Shown here: piece after piece, positions 1 through 64,000 of the stretch
How positions within the stretch are numbered: position 1 is the first letter of the stretch
Layout: the number at the start of each line of letters is the position of its first letter
Assembly (NCBI RefSeq): GCF_018390635.1
Contig: NZ_JAHBGE010000051.1
Span: forward strand, 124,001-188,000
Source of the DNA: Ancylobacter lacus
GTDB lineage: Bacteria; Pseudomonadota; Alphaproteobacteria; Rhizobiales; Xanthobacteraceae
DNA length: 64,000 nucleotides
Reading direction: 5' to 3'
Program-made: the position numbers and the translations under genes
The notes under the pieces: model-generated
The model's input: the letters and a program-made list of their open reading frames with translations, nothing else
The model's database searches: none
What the model was told of the DNA's origin: nothing

Positions 1-962
<962 letters not shown>

Positions 963-987
963 GGCGGCGTTCCCTCGAGATCGCGCG

Positions 988-1296
988 TCACTGATGCGTT
1001 TGTGCCGGCGGCACGAACGTCAGATTGCTGTAAACGGCCGCCGAAGAGGCGGTGATGAGAAAGGCGGCGAAAAGTGCGACGAGCATCTTGTTGAACCACC
1101 CGGCCTTCGGTTCCGCATTGGGAAGGCCGGACAGCGCAAAGGGAAAGAAGGGCACCAGAAGCCAGCGCCCGGGGCGGCGCTCGGCGGGCGGGGCGGCGCG
1201 CAGCAGCGCAAGCCCCTCGCGGGCGGCGAGCACCCACAGCACCGCCATCGCGGAGCCGCCCGCCACCAGCAACACCCAGAACAGCCCCGCCAGCAT
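988..1296 (-). CDS. Small two-pass membrane protein inside the pdh operon, function unknown
   Basis: 102 residues. Residues about 3-24 form a hydrophobic segment ([20 protein letters not shown]), and a second lies at about 70-92 ([20 protein letters not shown]), with a basic, Pro-rich loop between them. It sits 20 bases after pdhA and 25 bases before pdhB on the same strand, so it is almost certainly co-transcribed. I do not recognise a named family. Clean spacing, codon usage like its neighbours and two well-formed membrane segments argue for a real gene. A link to pyruvate dehydrogenase is only suggested by position. Confidence 0.7.
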
Positions 1297-1316
1297 GGCC
1301 CGCCCCTGCCCGCGCG

Positions 1317-2387
1317 TCAGCGCAGGATGTCGGTGTAGAGCTCGGAGACGTCGGGCTCGGGGTCGCTGCTGGCGAAGTCGGCGGCGGCGTTCATGGTCTC
1401 GCGGATCTCGGCGTCGATCGCCTTGAGGTCGTCCTCGGTGGCCCAGCCCTTTTCGAGGAGACGGTTGCGCACCTGCTCGATCGGGTCGTGCTCGGTGCGC
1501 ATCTTCTGCACCTCTTCCTTGGAGCGGTACTTCGCCGGGTCCGACATGGAGTGACCGCGGTAGCGATAGGTCAGCATCTCAAGGATGTAGGGGCCCTTGC
1601 CGGAACGGGCGAATTCCACCGCCCGCTCGCCCGCCGCCTTCACCGCGCGCACATCCATGCCGTCGACCTGCTCGCCGGGAATGTTGAAGGAGGCGCCGCG
1701 GCGGGAGAAATCGGTCTGGGCCGAGGCGCGGCTGACCGCGGTGCCCATGGCGTATTTGTTGTTCTCGATGATGTAGACCACGGGGAGCTTCCACAGCTCC
1801 GCCATGTTGAAGCTCTCGTAGACCTGACCCTGATTGGCGGCGCCGTCGCCGAAATAGGTGAGGCATACATTGCCGTTCTGGCGGTAGGCGTCGGCGAAGG
1901 CGAGGCCGGTGCCGAGCGATACCTGGGCGCCGACGATGCCGTGGCCGCCGAAGAAGCCCTTCTCGACGCTGAACATGTGCATCGAGCCGCCCTTGCCCTT
2001 GGAATAGCCGCCACGGCGGCCGGTGAGCTCGGCCATGACGCCCTTGGGGTCCATGCCGCAGGCCAGCATGTGGCCGTGGTCGCGGTAGCCGGTGATGACC
2101 TGATCGCCCGGCTGCAGCGCCAGCTGCATGCCGACCACCACGGCCTCCTGGCCGATATAGAGGTGGCAGAAGCCGCCGATGAGGCCCATGCCGTACATCT
2201 GGCCGGCCTTCTCCTCGAAGCGGCGGATCGCCAGCATCTCGCGATAGGCGGCAAGCTCCTCGGCTTTGCTGAACTCAGCGATGGTCTTGGCGCCGGCCTT
2301 CTCGGAACGGCGCGCCAGCGCCTTCTGAGCGGCGGGCTTTCCGGCGGCGATAGTGCCGGCGGCAGGCTTCTTCGCGGCGAGAGCCAT
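1317..2387 (-). CDS. pdhA: Pyruvate dehydrogenase E1 component subunit alpha
   Basis: Thiamine-diphosphate-dependent E1 alpha subunit, partner of PdhB. The thiamine-binding motif starts with GDGAANQG at about residues 180-187 and ends with ENN near 210. The E1 loop YRYRGHSMSDPAKYRSKEE is present near the C-terminus. Residues 1-35 are an Ala/Lys-rich extension common in alphaproteobacterial PdhA. The ATG at 2387 is preferred over the in-frame GTG at 2402 because GGGGAC lies just upstream of it. This gives 356 residues, normal for the family. It is the first gene of the pdhA-membrane protein-pdhB unit. Conspicuous direct repeats lie about 125-170 bases upstream. Confidence 0.97.
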   Translation of the reverse strand: MALAAKKPAAGTIAAGKPAAQKALARRSEKAGAKTIAEFSKAEELAAYREMLAIRRFEEKAGQMYGMGLIGGFCHLYIGQEAVVVGMQLALQPGDQVITGYRDHGHMLACGMDPKGVMAELTGRRGGYSKGKGGSMHMFSVEKGFFGGHGIVGAQVSLGTGLAFADAYRQNGNVCLTYFGDGAANQGQVYESFNMAELWKLPVVYIIENNKYAMGTAVSRASAQTDFSRRGASFNIPGEQVDGMDVRAVKAAGERAVEFARSGKGPYILEMLTYRYRGHSMSDPAKYRSKEEVQKMRTEHDPIEQVRNRLLEKGWATEDDLKAIDAEIRETMNAAADFASSDPEPDVSELYTDILR

Positions 2388-2510
2388 ACGGAGCGTCCCC
2401 ACATCGTGTGCCGATTTCGCAGCGTTCTAGCGCAATTCAGCGCCCTGCGCTACGCCCGGAACGCAATGCTGCACCGCACAACATGCTGCGGACGCAATGG
2501 TTTTTGTCCG

Positions 2511-2557
2511 TGAACTCGATTTCAGTTAAATGTCAGAATGAACTCGATACAAGTTAA
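2511..2557 (-). promoter_or_regulatory. Two 19-bp direct repeats upstream of pdhA (putative operator)
   Basis: Read on the minus strand, the pattern TTAACT-N3-ATCGAGTTCA occurs twice, at 2557-2539 and 2529-2511. The copies are 28 bases apart and identical at 16 fixed positions. The region is strikingly AT-rich for this genome and faces pdhA. It has the form of a tandem binding site for a regulator of the pdh unit. Which protein binds cannot be told from the sequence. Confidence 0.5.
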
Positions 2558-2599
2558 CTCATTGTGACAACGACGGTTCCTCGCCACCACGCCGCCGCC

Positions 2600-2935
2600 T
2601 CATTGCAGCCGGCTCTTGGTGTCGTGCGGGCGGATATAGACGAGGTCCTTGGGGTTCACGAGGTTGAGCAGCAGCCGCGCCTCCTCGTCGAGCATGTCGG
2701 GGTCGATCCGCTCGGATTCCAGCAGGTCCACCTTGAAGGCGAGCGCGCGGCTCTGCGCCTTCAGGCCGGCAAGCTCCTGAGAGAGCTTGGCATATTGCTG
2801 TTCCAGGTCGCGCTTGGCGGCAAGGCCGTACTGGCCGCCATAGCCTTGCAGGGCGAAATAGCCGATGAGCGACGCCGCCCCCAGGTGGAGGGTGAGCGTC
2901 TGCAGGATGGAGCGCCAGCGTGTGCGTACGATCAT
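2600..2935 (-). CDS. ftsB: Septum formation initiator FtsB/DivIC family protein
   Basis: 111 residues. A short cytoplasmic start (MIVRTRWRS) precedes one membrane helix at about 12-30 (LTLHLGAASLIGYFALQGY). A periplasmic coiled coil follows at about 40-75 (RDLEQQYAKLSQELAGLKAQ) and then the conserved ERIDPDMLDEEARLLLNLVNPKDLVYI segment. This is the FtsB/DivIC architecture; FtsB works with FtsL and FtsQ in the divisome. Between eno and pdhA it is in the normal alphaproteobacterial position. It follows eno on the same strand but is separated from it by a terminator and 281 bases, so it probably has its own promoter. Tandem GTTAACCCC motifs lie 35-56 bases upstream. Confidence 0.92.
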   Translation of the reverse strand: MIVRTRWRSILQTLTLHLGAASLIGYFALQGYGGQYGLAAKRDLEQQYAKLSQELAGLKAQSRALAFKVDLLESERIDPDMLDEEARLLLNLVNPKDLVYIRPHDTKSRLQ

Positions 2936-2969
2936 GGGCAGAGCCTAGGCCGGCGCCGGTTGAGGCTCC

Positions 2970-2991
2970 GTTAACCCCGCGCGTTAACCCC
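2970..2991. promoter_or_regulatory. Tandem GTTAACCCC motifs upstream of ftsB
   Basis: GTTAACCCC occurs at 2970-2978 and again at 2983-2991 on the plus strand, a 13-base period. The TTAA cores resemble half-sites of the cell-cycle regulator CtrA, but the gap between them is 9 bases rather than the canonical 7. A role in ftsB expression is a guess from position. Confidence 0.3.
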
Positions 2992-3142
2992 GTTGGCCGG
3001 TGACGTCGAGGGACGGTTTTTTGGATGTCGGCCGCCCCGAAATGCCCGCCCGCGTTGCGTCTGGTAGTCGTCAACTCTTCGCAGGTGCAAAACCGGGTAA
3101 TGAGCCCTGCGCCGGGCGGGTAGCTCTGCGCTGCGCGCATGG

Positions 3143-3171
3143 AAAAGGCGCCGGGAGGGTTTCCCGGCGCC
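3143..3171 (-). terminator. Intrinsic terminator of eno
   Basis: A perfect 10-bp stem (3147-3156 with 3162-3171) has a 5-base loop and is followed on the minus strand by TTTT. It lies 46 bases after the eno stop codon and separates eno from ftsB. Confidence 0.8.
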
Positions 3172-3216
3172 TCGTGGTCGAATCGGGCGGCCGCCGCAGC
3201 GGCCGGCGGCAGCGGA

Positions 3217-4545
<1,329 letters not shown>

Positions 4546-4610
4546 CTATCCGACCGGCATGACATGCGAAAGAGGTGCCATGGTCTATCGCGGCCTTCGG
4601 AGGAAACGAA

Positions 4611-5072
4611 ATGGCTTTCCCAGACGACAGCACCCTGCAGCTCGGCACCGCCGTCGCCCTTCCCGCCTCGCCCGAGGCGGCGGTGCTGGACCGGGTGCCG
4701 AACCCCCATCCCGACACGCTCTATGTCGCCCGCTTCACCTGCCCGGAATTCACCTCGCTCTGCCCGGTGACGGGGCAGCCGGACTTCGCCCATCTCGTCA
4801 TCGACTATGTGCCGAAGGGCTGGCTGGTCGAGTCGAAGTCGCTGAAGCTCTATCTCGGCAGCTTCCGCAACCACGGCGCCTTCCACGAGGACTGCACCGT
4901 GGCGGTGGGCCGCCGCCTCGCCGGGCTGCTGGAGCCGGAATATCTGCGGATCGGCGGCTACTGGTACCCGCGCGGCGGCATCCCCATCGACGTGTTCTGG
5001 CAGAGCGGGCCGGTGCCGGCGGGCGTCTGGCTGCCGGATCAGGGCGTGCCGCCCTATCGCGGCCGGGGCTGA
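4611..5072 (+). CDS. queF: NADPH-dependent 7-cyano-7-deazaguanine reductase QueF
   Basis: Reduces preQ0 to preQ1 in queuosine tRNA modification. 153 residues, the short unimodular (Bacillus-type) form. The motif around [12 protein letters not shown] contains the catalytic cysteine at residue 51 and the acid aspartate at 58, the usual seven-residue spacing. The QueF motif ESKSLKLY is at about 74-81 and the conserved FHED is at 91-94. The ATG at 4611 has CGGAGG just upstream; the longer frame from 4575 lacks this. It is divergent from eno across 110 bases and looks monocistronic. Confidence 0.95.
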
Positions 5073-5377
5073 GCGTCTGTGATTTGCCGGCTCATAATCT
5101 CGGCCGACAGAAAGACGTCAGCTTATGAGAAAATCCATACAAGATATTGAGAGTATTATATTTAGTTCGAGATTTCCGGGTTAGATAGCCGGCTTTTAAC
5201 CTTTCGTTAACCTTCTCGGGCCGAGGGGCATCACAGCCTCACCCCTCGGCCTACTCGACGGCGCGGCGGCTTCCCGGCATGCTGGATTGACCGCCGGGGG
5301 ACGCGGGACCGGCGGCATGGCGGCGGAATTCGGGGCGTTCCGCCCGCCGGACGCGTCTCCCGCACGAGAAAAGGCCG
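5073..5377. other. 305-bp AT-rich intergenic region between queF and the GT2 gene
   Basis: No gene seen. An inverted repeat CTCATAA (5091-5097) / TTATGAG (5123-5129) with a 25-base spacer lies close behind queF. It is followed by an AT-rich stretch (about 5130-5175), unusual for this genome, that may hold a promoter for the glycosyltransferase gene. A TTAA-N7-TTAA site lies at 5196-5210. Bases 5230-5370 are GC-rich with no evident signal. Confidence 0.5.
5196..5210. promoter_or_regulatory. TTAA-N7-TTAA, match to the CtrA binding consensus
   Basis: TTAA at 5196-5199, seven bases CCTTTCG, then TTAA at 5207-5210, followed by CC. TTAA-N7-TTAA is the established binding consensus of the alphaproteobacterial cell-cycle regulator CtrA. 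It lies about 168 bases before the glycosyltransferase start. Function is inferred from the match only. Confidence 0.4.
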
Positions 5378-6409
5378 ATGTCGCTGCGTTTTTCCGTCGT
5401 CATGACCAGCTATAATTACCGCCAATTCATCGCGGAGGCGGTGGACAGCGCGCTGGGGCAGACCCGCCCGCCACACCAGATCGTCATCATCGACGACGGC
5501 TCCACCGACGGGACGTCGGATTTCCTCGCCGAGCGCTACGGCGGGGACAGCCGGGTCGAGGTGGTGGCACAGCCGAACCAGGGCCATCTCGGCGCCATGG
5601 CCGCCGGGATGCGGCGGACCACCGGCGACATCGTCTGCCTGCTCGATGCCGACGATTACTGGGACCCGGATTATCTCGAGACGATCGGCCGGCTCTATGA
5701 CGCGCGGCCCGATATCGACCTCGTCTTCACCGATCTCCACCGCTTTGGCGCCGACGGCGGTTCCGAGATCTACGGCGTGGAGACCTTTGCCGAGGCCGAG
5801 GAAGATTACGGCTACACCGCCATCGTCACCTATTTCACCGACCACAAATACGGCACCGCCGCCTCGGCGCTCTCGATGCGGCGTTCATGGGCGCTGCGCA
5901 GCACGGATTTTCCCCCGCATTTCCTGCGGATGTGGCGCACCTGCGCGGATGCCTGCCTGCTGCACGCCGCCAGCATCTACGGCGCCCGCAAATACTTCCT
6001 GCCGACCGGCCGGGTGCACTACCGGGTGCACGGCAACAACCTGTGGTACAATAAGTGGAACCGGGTGACCGATTACAAGAACCCGCTGCACAAGCGGATG
6101 GTGCGGAACTACTGCGCCAGCGTGATCGGCATGGAGGCGAACTGCGCCTATCTCGCCCCGCTGGAATTCGCCACCAAGCCCGCCCCCTCGGCGGCGGAAC
6201 GGGCGCGCTACGCCACGCTCCTGCCGCCGCCGGCCGAACCCGCGCCCGAACCTGTCCGTGAAGAGCCCGCAGCCGCCGAGCCGGCGCCACCTGCACCACA
6301 ACCCGCCGGGGCGGGCAGCTTCACCGTGCGGCTGCGCCGGCCCTGGCGCCACCCGCGCCGCTATCTGCGCGACGTCGCCCGGGTGGTGCTGCAGAAGCCC
6401 AACCTGTGA
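5378..6409 (+). CDS. Family 2 glycosyltransferase with a Pro-rich linker and basic tail
   Basis: 343 residues. The N-terminal GT-A domain (about 3-200) starts FSVVMTSYNYRQFIAEAVDS, with IDDGSTDG (DDG at 39-41) binding the nucleotide sugar and LLDADDYWDPDYL (DAD at 90-92) as the metal-binding motif. This is a typical inverting GT2 of cell-surface polysaccharide synthesis. No membrane segment is seen. Residues about 285-315 are a Pro/Ala/Glu linker, and the last 30 residues are strongly basic (LRRPWRHPRRYLRD), which could hold the enzyme at the membrane. The sugar and acceptor cannot be deduced. It stands alone, convergent with glmS across nine bases. Confidence 0.85.
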   Translation: MSLRFSVVMTSYNYRQFIAEAVDSALGQTRPPHQIVIIDDGSTDGTSDFLAERYGGDSRVEVVAQPNQGHLGAMAAGMRRTTGDIVCLLDADDYWDPDYLETIGRLYDARPDIDLVFTDLHRFGADGGSEIYGVETFAEAEEDYGYTAIVTYFTDHKYGTAASALSMRRSWALRSTDFPPHFLRMWRTCADACLLHAASIYGARKYFLPTGRVHYRVHGNNLWYNKWNRVTDYKNPLHKRMVRNYCASVIGMEANCAYLAPLEFATKPAPSAAERARYATLLPPPAEPAPEPVREEPAAAEPAPPAPQPAGAGSFTVRLRRPWRHPRRYLRDVARVVLQKPNL

Positions 6410-6418
6410 GCGCCGCCC

Positions 6419-8245
6419 TCACTCCACCGTGACGGATTTGGCGAGGTTGCGCGGCTGGTCGACATCCGTGCCCATGTGCACCGCGGTGTGGTAGGCCAGC
6501 ATCTGGATCGGCAGGGCATAGACCAGCGGCGTGATCGCCGGGTGCATGTCCGGCAGCACCAGCGTCGCCTCGGTGGTGAGCGAGGCCTGCCGCGCGCCGG
6601 TGGTGTCGGTCAGCAGCACGATGCGGCCGCCGCGGGCGGCCACCTCCTGCATGTTCGACATGGTCTTGTCGAACACCGCGTCGTGCGGGGCGATGACCAC
6701 GACCGGCATGTTCTCGTCGATCAGCGCGATCGGGCCGTGCTTCAGCTCGCCGGCGGCGTAGCCCTCGGCGTGGATATAGGAGATTTCCTTCAGCTTCAGC
6801 GCGCCTTCCATCGCCAGCGGGAAGGAGGTGCCGCGGCCGAGATAGAGCACGTCCCGGGTCTTGGCGAAGGTGCGGGCCAGCGCCTCGATCTGCGGGCCGA
6901 GGCCGAGCACCTCGTTCATCAGCCGCGGCACCTCGACCAGCGCGTGGACCAGCTCGCGCTCCTCGCTGGCGGAGAGCACGCCGCGGGCCCGCCCGGCCGC
7001 CACCGCGATCGCCGCCAGCGTCGCGAGCTGGCAGGTGAAAGCCTTGGTGGAGGCAACGCCGATCTCGGGGCCGGCCAGCGTCGGCATCACCGTGTCGCTT
7101 TCGCGGGCGATGGTGGAGCTCGCGACGTTCACCACCGCCAGCAGGCTCTGCCCCTCGTCGCGGGCATAGCGCAGCGAGGCCAGCGTGTCGGCGGTCTCGC
7201 CGGACTGCGAGATGACGATGGTGAGCCCGTTCTTCGCCAGCGGCGCCTCGCGGTAGCGGAATTCGGAGGCGACGTCGATCTCGACCGGCAGGCGGGCATA
7301 GCGCTCGAACCAGTATTTGGCGATCAGCCCGGCGTAATAGGCGGTGCCGCAGGCGGCGATGGAGACCCGCTCCAGCGTGTTGAAATCGAACGGCAGCGGT
7401 CCGGGAAGCTGCACCGTCTCGCTCGCCATGTCGAGATAATGGCCGAGCGTGTGGGCCACGACCTCCGGCTGCTCGTGGATCTCCTTCGCCATGAAGTGGC
7501 GATGATTGCCCTTCTCGATCAGGAAGGCGGTGGTGGCGGTCTTCTGCACCGGGCGGCGCACCAGCCGGTTGGCGGCGTTGCGGATTTCGGCGCGCTCATG
7601 GGTCAGCACCGCCCAGTCGCCATCCTCGAGATAGGCGATGCGGCTGGTGAAGGGCGCCAGCGCGATGGCGTCGGAGCCGAGATACATCTCGCCGTCGCCA
7701 TAGCCGAGCGCCAGCGGGCTGCCCTTGCGGGCGCCGATCAGCAGGTTCTCGTCGCCGTCGAACAGAAAGCCGAGGGCGAAGGCCCCCTTCAGCCGCGGCA
7801 GCGTCGCCGCCACCGCCTCGGCCGGGGCGCGGCCGGCCCGCAGCTCGCGGGTGACGAGATGGGCGACCACCTCGGTGTCGGTCTCGCTCTCGAAATTGCA
7901 GCCCTCGACCCGCAATTCGTCGCGCAGCTCGCGGAAATTCTCGATGATGCCGTTATGCACCACGGCGACGCCGGTGGTGGCGTGGGGGTGGGCGTTGGCG
8001 ACGCTGGGCCGGCCATGGGTGGCCCAGCGGGTGTGGCCGATGCCGATCCGCCCGGTCAGCGGGGCCTCGCGCAGCACCGCCTCGAGATTGCGCAGCTTGC
8101 CCTCGGCGCGCCGCCGGGTGAGCTGCCCGCCTTCGAGCGTCGCGATCCCGGCGGAATCATAGCCGCGATATTCGAGCCGCTTGAGGGAATCGACCAGACG
8201 GTCGGCGACGGGCGCGTCGCCCACGATGCCGATGATGCCACACAT
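6419..8245 (-). CDS. glmS: Glutamine--fructose-6-phosphate aminotransferase (isomerizing)
   Basis: Makes glucosamine-6-phosphate, the first step to UDP-GlcNAc for peptidoglycan and lipid A. It starts MCGIIGIVG: Cys2 becomes the N-terminal nucleophile of the class II glutaminase domain (about 1-240; GHTRWATHGRPS, VVHNGIIENF). Two SIS sugar-isomerase domains follow (about 290-460 and 460-605; SQSGETADTLA, GPEIGVASTKAF) and the end is DQPRNLAKSVTVE. The ATG at 8245 is fixed by the need for Cys2, giving 608 residues. It lies downstream of glmU on the same strand; a hairpin sits between them. Confidence 0.98.
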   Translation of the reverse strand: MCGIIGIVGDAPVADRLVDSLKRLEYRGYDSAGIATLEGGQLTRRRAEGKLRNLEAVLREAPLTGRIGIGHTRWATHGRPSVANAHPHATTGVAVVHNGIIENFRELRDELRVEGCNFESETDTEVVAHLVTRELRAGRAPAEAVAATLPRLKGAFALGFLFDGDENLLIGARKGSPLALGYGDGEMYLGSDAIALAPFTSRIAYLEDGDWAVLTHERAEIRNAANRLVRRPVQKTATTAFLIEKGNHRHFMAKEIHEQPEVVAHTLGHYLDMASETVQLPGPLPFDFNTLERVSIAACGTAYYAGLIAKYWFERYARLPVEIDVASEFRYREAPLAKNGLTIVISQSGETADTLASLRYARDEGQSLLAVVNVASSTIARESDTVMPTLAGPEIGVASTKAFTCQLATLAAIAVAAGRARGVLSASEERELVHALVEVPRLMNEVLGLGPQIEALARTFAKTRDVLYLGRGTSFPLAMEGALKLKEISYIHAEGYAAGELKHGPIALIDENMPVVVIAPHDAVFDKTMSNMQEVAARGGRIVLLTDTTGARQASLTTEATLVLPDMHPAITPLVYALPIQMLAYHTAVHMGTDVDQPRNLAKSVTVE

Positions 8246-8313
8246 CTTCGCGTGCCAGCTCCTGACAGAATCCGATGAAGTTACGCCGTCAGGATTTAAC
8301 CGAACGTCACCCC

Positions 8314-8336
8314 ACATCCGAAATCACTTCGGATGT
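8314..8336 (-). other. Perfect hairpin between glmU and glmS
   Basis: A 9-bp perfect stem ACATCCGAA / TTCGGATGT (8314-8322 with 8328-8336) with a 5-base loop, 11 bases after the glmU stop. It has no T-run on either side, so it is unlikely to be a full intrinsic terminator. It may act in mRNA processing or partial attenuation between the two genes. Confidence 0.45.
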
Positions 8337-8347
8337 CGGTTCATGTC

Positions 8348-9706
8348 TTACTTCTTTGGCGAAAGTCCGGCGGAAAGGCGGGCGCGGAGACGACTTGCGA
8401 AACCTTCCTTGTTCACCTGCCGGGCGCGGGCCACCGCCAGGGCGTCGGCCGGCACGTCGTCGGTGATGACGCCCCCCGTGGCGGTGTAGGCGCCGTCACC
8501 CACGCGCACCGGGGCGACCAGCAGGGTGTTGGTGCCGATGAACACATCGGCGCCGATCACCGTGCGGTGCTTGCGGAAGCCGTCGTAATTGCAGGTGATG
8601 GAGCCCGCGCCGATATTCGTGTTCGCGCCGACGCTGGAATCGCCGACATAGGAGAGGTGGTTCACCTTCACCCCGGCCGCGAGGTCGGAGGCCTTGATCT
8701 CCACGAAATTGCCGATGTGGACCCCCTCCCCCAGCGCCGCGCCCGGGCGCAGCCGGGCGAACGGGCCGACGATGGCGCCGCGCCCGACATGGGCGCCCTC
8801 GATATGGCTGAAGGCGCGGATGGTGACGTCGTCCTCGACGCTGACGCCGGGGCCGAACACCACGTTCGGCTCCACCACCACATCGCGGCCGAGCCGGGTA
8901 TCGGGGGAGAAGAACACCGTCTCCGGCGCGATGAGGGTGGCGCCGCCGGCCATGGCGGCGGCGCGCAGCCGCTGCTGCAGCAGCGATTCGGCCTCAGCGA
9001 GCTGGGCGCGGGTGTTCACCCCCGCCACCTCGGCGACCTCCGCTTCCACCACCGCGGCGGCGCGGCCGAGCCCGCGCGCCACCTCCACCGCGTCGGTGAG
9101 GTAGTACTCGCCCTTGGCGTTGGCATTGCCGATGCGCTCCAGCAGCGCCAGCGCCACGGCGCCGTCGAAGGCCATCAGCCCGGCATTGCAGAGCCCAACC
9201 TGCCGCTCCTCGGGGCTGGCGTCCTTCTCCTCGCGGATGGCGACGAGGTCGCCGTCCCGGGTGAGCAGGCGGCCATAGCCGGTGGGATAGGCCGGGCGGA
9301 AGCCGAGCACGCTCACCGCCGCGCCGGCCGCGAGCGGGGCACGCAGCGCGGCGATGGTCTCCGGCCGCACCAGCGGGGTGTCGCCATACATCACGACGAC
9401 ATCGTCCACCGGCCCGGACAGCGCCGCGCGGGCGGCGAGAACGGCGTGGGCGGTGCCGAGCCGCTCCGCCTGCACGAACACCTCGACGCCGACGCCGGCA
9501 GGAGCGGCGGCGCGGGCGGCGGCGGCGACGTCCTCGCGCCCCGGCCCCACCACCACGGCGAGCCGCGCGGCGCCGGCCCGGCCGGCGGCCTCCACCACAT
9601 GTCCGACCATGCTGCGGCCCGCCACCTTGTGCAGCACCTTGGGAAGGCGGGAGGCCATGCGGGTGCCCTCCCCCGCGGCGAGGACCACGACCAGCAATGA
9701 ACGCAT
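8348..9706 (-). CDS. glmU: Bifunctional N-acetylglucosamine-1-phosphate uridyltransferase / glucosamine-1-phosphate acetyltransferase
   Basis: Last two steps of UDP-GlcNAc synthesis. The N-terminal pyrophosphorylase domain (about 1-230) opens with [23 protein letters not shown] and contains GDTPL. The C-terminal left-handed beta-helix acetyltransferase domain (about 250-440) has hexapeptide repeats and [23 protein letters not shown]. The ATG at 9706 (452 residues) is chosen over one seven codons upstream because GGAGACG sits 7-9 bases before it and the Rossmann strand then starts at the usual distance. It is upstream of glmS in the same unit. Confidence 0.97.
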
Positions 9707-9944
9707 CGGCGACGTCTCCGGGGTCACGCGGCGCCAGACCAGCGGCGCCGGTTCAGGCGGCTATGTAGCCTGCACCGCCGCGCGGCGGAAGGGCGTGCGG
9801 CGGTCCTGCCGGGTCGGGACGTACCGCCCTCACCCTCGCTCGCTCCGGCGTGCCGGAGGGCGGCGAATGCCCATTCTCGCGCCGCCCGGATTTTCGCATC
9901 AAATCGGGGCAGACGCGGCGGCGGCGAGGCTGTATGGCAGCGCC

Positions 9945-10949
9945 ATGAACGCGCACTCGCCCGCCCCGCCCTCCGCTTCGCCCGCCCCGCCTTCGGCCGC
10001 GGCCGGCGCCGCACCCGCCCCGGCCGTCTCGCTGCTGCGCCGGCCGGTGCTGCTGGCGGCGCTGCTGGCCATGCCGCTGTTCTTCACCAGCAACCTCATC
10101 GTCGGGCGGGCGGTGGTCGGCGTGGTCTCGCCCTGGCAGCTCGCCTTCTGGCGCTGGCTGTTCGCGCTGCTGCTCCTGCTGCCCATCGCGCTGCCGGAGC
10201 TGCTGCGGCACCGCCACCTGCTGCTGAGCCAGTGGAAGCCCATCCTGGTGATGGGAGCGATCGTGATGGTGATCTGTGGCGGCAACACCTATTTCGCGCT
10301 CGGCCATTCCACCGCCACCAACGCCACGCTGATCTACGCCACCTCCAACATCATGGTGGTGGTGCTGGAGGCGATGCTGCTGCGGCAGCGCCTGCCGCCG
10401 CTGCGCATCCTCGGCGCCTGCGCCGGCTTCTTCGGCATCGTGCTCATCACGCTGGAAGGCGATCTCGGGCGGCTGCTGGGGCTGTCCTTCAACATCGGCG
10501 ACCTGCTGTTCCTGCTCGCCGCGGTGTCGTGGGCGGTCTACGCCCTGATGCTGCGCAGCGGGCCGCTGGTGCAGATCGGCACGGTGCCGACCTTCGCCGC
10601 CATCAACATCGCCGGCGTGCTGCTGCTGGGGCCGGCGGCGCTGCTCGAATCGTGGATGGGCGCGCCGGGGCCGGTGGGCATGACGGCGTGGGGGGCAATC
10701 CTCTTCCTCTCCACCATTCCCTCCGCGGTGGTGTTCCTGATGTTCCAGTACTGCACCCGGGAGGCCGGCCCTTCCATCACCGCCATGTTCGGCTATCTCA
10801 TGCCGGTCTACGGGGTGATGCTGTCGGTGCTGCTGCTGGACGAGCACCTGCACCTGTTCCACGCGGTGGGCTTCGTGCTGATCCTGGGGGGCGTCATCCT
10901 CGCCACCCGTGGCCCGGCGCCGGCCGGGGATGCCGGGCGGGAACGTTGA
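9945..10949 (+). CDS. EamA (DMT superfamily) transporter
   Basis: 334 residues. After a Pro/Ala-rich cytoplasmic start (about 1-28) there are two EamA repeats of about five membrane helices each, roughly 30-165 and 180-325, for example LLAALLAMPLFFTSNLIVGR and ILFLSTIPSAVVFLMFQY. The family exports metabolites or amino acids; this substrate is unknown. The ATG at 9945 is the start of the hydrophobic protein, and the open frame upstream of it is antisense to glmU. It is divergent from glmU and followed by a small membrane gene on the same strand. Confidence 0.88.
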   Translation: MNAHSPAPPSASPAPPSAAAGAAPAPAVSLLRRPVLLAALLAMPLFFTSNLIVGRAVVGVVSPWQLAFWRWLFALLLLLPIALPELLRHRHLLLSQWKPILVMGAIVMVICGGNTYFALGHSTATNATLIYATSNIMVVVLEAMLLRQRLPPLRILGACAGFFGIVLITLEGDLGRLLGLSFNIGDLLFLLAAVSWAVYALMLRSGPLVQIGTVPTFAAINIAGVLLLGPAALLESWMGAPGPVGMTAWGAILFLSTIPSAVVFLMFQYCTREAGPSITAMFGYLMPVYGVMLSVLLLDEHLHLFHAVGFVLILGGVILATRGPAPAGDAGRER

Positions 10950-11004
10950 TCGCCGGGCGGCGTCATGCCATCGAAGAGACGAGACACGCTTGAGGAGAAC
11001 CGCC

Positions 11005-11385
11005 GTGAGCGCACCCACCTTCCTGCCCGGGCCCCGCATCTCCAATCTGGTCGTCGCCTGCGGCATGGGCACGCTGGCCTGGGCGTTCTGGCTGCGTTAC
11101 GCCGTGCTGGAACAGTCCGCGGTGGGGCAGGCCTGCGCCTCTGTCGTCACCGGCACCTGCGTGGTGCGGGCGACGACGCTCTCGCTGATCGAATATTCCG
11201 CCTTCGGCATCGCCGCGCTGGTGCTGGCGGCGATCCAGCTCGTGCGGCCTTCGGTGGCGGTGTTCACCCTGGCCCTGATGGCCAGCGCGGCGGGCGTCGT
11301 CTTCTACAACGCCAACACCGCCGCACTGGCCGCGGGGCTGCTGCTCATCTCGTTCGCCCGGCCGTGGCGAGGCGCCAGAAGCTGA
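11005..11385 (+). CDS. Conserved small membrane protein, function unknown
   Basis: 126 residues with about four hydrophobic segments (ISNLVVACGMGTLAWAFWL, LIEYSAFGIAALVLAAIQL, VAVFTLALMASAAGVVFY, AALAAGLLLISFA). A Cys pair flanks VVTGT (ACASVVTGTC). The GTG at 11005 is chosen because TGAGGAG lies 7 bases upstream; no ATG is suitably placed. It follows the transporter by 55 bases and may be co-transcribed. Its last 41 bases overlap the 3' end of the oppositely oriented GH17 gene. I do not recognise a named family. Confidence 0.7.
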   Translation: MSAPTFLPGPRISNLVVACGMGTLAWAFWLRYAVLEQSAVGQACASVVTGTCVVRATTLSLIEYSAFGIAALVLAAIQLVRPSVAVFTLALMASAAGVVFYNANTAALAAGLLLISFARPWRGARS

Positions 11386-12958
11386 GCGCGAACAGCACCA
11401 GCAGCGCGCCGGTCCACAGCGCCTGCCAGTTCGACAGCCGCTCATTGAGGATGATGAACAGGCCCGACAGCAGGAACACCCCGGCGGCGATCGCCTCGGC
11501 GTGGCGCTCGCCTGCCGCCGGGCGTGGCGCGGCGAGCAGGGCATAGGCCGCCAGCGCGGTGAGGATCGGGGTAAGCCCGGCGAACTGGAAGTCGCGGTAG
11601 CGCGGGTCGAACACCAGCCCGAAGGCGATCTGCACCGCCAGCACCGCCGCCAGCACCAGCACCACGCCAACCAGCTTCTCCAGCCCGGTCGCGGCCCGCC
11701 GGGTCTCCGGCTCCAGCACGGTGGCAAAGCCGACCTGACGGGTTCCCGCCGCCAGCGCATAGGCGGTGAGCGGCGGCGCCACCAGGCCCAGCGCGATCAT
11801 GACCACGGCGCGGACCCAGCCGCCGGCGTCGCGGCTCTCCACCGGCACCGCCGCGATCGCCCAGCCGATCGCGATGCCCGAGGCCAGCGCCACCGCGGCG
11901 ATGCCGAGCCAGCGCCCGGCCGACAGTTCCGCCCCCCGCCGCGCCGCGCCCTTCAGGCCGGCGGCGAAGATGGCCAGCGCGAAGGCGACGCCGCCGAGGC
12001 CCTGCCACAGCCAGCCCGGATGGTCCGACACCGCCTCGCCCCAGCCGAACTTGAAGTCGCGGCTATAGGCGTCGAGAAAGCCCCAGTGGCCGCCGACCGT
12101 GCCCTCCAGCGCGCGCTTCCACGGCTGGTCGAACGCCTCGATGACGTTGACGCGGTAATTCTTCTCCTTGGCGAGGGCCAGCAGCTCCTGGATGACCTTG
12201 GCCTGATTGGAGGGCGAGGGCTCCGCCCCCTCGCGCATGCGCCCCGCGCTCGGCCAGCCGGTCTCGCCGATGAGGATGTCGTGCCCCGCGAACACCTTGC
12301 CCACATGGTCGCGAATCTCCCCGATATGGGCCACCGCCTTGTCGGCGGAGACCGGCAGGTCCTCCCAGAACGGCAGGATGTGGACGGTGACGAAGTCGAC
12401 CGAATTGGCGAGGTCGCGGTTGCGCTCCCAGAACTCCCAGACATCGGCATAGGTGACGGGAACGCCGGCGCTCTGCTTCACCGCGCGGATGGTCTGGGCG
12501 AGGTCGGTGGCGGAGAGCTCGCCGCGCAGCAGCACCTCGTTGCCGACGATGAGGCCCTTCACTACGTCGGGATTTTGCTGCGCCGCCTTGATGCCGTTGG
12601 TGATCTCGACCTGGTTCTTGTCCTTCTCCCGCCCGAGCCAGATGCCCTGCAGCATGGTCAGCCCGTGCTTGCGGGCGAGCGCGGGAGCGGCGTCCAGCCC
12701 CATCTCGGTGGAATAGGTACGCACGCAGTGGGTGATCTTGGCGAGACGGGCGAAATCGTCGTCGATCTGCTCCGGCGGGATCACCAGCCCGGCCATGAAG
12801 GGCGACTGCCCCGGCCGGAACGGGGCGTAGGACACGCAGGGCAGCTTTTCGCCGGAGGCCAGCGGCGAGGGCGGCGCGGGTACCGGCGCCCCGAGCCAGG
12901 CCCATGCGGCGAGGATCGCCGCGGAAACGACGGCGGCGAGCACGAATGGCAGGCGCAT
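11345..12958 (-). CDS. ndvC: GH17-type beta-glucan-modifying membrane protein (NdvC-like)
   Basis: 537 residues. It has an N-terminal signal-anchor (about 4-24), then a glycoside hydrolase family 17 fold (about 38-300) with the acid/base glutamate in VGNE (Glu141) and the nucleophile in GETGWPSAG (Glu232). About seven membrane helices follow in the C-terminal half (310-535). In Bradyrhizobium, ndvB, ndvC and ndvD are required for cyclic beta-(1,3),(1,6)-glucan; NdvC is a membrane protein of similar size assigned to the beta-1,6 linkages. Transglycosylation in the periplasm fits the intact catalytic pair. It is divergent from the ndvD-like gene over 190 bases. The symbol is by similarity and neighbourhood, not proven. 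Confidence 0.8.
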   Translation of the reverse strand: MRLPFVLAAVVSAAILAAWAWLGAPVPAPPSPLASGEKLPCVSYAPFRPGQSPFMAGLVIPPEQIDDDFARLAKITHCVRTYSTEMGLDAAPALARKHGLTMLQGIWLGREKDKNQVEITNGIKAAQQNPDVVKGLIVGNEVLLRGELSATDLAQTIRAVKQSAGVPVTYADVWEFWERNRDLANSVDFVTVHILPFWEDLPVSADKAVAHIGEIRDHVGKVFAGHDILIGETGWPSAGRMREGAEPSPSNQAKVIQELLALAKEKNYRVNVIEAFDQPWKRALEGTVGGHWGFLDAYSRDFKFGWGEAVSDHPGWLWQGLGGVAFALAIFAAGLKGAARRGAELSAGRWLGIAAVALASGIAIGWAIAAVPVESRDAGGWVRAVVMIALGLVAPPLTAYALAAGTRQVGFATVLEPETRRAATGLEKLVGVVLVLAAVLAVQIAFGLVFDPRYRDFQFAGLTPILTALAAYALLAAPRPAAGERHAEAIAAGVFLLSGLFIILNERLSNWQALWTGALLVLFALSFWRLATAGRTR

Positions 12959-13148
12959 GCGGTGGGACTCCCCTCGAGGTCGTCAGCGTGGTCGCTGCCG
13001 CATAGCCGCGCAAGAGGGCGCTGTGAAGAGCGCCGTGCGGCAGGAACAGCACAACCCGCGGGCGCTTCCCGTTCCGGCCGCGCCGTCATGCTGACAAATT
13101 CAACCGCTTCACCTACTGTCCCGCCGTCGTTATCACCTCCTGCGCGTG

Positions 13149-13643
13149 ATGAAATTTCCCATGGCCTCTTCCCTACGCGTCCTGTCCGCCCTTTTTGTAA
13201 GCGGCGCCCTCCTCGCGGCCGCCGGCACCTTCCCCGCGGCTGCCCAGTCCACCAGCGAAGAGCCGAAGTCCACCGCGCAGCAGACGCCCGAGCAGCAGGC
13301 CAAGGAGGCCCAGCGCCGCTCCGTGGAGGAATATGCCGAGGCGGCCAAGCTGCCGGGCAATGCCGGGCTGCCCGAATGCGTGTGGAGCGGGCGGCGCATC
13401 GCCATGCTGCTGTGGCGCGACGACGTCGACACCGCCCGCCGCCACATGGAGCTGTATGAGCGCTTCGGCTGCCCGACCGAGCACCTGAAGATCGCCTTCC
13501 GCTGCCTCGTGCGGCAGGGCAACATCGACTCGAAGTCGCCCGAGCGGCTGTCCGAGCGGGTCCACGCCTGCTGGGTCAATCCGGAATCCAACCCCTCCGC
13601 GCCAGACGCCGCCGCGCCGGCCGCTCCTCCCGCAGCGCAGTGA
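13149..13643 (+). CDS. ndvD: Small secreted beta-1,3/beta-1,6-glucan biosynthesis protein (NdvD-like)
   Basis: 164 residues with a signal peptide (LRVLSALFVSGALLAAAG, likely cleavage after AAA near residue 33). A Gln/Glu-rich helix follows, then a conserved core LPECVWSGRRIAMLLWRDDVDTA and RFGCPTEHLKIAFRCLVRQGN with four cysteines (PECVW, FGCP, FRCL, HACW). The tail is Ala/Pro-rich. I recognise this core as the family labelled beta-1-3, beta-1-6-glucan biosynthesis protein in rhizobial genomes. Its place between the ndvC-like and ndvB-like genes matches Bradyrhizobium ndvD. The start is uncertain: ATG 13149, the GTG just before it, or ATG 13161; none has a clear Shine-Dalgarno. The biochemical role is unknown. 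Confidence 0.78.
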   Translation: MKFPMASSLRVLSALFVSGALLAAAGTFPAAAQSTSEEPKSTAQQTPEQQAKEAQRRSVEEYAEAAKLPGNAGLPECVWSGRRIAMLLWRDDVDTARRHMELYERFGCPTEHLKIAFRCLVRQGNIDSKSPERLSERVHACWVNPESNPSAPDAAAPAAPPAAQ

Positions 13644-13853
13644 GGGCACGGTGATTTCATGACGCAGCCTCCGGCGCGTCATGACCTCGCCACAAGCCCG
13701 GAACAAATAGAGCCATACGAACGTTCTGTGGGGCGACAGGGCGTCATGGTACCGCGGGAAAGACGGTAACCCAGACCCTCGAATTTGCTGCAAGTGCGTT
13801 CGATCTGGATTATATATTGAACCGTCTTCCTCTCTCCATTCGTGGGTAAATCC

Positions 13854-16481
13854 ATGCGCCCCGCTGTTCGTGTCGCGGCCGCTGTCATCGCGGTGGTCAC
13901 GTCCGTGCATGCCTTCATGTGGCTTGCCCTGCGCCCGGAAGCGCAGGCGCCGTCCGTGCCGGACCGCTTCGTCAGCATGTCGTTCGCGCCCTATGGCCGC
14001 GATGCCAATCCCGACAAGGGCCAGGGCACGACCGAGGCGCAGATCCGCCATGACGTCGAGGCCGTGGCGCCCTACACCCGGGCCGTGCGCACCTACGCCG
14101 CGACCGGCGGGCTGGAGCTGGTTCCGCGCATCGCCGCCGAAAAGGGCCTGAAGGTCACCGTCGGCGCCTGGCTGGACGAAGACGAGACCCGCAACGAGCA
14201 CGAGATCACCAACGCGATCGACGCCGCGCGGAAGAATTCCAACGTCATCGGCATCGTGGTCGGCAACGAGTCGATCCTGCGCGCCGAGCGCACGCCCGAG
14301 CAGCTCATCAACACCATCCGCCGGGTGAAGCGCGAGACCAACGTACCGGTAACCACCGGCGAAACCTGGGACGTATGGCTCGATCATCCCGAGCTGGTCT
14401 CCGCGGTCGATTATATCGCCGCCCACATCCTGCCCTACTGGGAAGGCGTTCCGGCCAGCCAGGTCGTCGAGCGCTCCATCGAGATCTATGACCGGCTCCG
14501 CGCCGCCTATCCCGGCAAGCGCATCGTGATCGCCGAGTTCGGCTGGCCGAGCGCGGGCTACAACCGCGACGCCGCCGTGCCGGGCGCCACCCTCCAGGCC
14601 GAGGTCATCCGCACCTTCGCCTCCCGCGCCGACGCGCTGGGCATCGACTACAACCTGATCGAGGCGTTCGACGCGCCGTGGAAGAGCTTCGAGGGCAGCG
14701 TCGGCCAGTACTGGGGCGTGCTCGACGCCGACCGCCACATCAAGTTCCCGCTCTCCGGCCCCATCACCCCGGAAACCTACAGCGCCACCGCGGCCATCGC
14801 GCTGCTGCTCGGCGTCGCCTTCTCGCTGCCGCTGTTCCGCTTCGGCCGGCTCACCGTGCCGCAGGCGACCGTCATGGCGGCCGCCGCCAACCTCGTCGGC
14901 TACTGGATCGCGACCGTCACCGACCACTGGCTGACCCATTACGTGGTCGGCGGCAACAAGGTGACCTTCGTCATCTCGCTGGTGCTGCTGGTGCCGCTCG
15001 TCGTGGTGATGCTCTACCGGGTCGAGGAGCTGGCGACCATCGCCTTCGGCCAGTCGCCCCGGCGCCTGCTGCGCGGCTCCAACCCGATGCCGGCCCGCAC
15101 CCCCAAGGTGTCGATCCACATCCCGGCCTATAAGGAGCCGCCGGAGATGCTGAAGCAGACGCTGGACAGCGTCGCCCGGCTCGACTGGCCCAACCTCGAA
15201 TGCATCGTGGCGATCAACAACACGCCCGACCCCGCCTTCTGGGCGCCGATCGAGGAGCACTGCAAGCTGCTCGGCGACCGCTTCAAGTTCCTCAACCTGC
15301 CGAAGATCGAGGGCTTCAAGGCCGGCGCGCTGCGCATCGCCATGCAGCACACCGCGCCCGACGCCGAGATCATCGGCATCATCGACGCCGACTATGTGGT
15401 GAGCCAGGACTGGCTGCGCGACCTCGTGCCGGTGTTCGAGGACCCGACCGTCGGCATCGTGCAGGCGCCGCAGGACCACCGCGACGCCGGCCGCAGCCTC
15501 ATGCATGAGGCGATGAACACCGAATATGCCGGCTTCTTCGACATCGGCATGGTCCAGCGCAACGAGCACGACGCCATCGTCGTGCACGGCACCATGTGCC
15601 TGATGCGCCGCGCCGCCATGGTCGAGGCCGGCGACTGGTCGAGCGACACCATCTGCGAGGACACCGATCTCGGCCTGTCCATCATCGAGCTCGGCTGGAA
15701 GAGCCACTACACCAACAAGCGCTATGGCTGGGGCCTGCTGCCGGACGACTTCGCCTCCTTCAAGAAGCAGCGCCACCGCTGGGCCTATGGCGGCATGCAG
15801 ATCGTGAAGAAGCACTGGACGCGGCTGCTGCCGGGCCGCTCGCGGCTCACCACGGCCCAGCGGCGCGAATTCGCCATCGGCTGGGTCAGCTGGCTCGGCT
15901 CCGAGAGCGTCGGCGCGCTGGTGGCCGTGCTGTCCCTGCTGTGGGTGCCCTTCGTGCTCGGCCTCGGCATCGCGGTGCCGCAGCACATCCTCACCGTGCC
16001 GATCATCTTCTGCTTCGGCGTCTATGTCCTGCATTTCTGCGCGCTGTACCGGCTGCGTGTCGCCACCACCCCGGGCCGGATGATCGGCGCGGCGGTCGCC
16101 GCGATGGCGGTGCAGTTCACCGTCGCCAAGGCGGTGTATGACGGGTTCCGCTACAAGGACCTCGCCTTCGCCCGCACCGCGAAGGGCAGCTGGCTCGCCA
16201 ACGCCGCCCGCGCCTTCCCGGCCCTGCCCGAGGCCATCATCGGCGGCGGGCTGATGGTGTCGGCGATCGGCCTGCGGCTGACCAACTGGCACGCGGTGAC
16301 GGAGATCAATCTCTTCGCCTTCGCGCTGGCGATCCAGTCGCTGCCCTTCCTCGCCGCGGCGGTGATCGGCTGGCTGGAAGGATCCAGCCTCAACGAGGTG
16401 ACGACCTGGAAGGCGCTGCGCAGCCGCGCCGCCGCCCTGCTGCCGCTGCGCGGCAGCCGCGCCCCGGCGATCACGGAGTAG
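13854..16481 (+). CDS. ndvB: GH17-GT2 fusion beta-glucan synthase (NdvB-like)
   Basis: 875 residues. A signal-anchor (about 5-28) leads to a periplasmic GH17 domain (about 40-300) with acid/base VGNE (Glu139) and nucleophile in EFGWPSAG (Glu228). Membrane helices follow at about 310-390, then a cytoplasmic GT2 domain (about 415-680) with IIDADY (511-513), CEDTD (602-605) and the processive-synthase motif QRHRW (639-643). Further helices run to the end. The GT2 part should polymerise beta-1,3-glucan from UDP-glucose and the GH17 part should remodel or cyclise it outside. This matches the roughly 100-kDa NdvB of Bradyrhizobium. The ATG at 13854 is preferred to the GTG at 13842. An intrinsic terminator follows. 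Confidence 0.88.
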   Translation: MRPAVRVAAAVIAVVTSVHAFMWLALRPEAQAPSVPDRFVSMSFAPYGRDANPDKGQGTTEAQIRHDVEAVAPYTRAVRTYAATGGLELVPRIAAEKGLKVTVGAWLDEDETRNEHEITNAIDAARKNSNVIGIVVGNESILRAERTPEQLINTIRRVKRETNVPVTTGETWDVWLDHPELVSAVDYIAAHILPYWEGVPASQVVERSIEIYDRLRAAYPGKRIVIAEFGWPSAGYNRDAAVPGATLQAEVIRTFASRADALGIDYNLIEAFDAPWKSFEGSVGQYWGVLDADRHIKFPLSGPITPETYSATAAIALLLGVAFSLPLFRFGRLTVPQATVMAAAANLVGYWIATVTDHWLTHYVVGGNKVTFVISLVLLVPLVVVMLYRVEELATIAFGQSPRRLLRGSNPMPARTPKVSIHIPAYKEPPEMLKQTLDSVARLDWPNLECIVAINNTPDPAFWAPIEEHCKLLGDRFKFLNLPKIEGFKAGALRIAMQHTAPDAEIIGIIDADYVVSQDWLRDLVPVFEDPTVGIVQAPQDHRDAGRSLMHEAMNTEYAGFFDIGMVQRNEHDAIVVHGTMCLMRRAAMVEAGDWSSDTICEDTDLGLSIIELGWKSHYTNKRYGWGLLPDDFASFKKQRHRWAYGGMQIVKKHWTRLLPGRSRLTTAQRREFAIGWVSWLGSESVGALVAVLSLLWVPFVLGLGIAVPQHILTVPIIFCFGVYVLHFCALYRLRVATTPGRMIGAAVAAMAVQFTVAKAVYDGFRYKDLAFARTAKGSWLANAARAFPALPEAIIGGGLMVSAIGLRLTNWHAVTEINLFAFALAIQSLPFLAAAVIGWLEGSSLNEVTTWKALRSRAAALLPLRGSRAPAITE

Positions 16482-16520
16482 ACGGCTCCGTTCAGGGCCG
16501 TTCAACCCTCCACGAATAAA

Positions 16521-16548
16521 AAGGCCCGGGATCGCTCCCGGGCTTTTT
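16521..16548. terminator. Bidirectional intrinsic terminator between ndvB and the VOC gene
   Basis: An 8-bp perfect GC stem (16524-16531 with 16536-16543) with a 4-base loop TCGC is followed by TTTTT on the plus strand. It is preceded by AATAAAAA, which gives a T-run on the minus strand. The two flanking genes converge here, so it can serve both. Confidence 0.85.
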
Positions 16549-16577
16549 CATGAGCGGCGGTGGACGTGTCCGCGGGT

Positions 16578-17453
16578 TCAGGCGGTCTCGGCCGGCTCGA
16601 ACACCAGCGTCGCGCCGAGCGCCGATTTCGGGCCCACCACGATCAGCCCCTCGATCTCCTCCGCCGACATCCGGCTCGAGGACAGCCGCTTGCGGGCGGT
16701 CTCGATGTTCTTCACGGCAAAGCGCACCGCGGCCAGACGCAGCCCGGCATCCGCCGCCGGTGCCGGACCGAACCGCTCGGCGAAGAGGTCGCGCGTCATC
16801 ACCTCGATGGTTCCGCGCGGGGTCCTGCCGATATGCCAGCCCTCTATCGCGCGGCGGAAGTCGGTCCCGGCGAAGGTGGCGAGGAAGGGCACGTGGGCGG
16901 CGGGTTCATCGGCGACGAAGACCACGCCCCCGACCCCGACCGTGCCGTTCATGTGCCGCTGCATGTCCGCCGACCAGAAGTTCTCGGGAAACTTCTGCCG
17001 GCAGGTGAAGAAGCCGGCATGAGGCGAGGCGGGGTCACGGGCGAAGGCGAGCGAAAACGCCACCTCGACGTCGCTGCCATCCGGCAGGCGGCCGATCCGC
17101 TGGAAGTCGAACAGGTCATAGCCGCCGAAGCCGGCGGCATCGAACTCCGCCTTCTCCGCCGCCGGGTCCTTACCTTCCAGCACCAGCATCGAGAGTCCGG
17201 CGCCGACAGTGCCGATATAGTCGCGGTTGAAGGCGCCGAAGGAGAAGGTGGTCTCGGTCGGCTCGGGGATCGCATGAGGGTCCGCGACCTCCAGCAGCTC
17301 CATGAAGAAGCCCGGCGTCTGCACGATGCGGTTATGGGTGCCCCAGGGGTGGCGGTTGCGGCTGCCCACGGTGAAGCCGAGAAGATCGTACAGTTCGCCC
17401 GCCGCTTCGAGATCGCGAACGACGTGCACCACATGGTCGAGGCCGCGGGCCAT
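16578..17453 (-). CDS. VOC family (glyoxalase-like domain) protein
   Basis: 291 residues. It opens with GLDHVVHVVRDLEAAGELYDLLGF, the first beta-alpha-beta unit of the vicinal oxygen chelate fold. Then come a glyoxalase-like region with NRIVQTPGFFMELLEV and a second half containing FFTCRQKFPENFW. Proteins of this type bind a divalent metal and catalyse varied isomerase, dioxygenase or lyase reactions; the substrate here is unknown. The ATG at 17453 has GAGGAGATG upstream and starts the fold directly. The longer frame runs into non-coding sequence. It lies downstream of pyrG on the same strand, beyond a hairpin. Confidence 0.82.
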   Translation of the reverse strand: MARGLDHVVHVVRDLEAAGELYDLLGFTVGSRNRHPWGTHNRIVQTPGFFMELLEVADPHAIPEPTETTFSFGAFNRDYIGTVGAGLSMLVLEGKDPAAEKAEFDAAGFGGYDLFDFQRIGRLPDGSDVEVAFSLAFARDPASPHAGFFTCRQKFPENFWSADMQRHMNGTVGVGGVVFVADEPAAHVPFLATFAGTDFRRAIEGWHIGRTPRGTIEVMTRDLFAERFGPAPAADAGLRLAAVRFAVKNIETARKRLSSSRMSAEEIEGLIVVGPKSALGATLVFEPAETA

Positions 17454-17650
17454 AAGGTCATCTCCTCGTTCTGGCGACATCGCGCCGGCTTGGTCGAGGC
17501 GACTCGCGGGTCGAGCCGGCCATCCGACCATGGATACGACAGACATGCTGCCGGCGGGCACCCCGGCACGGGAGCGATCCACATCGCCGCGCCGCCGTGG
17601 CCGTTGCACCACAGTGCGGAGGAAGGCTAGCCGCCCGTCGCCCATACGCA

Positions 17651-17675
17651 AAGGCCGGGAACGTGTCCCGGCCTT
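17651..17675 (-). terminator. Probable terminator of pyrG
   Basis: A perfect 10-bp stem (17651-17660 with 17666-17675) with a 5-base loop, 30 bases after the pyrG stop. On the minus strand only TTT, part of the stem and its edge, follows, so termination may be inefficient. Confidence 0.55.
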
Positions 17676-17705
17676 CATGCTTTCGTTGCGAGGGGCTGGT
17701 GGCGG

Positions 17706-19346
<1,641 letters not shown>

Positions 19347-19441
19347 CTAGCTACAAAAACGCGATTCGACGAGAGGCAGCGCGACCTGCGTCGCCTCTCG
19401 TCCATGGAATTCGTCGTGGCGACGCGCGAGGCGCGCCGAAC

Positions 19442-19825
19442 TCACTGCGACTGGGGAACCTGCGGCGAGGAGGGCGCCGGCTGGATACCCTTGAGCTGGT
19501 CGAGAACCGTGCCGCCGGGCGCGGGAGCGGCACCCGGCGCCTGCGGGGCGCCCGGTGCCACCGCCGGCGCGTTGAAGATGGTGGCGGGGCCGCGACCCCA
19601 GCCCGCGAGCATCGTCAGGGCAATGCTGGTGATGAAGAACAGCGCCGCGAGGATCGCCGTCGCCCGGGTGAGCACATTGGCGGTCCCGCGGGCGGAGAAG
19701 AAGCCGCCGCCGCCACCGCCGCCACCACCGATTCCGAGGCCACCGCCTTCGGAGCGCTGGATCAGCACGACGCCGATCAGGGCGAGCACCACCATCAGGT
19801 GGATGACGATCACTACGGTCTGCAT
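19442..19825 (-). CDS. secG: Preprotein translocase subunit SecG
   Basis: 127 residues. Two membrane helices (about 2-20, VVIVIHLMVVLALIGVVLI, and about 52-74, TRATAILAALFFITSIAL) flank the conserved QRSEGGGLGIGGG loop. The Gly run here is long (nine in a row). A Pro/Ala-rich cytosolic tail follows, longer than in E. coli SecG but usual in alphaproteobacteria. SecG is the auxiliary subunit of the SecYEG channel. It sits between tpiA and pyrG as in related genomes, with a small unrelated gene inserted on the other strand. Confidence 0.95.
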   Translation of the reverse strand: MQTVVIVIHLMVVLALIGVVLIQRSEGGGLGIGGGGGGGGGFFSARGTANVLTRATAILAALFFITSIALTMLAGWGRGPATIFNAPAVAPGAPQAPGAAPAPGGTVLDQLKGIQPAPSSPQVPQSQ

Positions 19826-20013
19826 CTTCTGCCTTATACATCTCGCGACACGGCGGCCCTCGGCAGGGCTGCGCCGGAACTTTGGCGCGGTTCCTACACG
19901 ATCCCGCCCGGCATTTCCAGTTGATCAGCCGTCTCCCGGCCGGCTGGCGCCATCGGCTGTGGAACCGCCCGACCCGCCGCGACGTTGCCCCGGCAGATCA
20001 ATGGGAGAGCCGC

Positions 20014-20286
20014 ATGGACGAGATCGTGCTGACCGCGACGGAAATGGCGAGTGCCCAGCCTGTCCGCAAGGCCAACGCCACGCAGACCGAGATGTTCAGC
20101 GTCGTGGCCCATGGCGATCACTGGCATGTGCTGCACGACGGCCAGCGCAACGCGCCTCTTTCCAGCCGCCGCGCCGCCTTCGAGGCCGCGGTCGCCGCCG
20201 CCCTGCCCGCGCTCGAGGCCGGGCACGACGTCACGCTGCGCACCAGCCCGGCGGGGACGGACGGCGGCGACGCGTTCGAGAGCTGA
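20014..20286 (+). CDS. Small hypothetical protein
   Basis: 90 residues, soluble. The centre reads FSVVAHGDHWHVLHDGQRN followed by a helix SSRRAAFEAAVAAALPALEAGHDVTLR. This resembles small DUF2188-like proteins (beta hairpin, then helix), but I cannot assign it firmly. The ATG at 20014 has GGGAGAG 4 bases upstream. The gene lies on the opposite strand between secG and tpiA and ends 35 bases from the tpiA stop. Convergent and isolated; function unknown. Confidence 0.6.
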   Translation: MDEIVLTATEMASAQPVRKANATQTEMFSVVAHGDHWHVLHDGQRNAPLSSRRAAFEAAVAAALPALEAGHDVTLRTSPAGTDGGDAFES

Positions 20287-20321
20287 AAGGCAGGGCGCTG
20301 GACGCCCGGATTCAGTCCCGC

Positions 20322-21077
20322 TCACACATAGGCGGCGGCAATAGCGAGGAAGTCGGCCGCCTTCAGGCTGGCGCCGCCCACCAGCGCCCCGTCGACATCG
20401 GTGAGGGTGAGCAGCGTGCGGGCGTTGTCCGGCTTCACCGAGCCGCCATACAGCAGGCGAATCGCGTCCGCCTCCCCGCCGAAGCGCTGGCGCAGCAGCG
20501 CGCGCATGGCCGCGTGCATCTCCAGAATGTCGGCGGCGGTGGGGACATGGCCGGTGCCGATCGCCCAGACCGGCTCATAGGCGATCACGAGATCATAGCC
20601 CGTCGCCCCGTCGGGCACCGAGCCCTCGAGCTGGCGGGCGACCACCGCCACAGCGCGGCCGGCCGCGCGCTCCGCGAGGGTCTCGCCGACACACACCACC
20701 CGCACCAGCCCGGCCCTGTGCGCGGCCTCGGCCTTGGCCCGCACCACGGCATCGGTCTCGCCATGGTCGGTGCGGCGCTCGGAATGACCCAGAATCACCG
20801 CATGCGCACCGGCATCGGCCAGCATCTCGGCGGCGATGTCGCCGGTATGGGCGCCGGAGGGACGCGCGTGGCAGTCCTGGCCACCGATGCTGATCGGGGT
20901 GCCGGCGGCGCGTGCCGCCAGCCGGGCGATCAGGGTCGCCGGGGGAAAGATCATCAGTTCGACGCCGGCCGATGCCACCGGGCCGGCCGCGTCGATCATC
21001 CGCTCCAGCTCGGCCGCCGAGGTGGAAAGGCCGTTCATCTTCCAGTTGCCGGCGACGAGGGGACGACGAGCGGTCAT
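20322..21077 (-). CDS. tpiA: Triosephosphate isomerase
   Basis: Interconverts dihydroxyacetone phosphate and glyceraldehyde-3-phosphate. 251 residues, TIM barrel. The catalytic residues are Lys13 in AGNWKMNG, His98 in ILGHSERR and Glu168 in [11 protein letters not shown]. The phosphate-binding YGGSV and GGASL loops are near the C-terminus. It is divergent from ppiD over 164 bases, the standard arrangement in this order. Confidence 0.98.
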
Positions 21078-21241
21078 GCGATATTCCTGTGGCTGCGGGT
21101 TCCACCCGAGTTAACAAAGCCCGGTGAGCTGCGCAAATGCCGGTATCTGCGACGTTGCGGCCCATAAGGTCGGTCCCTATTATGCGCGCCTTTCACGGGC
21201 GGGGTCGTTCCGGGCCGCCCCACAGATAACGAGAAACTCGT

Positions 21242-23134
21242 ATGCTGCAGACGCTGCGCAAGGGCGCATCCGGCCTCGTCGCCAAAATTCTGATGGGCCT
21301 GCTCATCCTCAGCTTCGGCATCTGGGGCATCGCCGACGTGTTTCGCAACTTCGGCAGCCACACGCTCGCCAGCATCGGTTCGAGCGAGGTGACGGTGCCG
21401 GAGTTCCGCCAGCTCTACCAGCAACGGCTCCAGCAGATCAGCCAGCAGATCAAGCGCGGCCTGACGCCGGATCAGGCCCGCGCCATCGGCATTCCCGACC
21501 AGGTGCTCAATGAGCGCCTCGCCGAGGCCGCGCTCGACGACCGCGTCGGCCATCTCGGCCTCGCCCTCTCCAACGACGAGATGGTGAAGCGGATTTCGGA
21601 GAATCCCGCCTTCCGTGGTCCCAGCGGCAGCTTCGACCCGAATTACTTCAACCAGGTGCTGCGCTCGAACGGCTTCACCGAGGCCCGCTTCGTCGAGGCC
21701 GAGCGCCGCCTGGCGCTGCGCCAGCAGTTCCTCGATTCGCTGGCCGGCGGCATCGAGGTGCCGCAGGTGCTGCGCGACGCCTTCAAGCGCTACGAAACCG
21801 AGGAACGCAGCGTCAGCTACGTGCTGATCGAGCCGCCGGCGCTCGACACCATCGCCGCCCCCTCCGATGAGGTGCTGAAGGCCTTCTTCGAGGCCCGCAA
21901 GGCGGCGTTCCGCGCGCCGGAATACCGCAACGTCGCGGTGCTGGCCCTCACCCCCGCCGCTCTCGCCGCCACGGTGCAGGTGTCGGACGAGGACCTGAAG
22001 GCCGCCTACGAGGCCAACATCGCCCGCTTCGGCACGCCGGAAACCCGCGTGGTGCAGCAGATCGTGTTCCCCAATGCCGAGGAAGCCAAGGCGGCGGCGG
22101 ACAAGATCGCGGCCGGCACGCCCTTCGCCGACATCGTGACCGAGCGCAAGCTGACGCCGGGCGACGTCAATCTCGGCAATGTCCCGCGCAGCGCCATCTT
22201 CGACAAGGCGGTGGCGGATGCCGCCTTCGGCCTGCCGCAGGGCGGCACCAGCGGGGTGGTCAACGGCCGGTTCGGTCCCGTCATCATCCATGTCGAGGCC
22301 ATCACGCCGGGCGTCACCAAGCCTCTCGCCGAGGTCGCCACCGAGCTGCGCGCCGACCTGCAGGCCCAGCGTGCCCAGCGCGCGGTCGGCGACAGGCGCG
22401 ACCAGATCGAGGACGAGCTTGCCAGCGGCGCCAAGCTCACCGAGGTCGCAACCAAGCTCGGCCTCGCGCTGCAGCAGATCAACACCGATATTTCCGGCAA
22501 GACCCCGGACGGAGCCTCCATCGGCGATGTCCCCGGCCGTACCGAGGTTCTGCGCGGTGCCTTCGCCGCCGATGTCGGTGCCGCGACCGACCCCGTCACC
22601 CTGCCGCAGAACGCCGGCTATGTCTGGTACGAGGTCGAAAGCGTCACCCCGGGCCGCGACCGCAGCTTCGAGGAGGCCCGCGCGCAGGCGCTCGACCGCT
22701 GGCGCCAGGACGAGGCGGCCAAGACGCTCGATGCCGAGGTCGAGGCGCTGAAGAAGAAGGTCGTCGACGGCACGCCCTTCGACAAGGCGGCGGCCGAGGC
22801 CGGCCTCGCGGTGAAGACCGCCGCCGGCATCCGGCGCGGCCGCGCCGCCGAGGGCATCCCGCAGGGCGCCATCAATGCCCTGTTCGCCACCCAGCAGGGC
22901 CAGGTCGGCTCGGCGCCGGTCGATCTCGGCGACGGCCGCCTCGTCTTCGTCGTCACCGGCGTCGGCGTGCCCGCCAGCATGGGTGAGGACAAGCAGGTGC
23001 TGGCCACCACCAGCCAGCGCATGCAGGAAGACCTGATGACGGAATATCTCGTGCGCCTGCAGGCCGACCTCGGCGTGAAGGTCAACCGCGCCGCGCTCGA
23101 CGCCATTGTCGGCGGCGACACCCGCACCAATTGA
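21242..23134 (+). CDS. ppiD: Periplasmic folding chaperone / peptidyl-prolyl isomerase PpiD-like
   Basis: 630 residues. A membrane anchor (about 14-32, VAKILMGLLILSFGIWGIAD) is followed by a SurA/PpiD N-terminal chaperone region (ASIGSSEVTVPEFRQLYQQRLQQ, NPAFRGPSGSFDPNYFNQVLRSNGFTEARFV). A parvulin-type rotamase domain lies at about 265-365 (VVQQIVFPNAEEAKAAADKI, FADIVTERKL) and a long helical C-terminal part follows. It helps fold proteins emerging from the Sec channel at the inner membrane. It is followed by trpE eight bases after its stop, so the tryptophan genes appear to read from the ppiD promoter. Confidence 0.93.
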   Translation: MLQTLRKGASGLVAKILMGLLILSFGIWGIADVFRNFGSHTLASIGSSEVTVPEFRQLYQQRLQQISQQIKRGLTPDQARAIGIPDQVLNERLAEAALDDRVGHLGLALSNDEMVKRISENPAFRGPSGSFDPNYFNQVLRSNGFTEARFVEAERRLALRQQFLDSLAGGIEVPQVLRDAFKRYETEERSVSYVLIEPPALDTIAAPSDEVLKAFFEARKAAFRAPEYRNVAVLALTPAALAATVQVSDEDLKAAYEANIARFGTPETRVVQQIVFPNAEEAKAAADKIAAGTPFADIVTERKLTPGDVNLGNVPRSAIFDKAVADAAFGLPQGGTSGVVNGRFGPVIIHVEAITPGVTKPLAEVATELRADLQAQRAQRAVGDRRDQIEDELASGAKLTEVATKLGLALQQINTDISGKTPDGASIGDVPGRTEVLRGAFAADVGAATDPVTLPQNAGYVWYEVESVTPGRDRSFEEARAQALDRWRQDEAAKTLDAEVEALKKKVVDGTPFDKAAAEAGLAVKTAAGIRRGRAAEGIPQGAINALFATQQGQVGSAPVDLGDGRLVFVVTGVGVPASMGEDKQVLATTSQRMQEDLMTEYLVRLQADLGVKVNRAALDAIVGGDTRTN

Positions 23135-23142
23135 GACCGGCC

Positions 23143-24678
23143 ATGAGCAGCACCGCCACCGCCGGGCGTCCCCGCCTCGCCGACACCAGCTTCGCCGCCG
23201 CCTATGGCCGCGGGGAAGCGCAGGTCGTGACCCAGAAGCTGGTCGCTGACCTCGAAACCCCGGTCTCCGCCTTCCTGAAGATCGCCGCCGAGCGGCCCAA
23301 CAGCTTCCTGCTGGAATCGGTGGAAGGCGGCGACACCCGCGGCCGCTATTCCATGATCGGCATCGAGCCGGACCTGATCTGGCGCTGCCGCGGCGACCGG
23401 GCGGAGATCAACCGGCAGGCCCAGATCGACCCGAACGCCTTCGAGCCCTGCGCCGAAGCCCCGCTGCTGGCGCTGCGCGCGCTGGTGGCGGAATCGCGCA
23501 TCGCGCTCCCCGTCGGCTCGCCGCCGATGTCGGCGGGCATCTTCGGCTATCTCGGCTACGACATGGTGCGGCAGATGGAGCGGCTGCCGGCGCCGAAACC
23601 CGATATTCTCGGCGTGCCGGACGCGATCTTCATCCGCCCCACCGTGATGGTGGTGTTCGATTCCGCCCGCGACGAGATCACCGTCGTCACACCGGTACGG
23701 CCTCTCCCCGGGGTCTCCGCCGAGCTGGCCCATGAGCGGGCGCAGGAGCGCATCGAGGCGGTGGTGCGGGCGCTCGACGGCGCGCTGCCCAACACACCGG
23801 CGCAGGCGCCGTTCCACCAGGAGGTGGCGCCGGTCTCCAACACCCCGCCGGAGGCCTATCTCGACATGGTCGAGCGGGCGAAGGAATACATCCGCGCCGG
23901 CGACATCTTCCAGGTGGTGCTGTCGCAGCGCTTCGAGGCGCCCTTCACCCTGCCGCCGTTCGCGCTCTACCGCGCGCTGCGGCGGGTCAACCCCGCGCCG
24001 TTCCTCGTCTATTTCAACTTCGGCGATTTCGCGCTGGTGTGCTCCAGCCCGGAGATCCTGGTGCGGCTGCGCGACGACACCGTCACCATCCGCCCCATCG
24101 CCGGCACCCGCCGGCGCGGCGCCACCCCGCACGAGGACAAGGCGCTGGAGGAGGAGCTGCTTGCCGACCCCAAGGAGCGGGCCGAGCATCTGATGCTGCT
24201 CGACCTCGGCCGCAACGATGTCGGCCGCGTCGCCCGCATTGGCACCGTGCGGGTGACCGACAGCTTCTTCATCGAGCGCTACAGCCAGGTGATGCACATC
24301 GTCTCGAATGTCGAGGGCACGCTCGACCCCAGCCACGACGTGCTCGACGCGCTGGCCGCCGGCTTTCCCGCCGGCACCGTCTCGGGCGCGCCCAAGGTGC
24401 GGGCGATGGAGATCATCGACGAGCTGGAGCGCGACAAGCGCGGCATCTATGCCGGGGCTATCGGCTATTTCGGCGCCGATGGCGAGATGGATACCTGCAT
24501 CGTGCTGCGCACCGCCGTGGTGAAGGACGGGCGGATGCATGTGCAGGCCGGCGCCGGGATCGTGTATGATTCCGTCCCGGAAAGCGAACAGCAGGAATGC
24601 GTCAACAAGGCGCGCGCGCTGTTCCGCGCCGGGGAGGAGGCGGTGCGCTTCGCGGCGCGCGCCGGCCGCGGCCAGTGA
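23143..24678 (+). CDS. trpE: Anthranilate synthase component I
   Basis: Chorismate to anthranilate, the first committed step of tryptophan synthesis. 511 residues. The N-terminal regulatory part contains LLESVEGGDTRGRYSMIG (feedback tryptophan site region). The chorismate-binding domain has LSQRFE, NPAPFLVYF, SSPEILVR, IAGTRRRGATP, DLGRNDVGRV and the final GAGIVYDS. The ATG at 23143 is preferred over the TTG at 23131 that overlaps the ppiD stop. TrpE is separate from TrpG here, unlike the fused TrpEG of many Rhizobiaceae. No tryptophan-rich leader peptide precedes it. Confidence 0.97.
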   Translation: MSSTATAGRPRLADTSFAAAYGRGEAQVVTQKLVADLETPVSAFLKIAAERPNSFLLESVEGGDTRGRYSMIGIEPDLIWRCRGDRAEINRQAQIDPNAFEPCAEAPLLALRALVAESRIALPVGSPPMSAGIFGYLGYDMVRQMERLPAPKPDILGVPDAIFIRPTVMVVFDSARDEITVVTPVRPLPGVSAELAHERAQERIEAVVRALDGALPNTPAQAPFHQEVAPVSNTPPEAYLDMVERAKEYIRAGDIFQVVLSQRFEAPFTLPPFALYRALRRVNPAPFLVYFNFGDFALVCSSPEILVRLRDDTVTIRPIAGTRRRGATPHEDKALEEELLADPKERAEHLMLLDLGRNDVGRVARIGTVRVTDSFFIERYSQVMHIVSNVEGTLDPSHDVLDALAAGFPAGTVSGAPKVRAMEIIDELERDKRGIYAGAIGYFGADGEMDTCIVLRTAVVKDGRMHVQAGAGIVYDSVPESEQQECVNKARALFRAGEEAVRFAARAGRGQ

Positions 24679-24857
24679 GGGTTCGCGCCGCGATGAGGAC
24701 GGGAAGGCCGATGAGGATGATGGGGTGGACGATGAGGCCGACGACGCGCCGATGGCGGGGCGGGCGCGCGCTTCCCCGGCCGCCCGCCGCTTGACCCGGC
24801 GCGGGCTCTCCCCCTAGACCTTTTGCAACCGGCTTTCCGCCGGCGGACGGACCCGCG

Positions 24858-25466
24858 ATGATCCTCCTCGTCGACAATTACGACAGCTTCACCTGGAACC
24901 TCGTGCACTATCTCGGCGGCCTCGGCGCCGAGGTGGAGGTGCGGCGCAACGACACCCTCTCCGTTGACGAGGCGCTGGCGCTTGAGCCCGAGGCGATCGT
25001 CATCTCCCCCGGCCCCGCCACCCCGAACGAGGCCGGCATCTGCCTGGAGCTGATCGCCCGCGCCGCCGACGAGGGGGTGCCGGTGTTCGGCGTCTGCCTC
25101 GGCCATCAGGCGATCGGGCAGGTGTTCGGCGGCGACGTGGTGCGCGCGCCGGTGCCGATGCACGGCAAGATGAGCGAGATGCACCACCAGGGCGAGAGCG
25201 TGTTCCGCGGCATCAACGGCCCCTTCAAGGCGACGCGCTACCACTCGCTGCTGGTGAAGCGCGACACCCTGCCCGCCGATCTCGCGGTGACGGCGGAAAC
25301 CGATGACGGGCTGATCATGGGCCTGTCGCACCGCGACCTGCCGGTGCACGGCGTGCAGTTCCATCCCGAGAGCATCGCCTCCGAGCACGGCCACACCATA
25401 CTGAAGAACTTCCTCGACCTCGCCCGGGCCTGGAACGCCGGCCCCCGCCGCTCACGCGCCGCCTGA
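24858..25466 (+). CDS. trpG: Anthranilate synthase component II (glutamine amidotransferase)
   Basis: 202 residues, class I amidotransferase that supplies ammonia to TrpE. Catalytic Cys80 in GVCLGHQ, and His169 and Glu171 in QFHPES. N-terminal MILLVDNYDSFTWNLVHYL and the oxyanion motif SPGPATPNEAG are typical. It lies 179 bases after trpE and 18 bases before trpD. The gap before it carries three GATGAGG copies and no clear gene. Confidence 0.97.
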   Translation: MILLVDNYDSFTWNLVHYLGGLGAEVEVRRNDTLSVDEALALEPEAIVISPGPATPNEAGICLELIARAADEGVPVFGVCLGHQAIGQVFGGDVVRAPVPMHGKMSEMHHQGESVFRGINGPFKATRYHSLLVKRDTLPADLAVTAETDDGLIMGLSHRDLPVHGVQFHPESIASEHGHTILKNFLDLARAWNAGPRRSRAA

Positions 25467-25484
25467 ACCGAACGAGCCAACCCC

Positions 25485-26498
25485 ATGGAAAACCTCAAGG
25501 CTCTCATCGGCAAGGTCGCGACCGGCACCGCCCTGACCCGGGCGGAATCGGCCCATGCCTTCGACGTCATGATGTCGGGCGAGGCCACCCCCTCGCAGAT
25601 CGGCGCGCTGCTGATGGGGCTGCGGGTGCGCGGCGAGACGGTGGACGAGATCGCCGGCGCGGTCGCGACCATGCGCTCCAAGATGCTCTCCGTGAAGGCC
25701 CCGGCCGGCGCGGTGGACGTGGTTGGCACCGGGGGCGACGCCTCCGGCTCCTACAACATCTCGACCTGCGCCTCCTTCATCGTCGCGGGGGCGGGGGTGC
25801 CGGTGGCCAAGCACGGCAACCGGGCGCTGTCCTCCAGGTCCGGCGCTGCCGACGTGCTGATGGGGCTGGGGGTGAAGATCGACCTCTCGCCGGAGCAGAT
25901 CGGCACCTGCATCGCCGAGGCCGGCATCGGCTTCATGTTCGCCCCGGCCCACCACCCCGCCATGAAGCATGTCGGCCCGACCCGGGTGGAGATGGGCACC
26001 CGCACCATCTTCAACCTGCTGGGGCCGCTGTCCAACCCCGCCGGGGTCACCCGGCAGATGGTCGGCGTGTTCTCGCGCAGCTGGGTCGAGCCGCTGGCGG
26101 AGGTGCTGCGCACGCTGGGCTCGGAACGGGCCTGGGTGGTGCACGGTTCGGATGGGCTCGACGAGATCACCACCACCGGGCCGACCGCGGTGGCGGAGCT
26201 GAAGGACGGCGCGATCCGCCGCTTCGAGATCACGCCGGAGGAATTCGGCATCGCCCGGGCGACGCCGGAGGCGCTGAAGGGCGGCGACGGCGTCGCCAAT
26301 GCCCGGGCGCTGCGCGCGGTGCTGGCCGGCGAGCCGGGCGCCTATGCCGATATCGCCGTCATGAACGCCGCCGCGGCGCTGCTGGTCGCCGGCGCGGTGG
26401 AGGATTTCGCCGGGGGGCTGGAGCGGGCCCGCCACAGCCTTTCCAGCGGCCGGGCGCTGGCCGCGCTTGACCGGCTCATCGCCGTCTCGAACGCCTGA
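25485..26498 (+). CDS. trpD: Anthranilate phosphoribosyltransferase
   Basis: 337 residues. Transfers the phosphoribosyl group to anthranilate. The PRPP-binding GTGGD (in [18 protein letters not shown]), [21 protein letters not shown], the [11 protein letters not shown] segment and [12 protein letters not shown] are present. It lies 18 bases after trpG and about 50 bases before trpC in the same unit. Confidence 0.98.
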
Positions 26499-26547
26499 GC
26501 GCCGCCCCGTCCGGCAGAAGGGCGCCCGCCCGAAGGAGACAGCCGCC

Positions 26548-27366
26548 ATGGTCGACATTCTCGAAAAGATCGGCGCCTACAAGCGCGAGGAGATCGCCGC
26601 CGCCAAGCGCGTCCGCCCGCTGGAGCAGGTGCGCGCCCGCGCCGAGGCGCAGCCGGCGCCGCGCGGTTTTCTCGCCGCCATCGAGGCCCGGATCGCCGCG
26701 GGCGGCACCGCGCTGATCGCCGAGATCAAGAAGGGGAGCCCTTCCAAGGGCCTGATCCGGCCGGACTTCGATCCCCCGGCGCTGGCCCGCGCCTATGAGG
26801 CGGGCGGGGCGACCTGCCTGTCGGTGCTGACCGACACCCCCTCCTTCCAGGGCGCGCCGGAATTCCTGGTCGCCGCGCGCGAGGCGGCGCCCTCCCTGCC
26901 GGCGCTGCGCAAGGATTTCCTCTACGACACCTACCAGGTGTTCGAGGCGCGGAGCTGGGGGGCGGACTGCATCCTCGTCATCCTCGCCTCCACCGACGAC
27001 GCCCTCGCCCGCGACCTGATCGAGACCGCCCACGGCCTCGGCATGGACGCGCTGATCGAGGTGCATGACGACGCCGAGCTGGACCGGGCGCTCGCCCTGC
27101 CCTCGCGCCTCGTCGGCATCAACAACCGCAACCTGCGCACCTTCGACGTCGGGCTGGAAACCTCCGAGCGGCTGGCCCCCCGGGTGCCGAAGGACCGGGT
27201 GCTGGTCGGCGAAAGCGGCATCTTCACCCCCGCCGACGTCGCCCGGCTGGCCCGCGTCGACATCCGCACCATCCTCGTCGGCGAAAGCCTGATGCGGCAG
27301 GACGACGTCGCCGCCGCCACCCGCGCCCTGCTCGCCCCGGCCGCGCCGCTGCGCGCCGCCGGCTGA
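26548..27366 (+). CDS. trpC: Indole-3-glycerol-phosphate synthase
   Basis: 272 residues, TIM barrel. Motifs include [11 protein letters not shown] (catalytic lysine), [24 protein letters not shown] (general acid lysine), [11 protein letters not shown] and GESGIF. The ATG at 26548 has GAAGGAGAC upstream, so the longer frame from 26467 is rejected. It is followed by moaC after only five bases. Confidence 0.98.
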
Positions 27367-27371
27367 CCGCC

Positions 27372-27899
27372 ATGAGCGCACAGGACAAGGCGGCGGGCGG
27401 GGACGCCGAAGCCGGGGACGGCGCCCCGCGCCTCAGCCATATCGACGCCAGCGGCGCCGCCAACATGGTCGATGTCGCCGACAAGGCGGTGACCGACCGC
27501 ATCGCCCGGGCCGAAGGCCGCGTCGCGATGGAGCCGGCGACGCTGGACCTGATCCTCGCCGGCAATGCGAAGAAGGGCGACGTCATCGGCACCGCCCGCC
27601 TCGCCGGCATCATGGCGGCCAAGCGCACCCATGAGCTGATCCCGCTCTGCCACGCGCTGCAGCTCTCCAGGGTTGCGGTCGACATCAGCCCGGACCACGC
27701 CCTGCCGGGGCTGCGGGTCGAGGCCAGCGTGCGTACCGCCGGCCAGACCGGGGTGGAGATGGAGGCGCTCACCGCCGTCACCGTCGCCTGCCTCACCATC
27801 TACGACATGGCCAAGGCGGTCGACCGCGGCATGCGGATCGAGGGCGTGCGGCTGCTGGAAAAGGCCGGCGGCCGGTCCGGCCACTGGCAGGCCGGCTAA
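27372..27899 (+). CDS. moaC: Cyclic pyranopterin monophosphate synthase
   Basis: 175 residues. With MoaA it makes cyclic pyranopterin, the first molybdenum-cofactor intermediate. Conserved [52 protein letters not shown] and [21 protein letters not shown] are visible. It is tightly linked to trpC (five bases) and followed by moeA after 158 bases, the usual trpC-moaC-moeA order of this lineage. Confidence 0.98.
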
Positions 27900-28057
27900 A
27901 GCACGCCCCGGCCGGGGGATGGCGGTTCGCGGGCCGAACCGCTGCGGCCGGACGCCGACGACGGGAGAGCCGCGCCGGGCTTCGGCGCGGCCGGCACGAA
28001 CCTCACGGCGCCGGGCGGCGGACGCCACGGAACGCCCAACCGACCCAGGAGCAGGCC

Positions 28058-29269
28058 ATGGCGCTGATGCCGGTTCACGATGCCCTTGCCGAGGTTCTCG
28101 CCGAGGCCGCCGCGCTCGGCGCCGAGACCGAGCCGCTCGACAGCGCCCATGGCCGGGTGCTCGCCGCCCCGGTGGTCGCGGCGCGCAGCACCCCGGCCGC
28201 CGACGTCTCCGCCATGGACGGCTATGCGGTGCGGGCGCAGGACGCCGCCGCTGGCGCCGCGCTGGCGGTGGCGGGCGAATCCGCCGCCGGCACCCCCTTT
28301 CCCCGCCGCCTCGGCGCGGGCGAGGCGGTGCGCATCTTCACCGGCGCGGTGATGCCGGCCGGGGCCGACGCGGTGGTGATCCAGGAAGACACCCGGCGCG
28401 AAGGCGACCGGGTCACGGTGCTGGAAGCCGCGACCGAGGGCCGGCATATCCGCCGGGCGGGCGGGGATTTCGCCGCCGGCGCCATCGTGCTGCCGGCGGG
28501 GCGCCGTCTCACCGCGCGCGACCTCGCGCTGGCCGCCGCCGCCGATCGGGCGGAGCTGGAGGTGGTGCGCCGGCCGGTGGTCGGCCTGCTCTCCACCGGC
28601 GACGAGCTGGTGCGCCCCGGCGCCGGGGCGGGGCCGCATCAGGTCATCCTCTCCAATGTCTATTCGGTCGGCGCCCTCGCCCGCGCCACCGGGGCGGAGG
28701 TGCGCGACCTCGGCACCCTGCCGGACGAGCGGGCGGCGACGGAACAGGCCTTGCGCGCCGCGCTGGACGCCGAGATCGACATCCTCGTGACCACGGGCGG
28801 CGCCTCGGTCGGCGACCACGACCTCGTCGCCCCGGCGCTGCTGGCGCTGGGGGTGCGGCTGGCGGTGCACAAGGTGGCGCTGCGGCCGGGCAAGCCGCTG
28901 ATGTTCGGCCGCTTCGGGGCGAGCCACGTGCTGGGCCTGCCGGGCAACCCGGTTTCGGCGCATGTGTGCGCCCTGCTGTTCCTGCGCCCGCTGATCCGCC
29001 GGCTGGCCGGGCTGCCGGCGGCCGAGGCCCTGCCGCTGCGCCCCGCCCGCCTCGCCGCCGACCTCAAGGCCAACGACCAGCGCATGGATTTCCTGCGCGC
29101 CGAGATCGTCGGCACGGCGGAGGGGCTGCCGCTGGTGCGCCCGCTGCCGGTGCAGGACAGCTCGATGCTCAGCGTGCTGGCGCGGGCGGACTGCCTGCTG
29201 GTGCGCCCGCCCTTCGCCCCGGCGGCCATGGCGGGCGAGCCTTGCGAGATCCTTCCGCTCGACGATTGA
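28058..29269 (+). CDS. moeA: Molybdopterin molybdenumtransferase
   Basis: 403 residues. Inserts molybdenum into adenylylated molybdopterin. The N-terminal region has SAMDGYAVR and FTGAVMPAGADAVVIQED. The MoaB/Mog-like domain (about 170-320) has LLSTGDELV, TTGGASVGDHD and PGKPLMFG, and LGLPGNPVSAHVC leads into the C-terminal beta barrel. It is the last gene of the trp-moa-moe run; the next gene belongs to a different, nitrogen-related module. Confidence 0.98.
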   Translation: MALMPVHDALAEVLAEAAALGAETEPLDSAHGRVLAAPVVAARSTPAADVSAMDGYAVRAQDAAAGAALAVAGESAAGTPFPRRLGAGEAVRIFTGAVMPAGADAVVIQEDTRREGDRVTVLEAATEGRHIRRAGGDFAAGAIVLPAGRRLTARDLALAAAADRAELEVVRRPVVGLLSTGDELVRPGAGAGPHQVILSNVYSVGALARATGAEVRDLGTLPDERAATEQALRAALDAEIDILVTTGGASVGDHDLVAPALLALGVRLAVHKVALRPGKPLMFGRFGASHVLGLPGNPVSAHVCALLFLRPLIRRLAGLPAAEALPLRPARLAADLKANDQRMDFLRAEIVGTAEGLPLVRPLPVQDSSMLSVLARADCLLVRPPFAPAAMAGEPCEILPLDD

Positions 29270-29323
29270 GCGTCGCGGCCCCATCCATGCATGGTCGGCG
29301 CCGTCCCGCTTCACAGGTGCCGC

Positions 29324-29704
29324 ATGCAGATCAACCTTCCCGAGATCCACGCCGAGGTCGAAGCCGCCTTCGCCCGCTATGAAACCGCCCTGGTGTCGAA
29401 CGATGTCGCGGCGCTGGACGCGCTGTTCTGGGACGATCCCCTCACCATCCGGTACGGCATCACCGAGAATCTCTACGGCATCGACGCCATCCGCGCCTTC
29501 CGCGCCGCCCGCTCCCCGGCGGGGCTGGCGCGCACCATCTCCCGGACCGTGATCACCACCTACGGCACCGACATGGCCACCGCCTCCACCCTGTTCCACC
29601 GGCCCTCGGTGCCGGGCAAGGTCGGCCGGCAGATGCAGACCTGGATGCGCACGCCGGCCGGCTGGAAGGTGGTCGCCGCCCATGTCAGCCTGATCGACGA
29701 ATGA
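29324..29704 (+). CDS. hpxZ: HpxZ/AtzH family protein (DUF3225, NTF2-like fold)
   Basis: 126 residues. The whole sequence ([82 protein letters not shown]) fits the family of HpxZ (oxalurate catabolism of Klebsiella) and AtzH of the cyanuric-acid pathway, where AtzH acts as a 1,3-dicarboxyurea decarboxylase. The ATG at 29324 gives the normal start. It is followed by a GntR regulator on the same strand and faces atzF, whose product uses allophanate. No atzE/atzG-type amidase genes are next to it. Confidence 0.88.
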
Positions 29705-29829
29705 GCACCCGCCGGCTCCGGCGGCGCGGTGACGCTCGCCCGCCGAGTCGCTATGGTGCCGCTCGATCCTGGGCCGGCGCGACGAATCGTCGGGCGGGCC
29801 GGGATCGCCCCAGTCGCCGCCGGGATTGA

Positions 29830-30537
29830 ATGCCGTCCATGCCCGCCTCCCCGTCGACCCGGAAAGACCCGCTCCACGCCGACGCGTCTCCGCGGCAGCG
29901 GCCGACGCGCGCCGAGGAACTGCGCTTCCAGGTCGCCGACGAAATCACCCGCGGCCTGCTTCCCCCCGGCACGACGCTGGACGAGACCGCGCTGGCGGCA
30001 CGGTTCGGCGTCTCCCGCACGCCGGTGCGCGAGGCCATCCGCGAGCTCGCCGCCTCCGGCCTCGTCGACACCCGGCCCCACCGCGGCGCGGTGGTGGCGC
30101 GGCCCAGCGTCGAGCGGCTGCAGTCGATGTTCGACGTCATGGCCGAGCTGGAGGCGCTCTGCGCCGGGCTCTGCGCCGTCAAGATCACCCCGGCCGAGCG
30201 GCGGGCGCTGGAGGCGCTCCACGCCGAGATGGGCGACCTGATGCGGCAGGGCGACTTCCTCGGCTATCGCGAGGCCAACGAGACCTTCCACACCTCGATC
30301 TATGCCGGCTCGCACAACGACTATCTCGCCGAGCTGACGCTGAGCACCCGGCGGCGGCTCTCGCCGTTCCGCCGCGCCCAGTTCCGCGCGCTCGGCCGGC
30401 TGGCGCTGTCGCACACCGAGCATGAGCGGGTGCTCACCGCGGTGATGCGCGGCGACCGCGAGGCCGCCGCCAGCGCCATGCGCCACCACATCGCCATCGT
30501 GCACGACGCCTATGAGGCCTACGCCCAGAGCCTGTGA
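29830..30537 (+). CDS. GntR family (FCD domain) transcriptional regulator
   Basis: 235 residues. The winged helix-turn-helix lies at about 25-95 (AEELRFQVADEITRGLLPPG, LAARFGVSRTPVREAIRELAASGLVDTRPHRGAVVA). The all-helical FCD ligand-binding domain follows (about 100-230; FDVMAELEALCAGL, NETFHTSIYAGSHNDYL, HEHERVL-like SHTEHERVLTAVMRGD). FadR/FCD regulators usually respond to small carboxylates. Between hpxZ and the convergent atzF it is the likely local regulator of this catabolic module. An in-frame start a few codons downstream (MPASP) is also possible. Confidence 0.93.
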   Translation: MPSMPASPSTRKDPLHADASPRQRPTRAEELRFQVADEITRGLLPPGTTLDETALAARFGVSRTPVREAIRELAASGLVDTRPHRGAVVARPSVERLQSMFDVMAELEALCAGLCAVKITPAERRALEALHAEMGDLMRQGDFLGYREANETFHTSIYAGSHNDYLAELTLSTRRRLSPFRRAQFRALGRLALSHTEHERVLTAVMRGDREAAASAMRHHIAIVHDAYEAYAQSL

Positions 30538-30594
30538 GGCGCGGTGAAAAATGATTTATTGCAATAGCTTATCATAACAGTCGCAACCTTCGCA

Positions 30595-32412
30595 TCAGGA
30601 TGCCGTCAGCCCCGCCGCCTCGTTCTCCGCGGTGAGGAAGCCGCGCCAGCCGCCATAGCCGGTGATATCCCGCGCCTGGGTGACGGCGGCGGCCTCGGCG
30701 AGGAAGCCCTTCACCTGGCTGCCATCCTCCAGCGCCACCGTGCCAACGCCGAGCGGCGCGGGTATGCGGGCGATGAAACGGCCGAAGCTTTCCAGCGGCA
30801 GCGACCACACCTCGCAGGCGACCGGCGCGCCGGAGCCGATCCGCCCGCGCACCAGCCCCGGGCGCCGCACCCGCCCATCCGGGAGCAGATACAGCCGGTA
30901 ATCCGCCGTGGTGCGCGCCGCGCGCACGAAGCTGCCGCCGAGATCGGTGAGTTCCCCGTTGAGCGGCAGGCCGGAGAGATGGGCGCCGAACACCGCGATC
31001 TCCATCCGGTTCGGCGCCGCTTCCGGCGCGAAGTCCACCTCCGCCGGCACCTGCCGGGCGGTGGCGCCCATCGGCAGGGCACTGGCCGCGTGCAGGGCCG
31101 CGCCGAGCCCGGCGAGATGGGCGTCGCGCCCCGCCGGGGCCAGCAGCGTCACCCCGAACGGCGCGGCGTCCGGCCGGATCTCGGCGGGAACGGCAAGGCC
31201 GCAGAGGTCGAGCAGATTGACGAAATTGGTGTAGAGCCCGAGCTGGCTGTTGAGCCGGACCGGATCGGCGTCGATCTGGGCCAGGGTGTAGACGGTCGGC
31301 ATGGTCGGCACCATCAGCGCGTCGAGCCCCGCCAGCGCCGCCCGCGCCTCCATCTTCAGCTCGGCGAGGCGGTATTGGCCGCGGAAGGCGTCGACCGCGC
31401 TGGGCTCGCGGCCGCGCTCGATGATGCCGCGCACCACCGGGTGGACCGAAGTCGGCCGGGCATCGAGAAAGCCGCCGACCGCGGCGAAGCGCTCCGCCAC
31501 CCAGGGGCCGTCATAGAGCAGCCGGGCGGTCTCGTAGAACGGCTCCATGTCCAGCTCGACGATGGCGGCGCCGAGCGCCCGCGCCCGCGCCACGGCGCGC
31601 AGGAAGGCGGGATCGGTGAGGAGATCGCCGAAGCTGTGGCGGTCCACGGCGCGGGGAATACCGATCCGCACCCCGGGCGGCCAGGCGCCCGGCCGGCCGA
31701 GCGGCAGCTCCCGCGAGAAGGGGTCGCCGGCATCCGGCCCGGCCATCACCGCCAGCGCCGACCACGCCTCGGCGACCGTGCGGGCGAACACCGAGACGCA
31801 GTCGATGGACCGGCAGGCCGGCACCACGCCGCGGGTCGAGACGAGGCCGACGCTCGGCTTCAGGCCCACGATGTTGGTGAGCCCGGCGGGAATGCGGCCG
31901 GACCCCGCCGTGTCCGTGCCCAGCGCGAAGGGCACCAGCCCGGCCGAGACCGCGACGCCGGAACCCGAGCTCGACCCGCCGGGCACGAGATCGGCGCGGA
32001 TCGGGTTGCGCGGGGTGCCGTAGGGCGAGCGCCGCCCGACCAGGCCGGTGGCGAACTGGTCGAGATTGGTCTTGCCGATGACGATGGCCCCGGCCCGGCG
32101 CAGCCGCGCCACCGACGCCGCGTCGCGGGTGGCGACATAGGCGAAGTCCGGGCAGGCGCAGGTGGTGGGAAGACCGGCGACGTCGATATTGTCCTTCACC
32201 GCGAACGGCACGCCGTAGAGCGGCAGCCGCGCGGGGTCGATGCCGTCCAGCGCGCGAATCGCGGCGGCGAGCATGGCGTCGTCGGCGAGGGTGGTGAACA
32301 CCGCGGGGTCGCCATGCGCCTCGATGCGGGCGCGGCACGCCGCCACGGTCGCGGCGACCGAAGCCGCTCCCTCCCGGTGCGCCGCCACGATTTCGGCAAG
32401 GGTCTGCGTCAC
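30595..32412 (-). CDS. atzF: Allophanate hydrolase
   Basis: 605 residues. Splits allophanate to ammonia and CO2, the last step of urea (carboxylase route), cyanuric acid or related ureide catabolism. The amidase-signature domain (about 1-430) has the Lys-cisSer-Ser triad: Lys73 in VKDNID, the Ser cluster GGSSSGSG at 145-152, and Ser171 in GTDTAGS. A C-terminal domain (about 455-600; RMEIAVFGAHLSGLPLNGEL, DYRLYLLPDG, ALEDGSQVKGFLAEAAA) is specific to AtzF/DUR1,2-type enzymes. The start is the GTG at 32412, with GGAGACG upstream. No urea carboxylase gene is nearby. It is divergent from lexA. Confidence 0.95.
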   Translation of the reverse strand: MTQTLAEIVAAHREGAASVAATVAACRARIEAHGDPAVFTTLADDAMLAAAIRALDGIDPARLPLYGVPFAVKDNIDVAGLPTTCACPDFAYVATRDAASVARLRRAGAIVIGKTNLDQFATGLVGRRSPYGTPRNPIRADLVPGGSSSGSGVAVSAGLVPFALGTDTAGSGRIPAGLTNIVGLKPSVGLVSTRGVVPACRSIDCVSVFARTVAEAWSALAVMAGPDAGDPFSRELPLGRPGAWPPGVRIGIPRAVDRHSFGDLLTDPAFLRAVARARALGAAIVELDMEPFYETARLLYDGPWVAERFAAVGGFLDARPTSVHPVVRGIIERGREPSAVDAFRGQYRLAELKMEARAALAGLDALMVPTMPTVYTLAQIDADPVRLNSQLGLYTNFVNLLDLCGLAVPAEIRPDAAPFGVTLLAPAGRDAHLAGLGAALHAASALPMGATARQVPAEVDFAPEAAPNRMEIAVFGAHLSGLPLNGELTDLGGSFVRAARTTADYRLYLLPDGRVRRPGLVRGRIGSGAPVACEVWSLPLESFGRFIARIPAPLGVGTVALEDGSQVKGFLAEAAAVTQARDITGYGGWRGFLTAENEAAGLTAS

Positions 32413-32555
32413 GATCGTCTCCGCCCGATGAGTCTGCCGCCCGACGAGGCAAAGAACGGGCCATTGCATACAAGACCCGTGCGTGCCCGTCCGCAACGAC
32501 CGCGATGGACGATCGGCTCTTTGCAAGAAATTCACCTAAACGATTCATCCTTGAA

Positions 32556-32596
32556 GAACACAAAACGAACAGTTAGTGTTTGTTCGTGATTTGTTT
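32556..32596 (+). promoter_or_regulatory. LexA operators of lexA (one perfect, one near-perfect)
   Basis: GAAC-ACAAAAC-GAAC at 32556-32570 is an exact alphaproteobacterial SOS box (GTTC-N7-GTTC read on either strand). GTTC-GTGATTT-GTTT at 32582-32596 differs at one base. Both lie 38-78 bases before the lexA start, as expected for autorepression. A weak TTGAAG (32551) and TAGTGT (32574) pair with 17-base spacing brackets the first box. Confidence 0.88.
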
Positions 32597-32633
32597 CCGT
32601 TACGCGTAGCCCGCGCCCCGGCAAGGAGCCCCG

Positions 32634-33323
32634 ATGCTCACCCGCAAACAGCATGATCTGCTGCGCTTCATCCACGAGCGCCTGAAGGAAACGGGGGTTC
32701 CCCCCTCCTTCGAGGAGATGAAGGAGGCGCTGGACCTGCGCTCCAAATCCGGCATCCATCGGCTGATCACGGCACTGGAGGAGCGCGGCTTCATCCGCCG
32801 CCTGCCGAACCGCGCCCGCGCGCTGGAGGTGGTGAAGCTGCCGGAGAGCGTGCAGCCGGCGCGGCCGGCCCGCGCCTTCTCGCCCAACGTGATCGAAGGC
32901 AGCCTCGGCCGCCGCCCCGCCGGCGAGGAGGACATGGGTCGTCCCGTTCCGGTGCCGGTGATGGGCCGCATCGCGGCGGGCTCACCGATTTCCGCGATCC
33001 AGGCCCGCAGCCACACCGTCGCCATGCCGCCCGACATGCTGGGCAGCGGCGAGCACTACGCGCTGGAGGTGCGGGGCGATTCGATGATCGAGGCCGGCAT
33101 CCTCGACGGCGACCTCGCCCTCATCCGCAAATGCGAAAGCGCCGACACCGGCGAGATCGTGGTGGCGCTGATCGACGACGAGGAAGCCACGCTGAAGCGG
33201 CTGCGCAAGAAGGGCGCCTCGATTGCCCTCGAAGCGGCCAACCCTGCCTATGAGACGCGCATCTTCGGCCCCGACCGGGTGCGCATCCAGGGCCGGCTGG
33301 TCGGGCTGTTCCGCCGCTACTGA
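32634..33323 (+). CDS. lexA: LexA repressor
   Basis: 229 residues. The N-terminal winged helix lies at about 1-65 ([50 protein letters not shown]). The self-cleavage site is Ala115-Gly116 in GRIAAGSP, the catalytic Ser150 is in RGDSMIEAG and Lys188 is in EATLKRL. It represses the SOS regulon and is inactivated by RecA-stimulated autocleavage. Upstream operators at 32556-32596 show autoregulation. The last seven bases overlap the 3' end of comEC, which converges. Confidence 0.99.
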
Positions 33324-36319
33324 TCGGCGCCCAGGGCGGCCGCATCATCCGCCGGCTCCGGCGGGCGTGCTGCCGGAGCGCCGTTCTCCGGCCGCGGGCG
33401 GGACGGGTGCGGGGACGCGCGCGCCGGCTGCGACGCGCCGGAGCGGCCGGACCGGGCCTTTTCCGGCGCGCCACCTGCCGGGGTCGCACGCCCCTGAGCG
33501 ACACCTTCCGGCGGGCTATCTTCCTGCGCGACGCGCGTGGGCGGCTCCCGTGGCGGCGGCAGCCACGGGCGGCGCTGCGCGGGGTCGCGCGCGTACACCA
33601 CGGTGAAGGTCGCCTCGTCCCTCAGGGGCGAAGCGGCCGATGCGCCGAAAGCGGGCGCGCTTGAGAGAGGCCGATTCGAAGCGGATCGGCCGGCGACAGA
33701 ATTGCCCGTGAAATGGTTACCCGGCGCGGATCGGCCGGGGGCAGAGTCGATCAGAACCGAGTCGGGCGAGGCGGGCACGGCCATGGCCGGCGGGACCTCG
33801 CCGGAGCCGGATGCATGCGCATCCCTGCCGGCGCGGGCGGCACCCCTCCAGCCGGTTGCGGCGGCATCGCCGGGGGCGGCGGGTTGACCGGCTTCTCCCC
33901 TGCCCACCCCTCGCGTTGCCGTATCCCGTGTTACCGGGTGTCCTGTCCCGACGTCCCCCGTTGCCGCATCCCGCCCGCCCAGATCTCCTGTCGCCACCTC
34001 CCGTGTCACGACGTCCCCTGTCGCCACCACTTCCTCCGCCCCGGCCGCGATGAGGCCGGGCTCAGGCGCGCTGGCTGCGTCGAGGCGGGGCGGCGCCTCA
34101 GCCGGGGCGGCGTGCGCCGTGGGAGCGATGTAGACGGCGATCGCCCCGGCCAGTCCGTCGGGATCGGTGCGGATCACCCGGGCGGCGCAATCCGGCGGCG
34201 GCGCGAAGCGCGTCACCACCAGCCGGGCCAGCCGGCAGTCGTCGGCAAGGCTGTTGCGGCTGCGGGAATAGGCGACCAGCCCGCCCTCCGGCAGCGGCAG
34301 CGTGCACCCTAGCGGGTCGCAGCGCGGCGCGGTGGCCTCGGGCGGCAGCGCGGACGCGGCGCCGGAGGTGGTCGCGGCGGTCGCCGCCGGCCGCTCCCCC
34401 TCGGCAGCGCGCCATTGCTGCACGGCGAAGCGGGAGGCCAGCGCTGGCCCGTCGCGATCCCCCATCAGCGCCAGCCGGCCGCCGGCGTCGCGCACCGCGA
34501 CGGTGCGGCCCTGCGTGTCGATCAGGATCGCCGGCTGCGGCGCCGCCCGCGTCACCAGCGCCGCGGCGGCGGCCAGCGGCACTGCCAGCAGGGCCAGCCG
34601 GCTGCGCAGCAGGCACAGCGCCACCAGCGCCAGCGACACCAGCACCAGCGCCGCCAGCGGAAAGGCCCGCATCCCACGGTCCGCCCCCGGCATGGCCGCG
34701 ACCCACTCCGCGATGGCGATCATGGCGTCGATGCCCCAGCCCATCGCCCGCCACGCCGGGCCGTCCCAGCCGAAGGGAATGAGCAGCGCCCCCAGCATTC
34801 CCGCCGGCATCACCACGAAGGAAATGACCGGCGCCGCCGCGAGATTGGCAATCAGGCTGAGCGGCGCCATGCGGTGAAAATGGTAGGCGGCGAAGGGCGC
34901 CGTCGCCAGCGCCGCGACCAGCGAGGAAAGCAGCACCGCGACGCCCCAGCGCAGCGCCCGCCCACCCCCGCCGGGGCCTCCCAGCCGGCGGATATGGCCG
35001 GCGAAACGCTCATGCCCGGCGACCAGCGCCAGCGTCGCGGCGAAGGACATCTGCGTGCCGGGGTCCACCAGCGCCGCCGGGGAGAGCGCGAGCACCGCCA
35101 GCGCCGCCAGCGCCAGCGTGCGCAGCGTGACCGCCGGCCGGTTCAGCGCCACCCCGGCCAGCACCACCATCGCCATCAGCCACGAGCGCTGGGTCGCCAC
35201 CTCGGCGCCGGAGAGCAGGAGATAGAAGGTGGCCCCGGCCGCCGCCGGCACCGCGGCCCAGGCCTTGATCGGCCGGTGCAGCGCAAGGCCGGGCACCGCC
35301 GCCAGCCCGGCCCGGGCGGCGAGGAACAGCGCCGCCACCACCAGCGCCATGTGCAGGCCGGAGATCGACAGCACGTGGTAGAGGCCGGAAATCCGCATGG
35401 TCTCGTCGACGCTCTCCGGCACCGCGTCGCGCGAGCCGGTGACCAGCGCGGAGGCGATCGCCCCCGTCCCGCCCGGCAGCGCAGCGGCGATGCGCGCATC
35501 CATCGCCTGCCGCACCTCGTCGAGCGCGATGCGCAGCCTCAGCCCCAGCGAGGGCGGCGCCGGCGGCGGGGTGACACGCGGCCGGCCGACCGCAAAGCCG
35601 GTGGCGCCGATGCCCTCGAACCACGCGTCCTCACCGAAATCATAGCCGCCGGGAAAGGCCGGCCCGGCCGGCGGCCCCAGCGTCGCCCGCAGGGTGAGAT
35701 GGCTGCCCACCGCCGGCGGCGCGGCGCCCCCGAGCACGAGGCGCACCCGTTCCGGCGCCACCGGCGCCCGCGCCAGCGCGGTGACGCGCAGCACGATCCG
35801 CGCCCCGCCGGGGCGCCGCCCGGTCTGCTCGACGAAGCCGGACAGCTCCACCGCCGTCAGCGGCCGGTCGAGCACCGGGTGGGCCATCGCGGCGACGCGC
35901 AGGGTGGCGGCGCCGAACCCGGCCGCCACCGCCGCGAGCCCCGCCAGCGCGAAGAACAGCGCCGGCCGCTCCCGCGCGGCGCGGGCGAGAAGGGCGAGCA
36001 GCCCGAACAGAACCGCTCCCGCCCCCAGCCACGGCTCGCGCCCGGCGCCGAGATAGAGCCCCACGCCGGCCGCGAAGGCGACGGGCACGAAGAGAAAGCC
36101 CCGCCGCCCCTCGAATTCCCGAGCGATATCCCCGGCGAGGCCCCGGCGCAGCCGCCCCGCCCACAGCCCGAGCGCGTCGAGGCCCCATGCCGGCGCGGCC
36201 GGACGCGGCACCGCGCCGGCCACGGCGATGGCCCGGGCGCCCGGACGCGGCGGCGTCTGCCCGCCCCTACCCGCGCCCGCCGCGCCGTCGCCGCGTTCCC
36301 GATCGGCCGCCCCCGCCAC
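33317..36319 (-). CDS. comEC: ComEC/Rec2 family DNA-uptake channel protein with a long repetitive tail
   Basis: 1000 residues. After a disordered start (about 1-65) come a DUF4131-type N-terminal region with an OB fold (about 75-260; [20 protein letters not shown]) and the multi-helix competence domain (about 270-580; [56 protein letters not shown]). The family moves single-stranded DNA across the inner membrane. The C-terminal part ([26 protein letters not shown]) is the degenerate alphaproteobacterial type without the metal-binding HxHxDH of a beta-lactamase domain. Then about 200 residues are low-complexity, with a tandem decapeptide repeat. It is longer than usual (about 700-800). The start is uncertain. 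Confidence 0.88.
33938..34027 (-). repeat. Three tandem 30-base units in the comEC tail
   Basis: Read on the minus strand, 34027-33998, 33997-33968 and 33967-33938 encode [20 protein letters not shown] and [10 protein letters not shown]. The first units share GTGGCGACAGG at the DNA level. A partial fourth unit ([10 protein letters not shown]) follows. The repeat is in frame and expands the disordered C-terminal region of ComEC. Confidence 0.7.
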
Positions 36320-36459
36320 GAATGGCTCCCCGGCGGGGCGTCAGCGGCCCCGGCCCGTGTTTTCCCCTGCCCGCACCTATGCTACACGCTCCGCTCCCGC
36401 TCACCAGCCTCGGCCCTTCGGCCCGCCCGGCGCCTGCCGGGCCCGTGAGAACCGCATCC

Positions 36460-37896
36460 ATGTCCGATCACGTCGTCACCCGCTTCGCCCCCTCGCCCAC
36501 CGGCTTCCTGCATATTGGCGGGGCCCGGACCGCGCTGTTCAACTGGCTCTATGCCCGGGCGAAGGGCGGCCGGATGCTGCTGCGGATCGAGGACACCGAC
36601 CGCCAGCGCTCCACCGAGGCGGCGATCGAGGCGATCATCGACGGGCTGAAGTGGCTCGGCATCGACTGGTCCGGCGACGTGGTCTACCAGTTCGCCCGCG
36701 CCGCGCGTCACCGCGAGGCGGTGGAGCAGATGATCGCGGCCGGCCGGGCCTATCCCTGCTACGCCACCGCCGAAGAACTGGAGGAGATGCGCGAGACCGC
36801 CCGCCGCGAGGGCCGCGCCCCGCGCTATGACGGGCGCTGGCGCGACCGCGACCCCGCCGAGGCCCCGGCCGGCCGCAAGCCGGCGATCCGGCTGCGCGCC
36901 CCGACCGAGGGCGAGACCGTGATCGAGGATCTGGTGCAGGGCCGCGTGGTCTTCGCCAACAAGGACCTCGACGACCTCGTGCTGCTGCGCTCCGACGGCA
37001 ACCCCACCTATATGCTCTCCGTGGTGGTGGACGACCACGACATGGGCGTAACCCACATCATCCGCGGCGACGACCACCTCACCAATGCCGCCCGGCAGGC
37101 GCAGATCTACGCCGCGCTCGGCTGGTCGGTGCCGACCATGGCGCATATCCCGCTGATCCACGGGCCGGACGGGGCCAAGCTCTCCAAGCGGCACGGCGCG
37201 CTGGGGGTCGATGCCTACCGCGCCATGGGCTATCTGCCGGCGGCGCTGCGCAACTATCTCGTCCGGCTCGGCTGGAGCCATGGCGACCAGGAGATCTTCT
37301 CCACCGAGGAGATGAGCCGGCTGTTCGACCTCGACCGGGTCGGGCGCTCCGCCGCGCGGTTCGACTTCGCCAAGCTGGAAAATCTCAACGGCATCTATAT
37401 GCGGCAGACCCCGGACGCCGAGCTGATGGCGGCGGTGGAGGACCTGCTGCCGCATCTGGAGAACGGCGCCGCCGTCGCCCGGAAGCTGACGCCCGCCCGC
37501 AAGGCGCAGATGCTGGCGGCCATGCCGGGGCTGAAGGAGCGCGCCAAGACGCTGGTCGAGCTGATCGACAGCGCCGGCTACATCCTCGAGGAGCGGCCGC
37601 TGCCGATCGACGAGAAGGCGCGCGCCCTGCTCACGCCGGAGGCCCGCCGCCTGCTCGGCCTCGCCGCACAGGCGCTGGCCGCCCTCGACGAGTGGTCGGC
37701 CGCCACCACCGAGGCCGCGGTGCGGCAGGTGGCGGAAAGCGCGGGCGTGAAGCTCGGCGCGCTCGCCCAGCCGCTGCGCGCCGCCATGACCGGGCGCACC
37801 ACCTCCCCCGGTATCTTCGACGTGCTGGCGGTGCTGGGCCGCGAGGAGAGCCTTGCCCGACTCACCGACCAGGCCGGTACCGCCGCCGCGGCCTGA
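36460..37896 (+). CDS. gltX: Glutamate--tRNA ligase
   Basis: 478 residues, class I synthetase. It starts [28 protein letters not shown] (HIGH-type HIGG), with the GDDHLTN and KLSKRHGAL (KMSKS-type) motifs and a C-terminal anticodon-binding helical domain (about 330-478). The ATG at 36460 places the conserved core at the proper distance; the in-frame extension to 36187 is antisense to comEC. Alphaproteobacteria often carry a second GltX acting on tRNA-Gln together with GatCAB; which specificity this copy has cannot be told here. Confidence 0.97.
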
Positions 37897-38220
37897 CCTC
37901 GTCCATTCCCGCCGGCCCCGCCGGGGGCCGGCCGCGCCACGCGCCGCAGCGCGCGCGGCTATTCGACTTTGTGCGACTGCGAAGGCGGCAGCGCGGCCGG
38001 CGCCATGCCGCCAACCGTTGCGGCGCAACGATTTTCCCGTGAACGCGGTACCCGTGTGCGCTGCGCTTGCGAGCAGGGAACTAAAGGGATACGACTCTGG
38101 GAACGAGGTGCCACGGCCACACCGCGGCCGCCCGAACCCGGGCATGACGGGCCGCCCGGCCCGTCGCATGGGCGCAATGACGCACCTCTACAGTCGATTT
38201 GCTGGTTTGGGAGATCCCGC
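37897..38220. other. 324-bp intergenic region between gltX and gltA
   Basis: No gene supported. A 9-bp perfect stem (37911-37919 with 37924-37932) lies 14 bases after gltX but has no T-run, so it is a weak terminator at best. The second half should hold the gltA promoter, but I see no convincing -35/-10 pair. GGGAG at the far end is the gltA ribosome-binding site. Confidence 0.5.
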
Positions 38221-39531
<1,311 letters not shown>

Positions 39532-39568
39532 GGCCGCGCGGCCGACGCCGCGCCCCTGTCACCCCGAG

Positions 39569-39597
39569 CACCCCGGCGCCGCAGCGCCGGGGTGTTT
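39569..39597 (+). terminator. Terminator of gltA
   Basis: A perfect 11-bp GC-rich stem (39569-39579 with 39584-39594) with a 4-base loop is followed by TTT, 37 bases after the gltA stop. It lies between the converging gltA and lpxB. Confidence 0.7.
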
Positions 39598-39654
39598 CCG
39601 TTTCGGGGCCGGCGTTTTGAACAGGCGTTCCGGGGCCGGCGGCGTGTGGGCCGT

Positions 39655-40863
39655 TCAGCGTGCGGCGAGTTCGAGCACCGCCCGCGCCGCGCGCCGGCTC
39701 GGCGGCTCGGCGCCGAGGCCCATCACCGCGTCGAGCCGGGCGAAGGCGGCGAGCTGGGCCTCGCGGGCCGGCCCGCCGCGCACCAGCTCGGCCAGATGGC
39801 GCGCCATGGCGGGCGGGTCGATGTGCCACTGCAGGAATTCCGGCACCGCCTTCTCGCGCAGGATCAGGTTGGGCAGAATCGCGGTGGTGACCTTCAATAT
39901 GTAAGGCGCGATCCATCCCTCCAGGCGTGGCACGCGGTAGGCCGCGACCATCGGCACCCCCGCCAGCGCCAGCTCCAGCGTCACCGTGCCGGAGGCGGCA
40001 AGGGCGGCGCGGGCGACACGGAAAGCGGCGCGCTTTTCCGCTTCGTCCTCGACGATCCGCGGTGCCACCGGCCAGTTTGCCACCATCCGCTCAACCTGCG
40101 CCCGCCGGCGCGGCAGGGTCGGCAGCACGAGATCGAACGGACCGACCTCACCGCGCAGCCGGCCGAGCACCTCGCCGAAGGTCGCCCCGAGCCGCGCCAC
40201 CTCGCTGCCGCGGCTGCCGGGCAGCACCAGCACCACCGGCGGGGAGGCCGCCCGCCGTGCCGCTTCCTCTGCCGAAGGCCGCAGTTCCGCCAGCTCGCCC
40301 AACAGGGGATGGCCGACATAGGTCGTCGGCGGGCCGCCCAGCCGCGCCATCACCTCCGGCTCGAAGGGCAGCACCGCAAGCACCCGGTCGATGTGCGGGC
40401 GCATGGCCGGCGCCCGCCCCTCGCGCCACACCCAGACTGTGGGCGCGACATATTTCACGATCGGCAGATGCGGCAGCCGCGCCCGCACCCGGCGGGCGAC
40501 GCGGTGGTTGAAATCCGGCAGGTCGACCAGAACCAGCACATCCGGCGGCGCGGCGACGATGGCGGCCACCACCTCGCGCATCCGCCTCAGGATGCCCGGC
40601 AGGCCCGCCGCGACCTGGGCAAAGCCCATGGCGGTGAGATCGTCCATCGGAAACAGCGAGACCAGCCCCTGCGCCTGCATCCGCGTGCCGCCGACGCCGC
40701 GAAAGCGCGCCGCCGGCACCAGCGCCGCCAGCTCGCGCAGCAGGCCGGCGCCGAGCACATCCCCGGACTCCTCGCCGGCGACGACGAAGACGTCGAGCCC
40801 CGCGCCCGAGATGGCGTCGGCGCTCGCGGCGGCGCCTGTCGCGGCACGGCCGGCGGCGCTCAT
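39655..40863 (-). CDS. lpxB: Lipid-A-disaccharide synthase
   Basis: 402 residues, GT19. Joins UDP-diacylglucosamine and lipid X. Motifs: VVAGEESGDVLGAGLLREL, FRGVGGTRM, MGFAQVAAGLPGILRRM, DLPDFNHRVARRVR, VAPTVWVWREGRA, YVGHPLLGE, LPGSRGSEVARLGATF and the SGTVTLELAL signature. The ATG overlaps the lpxI stop as ATGA, so the two are translationally coupled. It is the last gene of the lpx operon. Confidence 0.97.
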   Translation of the reverse strand: MSAAGRAATGAAASADAISGAGLDVFVVAGEESGDVLGAGLLRELAALVPAARFRGVGGTRMQAQGLVSLFPMDDLTAMGFAQVAAGLPGILRRMREVVAAIVAAPPDVLVLVDLPDFNHRVARRVRARLPHLPIVKYVAPTVWVWREGRAPAMRPHIDRVLAVLPFEPEVMARLGGPPTTYVGHPLLGELAELRPSAEEAARRAASPPVVLVLPGSRGSEVARLGATFGEVLGRLRGEVGPFDLVLPTLPRRRAQVERMVANWPVAPRIVEDEAEKRAAFRVARAALAASGTVTLELALAGVPMVAAYRVPRLEGWIAPYILKVTTAILPNLILREKAVPEFLQWHIDPPAMARHLAELVRGGPAREAQLAAFARLDAVMGLGAEPPSRRAARAVLELAAR

Positions 40864-41765
40864 GGCGCCGCGTCCCCGGCGGCCACCCCGAGCAGGAACA
40901 GGCCGGCGGCGTCGGCCCGGCGGACCAGCTCCTCGACGTCGCTGACGATGACGCCGCCCGCCTCCACCGCGATGCCGGCGATGCCCGCGCGCACCGCGCC
41001 CTCCACGGTGAGCGGGCCGAGCGAGGGCAGGTCGAGCCGGCGGTCCTGCCCCGCCTTGGGCCGCTTCACCAGAACGCCACAGGGCGACGGCGCCTTGATG
41101 CGCCCGCGCGCGCGCAGATCGGCGCAGCGCTCCAGCATCAGGTCGGTGCCCTCCGCCGCCTCCACGGCGACGACATGGCCGTTCATCACCACCAGCCCCT
41201 GGCCGATGTCGAGCGGCCCGAGCACCTCAAGCGCCCGGAAGCCGGTGGCGATGTCGGCCTGTACCTCCCGCGACGGGCGGACGGCGCCGAGCACCCCCTC
41301 GGGCGCGAGAATGCCGGGCGCCACCTCATGGGCGCCAAGCAGGCGGAACCCCGCCTCCTCGAAGATGCGGGCGACGCCCGAGAGCAGGTGATCGTCGCCG
41401 CCGCGCATCAGGGCGATGACCCGCGGCATGCGCCGCAGCGTCGCCCAGTCCAGCCGGATGTCGCGGATGCGGGGGCGCAGCACCGTGCCGATCATCACCA
41501 CGTCCCGGCAGCCATGGCGCTTCAGCTCCGTCTGAAGCATCCCGAACCGGCCCATGGGGATCCACACATGGGGAAAGGCCTCGACCTCCGCCGAGGCCGA
41601 ACCGCGCAACGCGAACAGGACGACCCGGCGCCCGGCCGCCTGCGCCGCACGGGCGACCGCCAGCGGGAATGCCCCGCCGCCGCAGATGATGCCGAGCGCA
41701 CCCTCCCCCGGCGCGGAACCCGGCGCGGCCTCAGGCGGCTTCGCGGTCGCCGCCATCGTCGACAT
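40860..41765 (-). CDS. lpxI: UDP-2,3-diacylglucosamine pyrophosphatase LpxI
   Basis: About 301 residues. Contains LGIICGGGAFPLAVARAA near the start, then VWIPMGRFGMLQTELKRHGCRDVVMIG and GAVRPSREVQADIATGFRALEVLGPLDIGQGLVV, and ends with a domain including LVKRPKAGQDRRLDLPSLGP. This is the DUF1009/LpxI enzyme that replaces LpxH in alphaproteobacteria and makes lipid X. Starts at 41768, 41765 or 41756 are all possible; each overlaps the lpxA end by 26-38 bases. The 354-residue extension is antisense-like noise inside lpxA. Confidence 0.93.
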   Translation of the reverse strand: MSTMAATAKPPEAAPGSAPGEGALGIICGGGAFPLAVARAAQAAGRRVVLFALRGSASAEVEAFPHVWIPMGRFGMLQTELKRHGCRDVVMIGTVLRPRIRDIRLDWATLRRMPRVIALMRGGDDHLLSGVARIFEEAGFRLLGAHEVAPGILAPEGVLGAVRPSREVQADIATGFRALEVLGPLDIGQGLVVMNGHVVAVEAAEGTDLMLERCADLRARGRIKAPSPCGVLVKRPKAGQDRRLDLPSLGPLTVEGAVRAGIAGIAVEAGGVIVSDVEELVRRADAAGLFLLGVAAGDAAP

Positions 41766-42561
41766 CATGGGGCACGGTGAGCCGGCGCTTGCCGGCCGAA
41801 CGGATGAAGTCGAGCACGATGGTGACATAGGGCTGGCCGGCGAACAGCTCGGCGGTGCGCGCGGTGCGCTCGACCAGCGTGCCGCGCCCATAGAACAGCT
41901 CGCGATAGGCCGCGCGCAGGGCATGGATGTCCGCCCTGGTGGCGCCGCGACGCTTCAGGCCGATGATGTTGAGCCCGCCCAGCCCCGGGCGGCCCTCGAC
42001 CATCGCCCCGAACGGGATGATGTCGTGCCGCGCGCCGCACATGCCGCCGATGATGGCGCCCTCGCCCACCCGGGCGAACTGGTGCACCGCGGTGAGGCCG
42101 CCAAGGAACACATTGTCGCCGACGGTGACATGGCCGGCCAGCGTCGCGTTGTTGGCGAAGATCACGTTGTTGCCGACCACGCAGTCATGGGCGACATGGC
42201 TCGCCGCCATGAACATGCCGTTGTCGCCGACCCGCGTCTCCATGTGACCGCCCGCGGTGCCGATGTTCATCGTCACATGCTCGCGCACGATGCAGTTGCG
42301 CCCGACCACCAGCCGGCTCGGCTCGCCCTTGTAGTGCAGCGACTGCGGCGGCGTGCCGAGCACCGCGAAGGGATACACCGCGGTGCCGGCGCCGAGCGTG
42401 GTGTGTCCTTCCACCACGACATGGGACAGCAGGCGAACGCCGTCGCCCAGCTCGACATCGGGACCCACCGTGCAGAACGGACCGATCTCAACATTCTCGC
42501 CGAGGCGCGCACCCTGCGCGACGCGCGCCGTGGGGTCGATCCGGGCCGTGGTGGAACTCAT
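41731..42561 (-). CDS. lpxA: UDP-N-acetylglucosamine O-acyltransferase LpxA
   Basis: 276 residues. First acylation in lipid A synthesis, adding 3-hydroxyacyl from ACP to UDP-GlcNAc. The left-handed beta-helix (hexapeptides such as IDPTARVAQGARLGENVEIGP) contains the catalytic-histidine region MAASHVAHDCVVGNNVIFANNATLAGHV and GEPSRLVVGRNCIVREHVTMN. A C-terminal helical domain (KRRGATRADIHALRAAYRELF) closes it. The ATG at 42561 has AGGAG upstream and lies six bases after the fabZ stop. Confidence 0.98.
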   Translation of the reverse strand: MSSTTARIDPTARVAQGARLGENVEIGPFCTVGPDVELGDGVRLLSHVVVEGHTTLGAGTAVYPFAVLGTPPQSLHYKGEPSRLVVGRNCIVREHVTMNIGTAGGHMETRVGDNGMFMAASHVAHDCVVGNNVIFANNATLAGHVTVGDNVFLGGLTAVHQFARVGEGAIIGGMCGARHDIIPFGAMVEGRPGLGGLNIIGLKRRGATRADIHALRAAYRELFYGRGTLVERTARTAELFAGQPYVTIVLDFIRSAGKRRLTVPHDVDDGGDREAA

Positions 42562-42567
42562 CAACAG

Positions 42568-43029
42568 CTACTCCTGTGCGATCATGGCGCCGACTTCGGC
42601 CTCGGCCACGAGCTGGCCGGCGACCTTCGCCTCGCCGCGGAACCACCACATGTTCCGCCTCTTGGCGAGGCGCGTCATGTGATATTCCAGCACGTCGCCC
42701 GGCACCACCGGCTTGCGGAACTTGGCCTTGTCGATGGTCATGAAATAGACGAGCTGCGGCTTGCCCCCGCCGCCGCCGAGCAGGCAGATCGTGCCCGCGG
42801 TCTGTGCCATGCCCTCGAGGATGAGCACGCCCGGCATCACCGGGCGATCCGGGAAATGGCCCTGGAAGTGCGGCTCGTTGGCCGAGACGTTCTTGATGCC
42901 GACCGCGCTGAGATCGCCGTCGATGTCGACGATGCGGTCGATCATCAGGAAGGGGTAGCGATGCGGCAACGCCGCAAGGATCTGCTGGATGTCGGCGGCC
43001 CCAAGGACCTTATTTTCCTCGCCACTCAT
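42568..43029 (-). CDS. fabZ: 3-hydroxyacyl-ACP dehydratase FabZ
   Basis: 153 residues, hotdog fold. Catalytic His in [25 protein letters not shown], with the following Glu. The N-terminal [16 protein letters not shown] is typical. It dehydrates 3-hydroxyacyl-ACP, competing with LpxA/LpxD for the same pool, which explains the conserved location inside the lpx operon. The ATG shares its A with the lpxD stop (TGATG), indicating translational coupling. Confidence 0.98.
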
Positions 43030-44108
43030 CAAACGCCCCGTTGTCCTTCATCCCCGCGCGATCCGTCCGGCCGCTCCCCGCGGCCGAGACGCTGCACCGC
43101 CATCACCTCGCGGAACCAGTCGCGCATCGGCTTGGCCGGCGATCCGCCCCATTGCGCCCCGGCCGGCACGTCGTCCTTCACGTTGCTGCTGGCCGCGATC
43201 TGCGCCCCGTCGCCGATGTGGACATGGCCGATGACCCCGACCTGGCCGCCGAGCATCACGAAATCGCCGAGCGTCGCGCTGCCGGCAATGCCGGTTTGCG
43301 AGACCACCACACAGTGCCGGCCGATGACGACGTTGTGGGCGATCTGCACCAGATTGTCGATCTTGGTGCCCTCGCCGATCACCGTGTCGCGCACCCCGCC
43401 GCGGTCGATCGCGGTGTTGGCGCCGATCTCGACATCGTCCTGAAGGATGACCCGGCCGAACTGGGGAATCTTGGCGTGGCCGCGGGCGCCCCCGAGATAG
43501 CCGAAGCCGTCCTGGCCGATTCGCGCGCCGGGGTGGATGATGACCCGGTCGCCGACCAGCGCATGGATCAGCGACACGCCGATGCCGATGTGGCAGTTGC
43601 GCCCGATCCGCACCCCGGGGCCCACCACCGCGCCGGCGGCGATGACGCTGCCGGCGCCGATTTCGGCCCCCGGCCCGACCACCGCGCCGGGATCGACCGT
43701 GACCGCGTCCTCGAGCCGGGCCTGCGGATGGACGATGGCGCCGGCGGCGACGCCGTGATGGCCGAACACCGAGGCCGGCCGCAGCAAATCGGCATGGACA
43801 TGCCGCGCCAGCGCGACGAAGGCGTGGTGCGGGCGCGCCACCACCAGCGCCTGCGTGCCCGCCGGCACCCGCTCCAGCAGGCGCTCGGGGACGAAGCAGG
43901 CGCCCGCGCGCGTGGCCGCGAGCTGCGGCACGAAACGCGCCGCGTCGATGAAGCTGACGTCGCCCGGCTGGGCGCGGTCAAGCGCGGCAAGGCCGGTGAT
44001 GACCGGCGCGGGGGACACGAGCGGCCCGGCGGCCCGCGCACCGGTGATGGCGCACAGCTCCTCTAGCGAGAGCGGCGCACGCGGCGCGAAGAAGACGGGA
44101 TCACTCAT
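43029..44108 (-). CDS. lpxD: UDP-3-O-(3-hydroxyacyl)glucosamine N-acyltransferase
   Basis: 359 residues. An N-terminal uridine-binding domain (about 1-110; [17 protein letters not shown]) precedes a left-handed beta-helix with [28 protein letters not shown] and [33 protein letters not shown], which includes the catalytic-histidine region. A C-terminal helix ([11 protein letters not shown]) follows. It is the first gene of lpxD-fabZ-lpxA-lpxI-lpxB and is separated from bamA by a perfect hairpin. A skp/ompH gene, found here in some proteobacteria, is absent. Confidence 0.97.
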
Positions 44109-44140
44109 GGCGGGAACCGGACGGCGCTCTCAAACAGACA

Positions 44141-44164
44141 GGCGGCCCGGAAGACCGGGCCGCC
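44141..44164 (-). terminator. Perfect hairpin between bamA and lpxD
   Basis: A 10-bp perfect stem (44141-44150 with 44155-44164) with an AAGA loop, 27 bases after the bamA stop. The following minus-strand sequence TGTCTGTTT is only moderately T-rich, so read-through into lpxD is likely. Confidence 0.55.
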
Positions 44165-44191
44165 ATGACCTTATACACGGATGGCCGGAGA

Positions 44192-46618
44192 TCAGAACTT
44201 GGTGCCGCCGGAGAAGCGGAAGGCCTGGGTCTGATCGTAGCTTTCCTTGGTGAGCGCCCACGCATAGTCGAAGCGCAGCGGACCGAAGGGCGACTTCCAG
44301 ATCAGGCTCATACCCACCGAGGAGCGAACCATGTCGCTGTCGGCGACGCAGACATTCGCCCAGCCCTGGGTCTTGGAGCCGGAGATCTGCGAGCAGTCCG
44401 TCAGGTTGTTTTCCCAGCCCGACACATTCTGGAAGGTGGTGTTGCCCTGGTAGTCCCACAGCGAACCGGCGTCGGCGAACACCGCGAACTTCAGGCCCGC
44501 TTCCTTGGGCAGGAAGGAGAGCGGGAACTGCAGTTCCGCCGTCGTGCCCCAGTAGAGCGTGCCGCCGAGCGCGGTCGGGTCGGTGCCGTCGCCGCCCGAG
44601 GCAAGGTCGCGCGGGCCGATGCCGTTCGAGGCGAAGCCGCGGACCAGATCGGGGCCCTTGAAGAAGTTGTCGAGGATGCGCAGCTGCTCGCCGCCCCACG
44701 AGGAGACGTTACCCGCCTGACCGCGCAGCATCAGCACGAAATCGCCGAACAGCGGGTAATAGGCGCGGGCGTCGAAGGTGGAGCGGATGTAGTCGACATC
44801 GCCGCCGAGGCCGGCGAGATCCTGCTTGAACTCGATCAGGTAACCCGAGGTGGGATCGAGGTTATTGTCGAGCATGTTGTAGGAGAGGGTGTAGCCGATG
44901 GCCGAGGTGAGGGCCGGATCGCCGTCCACCTCGAGAATCGCCCACGAGACATTGTAGTTGTAGTCGCTGCTGACCGTGACTTCCTTGGTCGACAGCGTGT
45001 AGCGCAAGCCCAGCGTCAGCTCGTCGGTCAGCGGCAGGCCGAGGCGCAGCGTACCACCGGCGGTGTTGGTGTCGTACGGGCTGGTGCTGGTCGCCGAGGT
45101 ATCCTTGTAGAACAGGTCGAAACCGGCGGCGACGCGATAGTCGAGGAAGTAGGGCTCGGTGAAGTTGAACTCCACGCCCTGCGTGTTCTCGCCCAGCGTG
45201 CCCGACAGGCGGACATACTGGCCGCGGCCGAGGAAGTTCTTCTCGGTGATCGCGACTTCGCCGATGAAGCCGTCGCTGGTGGAGTAGCCGCCCGAAACGG
45301 CGAACTCGCCGGTCGGCTGATCCTCGACATCCACCACGAGGATCACGCGATCCGGGGCCGAGCCCGGCTCGTTGGTGATCTTGACGGTCTTGAAGAAGCC
45401 GAGATTGCGCAGCCGGCGCTCGGCGCGGTCGACCAGAACGCGGTTATAGGCGTCGCCTTCGCCGAGATCGAACTCGCGGCGCACCACCCAGTCACGGGTA
45501 CGGGTGTTGCCCCGCACCTCGATGCGCTCGATATAGACGCGCGGCCCCTCTTCCACGGTGAAGACGAGCGAGATGGTGCGGGCCTCGAAGTTGCGGTCGC
45601 CGCGCGGGCGGACCTGCGCGAAGGCATAGCCGCTCTTCGACACCTCGATGGTGGCGTTCTCGACCGACTTCTCGACCAGCTCAGCGTTATAGACCTGGCC
45701 CTGCTGGACGCGGAGCGCGGAACGGATCGAAGCCGGGTCGACGTCCTTGATGTTGGAGACGACGTCGATCGTGCCGAAGCGGTACTGCTGACCCTCGTCG
45801 AGCACATAGGTCAGGATGAAGCCGCCGGTCTTGCGGTCGAGGTCGGCCGACACCGACACGATGCGGAAATCGGCATAGCCGTTCTTCAGGTAGAAGCGGC
45901 GCAGCAGCTCCTGGTCGGCATTGATGCGGTCGACGTCATAGACGTCGGTGTTCTTCAGCCAGGACAGCCAGTTCGACTCGGTGGTCGTCAGCTCGTCCTT
46001 GAGCTTGTATTCGGAGAAGGCCTTGTTGCCGACGAAGACGATCTTGGAGATGCCGAGCTTCTCGCCCTCGTTGATCTCGAACACCAGATCGACCCGGCCC
46101 TCGCCGCGGTCGATGGTCTTCGGCTCGACGCGGACGTCGTAGCGGCCGGCGCGGCGATAGAGCTCGATGATGCGCTGGGTGTCGGCCTGGACGGTGGCCT
46201 TGTTGAACGGGCTGCGCGGCTTCGACTGCACCTCGGAGGCGAGCTGCTCGTCCTTGATCTTCTTGTTGCCCTCAAAGGCGACGCGGTTGATCACCTCGTT
46301 CTCGACCACGGTGACGACCATGCGGCCGCCCCGGTTGCTGATGCGCACGTCGGAGAACAGGCCGGTCGCGTAAAGGCTCTTCAACGCCTCGTCGATGCGG
46401 GCGGCGTCCAGCTTCTGGCCGGCCGGGGGCGTGAAATAGGCGCGGATGGTGTCGGCATCCACCCGCTTGTTGCCCTCGACGATGATGGAGCTGGCGCTCT
46501 GGGCAAAGGCGCTCTGCGGCGGAAGGGCGATGGATCCGGCGACCCCAGTGACCGCCGTGGCGAGGCACACGCCACTCACGGACACCATCTTACTCACAAA
46601 CCGGACACGAGCAGCCAT
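44192..46618 (-). CDS. bamA: Outer membrane protein assembly factor BamA
   Basis: 808 residues. A signal peptide (about 1-40, ending SAFAQ) leads to five POTRA domains (about 42-420; starting IIVEGNKRVDADTIRAYF, VVTVVENEVINRVAFEGNKKI, LGISKIVFVGNKAFSE). The 16-strand Omp85 barrel follows and ends in FSGGTKF, the C-terminal aromatic beta signal. It inserts barrel proteins into the outer membrane. The ATG at 46618 is chosen because the signal peptide then has a normal basic start (MAARVRF). It follows rseP on the same strand. Confidence 0.97.
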   Translation of the reverse strand: MAARVRFVSKMVSVSGVCLATAVTGVAGSIALPPQSAFAQSASSIIVEGNKRVDADTIRAYFTPPAGQKLDAARIDEALKSLYATGLFSDVRISNRGGRMVVTVVENEVINRVAFEGNKKIKDEQLASEVQSKPRSPFNKATVQADTQRIIELYRRAGRYDVRVEPKTIDRGEGRVDLVFEINEGEKLGISKIVFVGNKAFSEYKLKDELTTTESNWLSWLKNTDVYDVDRINADQELLRRFYLKNGYADFRIVSVSADLDRKTGGFILTYVLDEGQQYRFGTIDVVSNIKDVDPASIRSALRVQQGQVYNAELVEKSVENATIEVSKSGYAFAQVRPRGDRNFEARTISLVFTVEEGPRVYIERIEVRGNTRTRDWVVRREFDLGEGDAYNRVLVDRAERRLRNLGFFKTVKITNEPGSAPDRVILVVDVEDQPTGEFAVSGGYSTSDGFIGEVAITEKNFLGRGQYVRLSGTLGENTQGVEFNFTEPYFLDYRVAAGFDLFYKDTSATSTSPYDTNTAGGTLRLGLPLTDELTLGLRYTLSTKEVTVSSDYNYNVSWAILEVDGDPALTSAIGYTLSYNMLDNNLDPTSGYLIEFKQDLAGLGGDVDYIRSTFDARAYYPLFGDFVLMLRGQAGNVSSWGGEQLRILDNFFKGPDLVRGFASNGIGPRDLASGGDGTDPTALGGTLYWGTTAELQFPLSFLPKEAGLKFAVFADAGSLWDYQGNTTFQNVSGWENNLTDCSQISGSKTQGWANVCVADSDMVRSSVGMSLIWKSPFGPLRFDYAWALTKESYDQTQAFRFSGGTKF

Positions 46619-46761
46619 GTGGTGCGCAACCTTACCGTTGTTCTGGTATCGGCACAGCTTCGCACAAGCGAAAAGCTGCACGGACTCTCACCCTGCGGAC
46701 TTGTTTGTACAGACTTTTGCTGCACCTGCAAACCGAGCCGCCCCTCGGTCCGCGCCTTTTC

Positions 46762-46793
46762 CGGGTGGCGTTGCCTCCGGGCAACGCCACCCG
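46762..46793 (-). other. 14-bp perfect hairpin between rseP and bamA
   Basis: Stem 46762-46775 with 46780-46793, loop TCCG, 10 bases after the rseP stop on the minus strand. No T-run follows (GGAAAAGG), so it is not a standard terminator. It may protect the 3' end or partially separate rseP from bamA. Confidence 0.5.
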
Positions 46794-46803
46794 CTCTCGC
46801 CCC

Positions 46804-47952
46804 TCAAGATTTTGAAATGTTGAGGATATCGTTGAATGTCGCAAACAGCATGAGCATCAGCACCAAAGCGAGACCGATGCGGAAACCGACCTCCTGCGCG
46901 CGCTCGCTCAAGGGCCGGCCCCGCAGCGCCTCGACCGCGTAGAAGGCCAGGTGACCACCGTCGAGCAAGGGTATCGGGAAGAGGTTAAGAAGTCCGATCG
47001 AAACCGACAGCACCGCCGCGAGCTGCAGCAGCGCGGCGAAGCCGAACGTCGCCACCTGCCCCGACACCTGGGCGATGCGAATCGGGCCGCCGAGCTGGTC
47101 CGGCGATTCCCGTCCCGACACCACCCCGCCGAGATAGCTGAAGGTGCGGTCGACCACGAACCACACTTCCTTCACCGCCATGCCGACCGCCGTCACCGGG
47201 CCATAGGTCTGCGTCACCGCCCCGCCATTCTCGGCGGAACGGGAAATGCCGAGAATGCCGATATTGTGGACATTGCCGAAGCTGTCCTTGATCTCGCGGC
47301 GGTCGGGCACCGCGGTCAGGGTCACCTCGCCCTCCCCCTCGCGACGCACGACGACGCTGAGCTGCTGCCCGGCGCTGGCGCTGACGACGCGCTGCATGTC
47401 GCTGAAGGATTCGATCGGCGTGCCGTCGATGCTGAGGATGAGGTCGTGGGGCTGGAAGCCCGCGCGCTCGGCGGCGCTGCCGGTCTGCACCGCGTCCACC
47501 ACCGGCGTCATCACCTGCCGGCCCACCGTCATGAACAGGCCGGCGAAAATCGCGATGGCGAGCAGGAAATTGGCGATCGGCCCCGCGGCCACGATGGCGG
47601 CGCGCGCACCGACGGACTTGTGGAAGAAGCTGCCCTCCCGCTCCTCCGGGGTCATCCGCGCCACCGCGTCGCGGTCGGGCGCGCTGGCGGCGTTGTCGTC
47701 GCCGTGGAACTTCACGAAGCCGCCGAGCGGGATGGCGGCCAGACGCCAGCGGGTGCCGTGGCGGTCATTGAAACCGGCGATCTCCGGTCCGAAGCCGATG
47801 GAAAACGCGACGATCTTCACCCCGGCGCGCCGCGCGACCCAGAAATGGCCGAGTTCGTGAAAGAACACCACCACCGTGAGCACGAACAGGAAGGGGATGA
47901 TGTAGCCCAGTATCCAGTGGATCTGACCACCCGCCGCGACCACAACGTCCAT
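46804..47952 (-). CDS. rseP: RIP metalloprotease RseP (site-2 protease)
   Basis: 382 residues. Zinc motif HELGH at 32-36 in the first membrane helix. A PDZ domain lies at about 155-220 (AAERAGFQPHDLILSIDGTPIESFSDM), and the third metal ligand is in LFPIPLLDGGH (LDG at 330-332). The family cleaves anti-sigma factors such as RseA within the membrane. The ATG at 47952 has AGGAAG upstream; the TTG-initiated extension is rejected. In related genomes dxr lies directly upstream, but here cdsA is the upstream neighbour, 139 bases away. Confidence 0.97.
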   Translation of the reverse strand: MDVVVAAGGQIHWILGYIIPFLFVLTVVVFFHELGHFWVARRAGVKIVAFSIGFGPEIAGFNDRHGTRWRLAAIPLGGFVKFHGDDNAASAPDRDAVARMTPEEREGSFFHKSVGARAAIVAAGPIANFLLAIAIFAGLFMTVGRQVMTPVVDAVQTGSAAERAGFQPHDLILSIDGTPIESFSDMQRVVSASAGQQLSVVVRREGEGEVTLTAVPDRREIKDSFGNVHNIGILGISRSAENGGAVTQTYGPVTAVGMAVKEVWFVVDRTFSYLGGVVSGRESPDQLGGPIRIAQVSGQVATFGFAALLQLAAVLSVSIGLLNLFPIPLLDGGHLAFYAVEALRGRPLSERAQEVGFRIGLALVLMLMLFATFNDILNISKS

Positions 47953-48091
47953 CACAAGCTTCCTCTCGCCCAACGGGGCTCCTGCATGACCACCCCGTCA
48001 GTACGGCGGCTTTGCGGCAAAGATGCGCAAAACCGGCCGCGCCGGCAATGAGGGGGCGCATCGTCCGGCCGCAGATGGCGCGGCCGCTGCG

Positions 48092-48901
48092 TCAAAGCCC
48101 CAGCAGCCCGCTCGCCGGAGACTGGGGATTGCGCAGCACGCCGATCACCAGCGCCACCAGAGCGGCGGCCACGAAGCCGTCGAGCCGGTCCATCAGCCCG
48201 CCATGGCCGGGAATCAGCGCGCTGGAATCCTTGCAGCCGAAATGCCGCTTCATCGCGGACTCGTAGAGATCGCCGCCCTGGCTGGCGATGCTCGCCAGCA
48301 CGCCTACCGCCAGCAGGGCCGGCGTCGCCGGCACGCCGAACGCCGACACCGCCAGCAGCCCCGCCGCCGTCCCCACCACCGTGCCACCGATGGCCCCGGA
48401 CCAGGTCTTGTTGGGGCTCACGCGCGGCCACAGCTTCGGCCCGCCGATCAGCCGGCCGCAGAAATACGCGGCGATGTCGGTGCCCCAGACCACGGCGAAG
48501 AGCCAGAACAGCGCCACGCCGCCGGCGGCGGGGTCCTGCCGCAGCGCCACCGCCGGCACCACGGCGGCCCCGGCATAGGCAAGCCCGGCGAGCGCCCACA
48601 CCCGCCGCTCGGCGACGAGCGCCAGCGGCGCCGCCCCGAGCCCGAGCGCCGCCAGCCCGGCGGCCACCCCCTGCCACTGCGTCAGCCCGGCGGCCGCGGC
48701 CAGCGACAGCCCCGCGAACGCCAGCACCGGCCGCTTCGGCCGCGCGGCGGTCATCACCACCCATTCCCACAGCACCAGAAGCGCCGCCAGCCCGAGGAAG
48801 CCGGTGAACAGCCAGCCGCCGGCATAGGCGGCGAACAGGGCGACGGGAGCGAGCACCAGCGCCGAGCCGAGCCGCGGCAGGAAATCCTTGCCGAGCGTCA
48901 A
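48092..48901 (-). CDS. cdsA: Phosphatidate cytidylyltransferase
   Basis: About 269 residues and seven or more membrane helices. Makes CDP-diacylglycerol for all phospholipids. The C-terminal family signature is complete in SAMKRHFGCKDSSALIPGHGGLMDRLDGF. No ATG lies near the expected start. The TTG at 48901 (reading TLGKDFLPRLGSALVLAPVAL) gives the family's usual N-terminus and lies five bases after the uppS stop, so coupling to uppS is likely. The 317-residue frame that overlaps uppS is rejected. Confidence 0.92.
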   Translation of the reverse strand: MTLGKDFLPRLGSALVLAPVALFAAYAGGWLFTGFLGLAALLVLWEWVVMTAARPKRPVLAFAGLSLAAAAGLTQWQGVAAGLAALGLGAAPLALVAERRVWALAGLAYAGAAVVPAVALRQDPAAGGVALFWLFAVVWGTDIAAYFCGRLIGGPKLWPRVSPNKTWSGAIGGTVVGTAAGLLAVSAFGVPATPALLAVGVLASIASQGGDLYESAMKRHFGCKDSSALIPGHGGLMDRLDGFVAAALVALVIGVLRNPQSPASGLLGL

Positions 48902-48906
48902 AATCC

Positions 48907-49689
<783 letters not shown>

Positions 49690-49744
49690 GATACCGGAGG
49701 ACCCGCGTCCCCCTCCCCAAAACCCGGCCTCGATGCGTCGACGG

Positions 49745-50296
49745 TCAGACGGCAAGGATTTCCTTCTCCTTGCCGGCCAGAACCTGATCGATCTCGGCGA
49801 TCGCGCCGTCCGTTGCTTTCTGCACCTGATCGGCGAGACGATCCAGATCGTCCGAGCTCATTTCGCCGTCCTTCTCCGCCTTTTTCAGCGAATCGAGACC
49901 GTCGCGCCGCACATGCCGCACCGCCACCCGGGCCGCCTCGGCATATTTGTGCGCGACCTTCACCATCTCCTGGCGGCGGTCCTGCGTCAGTTCGGGAATC
50001 CGCACCCGGATCACCTGGCCTTCGGCCTGCGGGTTGAGGCCGAGATCGGAATTGCGGATCGCCTTCTCGACGGCGCTCACCATGCCCCGGTCCCACACCT
50101 GCACCGAGAGCAGCCGGGGCTCCGGCACGTTGATCGAGGCCACCTGGCTCAGCGGCATGTGCGACCCGTAGGCGTCCACCTGGATCGGCTCAAGGAGGCT
50201 GGCCGAGGCCCGGCCCGTGCGCAGCCCGCCGAGCTCGTGCTTGAGAACACCGATGGCGCCCTGCATGCGGCGCTTGAGGTCGGCAACGTCGGTCAT
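49745..50296 (-). CDS. frr: Ribosome recycling factor
   Basis: 183 residues. With EF-G it splits post-termination ribosomes. Typical helical domain I and beta-alpha domain [74 protein letters not shown] and the final KEKEILAV. It is 53 bases after pyrH in the rpsB-tsf-pyrH-frr-uppS-cdsA series. Confidence 0.99.
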
Positions 50297-50349
50297 ATCG
50301 CCCTCGTTCGTGTCGTTTGGCGGTCTCGGGAAATCCCGGGGCGAGAGGC

Positions 50350-51081
50350 TCAGGGCGCGACGGTCGTCGCCCGGCCCTCCCCGCGAATGGCGGACGCGAT
50401 CGCACCCGGTTCGCGGATCGAGAAGACGATTATCGGCAACCGGGCCTCGCGGGCAAGCGCGAAGGCCGCCGCGTCCATCACCTTGAGGTCCTTGGCCAGA
50501 GCCTCGTCATGGGTCAGGCGGTCATAGCGCGTGGCGGTGGGGTCGGTCTTGGGATCGGCGGTGTAGACGCCGTCGACATTGGTCGCCTTCATCACCGCGT
50601 CGCATTGCAGCTCGGCCGCGCGCAGCACCGCGCCGGTATCGGTGGTGAAATAGGGATTGCCGGTGCCGCCGGCGAGCAGCACGATGCGCCCGCGCGCCAG
50701 ATGCTTCAGGGCGGGCTGACGGGCATAGGGTTCGCAGATCGTCGGCATCGGGATGGCGGAGAGGGTGCGGGCCGGGCTGCCGGCGAACTCGATCGCCTTC
50801 TCCAGCGCCAGCGCGTTCATCACCGTCGCCAGCATGCCCATATGGTCGGCGGTGGCGCGGTCGAGCCCGTCGCTCGCGACCCGGGCGCCGCGCAGGATAT
50901 TGCCGCCCCCGACCACCACGGCGATCTCGGCGCCGGTGAGACGGGCCTCCACCAGATCCTGGGCGATCCGCTCGATCGTCGGCCAGTGCAGGCCGAACGG
51001 TTCGCTGCCCATCAGCGCCTCGCCGGAGACCTTGACCAGCACACGCTTGTGGGCAAGCTCGCCTTCTTCACGAACCGTCAC
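50350..51081 (-). CDS. pyrH: UMP kinase
   Basis: 243 residues, amino-acid-kinase fold. [13 protein letters not shown] (phosphate-binding), [47 protein letters not shown] and [19 protein letters not shown] are present. The start is the GTG at 51081, with AGGGGG 7 bases upstream; the 323-residue frame to 51321 runs through the tsf 3' region and is rejected. It lies 133 bases after tsf. Confidence 0.97.
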
Positions 51082-51214
51082 GTTCAACCCCCTGGTCTGT
51101 CTCGGAAAGACGCGCGGTGGGTCGCAACGCACCGCGCATGCTGCACCGCAGCAGAATAGGGCATGCCGGGGCAGATTTCCTGCCGCCGGCGTGCTTTTCC
51201 ACGGAAACCCGTGC

Positions 51215-52138
51215 TCAGTGGCCGGCGGCGGCGGCGACTTCGGCGGCGAAGTCGCTTTCCTGCTTCTCCACACCCTCGCCGAGGGCGAAGCGGACGAAGC
51301 CGGCGACGCGGATGGCGCCACCCACCTTGCCTTCGCTCTCCTTCACCGCCTGGGCGACGGTCTTGGAGGGATCGTGCACAAAGGCCTGATCGAGCAGGGT
51401 GACTTCCTTGAAGAAGGTCTTCAGGCCGCTTTCGACGATCTTCTCGACCACGTTGTCCGGCTTGCCGGTGGCGCGGGCCTTGTCGGCCAGCACGTCGCGC
51501 TCGCGGGCCACCACGTCGGCATCGACGCCGGCAGCGTCGAGCGCCTGCGGGTTCGCCGCGGCGACATGCATCGCGATCTGCCGGCCCAGCGCGGCCAGCT
51601 CGTCGGCCTTGCCAGCCGATTCCAGCGCGACCAGCACGCCGATCTTGCCGAGACCTTCGCCCACGGAGCCGTGCAGGTAGGACGCGACCACGCCCTCGCC
51701 GACCGACAGCTCCTTGGCGCGGCGCAGGTTCATGTTCTCGCCGATGGTGGCGATGGCGCTGGAAATGGCTTCCGCCACCGTGCCGCCGGCCGGGAAGGCC
51801 GCGGCCTTGATCGCCTCGACATCGTCGCCGGTCGCGAGCGCGACGCCGGCGATGCCGCGGACCAGGCCCTGGAACTGCTCGTTGCGGGCGACGAAGTCGG
51901 TCTCGGAGTTCACCTCCACGACCACGCCCTTGGTGCCGGCGGTGGCGAGTCCGATCAGACCTTCCGCCGCGACGCGGCCGGCCTTCTTGGCCGCCTTGGC
52001 AAGGCCCTTCTTGCGCAGCCAGTCGATGGCGGCCTCGATGTCGCCCTCGACCTCGCCCAGCGCGGCCTTGCAGTCCATCATGCCCGCGCCGGTCTTGTCG
52101 CGGAGCTCTTTCACCATGCCCGCGGTGATGTTGGCCAT
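51215..52138 (-). CDS. tsf: Elongation factor Ts
   Basis: 307 residues. Nucleotide exchange factor for EF-Tu. The N-terminal UBA-like domain [47 protein letters not shown] and the core motif [13 protein letters not shown] are clear. The ATG at 52138 is the family start; upstream frame extension is non-coding. It follows rpsB with a strong hairpin in the 120-base gap, as in many bacteria. Confidence 0.99.
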
Positions 52139-52176
52139 GTCACGTTCCTCGCACGAATTGCGTATCTTATTCGACG

Positions 52177-52211
52177 GCACGGCCGGCCGGAGGGTTCCGG
52201 GCCGGCCGTGC
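52177..52211 (-). other. Long GC hairpin between rpsB and tsf
   Basis: A 12-bp perfect stem (52177-52188 with 52200-52211) in the intergenic gap. No T-run follows on the minus strand. It may partially attenuate or stabilise the rpsB message. Confidence 0.5.
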
Positions 52212-52258
52212 GTTCCCAGTGCCGGCACCGAGGCGCCGGCCTTACCGAAGAGCGAGGC

Positions 52259-53257
52259 TCACTCGACTTCGGCGGTCAGTTCCTTGGCCTGCGCCACCCA
52301 GCCGTCGACACGGCCCGGCAGACCGACCTCTTCGCCGAGGCGGTGGGCGTCCTGCGGGTCGAGGGCGGCGATCTGCGAGAAGTGGAAGATGCCGAGATCG
52401 GTCAGCTTCTTCTCGATCTCGGGCGAAACGCCGGTCAGCTTCTTCAGGTCGTCGGCGATGCCGCGCGGCCCGGAGAGGGGCTCGAAGCTCTGCCAGATCG
52501 ACTCGCCCGGCAGTTCCTCGACCAGCGGCACCTCGGAGGCGCCGATGTCGATGCCGTAATCGCCCTGGGCGCGGCCGATGCCGTCGATCGCGGCGCGGGC
52601 GACGAGGTCGCAGTACAGGTTGATCGCGCGGCCGGCGTCGTCATTGCCCGGAACCGGGAAGGCGATGCCGTCGGGGTCGCAGTTGGTGTCGAGGATCGCC
52701 GCGACCGGGATGCCGAGGCGGCGGGCCTCGGCGACCGCGAGGTCTTCCTTGTTGGTGTCGATCACGAACAGCAGGTCCGGCAGGCCGCCCATGTCGCGGA
52801 TGCCGCCAAGGGCGCGATCGAGCTTTTCCTTCTCGCGCTGGAGCGTCAGGCGCTCCTTCTTGGTGTAGCCGACGCCCTCGCCGGCATTGAGCAGCTCTTC
52901 GAGCTTCTTCAGCCGGGCGATGGAGTGGGAAATGGTCTTCCAGTTGGTGAGCATGCCGCCGAGCCAGCGGGAGTTCACATAATACTGGGCCGAGCGGCGC
53001 GCCGCATCCGCCACCGCATCCGCGGCCTGACGCTTGGTGCCGACGAACAGCACGCGGCCGCCACGGGCGACGGTGTCCGACACCGCCTGCAGCGCGCGGT
53101 GCAGCGAGGGCACGGTCTGGGCGAGGTCGAGGATGTGGATGTTGTTGCGGGTGCCGAAGATGAAGGGGGCCATCTTCGGGTTCCAGCGGTGGGACTGATG
53201 CCCGAAATGCACGCCAGCTTCGAGGAGCTGGCGCATGGTGAAGTCAGGAAGCGCCAT
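52259..53257 (-). CDS. rpsB: 30S ribosomal protein S2 with C-terminal extension
   Basis: 332 residues against about 240 in E. coli. The S2 core (about 1-230) is standard: [28 protein letters not shown]-type [58 protein letters not shown]. The extra about 95 residues hold a helix-hairpin-helix-like segment ([31 protein letters not shown]) seen in alphaproteobacterial S2. The ATG at 53257 is the family start. First gene of the long translation/envelope block. Confidence 0.98.
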
Positions 53258-53419
53258 GGTCGTTTCTCGTCCGGTTGAGCCTCCGCGGACATGGCCGAGC
53301 CGGCGGAATGCCGGTCCGGCACCGGATGGCCGGCCCTTCTGTTCCCCGCCGTGGCGCGTGCGCGCCAGACGCATGGGACAAGGATGCCGGCACGCGGTCC
53401 GCGTGCGGAATGGCGCGGC

Positions 53420-53447
53420 TTATAAGGGAGAGGGCGCCCGCGCGCAA
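53420..53447 (-). promoter_or_regulatory. Putative sigma-70 promoter of the rpsB operon
   Basis: On the minus strand TTGCGC (53447-53442) and TTATAA (53425-53420) are separated by 16 bases, about 160 bases before the rpsB start and after the dnaE stop. The TTATAA stands out in a GC-rich region. Predicted by eye only. Confidence 0.45.
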
Positions 53448-53478
53448 GCCGTCGCCCTCCGGCGCGGCATCGCCCGGC

Positions 53479-56916
<3,438 letters not shown>

Positions 56917-57025
56917 TCGCAAATTCTCCCTGCGGTTTCGCCGCGACTCGCGCGGCGCAGCCCTCAAGTGTCAGGGACAGGCCCCCGGCGCGTCCAGCCT
57001 CGACCCGGCGCGGTCCCCGCTATCC

Positions 57026-57124
57026 TCACACGCCGGCGAACACCCCGGCCCACATGCCGACCATGGCGAGGAAGAAGCCGATGGAGGCGAGCGCAGCGAC
57101 TTCGCGAAGAAAGATGCGGATCAT
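57026..57124 (-). CDS. 32-residue single-pass membrane microprotein under LexA control (SidA-like candidate)
   Basis: ATG 57124 to TGA 57026. The peptide begins MIRIFLREVAALASIGFF and ends GMWAGVFAGV: a short basic-amphipathic start, then one hydrophobic span of about 22 residues (9-30). AGGGGAGGA ends five bases before the ATG, one of the strongest ribosome-binding sites in the window. Two perfect SOS operators lie 17 and 64 bases upstream. Caulobacter SidA, a 29-residue LexA-regulated inner-membrane peptide that blocks division through FtsW/FtsN, has the same size, topology and control; homology is inferred, not shown. dnaE follows on the same strand. Too short for usual gene callers. Confidence 0.72.
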   Translation of the reverse strand: MIRIFLREVAALASIGFFLAMVGMWAGVFAGV

Positions 57125-57141
57125 CGGGTAGTCCTCCCCTG

Positions 57142-57156
57142 GAACATAGGGAGAAC
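57142..57156 (-). promoter_or_regulatory. LexA operator 1 of the microprotein gene
   Basis: GAAC-ATAGGGA-GAAC on the plus strand (GTTC-N7-GTTC on the minus strand), an exact alphaproteobacterial SOS box. A TTGACT (57183-57178) and CAGTGT (57160-57155) pair with 17-base spacing places the box over the -10/start region, where LexA would block transcription. Confidence 0.85.
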
Positions 57157-57188
57157 ACTGTTCCCGTTATGTACAGGAGTCAACCAAT

Positions 57189-57203
57189 GTTCCCCGTCCG
57201 TTC
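57189..57203 (-). promoter_or_regulatory. LexA operator 2 of the microprotein gene
   Basis: GTTC-CCCGTCC-GTTC, a second exact SOS box, 47 bases upstream of the first and just behind the candidate -35 element. It is 35 bases after the lolD stop. Two perfect copies in 62 bases make chance unlikely. Confidence 0.8.
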
Positions 57204-57238
57204 CGGGGTGTGGTTACCCGAGCGTGAATCCGATCAGT

Positions 57239-57931
57239 CTAATCCAATTCGACGATGAGGCCGTCCCGCAGCGTGACGCGGCGGTGCATCTGGGCGGCGA
57301 GATCGAGGTTGTGGGTGGCGATGATGGCGGAAAGGCCGGTCGCCTCCACCAGCTGCGACAGCGCACCGAACACATGGGCCGAGGTGCGCGGGTCGAGATT
57401 GCCGGTCGGCTCGTCCGCCAGCAGCACGCGCGGGGCGTTGGCGACCGCGCGGGCGATGGCGACGCGCTGCTGCTCGCCGCCGGAAAGCTCGCCCGGCCGA
57501 TGCTTCAGCCGCTGGCCGAGACCGAGATAGGTCAGAAGCTCGGCGGCCCGCCGGCTCGCTTCCTTCTTGCTCAGACCGCGGATCATCTGCGGCAGCATCA
57601 CATTCTCCGCGGCGGAGAATTCCGGCAGGAGATGGTGAAACTGGTAGACGAAGCCGATGTCGAGCCGGCGGATGCGGGTACGCTCGCTGTCGGGCAGCCC
57701 GGCGGTCGGCCGCTCGCCGAGATAGACCTCGCCGGCGTCCTGGTGCTCCAGCAGGCCGGCAATGTGCAGCAGGGTCGACTTGCCGGTGCCCGAGGGCGCC
57801 ACCAGCGCGACGGACTGCCCCTCATGCACCACGAGGTTCGCCCCCTGCAGGATGTCGAGCGTGCCGCTGCCCTGAGGATAGCGGCGTTCGAGAGCCTCAA
57901 GGCGCAGCGCGACATTGGCGGAATAGCTCAT
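57239..57931 (-). CDS. lolD: Lipoprotein-releasing ABC transporter ATP-binding protein
   Basis: 230 residues. Walker [10 protein letters not shown] (its first residue is Ala rather than Gly), Q-loop region [22 protein letters not shown], signature [14 protein letters not shown], Walker [14 protein letters not shown] and switch His in [10 protein letters not shown]. LolD powers extraction of outer-membrane lipoproteins by LolC/E. The ATG at 57931 lies five bases after the lolC stop; a GTG at 57940 overlapping that stop is an alternative. Confidence 0.95.
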
Positions 57932-57936
57932 CGGCC

Positions 57937-59310
57937 TCACTCGTAACGCAGCGCTTCCACCGGATCGAGGCGCGCGGCGCGCCAGGACGGGTAGAGCGGG
58001 GCGAGGAACGACAGCACCAGCGCCATCACCACCACCGAGAGCGTTTCCCCGGCATTCATCTCCGCCGGCAGGCGGCTGAGGTAATAGAGCTCCGGGGAGA
58101 ACAGCTCGGTCGCGGTCAGCCAGGAGATGAACTGGCGGATTTCCTCGATGTTGAGGCAGACGACGAGCCCGAGCAGGAAGCCGGCCAGCGTGCCGAACAC
58201 GCCGATCGAGGCGCCGGTGACGAGGAAGATGCGCATGATCGAGCCCCGCGTCGCCCCCATGGTGCGCAGGATGCCGATGTCGCGGCCCTTGTCCTTCACC
58301 AGCATGTTGAGGCCGGAGACGATGTTGAACGCCGCCACCACCACGATGAGCGTGAGGATGAGGAACATCACGTTGCGCTCGACCTGCAGCGCGTTGAAGA
58401 AGGTGGCGTTGCGCTGGCGCCAGTCGATCACGTAGATCGGCCGCTGCGCGGCCTTGTCGATCTCGGTCCGGTACTGCGCGATCTTGTCGGGATTGTCGGT
58501 GTAGACCTCGATGGCGGTGACGTCGCCATCCTTGTTGAAATAGGCCTGCGCTTCCGACAGCGGCATGAAGACGAAGGCACTGTCATATTCCGACATGCCG
58601 ATCTCGAACACCGCCGCGACCTTGTAGACCTTGATGCGCGGGGTGGTTCCCATCGGCGTCACCGCCCCGCGCGGGGCCACGAGGGTGATGTTGTCGCCGG
58701 CCCGCACCGAGAGCTGGTCGGCGAGCCGCTTGCCGATCGCGAGGCCCGCCCCGGTGTCGAATCCCTCCAGCGTGCCCATGCGGATATTGCTGCCGATCGA
58801 GGGCAGCGCCCGCAGGTCCGCCTCCGAGAGGCCCCGCACCAGAACGCCGCTCGCGCCATAGGCGGAGGAGGCCAGCGCCTGCCCTTCCACCAGCGGCACC
58901 GCGAGCTTGACGCCCGGCACGCCGGCGATGCGCTTGGCGACGGCGTCGTAGTCGGTCAGCGGGGTGTCGATGGGCTGCACCAGCATGTGGCCGTTCAGCC
59001 CGAGGATCTTGGAGAGCAGCTCGGTGCGGAAGCCGTTCATCACCGCCATGACGATGATCAGCGTCGCCACCCCCAGCATGATGCCGAGGAAGGAGAAGCC
59101 GGCGATAACGGAGATGAAGCCCTCCTTGCGGCGCGCCCGGAGGTAGCGCAGCGAGAGCATCCATTCATACGCGCTGAAGGCCCGCGTTCCGGTTGGCCCG
59201 CCGTCGGAGGCGGTGCTGGACGCCGGGCGCGACGTCTTCGGCGGACGCTCCCGTGCGGCGGGGGCAGACTCGGTGCCGGCGGGCACCGCGGTGTTGCTGT
59301 TTGCCGCCAT
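57937..59310 (-). CDS. lolC: Lipoprotein-releasing ABC transporter permease (LolC/LolE family)
   Basis: About 457 residues. After a disordered Ala/Pro/Ser-rich cytoplasmic lead (about 1-45) come [45 protein letters not shown] (first helix with the typical LolC/E start), a large MacB-type periplasmic domain (about 95-310) and three C-terminal helices, ending [19 protein letters not shown] single fused-function permease, as in most alphaproteobacteria, is likely. The ATG at 59310 has GGAGACTTCC upstream; an ATG at 59337 that overlaps the proS stop (ATGA) is the alternative. Confidence 0.95.
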
Positions 59311-59333
59311 GGAAGTCTCCGCCGTCTCCCCGT

Positions 59334-60656
59334 TCATTCCAGAATGCGCGCCAGCGCCGCCTGGAGCGGCAGCGTCTCGCGCGAGCCGTCGGCGCGACGC
59401 TTCACCTCGACCGTGCCGGCAGCAAGGCCCTTCGGCCCCACGATGATCTGCCACGGCAGGCCGATGAGGTCGGCGGTGGCGAACTTGGAGCCGGGACGCT
59501 CGTCGGTGTCGTCATAGAGCACATCGATGCCGCGCGCCTGCAGCTCGGCGTAAAGGTCGTCGCAGGCGGCGTCGGTGGCGGGGTCGCCCGCCTTGAGGTT
59601 CAGGATGCCGACCCGGAACGGCGCGATGGCCTCCGGCCAGATGATGCCGTTCTCGTCATGGGACGCCTCGATGATGGCGGCGACGAGGCGCGAAGGGCCG
59701 ATGCCGTAGGAGCCCATGTGCACGGGCCGCTCGACGCCGTCCGGTCCGGTAACCTTCGCGCCCATGGGCTCGGAATATTTGGTGCCGAAGTAGAAGATGT
59801 GACCGACCTCGATGCCGCGGGCGGACAGGCGCCGGCCTTCCGGCACCTGTTCGAAGGCACCGATGTCATGCTTCTCTTCCGTGGCCGCATAAAGGCTGGT
59901 CCAGCGGTCGACGATGGATTGCAGCGCGGCGGGATCGCGGAAGTCGACATCCGAACCGGGCGTCGCCATGTCGAGATAGTCGGCGTGGCAGAACACCTCG
60001 CTTTCGCCGGTGGAGGCGAGGATGATGAATTCGTGGCTGTGGTTGCCACCGATCGGGCCGGTATCCGCCACCATCGGGATCGCCTTGAGCCCGAGCCGGG
60101 CGAAGGTCCGCAGATAGGCGACGAACATCCGGTTGTAGGCCACGACCGCGTTCTCGAAGTCGAGGTCGATCGAGTAGGCGTCCTTCATCAGGAACTCGCG
60201 CGAGCGCATGACGCCGAAGCGCGGGCGGACCTCGTCCCGGAACTTCCACTGGATATGGTAGAGGTTCAGCGGCAGGTCCTTGTAGGACTTCACATAGGCC
60301 CGCACGATCTCGGTGAGCATCTCCTCATTGGTCGGACCGTAGAGCATGTCGCGCTCGTGGCGGTCCTTGATGCGGAGCATCTCCTTGCCGTAGTCGTCGT
60401 AGCGGCCGCTCTCGCGCCAGAGATCGGCCGACTGAATGGTCGGCATCATGATCTCGATGGCGCCGGAGCGATTCTGCTCCTCGCGGATGACGCCGCAGAT
60501 CTTGTCGAGCACGCGCTTGCCGAGCGGCAGCCAGGCATAGATGCCGGCGCTCTCCTGGCGGATCATGCCGGCCCGCAGCATGAGGCGGTGCGATACGATC
60601 TCCGCCTCCTTGGGGACTTCGCGCAGGATGGGCAGGAAGTAGCGGGACAGGCGCAT
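59334..60656 (-). CDS. proS: Proline--tRNA ligase, short type without editing domain
   Basis: 440 residues. Class II synthetase: [43 protein letters not shown] (motif 1), [30 protein letters not shown] (motif 2) and [16 protein letters not shown] (motif 3), with a C-terminal anticodon domain ([42 protein letters not shown]). The INS editing domain of E. coli ProS is missing, as usual for alphaproteobacteria; a free-standing editing protein elsewhere usually compensates. First gene of proS-lolC-lolD. Confidence 0.98.
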
Positions 60657-60840
60657 CAGAAGAACTCGCGATTCGGCGGACGGGATCGCCCGGCCCTGGA
60701 CAGGCCCGAGTGAAACCGGATCGGCCGGGAAAAGACAAGGCTTTCGCAGCGCGCAAGCTGGGGTGACGGCGCCATTGCGCCATCACGCCCCCGTCAATTC
60801 GCCCCGGAGGGCTGCCGGCGCGCCGCGGTTCGGCGCCGGA

Positions 60841-61785
60841 TCAGGCCGCGTCGGCGGCGTGATGCGTCAGGAACCAGTCATAGGCACCGGCAAGGCCGGC
60901 TTCGAGCTCGATGCGCGGCCGCCAGCCCATGCCGAACAGCTTGTCCACGCTCATCAGCTTGCGCGGCGTGCCGTCCGGCTTGGAGAGATCGTGGACGATT
61001 TCGCCCTCGAAACCGACGACCCGGCAGATCATCCGGGTCAGGTCGAGGATGGTCAGGTCCTCGCCGCAGCCGACATTCACATGCTCGTAGCCGGAATAGT
61101 TCTTCAGGAGGAACACGAGCGCATCGGCGCAGTCGTCGCAATGCAGGAATTCGCGCCGCGGCGTGCCCGTGCCCCACACCACCAGCTCGCGCGCGCCGCT
61201 GGTCTTGGCCTCATGGGCCTTGCGGATGATCGCGGGAACGACGTGGCTGGAGTTCAGGTTGAAATTGTCGCCCGGCCCGTAAAGGTTGGTCGGCATGGCG
61301 GAGATGTAGTCGTCGCCATACTGCTTGCGATGGGCCTGCCCGAGCTTGATGCCGGCGATCTTGGCGATGGCGTACCACTCGTTCGTCGGCTCCAGCGGGC
61401 CGGTGAGAAGCGAGTCCTCGCGGATCGGCTGTTCCGCGAATTTGGGGTAGATGCAGGAGGAACCGAGGAACAGCAGCTTGCCGACGCCGCTCTCGTGCGC
61501 GGCGTGGAAGATGTTCGCCTCGATCATGAGGTTCTGGTAGAGAAAATCGACGGGATAGCTGTCGTTCGCCAGAATGCCGCCGACCTTGGCGGCGGCGATG
61601 ATGACGGCGTCCGGCTTCTCCGCGGCGACGAAGGCGCTCACCGCCGCCGCATCCCGCAGATCGACCCGGCCGCGATCGGCCGTCAGGACCGTGCAGGCCT
61701 CGCTCGCCAGCCGGCGCACCAGCGCGCTGCCGACCATGCCGCGATGGCCCGCCACCCAGACTTTCTTGCCCGTCAGATCATACAT
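60841..61785 (-). CDS. fcl: GDP-L-fucose synthase
   Basis: 314 residues, extended short-chain dehydrogenase. NADPH-binding VAGHRGMVGSALVRRL, the catalytic Ser in FLGSSCIYPK and Tyr/Lys in EWYAIAKIAGIK, with NLYGPGDNF and FLHCDDCADALVFLL. Converts GDP-4-keto-6-deoxymannose to GDP-L-fucose for surface polysaccharide. The ATG overlaps the gmd stop (TGATG), indicating translational coupling. It lies between proS and the DUF1467 gene, which are usually neighbours in related genomes. Confidence 0.96.
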   Translation of the reverse strand: MYDLTGKKVWVAGHRGMVGSALVRRLASEACTVLTADRGRVDLRDAAAVSAFVAAEKPDAVIIAAAKVGGILANDSYPVDFLYQNLMIEANIFHAAHESGVGKLLFLGSSCIYPKFAEQPIREDSLLTGPLEPTNEWYAIAKIAGIKLGQAHRKQYGDDYISAMPTNLYGPGDNFNLNSSHVVPAIIRKAHEAKTSGARELVVWGTGTPRREFLHCDDCADALVFLLKNYSGYEHVNVGCGEDLTILDLTRMICRVVGFEGEIVHDLSKPDGTPRKLMSVDKLFGMGWRPRIELEAGLAGAYDWFLTHHAADAA

Positions 61786-62861
61786 CAGGCGTCTCCGATC
61801 ACGGCCGATGTCTGCATGATGTCGAGATCCGCCATCACCATCTCGCGGCAAAGCTCGCGCACCGGGGTCTCGTGCCGCCAGCCCAGCTTCTGATGGGCCT
61901 TGGACGGGTCGCCGATGAGCAGATCGACCTCGGTCGGCCGGAAGTAGCGGGGATCGACCTCCACCACCACCCGGCCCGTGCGCCGGCAGATGCCGCGCTC
62001 CTCGACGCCCGAACCCTGCCATTCGATCTCGATGCCGGCGTCCGCAAACGCCCAGGTCACGAACTGACGCACCTCGGTCGTCTCGCCGGTGGCGAGGACA
62101 TAGTCGTCCGGCGCCTCCTGCTGGAGCATCAGCCACATGCCGCGGACATATTCGCGGGCATGGCCCCAGTCGCGCCGGGCGTCGAGATTGCCGAGATAGA
62201 GCTTGTCCTGCTTGCCGAGGCTGATCGCCGCGGCGGCACGGGAGATCTTGCGCGTCACGAAGGTCTCGCCGCGATACGGGCTCTCGTGGTTGAACAGGAT
62301 GCCGTTCGAGGCGTGGATGCCGTAGGCCTCGCGGTAGTTCACCACGATCCAGTAGGCATAGAGCTTGGCCGCGGCATAGGGGCTGCGCGGGTAGAACGGC
62401 GTGGTCTCACGCTGCGGGACTTCCTGCACCAGCCCGTACAGCTCCGAGGTCGACGCCTGGTAGAACCGGACCCGCTTTTCCATGCCGAGCAGCCGGATGG
62501 CCTCCAGCATGCGCAGCGTGCCGATTCCATCGGCGTTGGCGGTGTATTCCGGGGTATCAAAGGAAACCTGCACGTGGCTCTGCGCGGCAAGATTGTAAAT
62601 CTCGTCGGGCTGGGTCTCACGGATGATGCGGATCAGGTTGGTCGAATCCGTCATATCCCCGTAATGAAGATGGAACTGCGAGCTGACCTCGTGCGGGTCG
62701 CGGTAGATGTCGTTGATCCGCTCGGTATTGAATGAAGACGAGCGCCGCTTGATTCCATGAACGGTATATCCCTTCTGGAGCAGCAACCGCGCGAGATAGG
62801 CACCATCCTGGCCCGTCACACCCGAAATCAAGGCTGTTTTTTTGACCAACGCGCACCCCAT
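61785..62861 (-). CDS. gmd: GDP-mannose 4,6-dehydratase
   Basis: About 354-358 residues. NADP-binding [19 protein letters not shown], then [38 protein letters not shown], the catalytic Tyr/Lys in [29 protein letters not shown] and DWGHAREYV. Forms GDP-4-keto-6-deoxymannose for Fcl. The ATG at 62861 has its AAGGA directly abutting it; the TTG at 62849 with GGGG upstream may be the real start. The first 150 bases are less GC-rich than neighbouring genes. Confidence 0.96.
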
Positions 62862-63015
62862 TCCTTTATCTGAAACGGTGGCTTAGCGAAGAACCCGGGA
62901 GTTATCAAGCATGGCGGCCGGCCATCGCCCGCGACCCCGGCCGCCCCTGATGCCGCATTGCACAAACGATCTATTGCAACGCAAGGATGACAAGCCCGCC
63001 AGCTTTGCTCTAAGG

Positions 63016-63185
63016 TGCGATCACTAAGAAAGGGGTCCGCCGTCGCGTCTAGTTGCGACGATCGGCTCGGGTCTCGGGAGGAAGAGTGTAGAAGAAAGCC
63101 CCCCGGCAGATTGCCAAACGCAACAGAACCGGGTTGGTGGCGCGGAATAAAGAGCAGGCGGAACTTCGGTTCCGCCTCTTTTTTT
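63016..63185 (+). ncRNA. Candidate small RNA of about 170 nt, unidentified
   Basis: An intrinsic terminator on the plus strand has no upstream coding gene in its direction. Upstream there is a possible promoter: ATGACA (62987-62992) and CTAAGG (63010-63015), spacing 17. The implied transcript contains a 6-bp hairpin CGTCGC/GCGACG (63040-63060 region), a purine-rich stretch GGAGGAAGAGTGTAGAAG and a short GGCA/TGCC stem before the terminator. I compared it by memory with 4.5S RNA, tmRNA, RNase P RNA and 6S RNA and it does not clearly match any. Existence is inferred. Confidence 0.4.
63156..63185 (+). terminator. Strong orphan intrinsic terminator
   Basis: A 9-bp perfect stem AGGCGGAAC / GTTCCGCCT (63156-63164 with 63169-63177) closed by a stable TTCG tetraloop, then C and seven T. 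The minus-strand side has only CTCTTTATT, so plus is the favoured direction, although it may also stop minus-strand transcripts from the DUF1467 gene. Confidence 0.85.
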
Positions 63186-63253
63186 GCCTTCAATCCTGGC
63201 ATTCCAAATACCAGAGAGGCGACACGCGCCGGCGCGGCCGATCGACCAGCGTT

Positions 63254-63526
63254 CTACTTCACCTCGAACGGCATCGGGAACATGTCGAGGTGCAGCAGCC
63301 CGCTCTCGATTCCATAGGCCAGCGCCACCACCAGCACGGCGGACAGCACCGTGGTCACGAGGGCCTTGCGCAGCAGCTGGGGGCGCGCGGGGGCGCCGGG
63401 CTCGGTTCCATCCGACACGTCACCCTCTTCCCGCTGGGAGCGCACGCCCCAGGGCAGGACGGCGAACAGCAGTGTCCACCAGATGATGAAGTAGATGGCG
63501 ACATAGGTCGTCATGCTGAGAATCAT
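63254..63526 (-). CDS. DUF1467 family small membrane protein
   Basis: 90 residues. The first membrane helix YVAIYFIIWWTLLFAVLPWGVRSQ with the conserved LPWGVRSQ end, a loop EEGDVSDGTEPGAPARPQLLRKALVTT, then a second helix (VLSAVLVVALAYGI). This is the DUF1467 pattern of alphaproteobacteria; function unknown. The ATG at 63526 has GGGAG six bases upstream. It is 24 bases after mce on the same strand, the usual mce-DUF1467-proS order, but here gmd-fcl intervene before proS. Confidence 0.9.
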   Translation of the reverse strand: MILSMTTYVAIYFIIWWTLLFAVLPWGVRSQREEGDVSDGTEPGAPARPQLLRKALVTTVLSAVLVVALAYGIESGLLHLDMFPMPFEVK

Positions 63527-63550
63527 GGCGGGCTCCCGGAACTAGGACGT

Positions 63551-63955
63551 TCACGCCTGCTCGAGTTCGAGCAGCGTGCCGCAGAAATCCTTGGGGTGCA
63601 GGAACAGCACCGGCTTGCCATGCGCGCCGATGCGGGGCTCGCCCGTGCCGAGAACCCGGGCGCCGGCGCTCAGGAGATGATCCCGCGCCGCCTGGATGTC
63701 GTCCACCTCGCAGCAGATGTGGTGGATGCCGCCATCCGGGTTGCGCTCCAGGAAGGTGGCGATCGGCGAGGCCTCGCCCAGCGGGGCGAGAAGCTCGATC
63801 TTGGTGTTCGGCAGCTCCACGAAGACCGTGACCACCCCATGCTCGGGCAGCGCCAGCGGCGCGGACACCCGCGCGCCGAGGGTGTCGCGGTAGCGCGCGC
63901 TGGCGGCATCGAGATCGCGGACGGCGATGGCGACATGGTTCAGGCGGCCGATCAT
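63551..63955 (-). CDS. mce: Methylmalonyl-CoA epimerase
   Basis: 134 residues, VOC fold. Racemises methylmalonyl-CoA between propionyl-CoA carboxylase and the B12 mutase. LNHVAIAVRDLDAASARYRDTLG (first metal His), VVTVFVELPNTKIELLAPLGE (Glu), GIHHICCEVDDIQAARDHL (second His) and FLHPKDFCGTLLELEQ (final Glu) give the complete metal site. The ATG at 63955 is the family start. It is co-oriented with the DUF1467 gene and 45 bases from the right edge of the window. Confidence 0.96.
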   Translation of the reverse strand: MIGRLNHVAIAVRDLDAASARYRDTLGARVSAPLALPEHGVVTVFVELPNTKIELLAPLGEASPIATFLERNPDGGIHHICCEVDDIQAARDHLLSAGARVLGTGEPRIGAHGKPVLFLHPKDFCGTLLELEQA

Positions 63956-64000
63956 GGCAAGCGCTCCGTTGTACGGAACGCCTTCATACCGTGATCACGA

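Follow-up and report, generated by a model that had tools for sequence, protein, structure and literature searches.

The closest described system to the locus considered here is SidA of Caulobacter (NCBIfam model NF033228), an SOS-induced peptide published as 29 residues long (PMC4211646), which interacts with FtsW and FtsN. The filamentation of a Caulobacter lexA mutant is attributed to sidA in a study that also gives GTTC-N7-GTTC as the Caulobacter LexA motif and states that ~97% of SOS promoters in this organism have one box (PMC12700426). Helix TM7 of FtsW is the predicted binding site of SidA, at low confidence, in a 2026 paper that also places the action of YneA at FtsW (PMC13396833). 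SulA is described as not widely conserved outside gammaproteobacteria (PMC4211646) and leaves the question of how division is controlled at times of DNA damage unanswered in the order studied here. Our literature search did not find SidA described outside Caulobacter, and an earlier remark on its spread may stand in the 2011 SidA paper. SidA as a kind of protein is already known; what is new is how it is spread among Alphaproteobacteria.

Here we analyze a 32-codon frame directly upstream of dnaE in the window, that is, the whole 64 kb stretch of DNA under study. On three independent grounds, namely its place, its operator and its profile likeness, we consider it quite likely that the product of this frame is a divergent SidA orthologue that works as SidA does, inhibiting septation once induced by the SOS response.

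Gene neighborhood of the small frame

The original prediction had placed a 32-codon, one-span frame upstream of dnaE, preceded by a strong Shine-Dalgarno site, and both are found in the sequence. The gene order is lolD, 32-codon frame, dnaE, all on the minus strand:

57239..57940, minus strand: lolD-like ABC ATPase, upstream neighbor (best family TIGR02211 LolD)
57132..57140, minus strand: Shine-Dalgarno site AGGGGAGGA, ending 7 nt 5' of the small-frame ATG
57026..57124, minus strand: SidA-like one-span peptide frame, 32 codons, coordinates with stop included (ATG at 57124, stop at 57026)
53479..56916, minus strand: dnaE, replicative DNA polymerase III alpha, downstream neighbor (NF004226, 1490.7 bits, cut-off 1002)

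The encoded peptide, MIRIFLREVAALASIGFFLAMVGMWAGVFAGV, has 32 residues and a 17-residue hydropathy maximum of 2.04, indicating a single membrane span, and is thus similar to SidA (~29 residues) in both size and span. It has no match in NCBIfam or Pfam at E<=1. The lolD-like gene scores 238.1 bits against TIGR02211, under the model cut-off of 307.75. For dnaE, the start was taken as ATG 56916, the first ATG past the last upstream stop and ahead of the PHP domain, and TTG 56967 is an alternative, longer start. ATG 56916 sits 109 nt past the stop of the small frame, and no terminator-like site was found in these 109 nt (57025-56917). Consequently, one transcript may span both genes.

LexA-type boxes and promoter elements

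The region 5' of the small frame carries two LexA-type boxes and promoter-like hexamers, and a third box lies before a lexA gene elsewhere in the window:

57189..57203, plus strand: distal LexA-type box GTTCCCCGTCCGTTC, putative operator, exact, starting 79 nt upstream of the ATG as read on the gene strand
57178..57183, minus strand: -35-like TTGACT, 17 nt from the -10-like hexamer and between the two boxes
57155..57160, minus strand: weak -10-like CAGTGT, overlapping the proximal box
57142..57156, minus strand: proximal LexA-type box GTTCTCCCTATGTTC, putative operator, exact GTTC-N7-GTTC, starting 32 nt before the ATG
32556..32570, minus strand: third exact LexA-type box, 63 nt upstream of the ATG of lexA
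32634..33323, plus strand: lexA, presumed repressor (TIGR00498, 183.2 bits, cut-off 110.95)

Both boxes of the pair were part of the original prediction and match the motif exactly. The promoter proposed with them stands in part: TTGACT and CAGTGT are present at a spacing of 17 nt, but CAGTGT is weak, agreeing with TATAAT at only 2/6 positions, and a promoter scan reported no site. Of the 28 relatives having the frame, 26 have a TTGA(C/T) element no more than 110 nt upstream of its ATG.

The bare number of boxes is unremarkable, since three exact GTTC-N7-GTTC boxes are observed in the 64 kb window where 1.0 is expected, and at least three occur in 7/100 shuffles. A pair within 62 nt, by an estimate from base composition, is expected ~0.0008 times per window. 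Within the genus, the distance from box to box is mostly 46 nt and the boxes flank the -35/-10 region, an arrangement that suggests tight double repression, fitting a harmful product. As with SidA, then, a GTTC-N7-GTTC box lies in the promoter region, identified here by sequence match to the published consensus. The presence of lexA in the window, with an exact box before its ATG, means that this genome has LexA and that its own gene bears such a box. By established alphaproteobacterial SOS biology, LexA would be expected to bind at the small frame and DNA damage to induce it.

Conservation of the frame in close relatives

A dnaE match was obtained in 59/61 genomes searched for the close-relative set, which comprised the dnaE upstream regions of the window genome and its 29 best-matching relatives (27 from the genus, 2 from the family). 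In 28 of these 30 loci, the frame is intact and starts with ATG; an SD-like site precedes it, and two or more exact boxes lie in the 130 nt before the start. Wherever relatives have the frame (28/28), they also have the SD-like site, exact boxes near the position of the proximal box, and an ATG located 28-45 nt past that box. One same-genus and one same-family genome (L253 and L272) lack both frame and boxes within 1300 nt; a moved sidA or a different SOS division inhibitor may exist elsewhere in these two genomes. The pattern set in advance as refuting the original prediction, a broken frame behind boxes that are kept, is absent from the 30 close loci, as both frameless loci are also boxless.

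Across the 28 sequences, 27 of them distinct, dN is below dS in 372/372 defined pairs (5 undefined), the summed dN/dS is 0.21, and the variable columns at codon positions 1, 2 and 3 number 22, 12 and 29 of 32. The intact frame in 28/30 loci, the dN/dS relation in every defined pair and this codon-position pattern together remove the reading of a chance frame, and by these sequence comparisons the 32-codon frame is a real gene.

Two other accounts of the locus center on dnaE rather than on the peptide. The boxes lie upstream of dnaE too, and could place the replicative polymerase under SOS control with the small frame as a passenger or a chance occurrence, a view made barely credible by codon-by-codon conservation with a dN/dS far below 1, by the joint loss of frame and boxes in 2/2 close cases, and by the 28-45 nt that separate box and ATG in 28/28 relatives. 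Alternatively, the frame could control dnaE in cis, as a leader peptide or an upstream frame, with a product that has no function; wherever read, it immediately precedes dnaE and shares its strand, and nothing resembling a terminator was found between the two. We regard this as very unlikely, given that the residues are under purifying selection (dN/dS 0.21), that the hydrophobic span is retained despite sequence drift, that the distance from the small-frame start to dnaE ranges from ~137 to 782 nt, and that the Caulobacter relative is known to act in trans as a protein (PMC4211646).

Likeness to Caulobacterales SidA

The window genome has no match to NF033228 (curated cut-off 35 bits) at E<=0.5, and the peptide is therefore not filed under that model. 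We judge the model to be narrow, because 62/149 genomes of one Caulobacterales family lack a match over the cut-off, as against 87/149 that have one. At E<=0.01, only Caulobacter vibrioides matched among 14 control genomes.

The original prediction had named Caulobacter SidA as a parallel, and the likeness exceeds analogy because Caulobacterales SidA occupies the same place and aligns with the window peptide. In the best 30 Caulobacterales SidA loci, all from one family, dnaE lies just downstream on the same strand in 30/30 and lolD upstream in 22/30; relative to these 30 loci of one family, the window frame has the SidA position before dnaE. A box precedes the SidA frame in exact form in 21/30 of these loci and in exact or one-mismatch form in 30/30, the latter count carrying no chance rate. 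The SidA frames there are typically 29 residues long, and the aligned frames share M-I-R, R-E, A-L-x-S, F and M with the window peptide. In hhalign, a Caulobacterales profile (12 rows) and a profile of the order (18 rows) align end to end over 29 columns with a probability of 94.3% and an E-value of 9.9e-8, the rows having been picked by hand, a choice that favors a match. Against a 15-sequence Caulobacterales SidA profile, the window peptide scores 9.4 bits, a value matched by 40/20000 shuffles, and is the best of the 21 short hydrophobic frames in the window, the runner-up reaching 1.0 bits. When peptides of the order are scored with the Caulobacterales profile, only 25/74 do better than shuffled versions of themselves at p<=0.01. 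Many members of the order have thus drifted too far for a sequence link, and their assignment rests on place, box and size.

TisB and DinQ of E. coli are SOS-controlled peptides that likewise combine a LexA-type box, ~30 residues and a single span, and the product could accordingly be an SOS-induced depolarizing or dormancy toxin acting elsewhere than at the divisome. Several observations render such a toxin unlikely. No Rfam antitoxin RNA matches 56850-57300 at E<=1, a search that novel antisense RNAs would escape. The ribosome site stands directly behind the promoter, whereas type I toxins have long regulated leaders. Finally, the peptide resembles SidA by profile and shares its locus.

Coupling of box and frame across the order and class

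A search with the peptide alone over 199 genomes of the order, which we take to be Hyphomicrobiales, gave matches in 53/199 at E<=1. Among the best 30 loci, 26 adjoin dnaE and 24/26 of these have an exact box; the other four (L022 and L027-L029) are not beside dnaE and were discarded as chance matches.

A survey starting from dnaE, matched in 196/199 genomes of the order, covered 133 upstream regions, each no longer than 1100 nt. An exact box is present in 83/133, and in 75/83 of these boxed loci a hydrophobic frame of 25-60 residues starts no more than 130 nt past the box on the dnaE strand, leaving 8/83 with no short hydrophobic frame behind the box. Such a frame occurs in 4/83 on the opposite strand and at 169/2400 random positions in box-free loci; the latter control replaced random positions across all loci (512/2660), which were contaminated by true frames. 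With frame criteria fixed independently of the box, 131 loci (two short ones dropped) divide into 72 with box and frame, 10 with box only, 5 with frame only and 44 with neither (Fisher's p = 1.6e-19, a value that ignores the relatedness of the genomes). A box followed by an ATG frame of 28-60 residues is found in 74/133 loci, one of which (L351) is unlike the family. The start, frame and boxes upstream of dnaE, whose conservation was the check attached to the original prediction, are kept in the genus and in much of the order.

An exact box is absent from 50/133 loci. In 42 of these 50, a SidA-like frame is also absent by profile, so the gene is either missing from many relatives or located elsewhere in them. 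The remaining 8/50 have a SidA-like frame scoring >20 bits against a profile built from boxed loci, and a one-mismatch box is nearby in 7 of the 8. Separately, an E-L-x-S-V core replaces R/E-D-x-A-A-L in eight loci (L032, L035, L339, L342, L354, L370, L385 and L386), and the E-L-x-S-V peptides before dnaE in some families of the order are possibly a second type of inhibitor.

Over the class, NF033228 matched 103/385 genomes at E<=0.5. Because controls from E. coli, B. subtilis and archaea matched too, these were treated as noise, with the exception of the hit over the cut-off and two genomes that were checked (G429 and G250). Profile A2 matched 24/25 genomes in one other order and only 14/289 in an evenly drawn class sample at E<=0.01, several of which look like chance, and it also missed relatives recognizable by eye. 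From the class sample, 70/281 dnaE places were read, 40 of them picked by hand, mainly one per family label, with many small genomes skipped. Outside the order, 16 of 66 dnaE loci have an exact box, and under a looser hydropathy limit a short hydrophobic frame follows the box in 14/16, across nine family labels. At the same place upstream of dnaE in six loci of other orders (L122, L123, L126, L132, L133 and L139), a one-span frame with a quite different sequence lies behind LexA-type boxes; these frames may be either very divergent SidA or replacements. Among named loci, 14 from Paracoccus have neither a SidA-like frame nor an exact box before dnaE, and a clear SidA-like frame is seen in 8 of the 35 read. 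The distribution of the box-linked peptide is broad and patchy.

Proposed mode of action and wider meaning

As a SidA orthologue, the gene would be kept off by LexA bound at two operators that bracket and overlap the promoter. Upon DNA damage, LexA would be cleaved, and a short mRNA would be made and translated from the strong ribosome site. The peptide would then insert into the inner membrane through its one span, with the N-terminal end (R3, R7 and E8) inside, and bind the late divisome (FtsW/FtsN by analogy), halting septal wall synthesis until repair is done. The topology, the FtsW/FtsN target and the arrest of division are predicted purely by homology, and we place less confidence in the exact divisome partner than in SidA orthology and mode of action.

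A wider view, which we hold as possible rather than probable, is that SidA may be an ancient SOS division inhibitor of much of Alphaproteobacteria, fixed before dnaE, drifting fast in sequence and annotated almost only in Caulobacterales. With nothing obvious separating sidA from dnaE, one LexA promoter may serve both genes and may thereby halt division and at once raise the replicative polymerase.

An unannotated class of genes sits in plain sight before the universal gene dnaE. A peptide at a fixed and easily found place is a ready candidate in many genomes (74/133 loci with box and frame), the SOS division checkpoint becomes directly testable for a large part of the class, and natural variation among these peptides lets the rules of SidA action be read.

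Comparison with known systems

DidA of Caulobacter is, as predicted for the window peptide, a damage-induced one-span division inhibitor (PMC4211646), but it has 71 residues and a different sequence, is SOS-independent, is controlled by DriD rather than LexA, and acts through FtsN. YneA, SosA, ChiZ and DivS of Gram-positive bacteria are likewise small SOS-induced membrane inhibitors of division; they are larger, carry other domains (LysM in YneA and ChiZ), and no sequence relation to them is claimed. TisB and DinQ differ from the proposed inhibitor in being type I toxins under antisense RNA control that target membrane potential.

Against SidA itself, the window peptide shows differences of detail. 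It falls below the NCBIfam SidA cut-off, has 32 residues and bears a W at position 25 where SidA has F-V-W, and its frame has two exact operators bracketing the promoter, where the Caulobacterales loci read usually have one. The two have in common their size, the single span, a LexA-type box and the place before dnaE with lolD upstream, together with an R-E/D motif at the N-terminal end and, after it, A-L-x-S and F.
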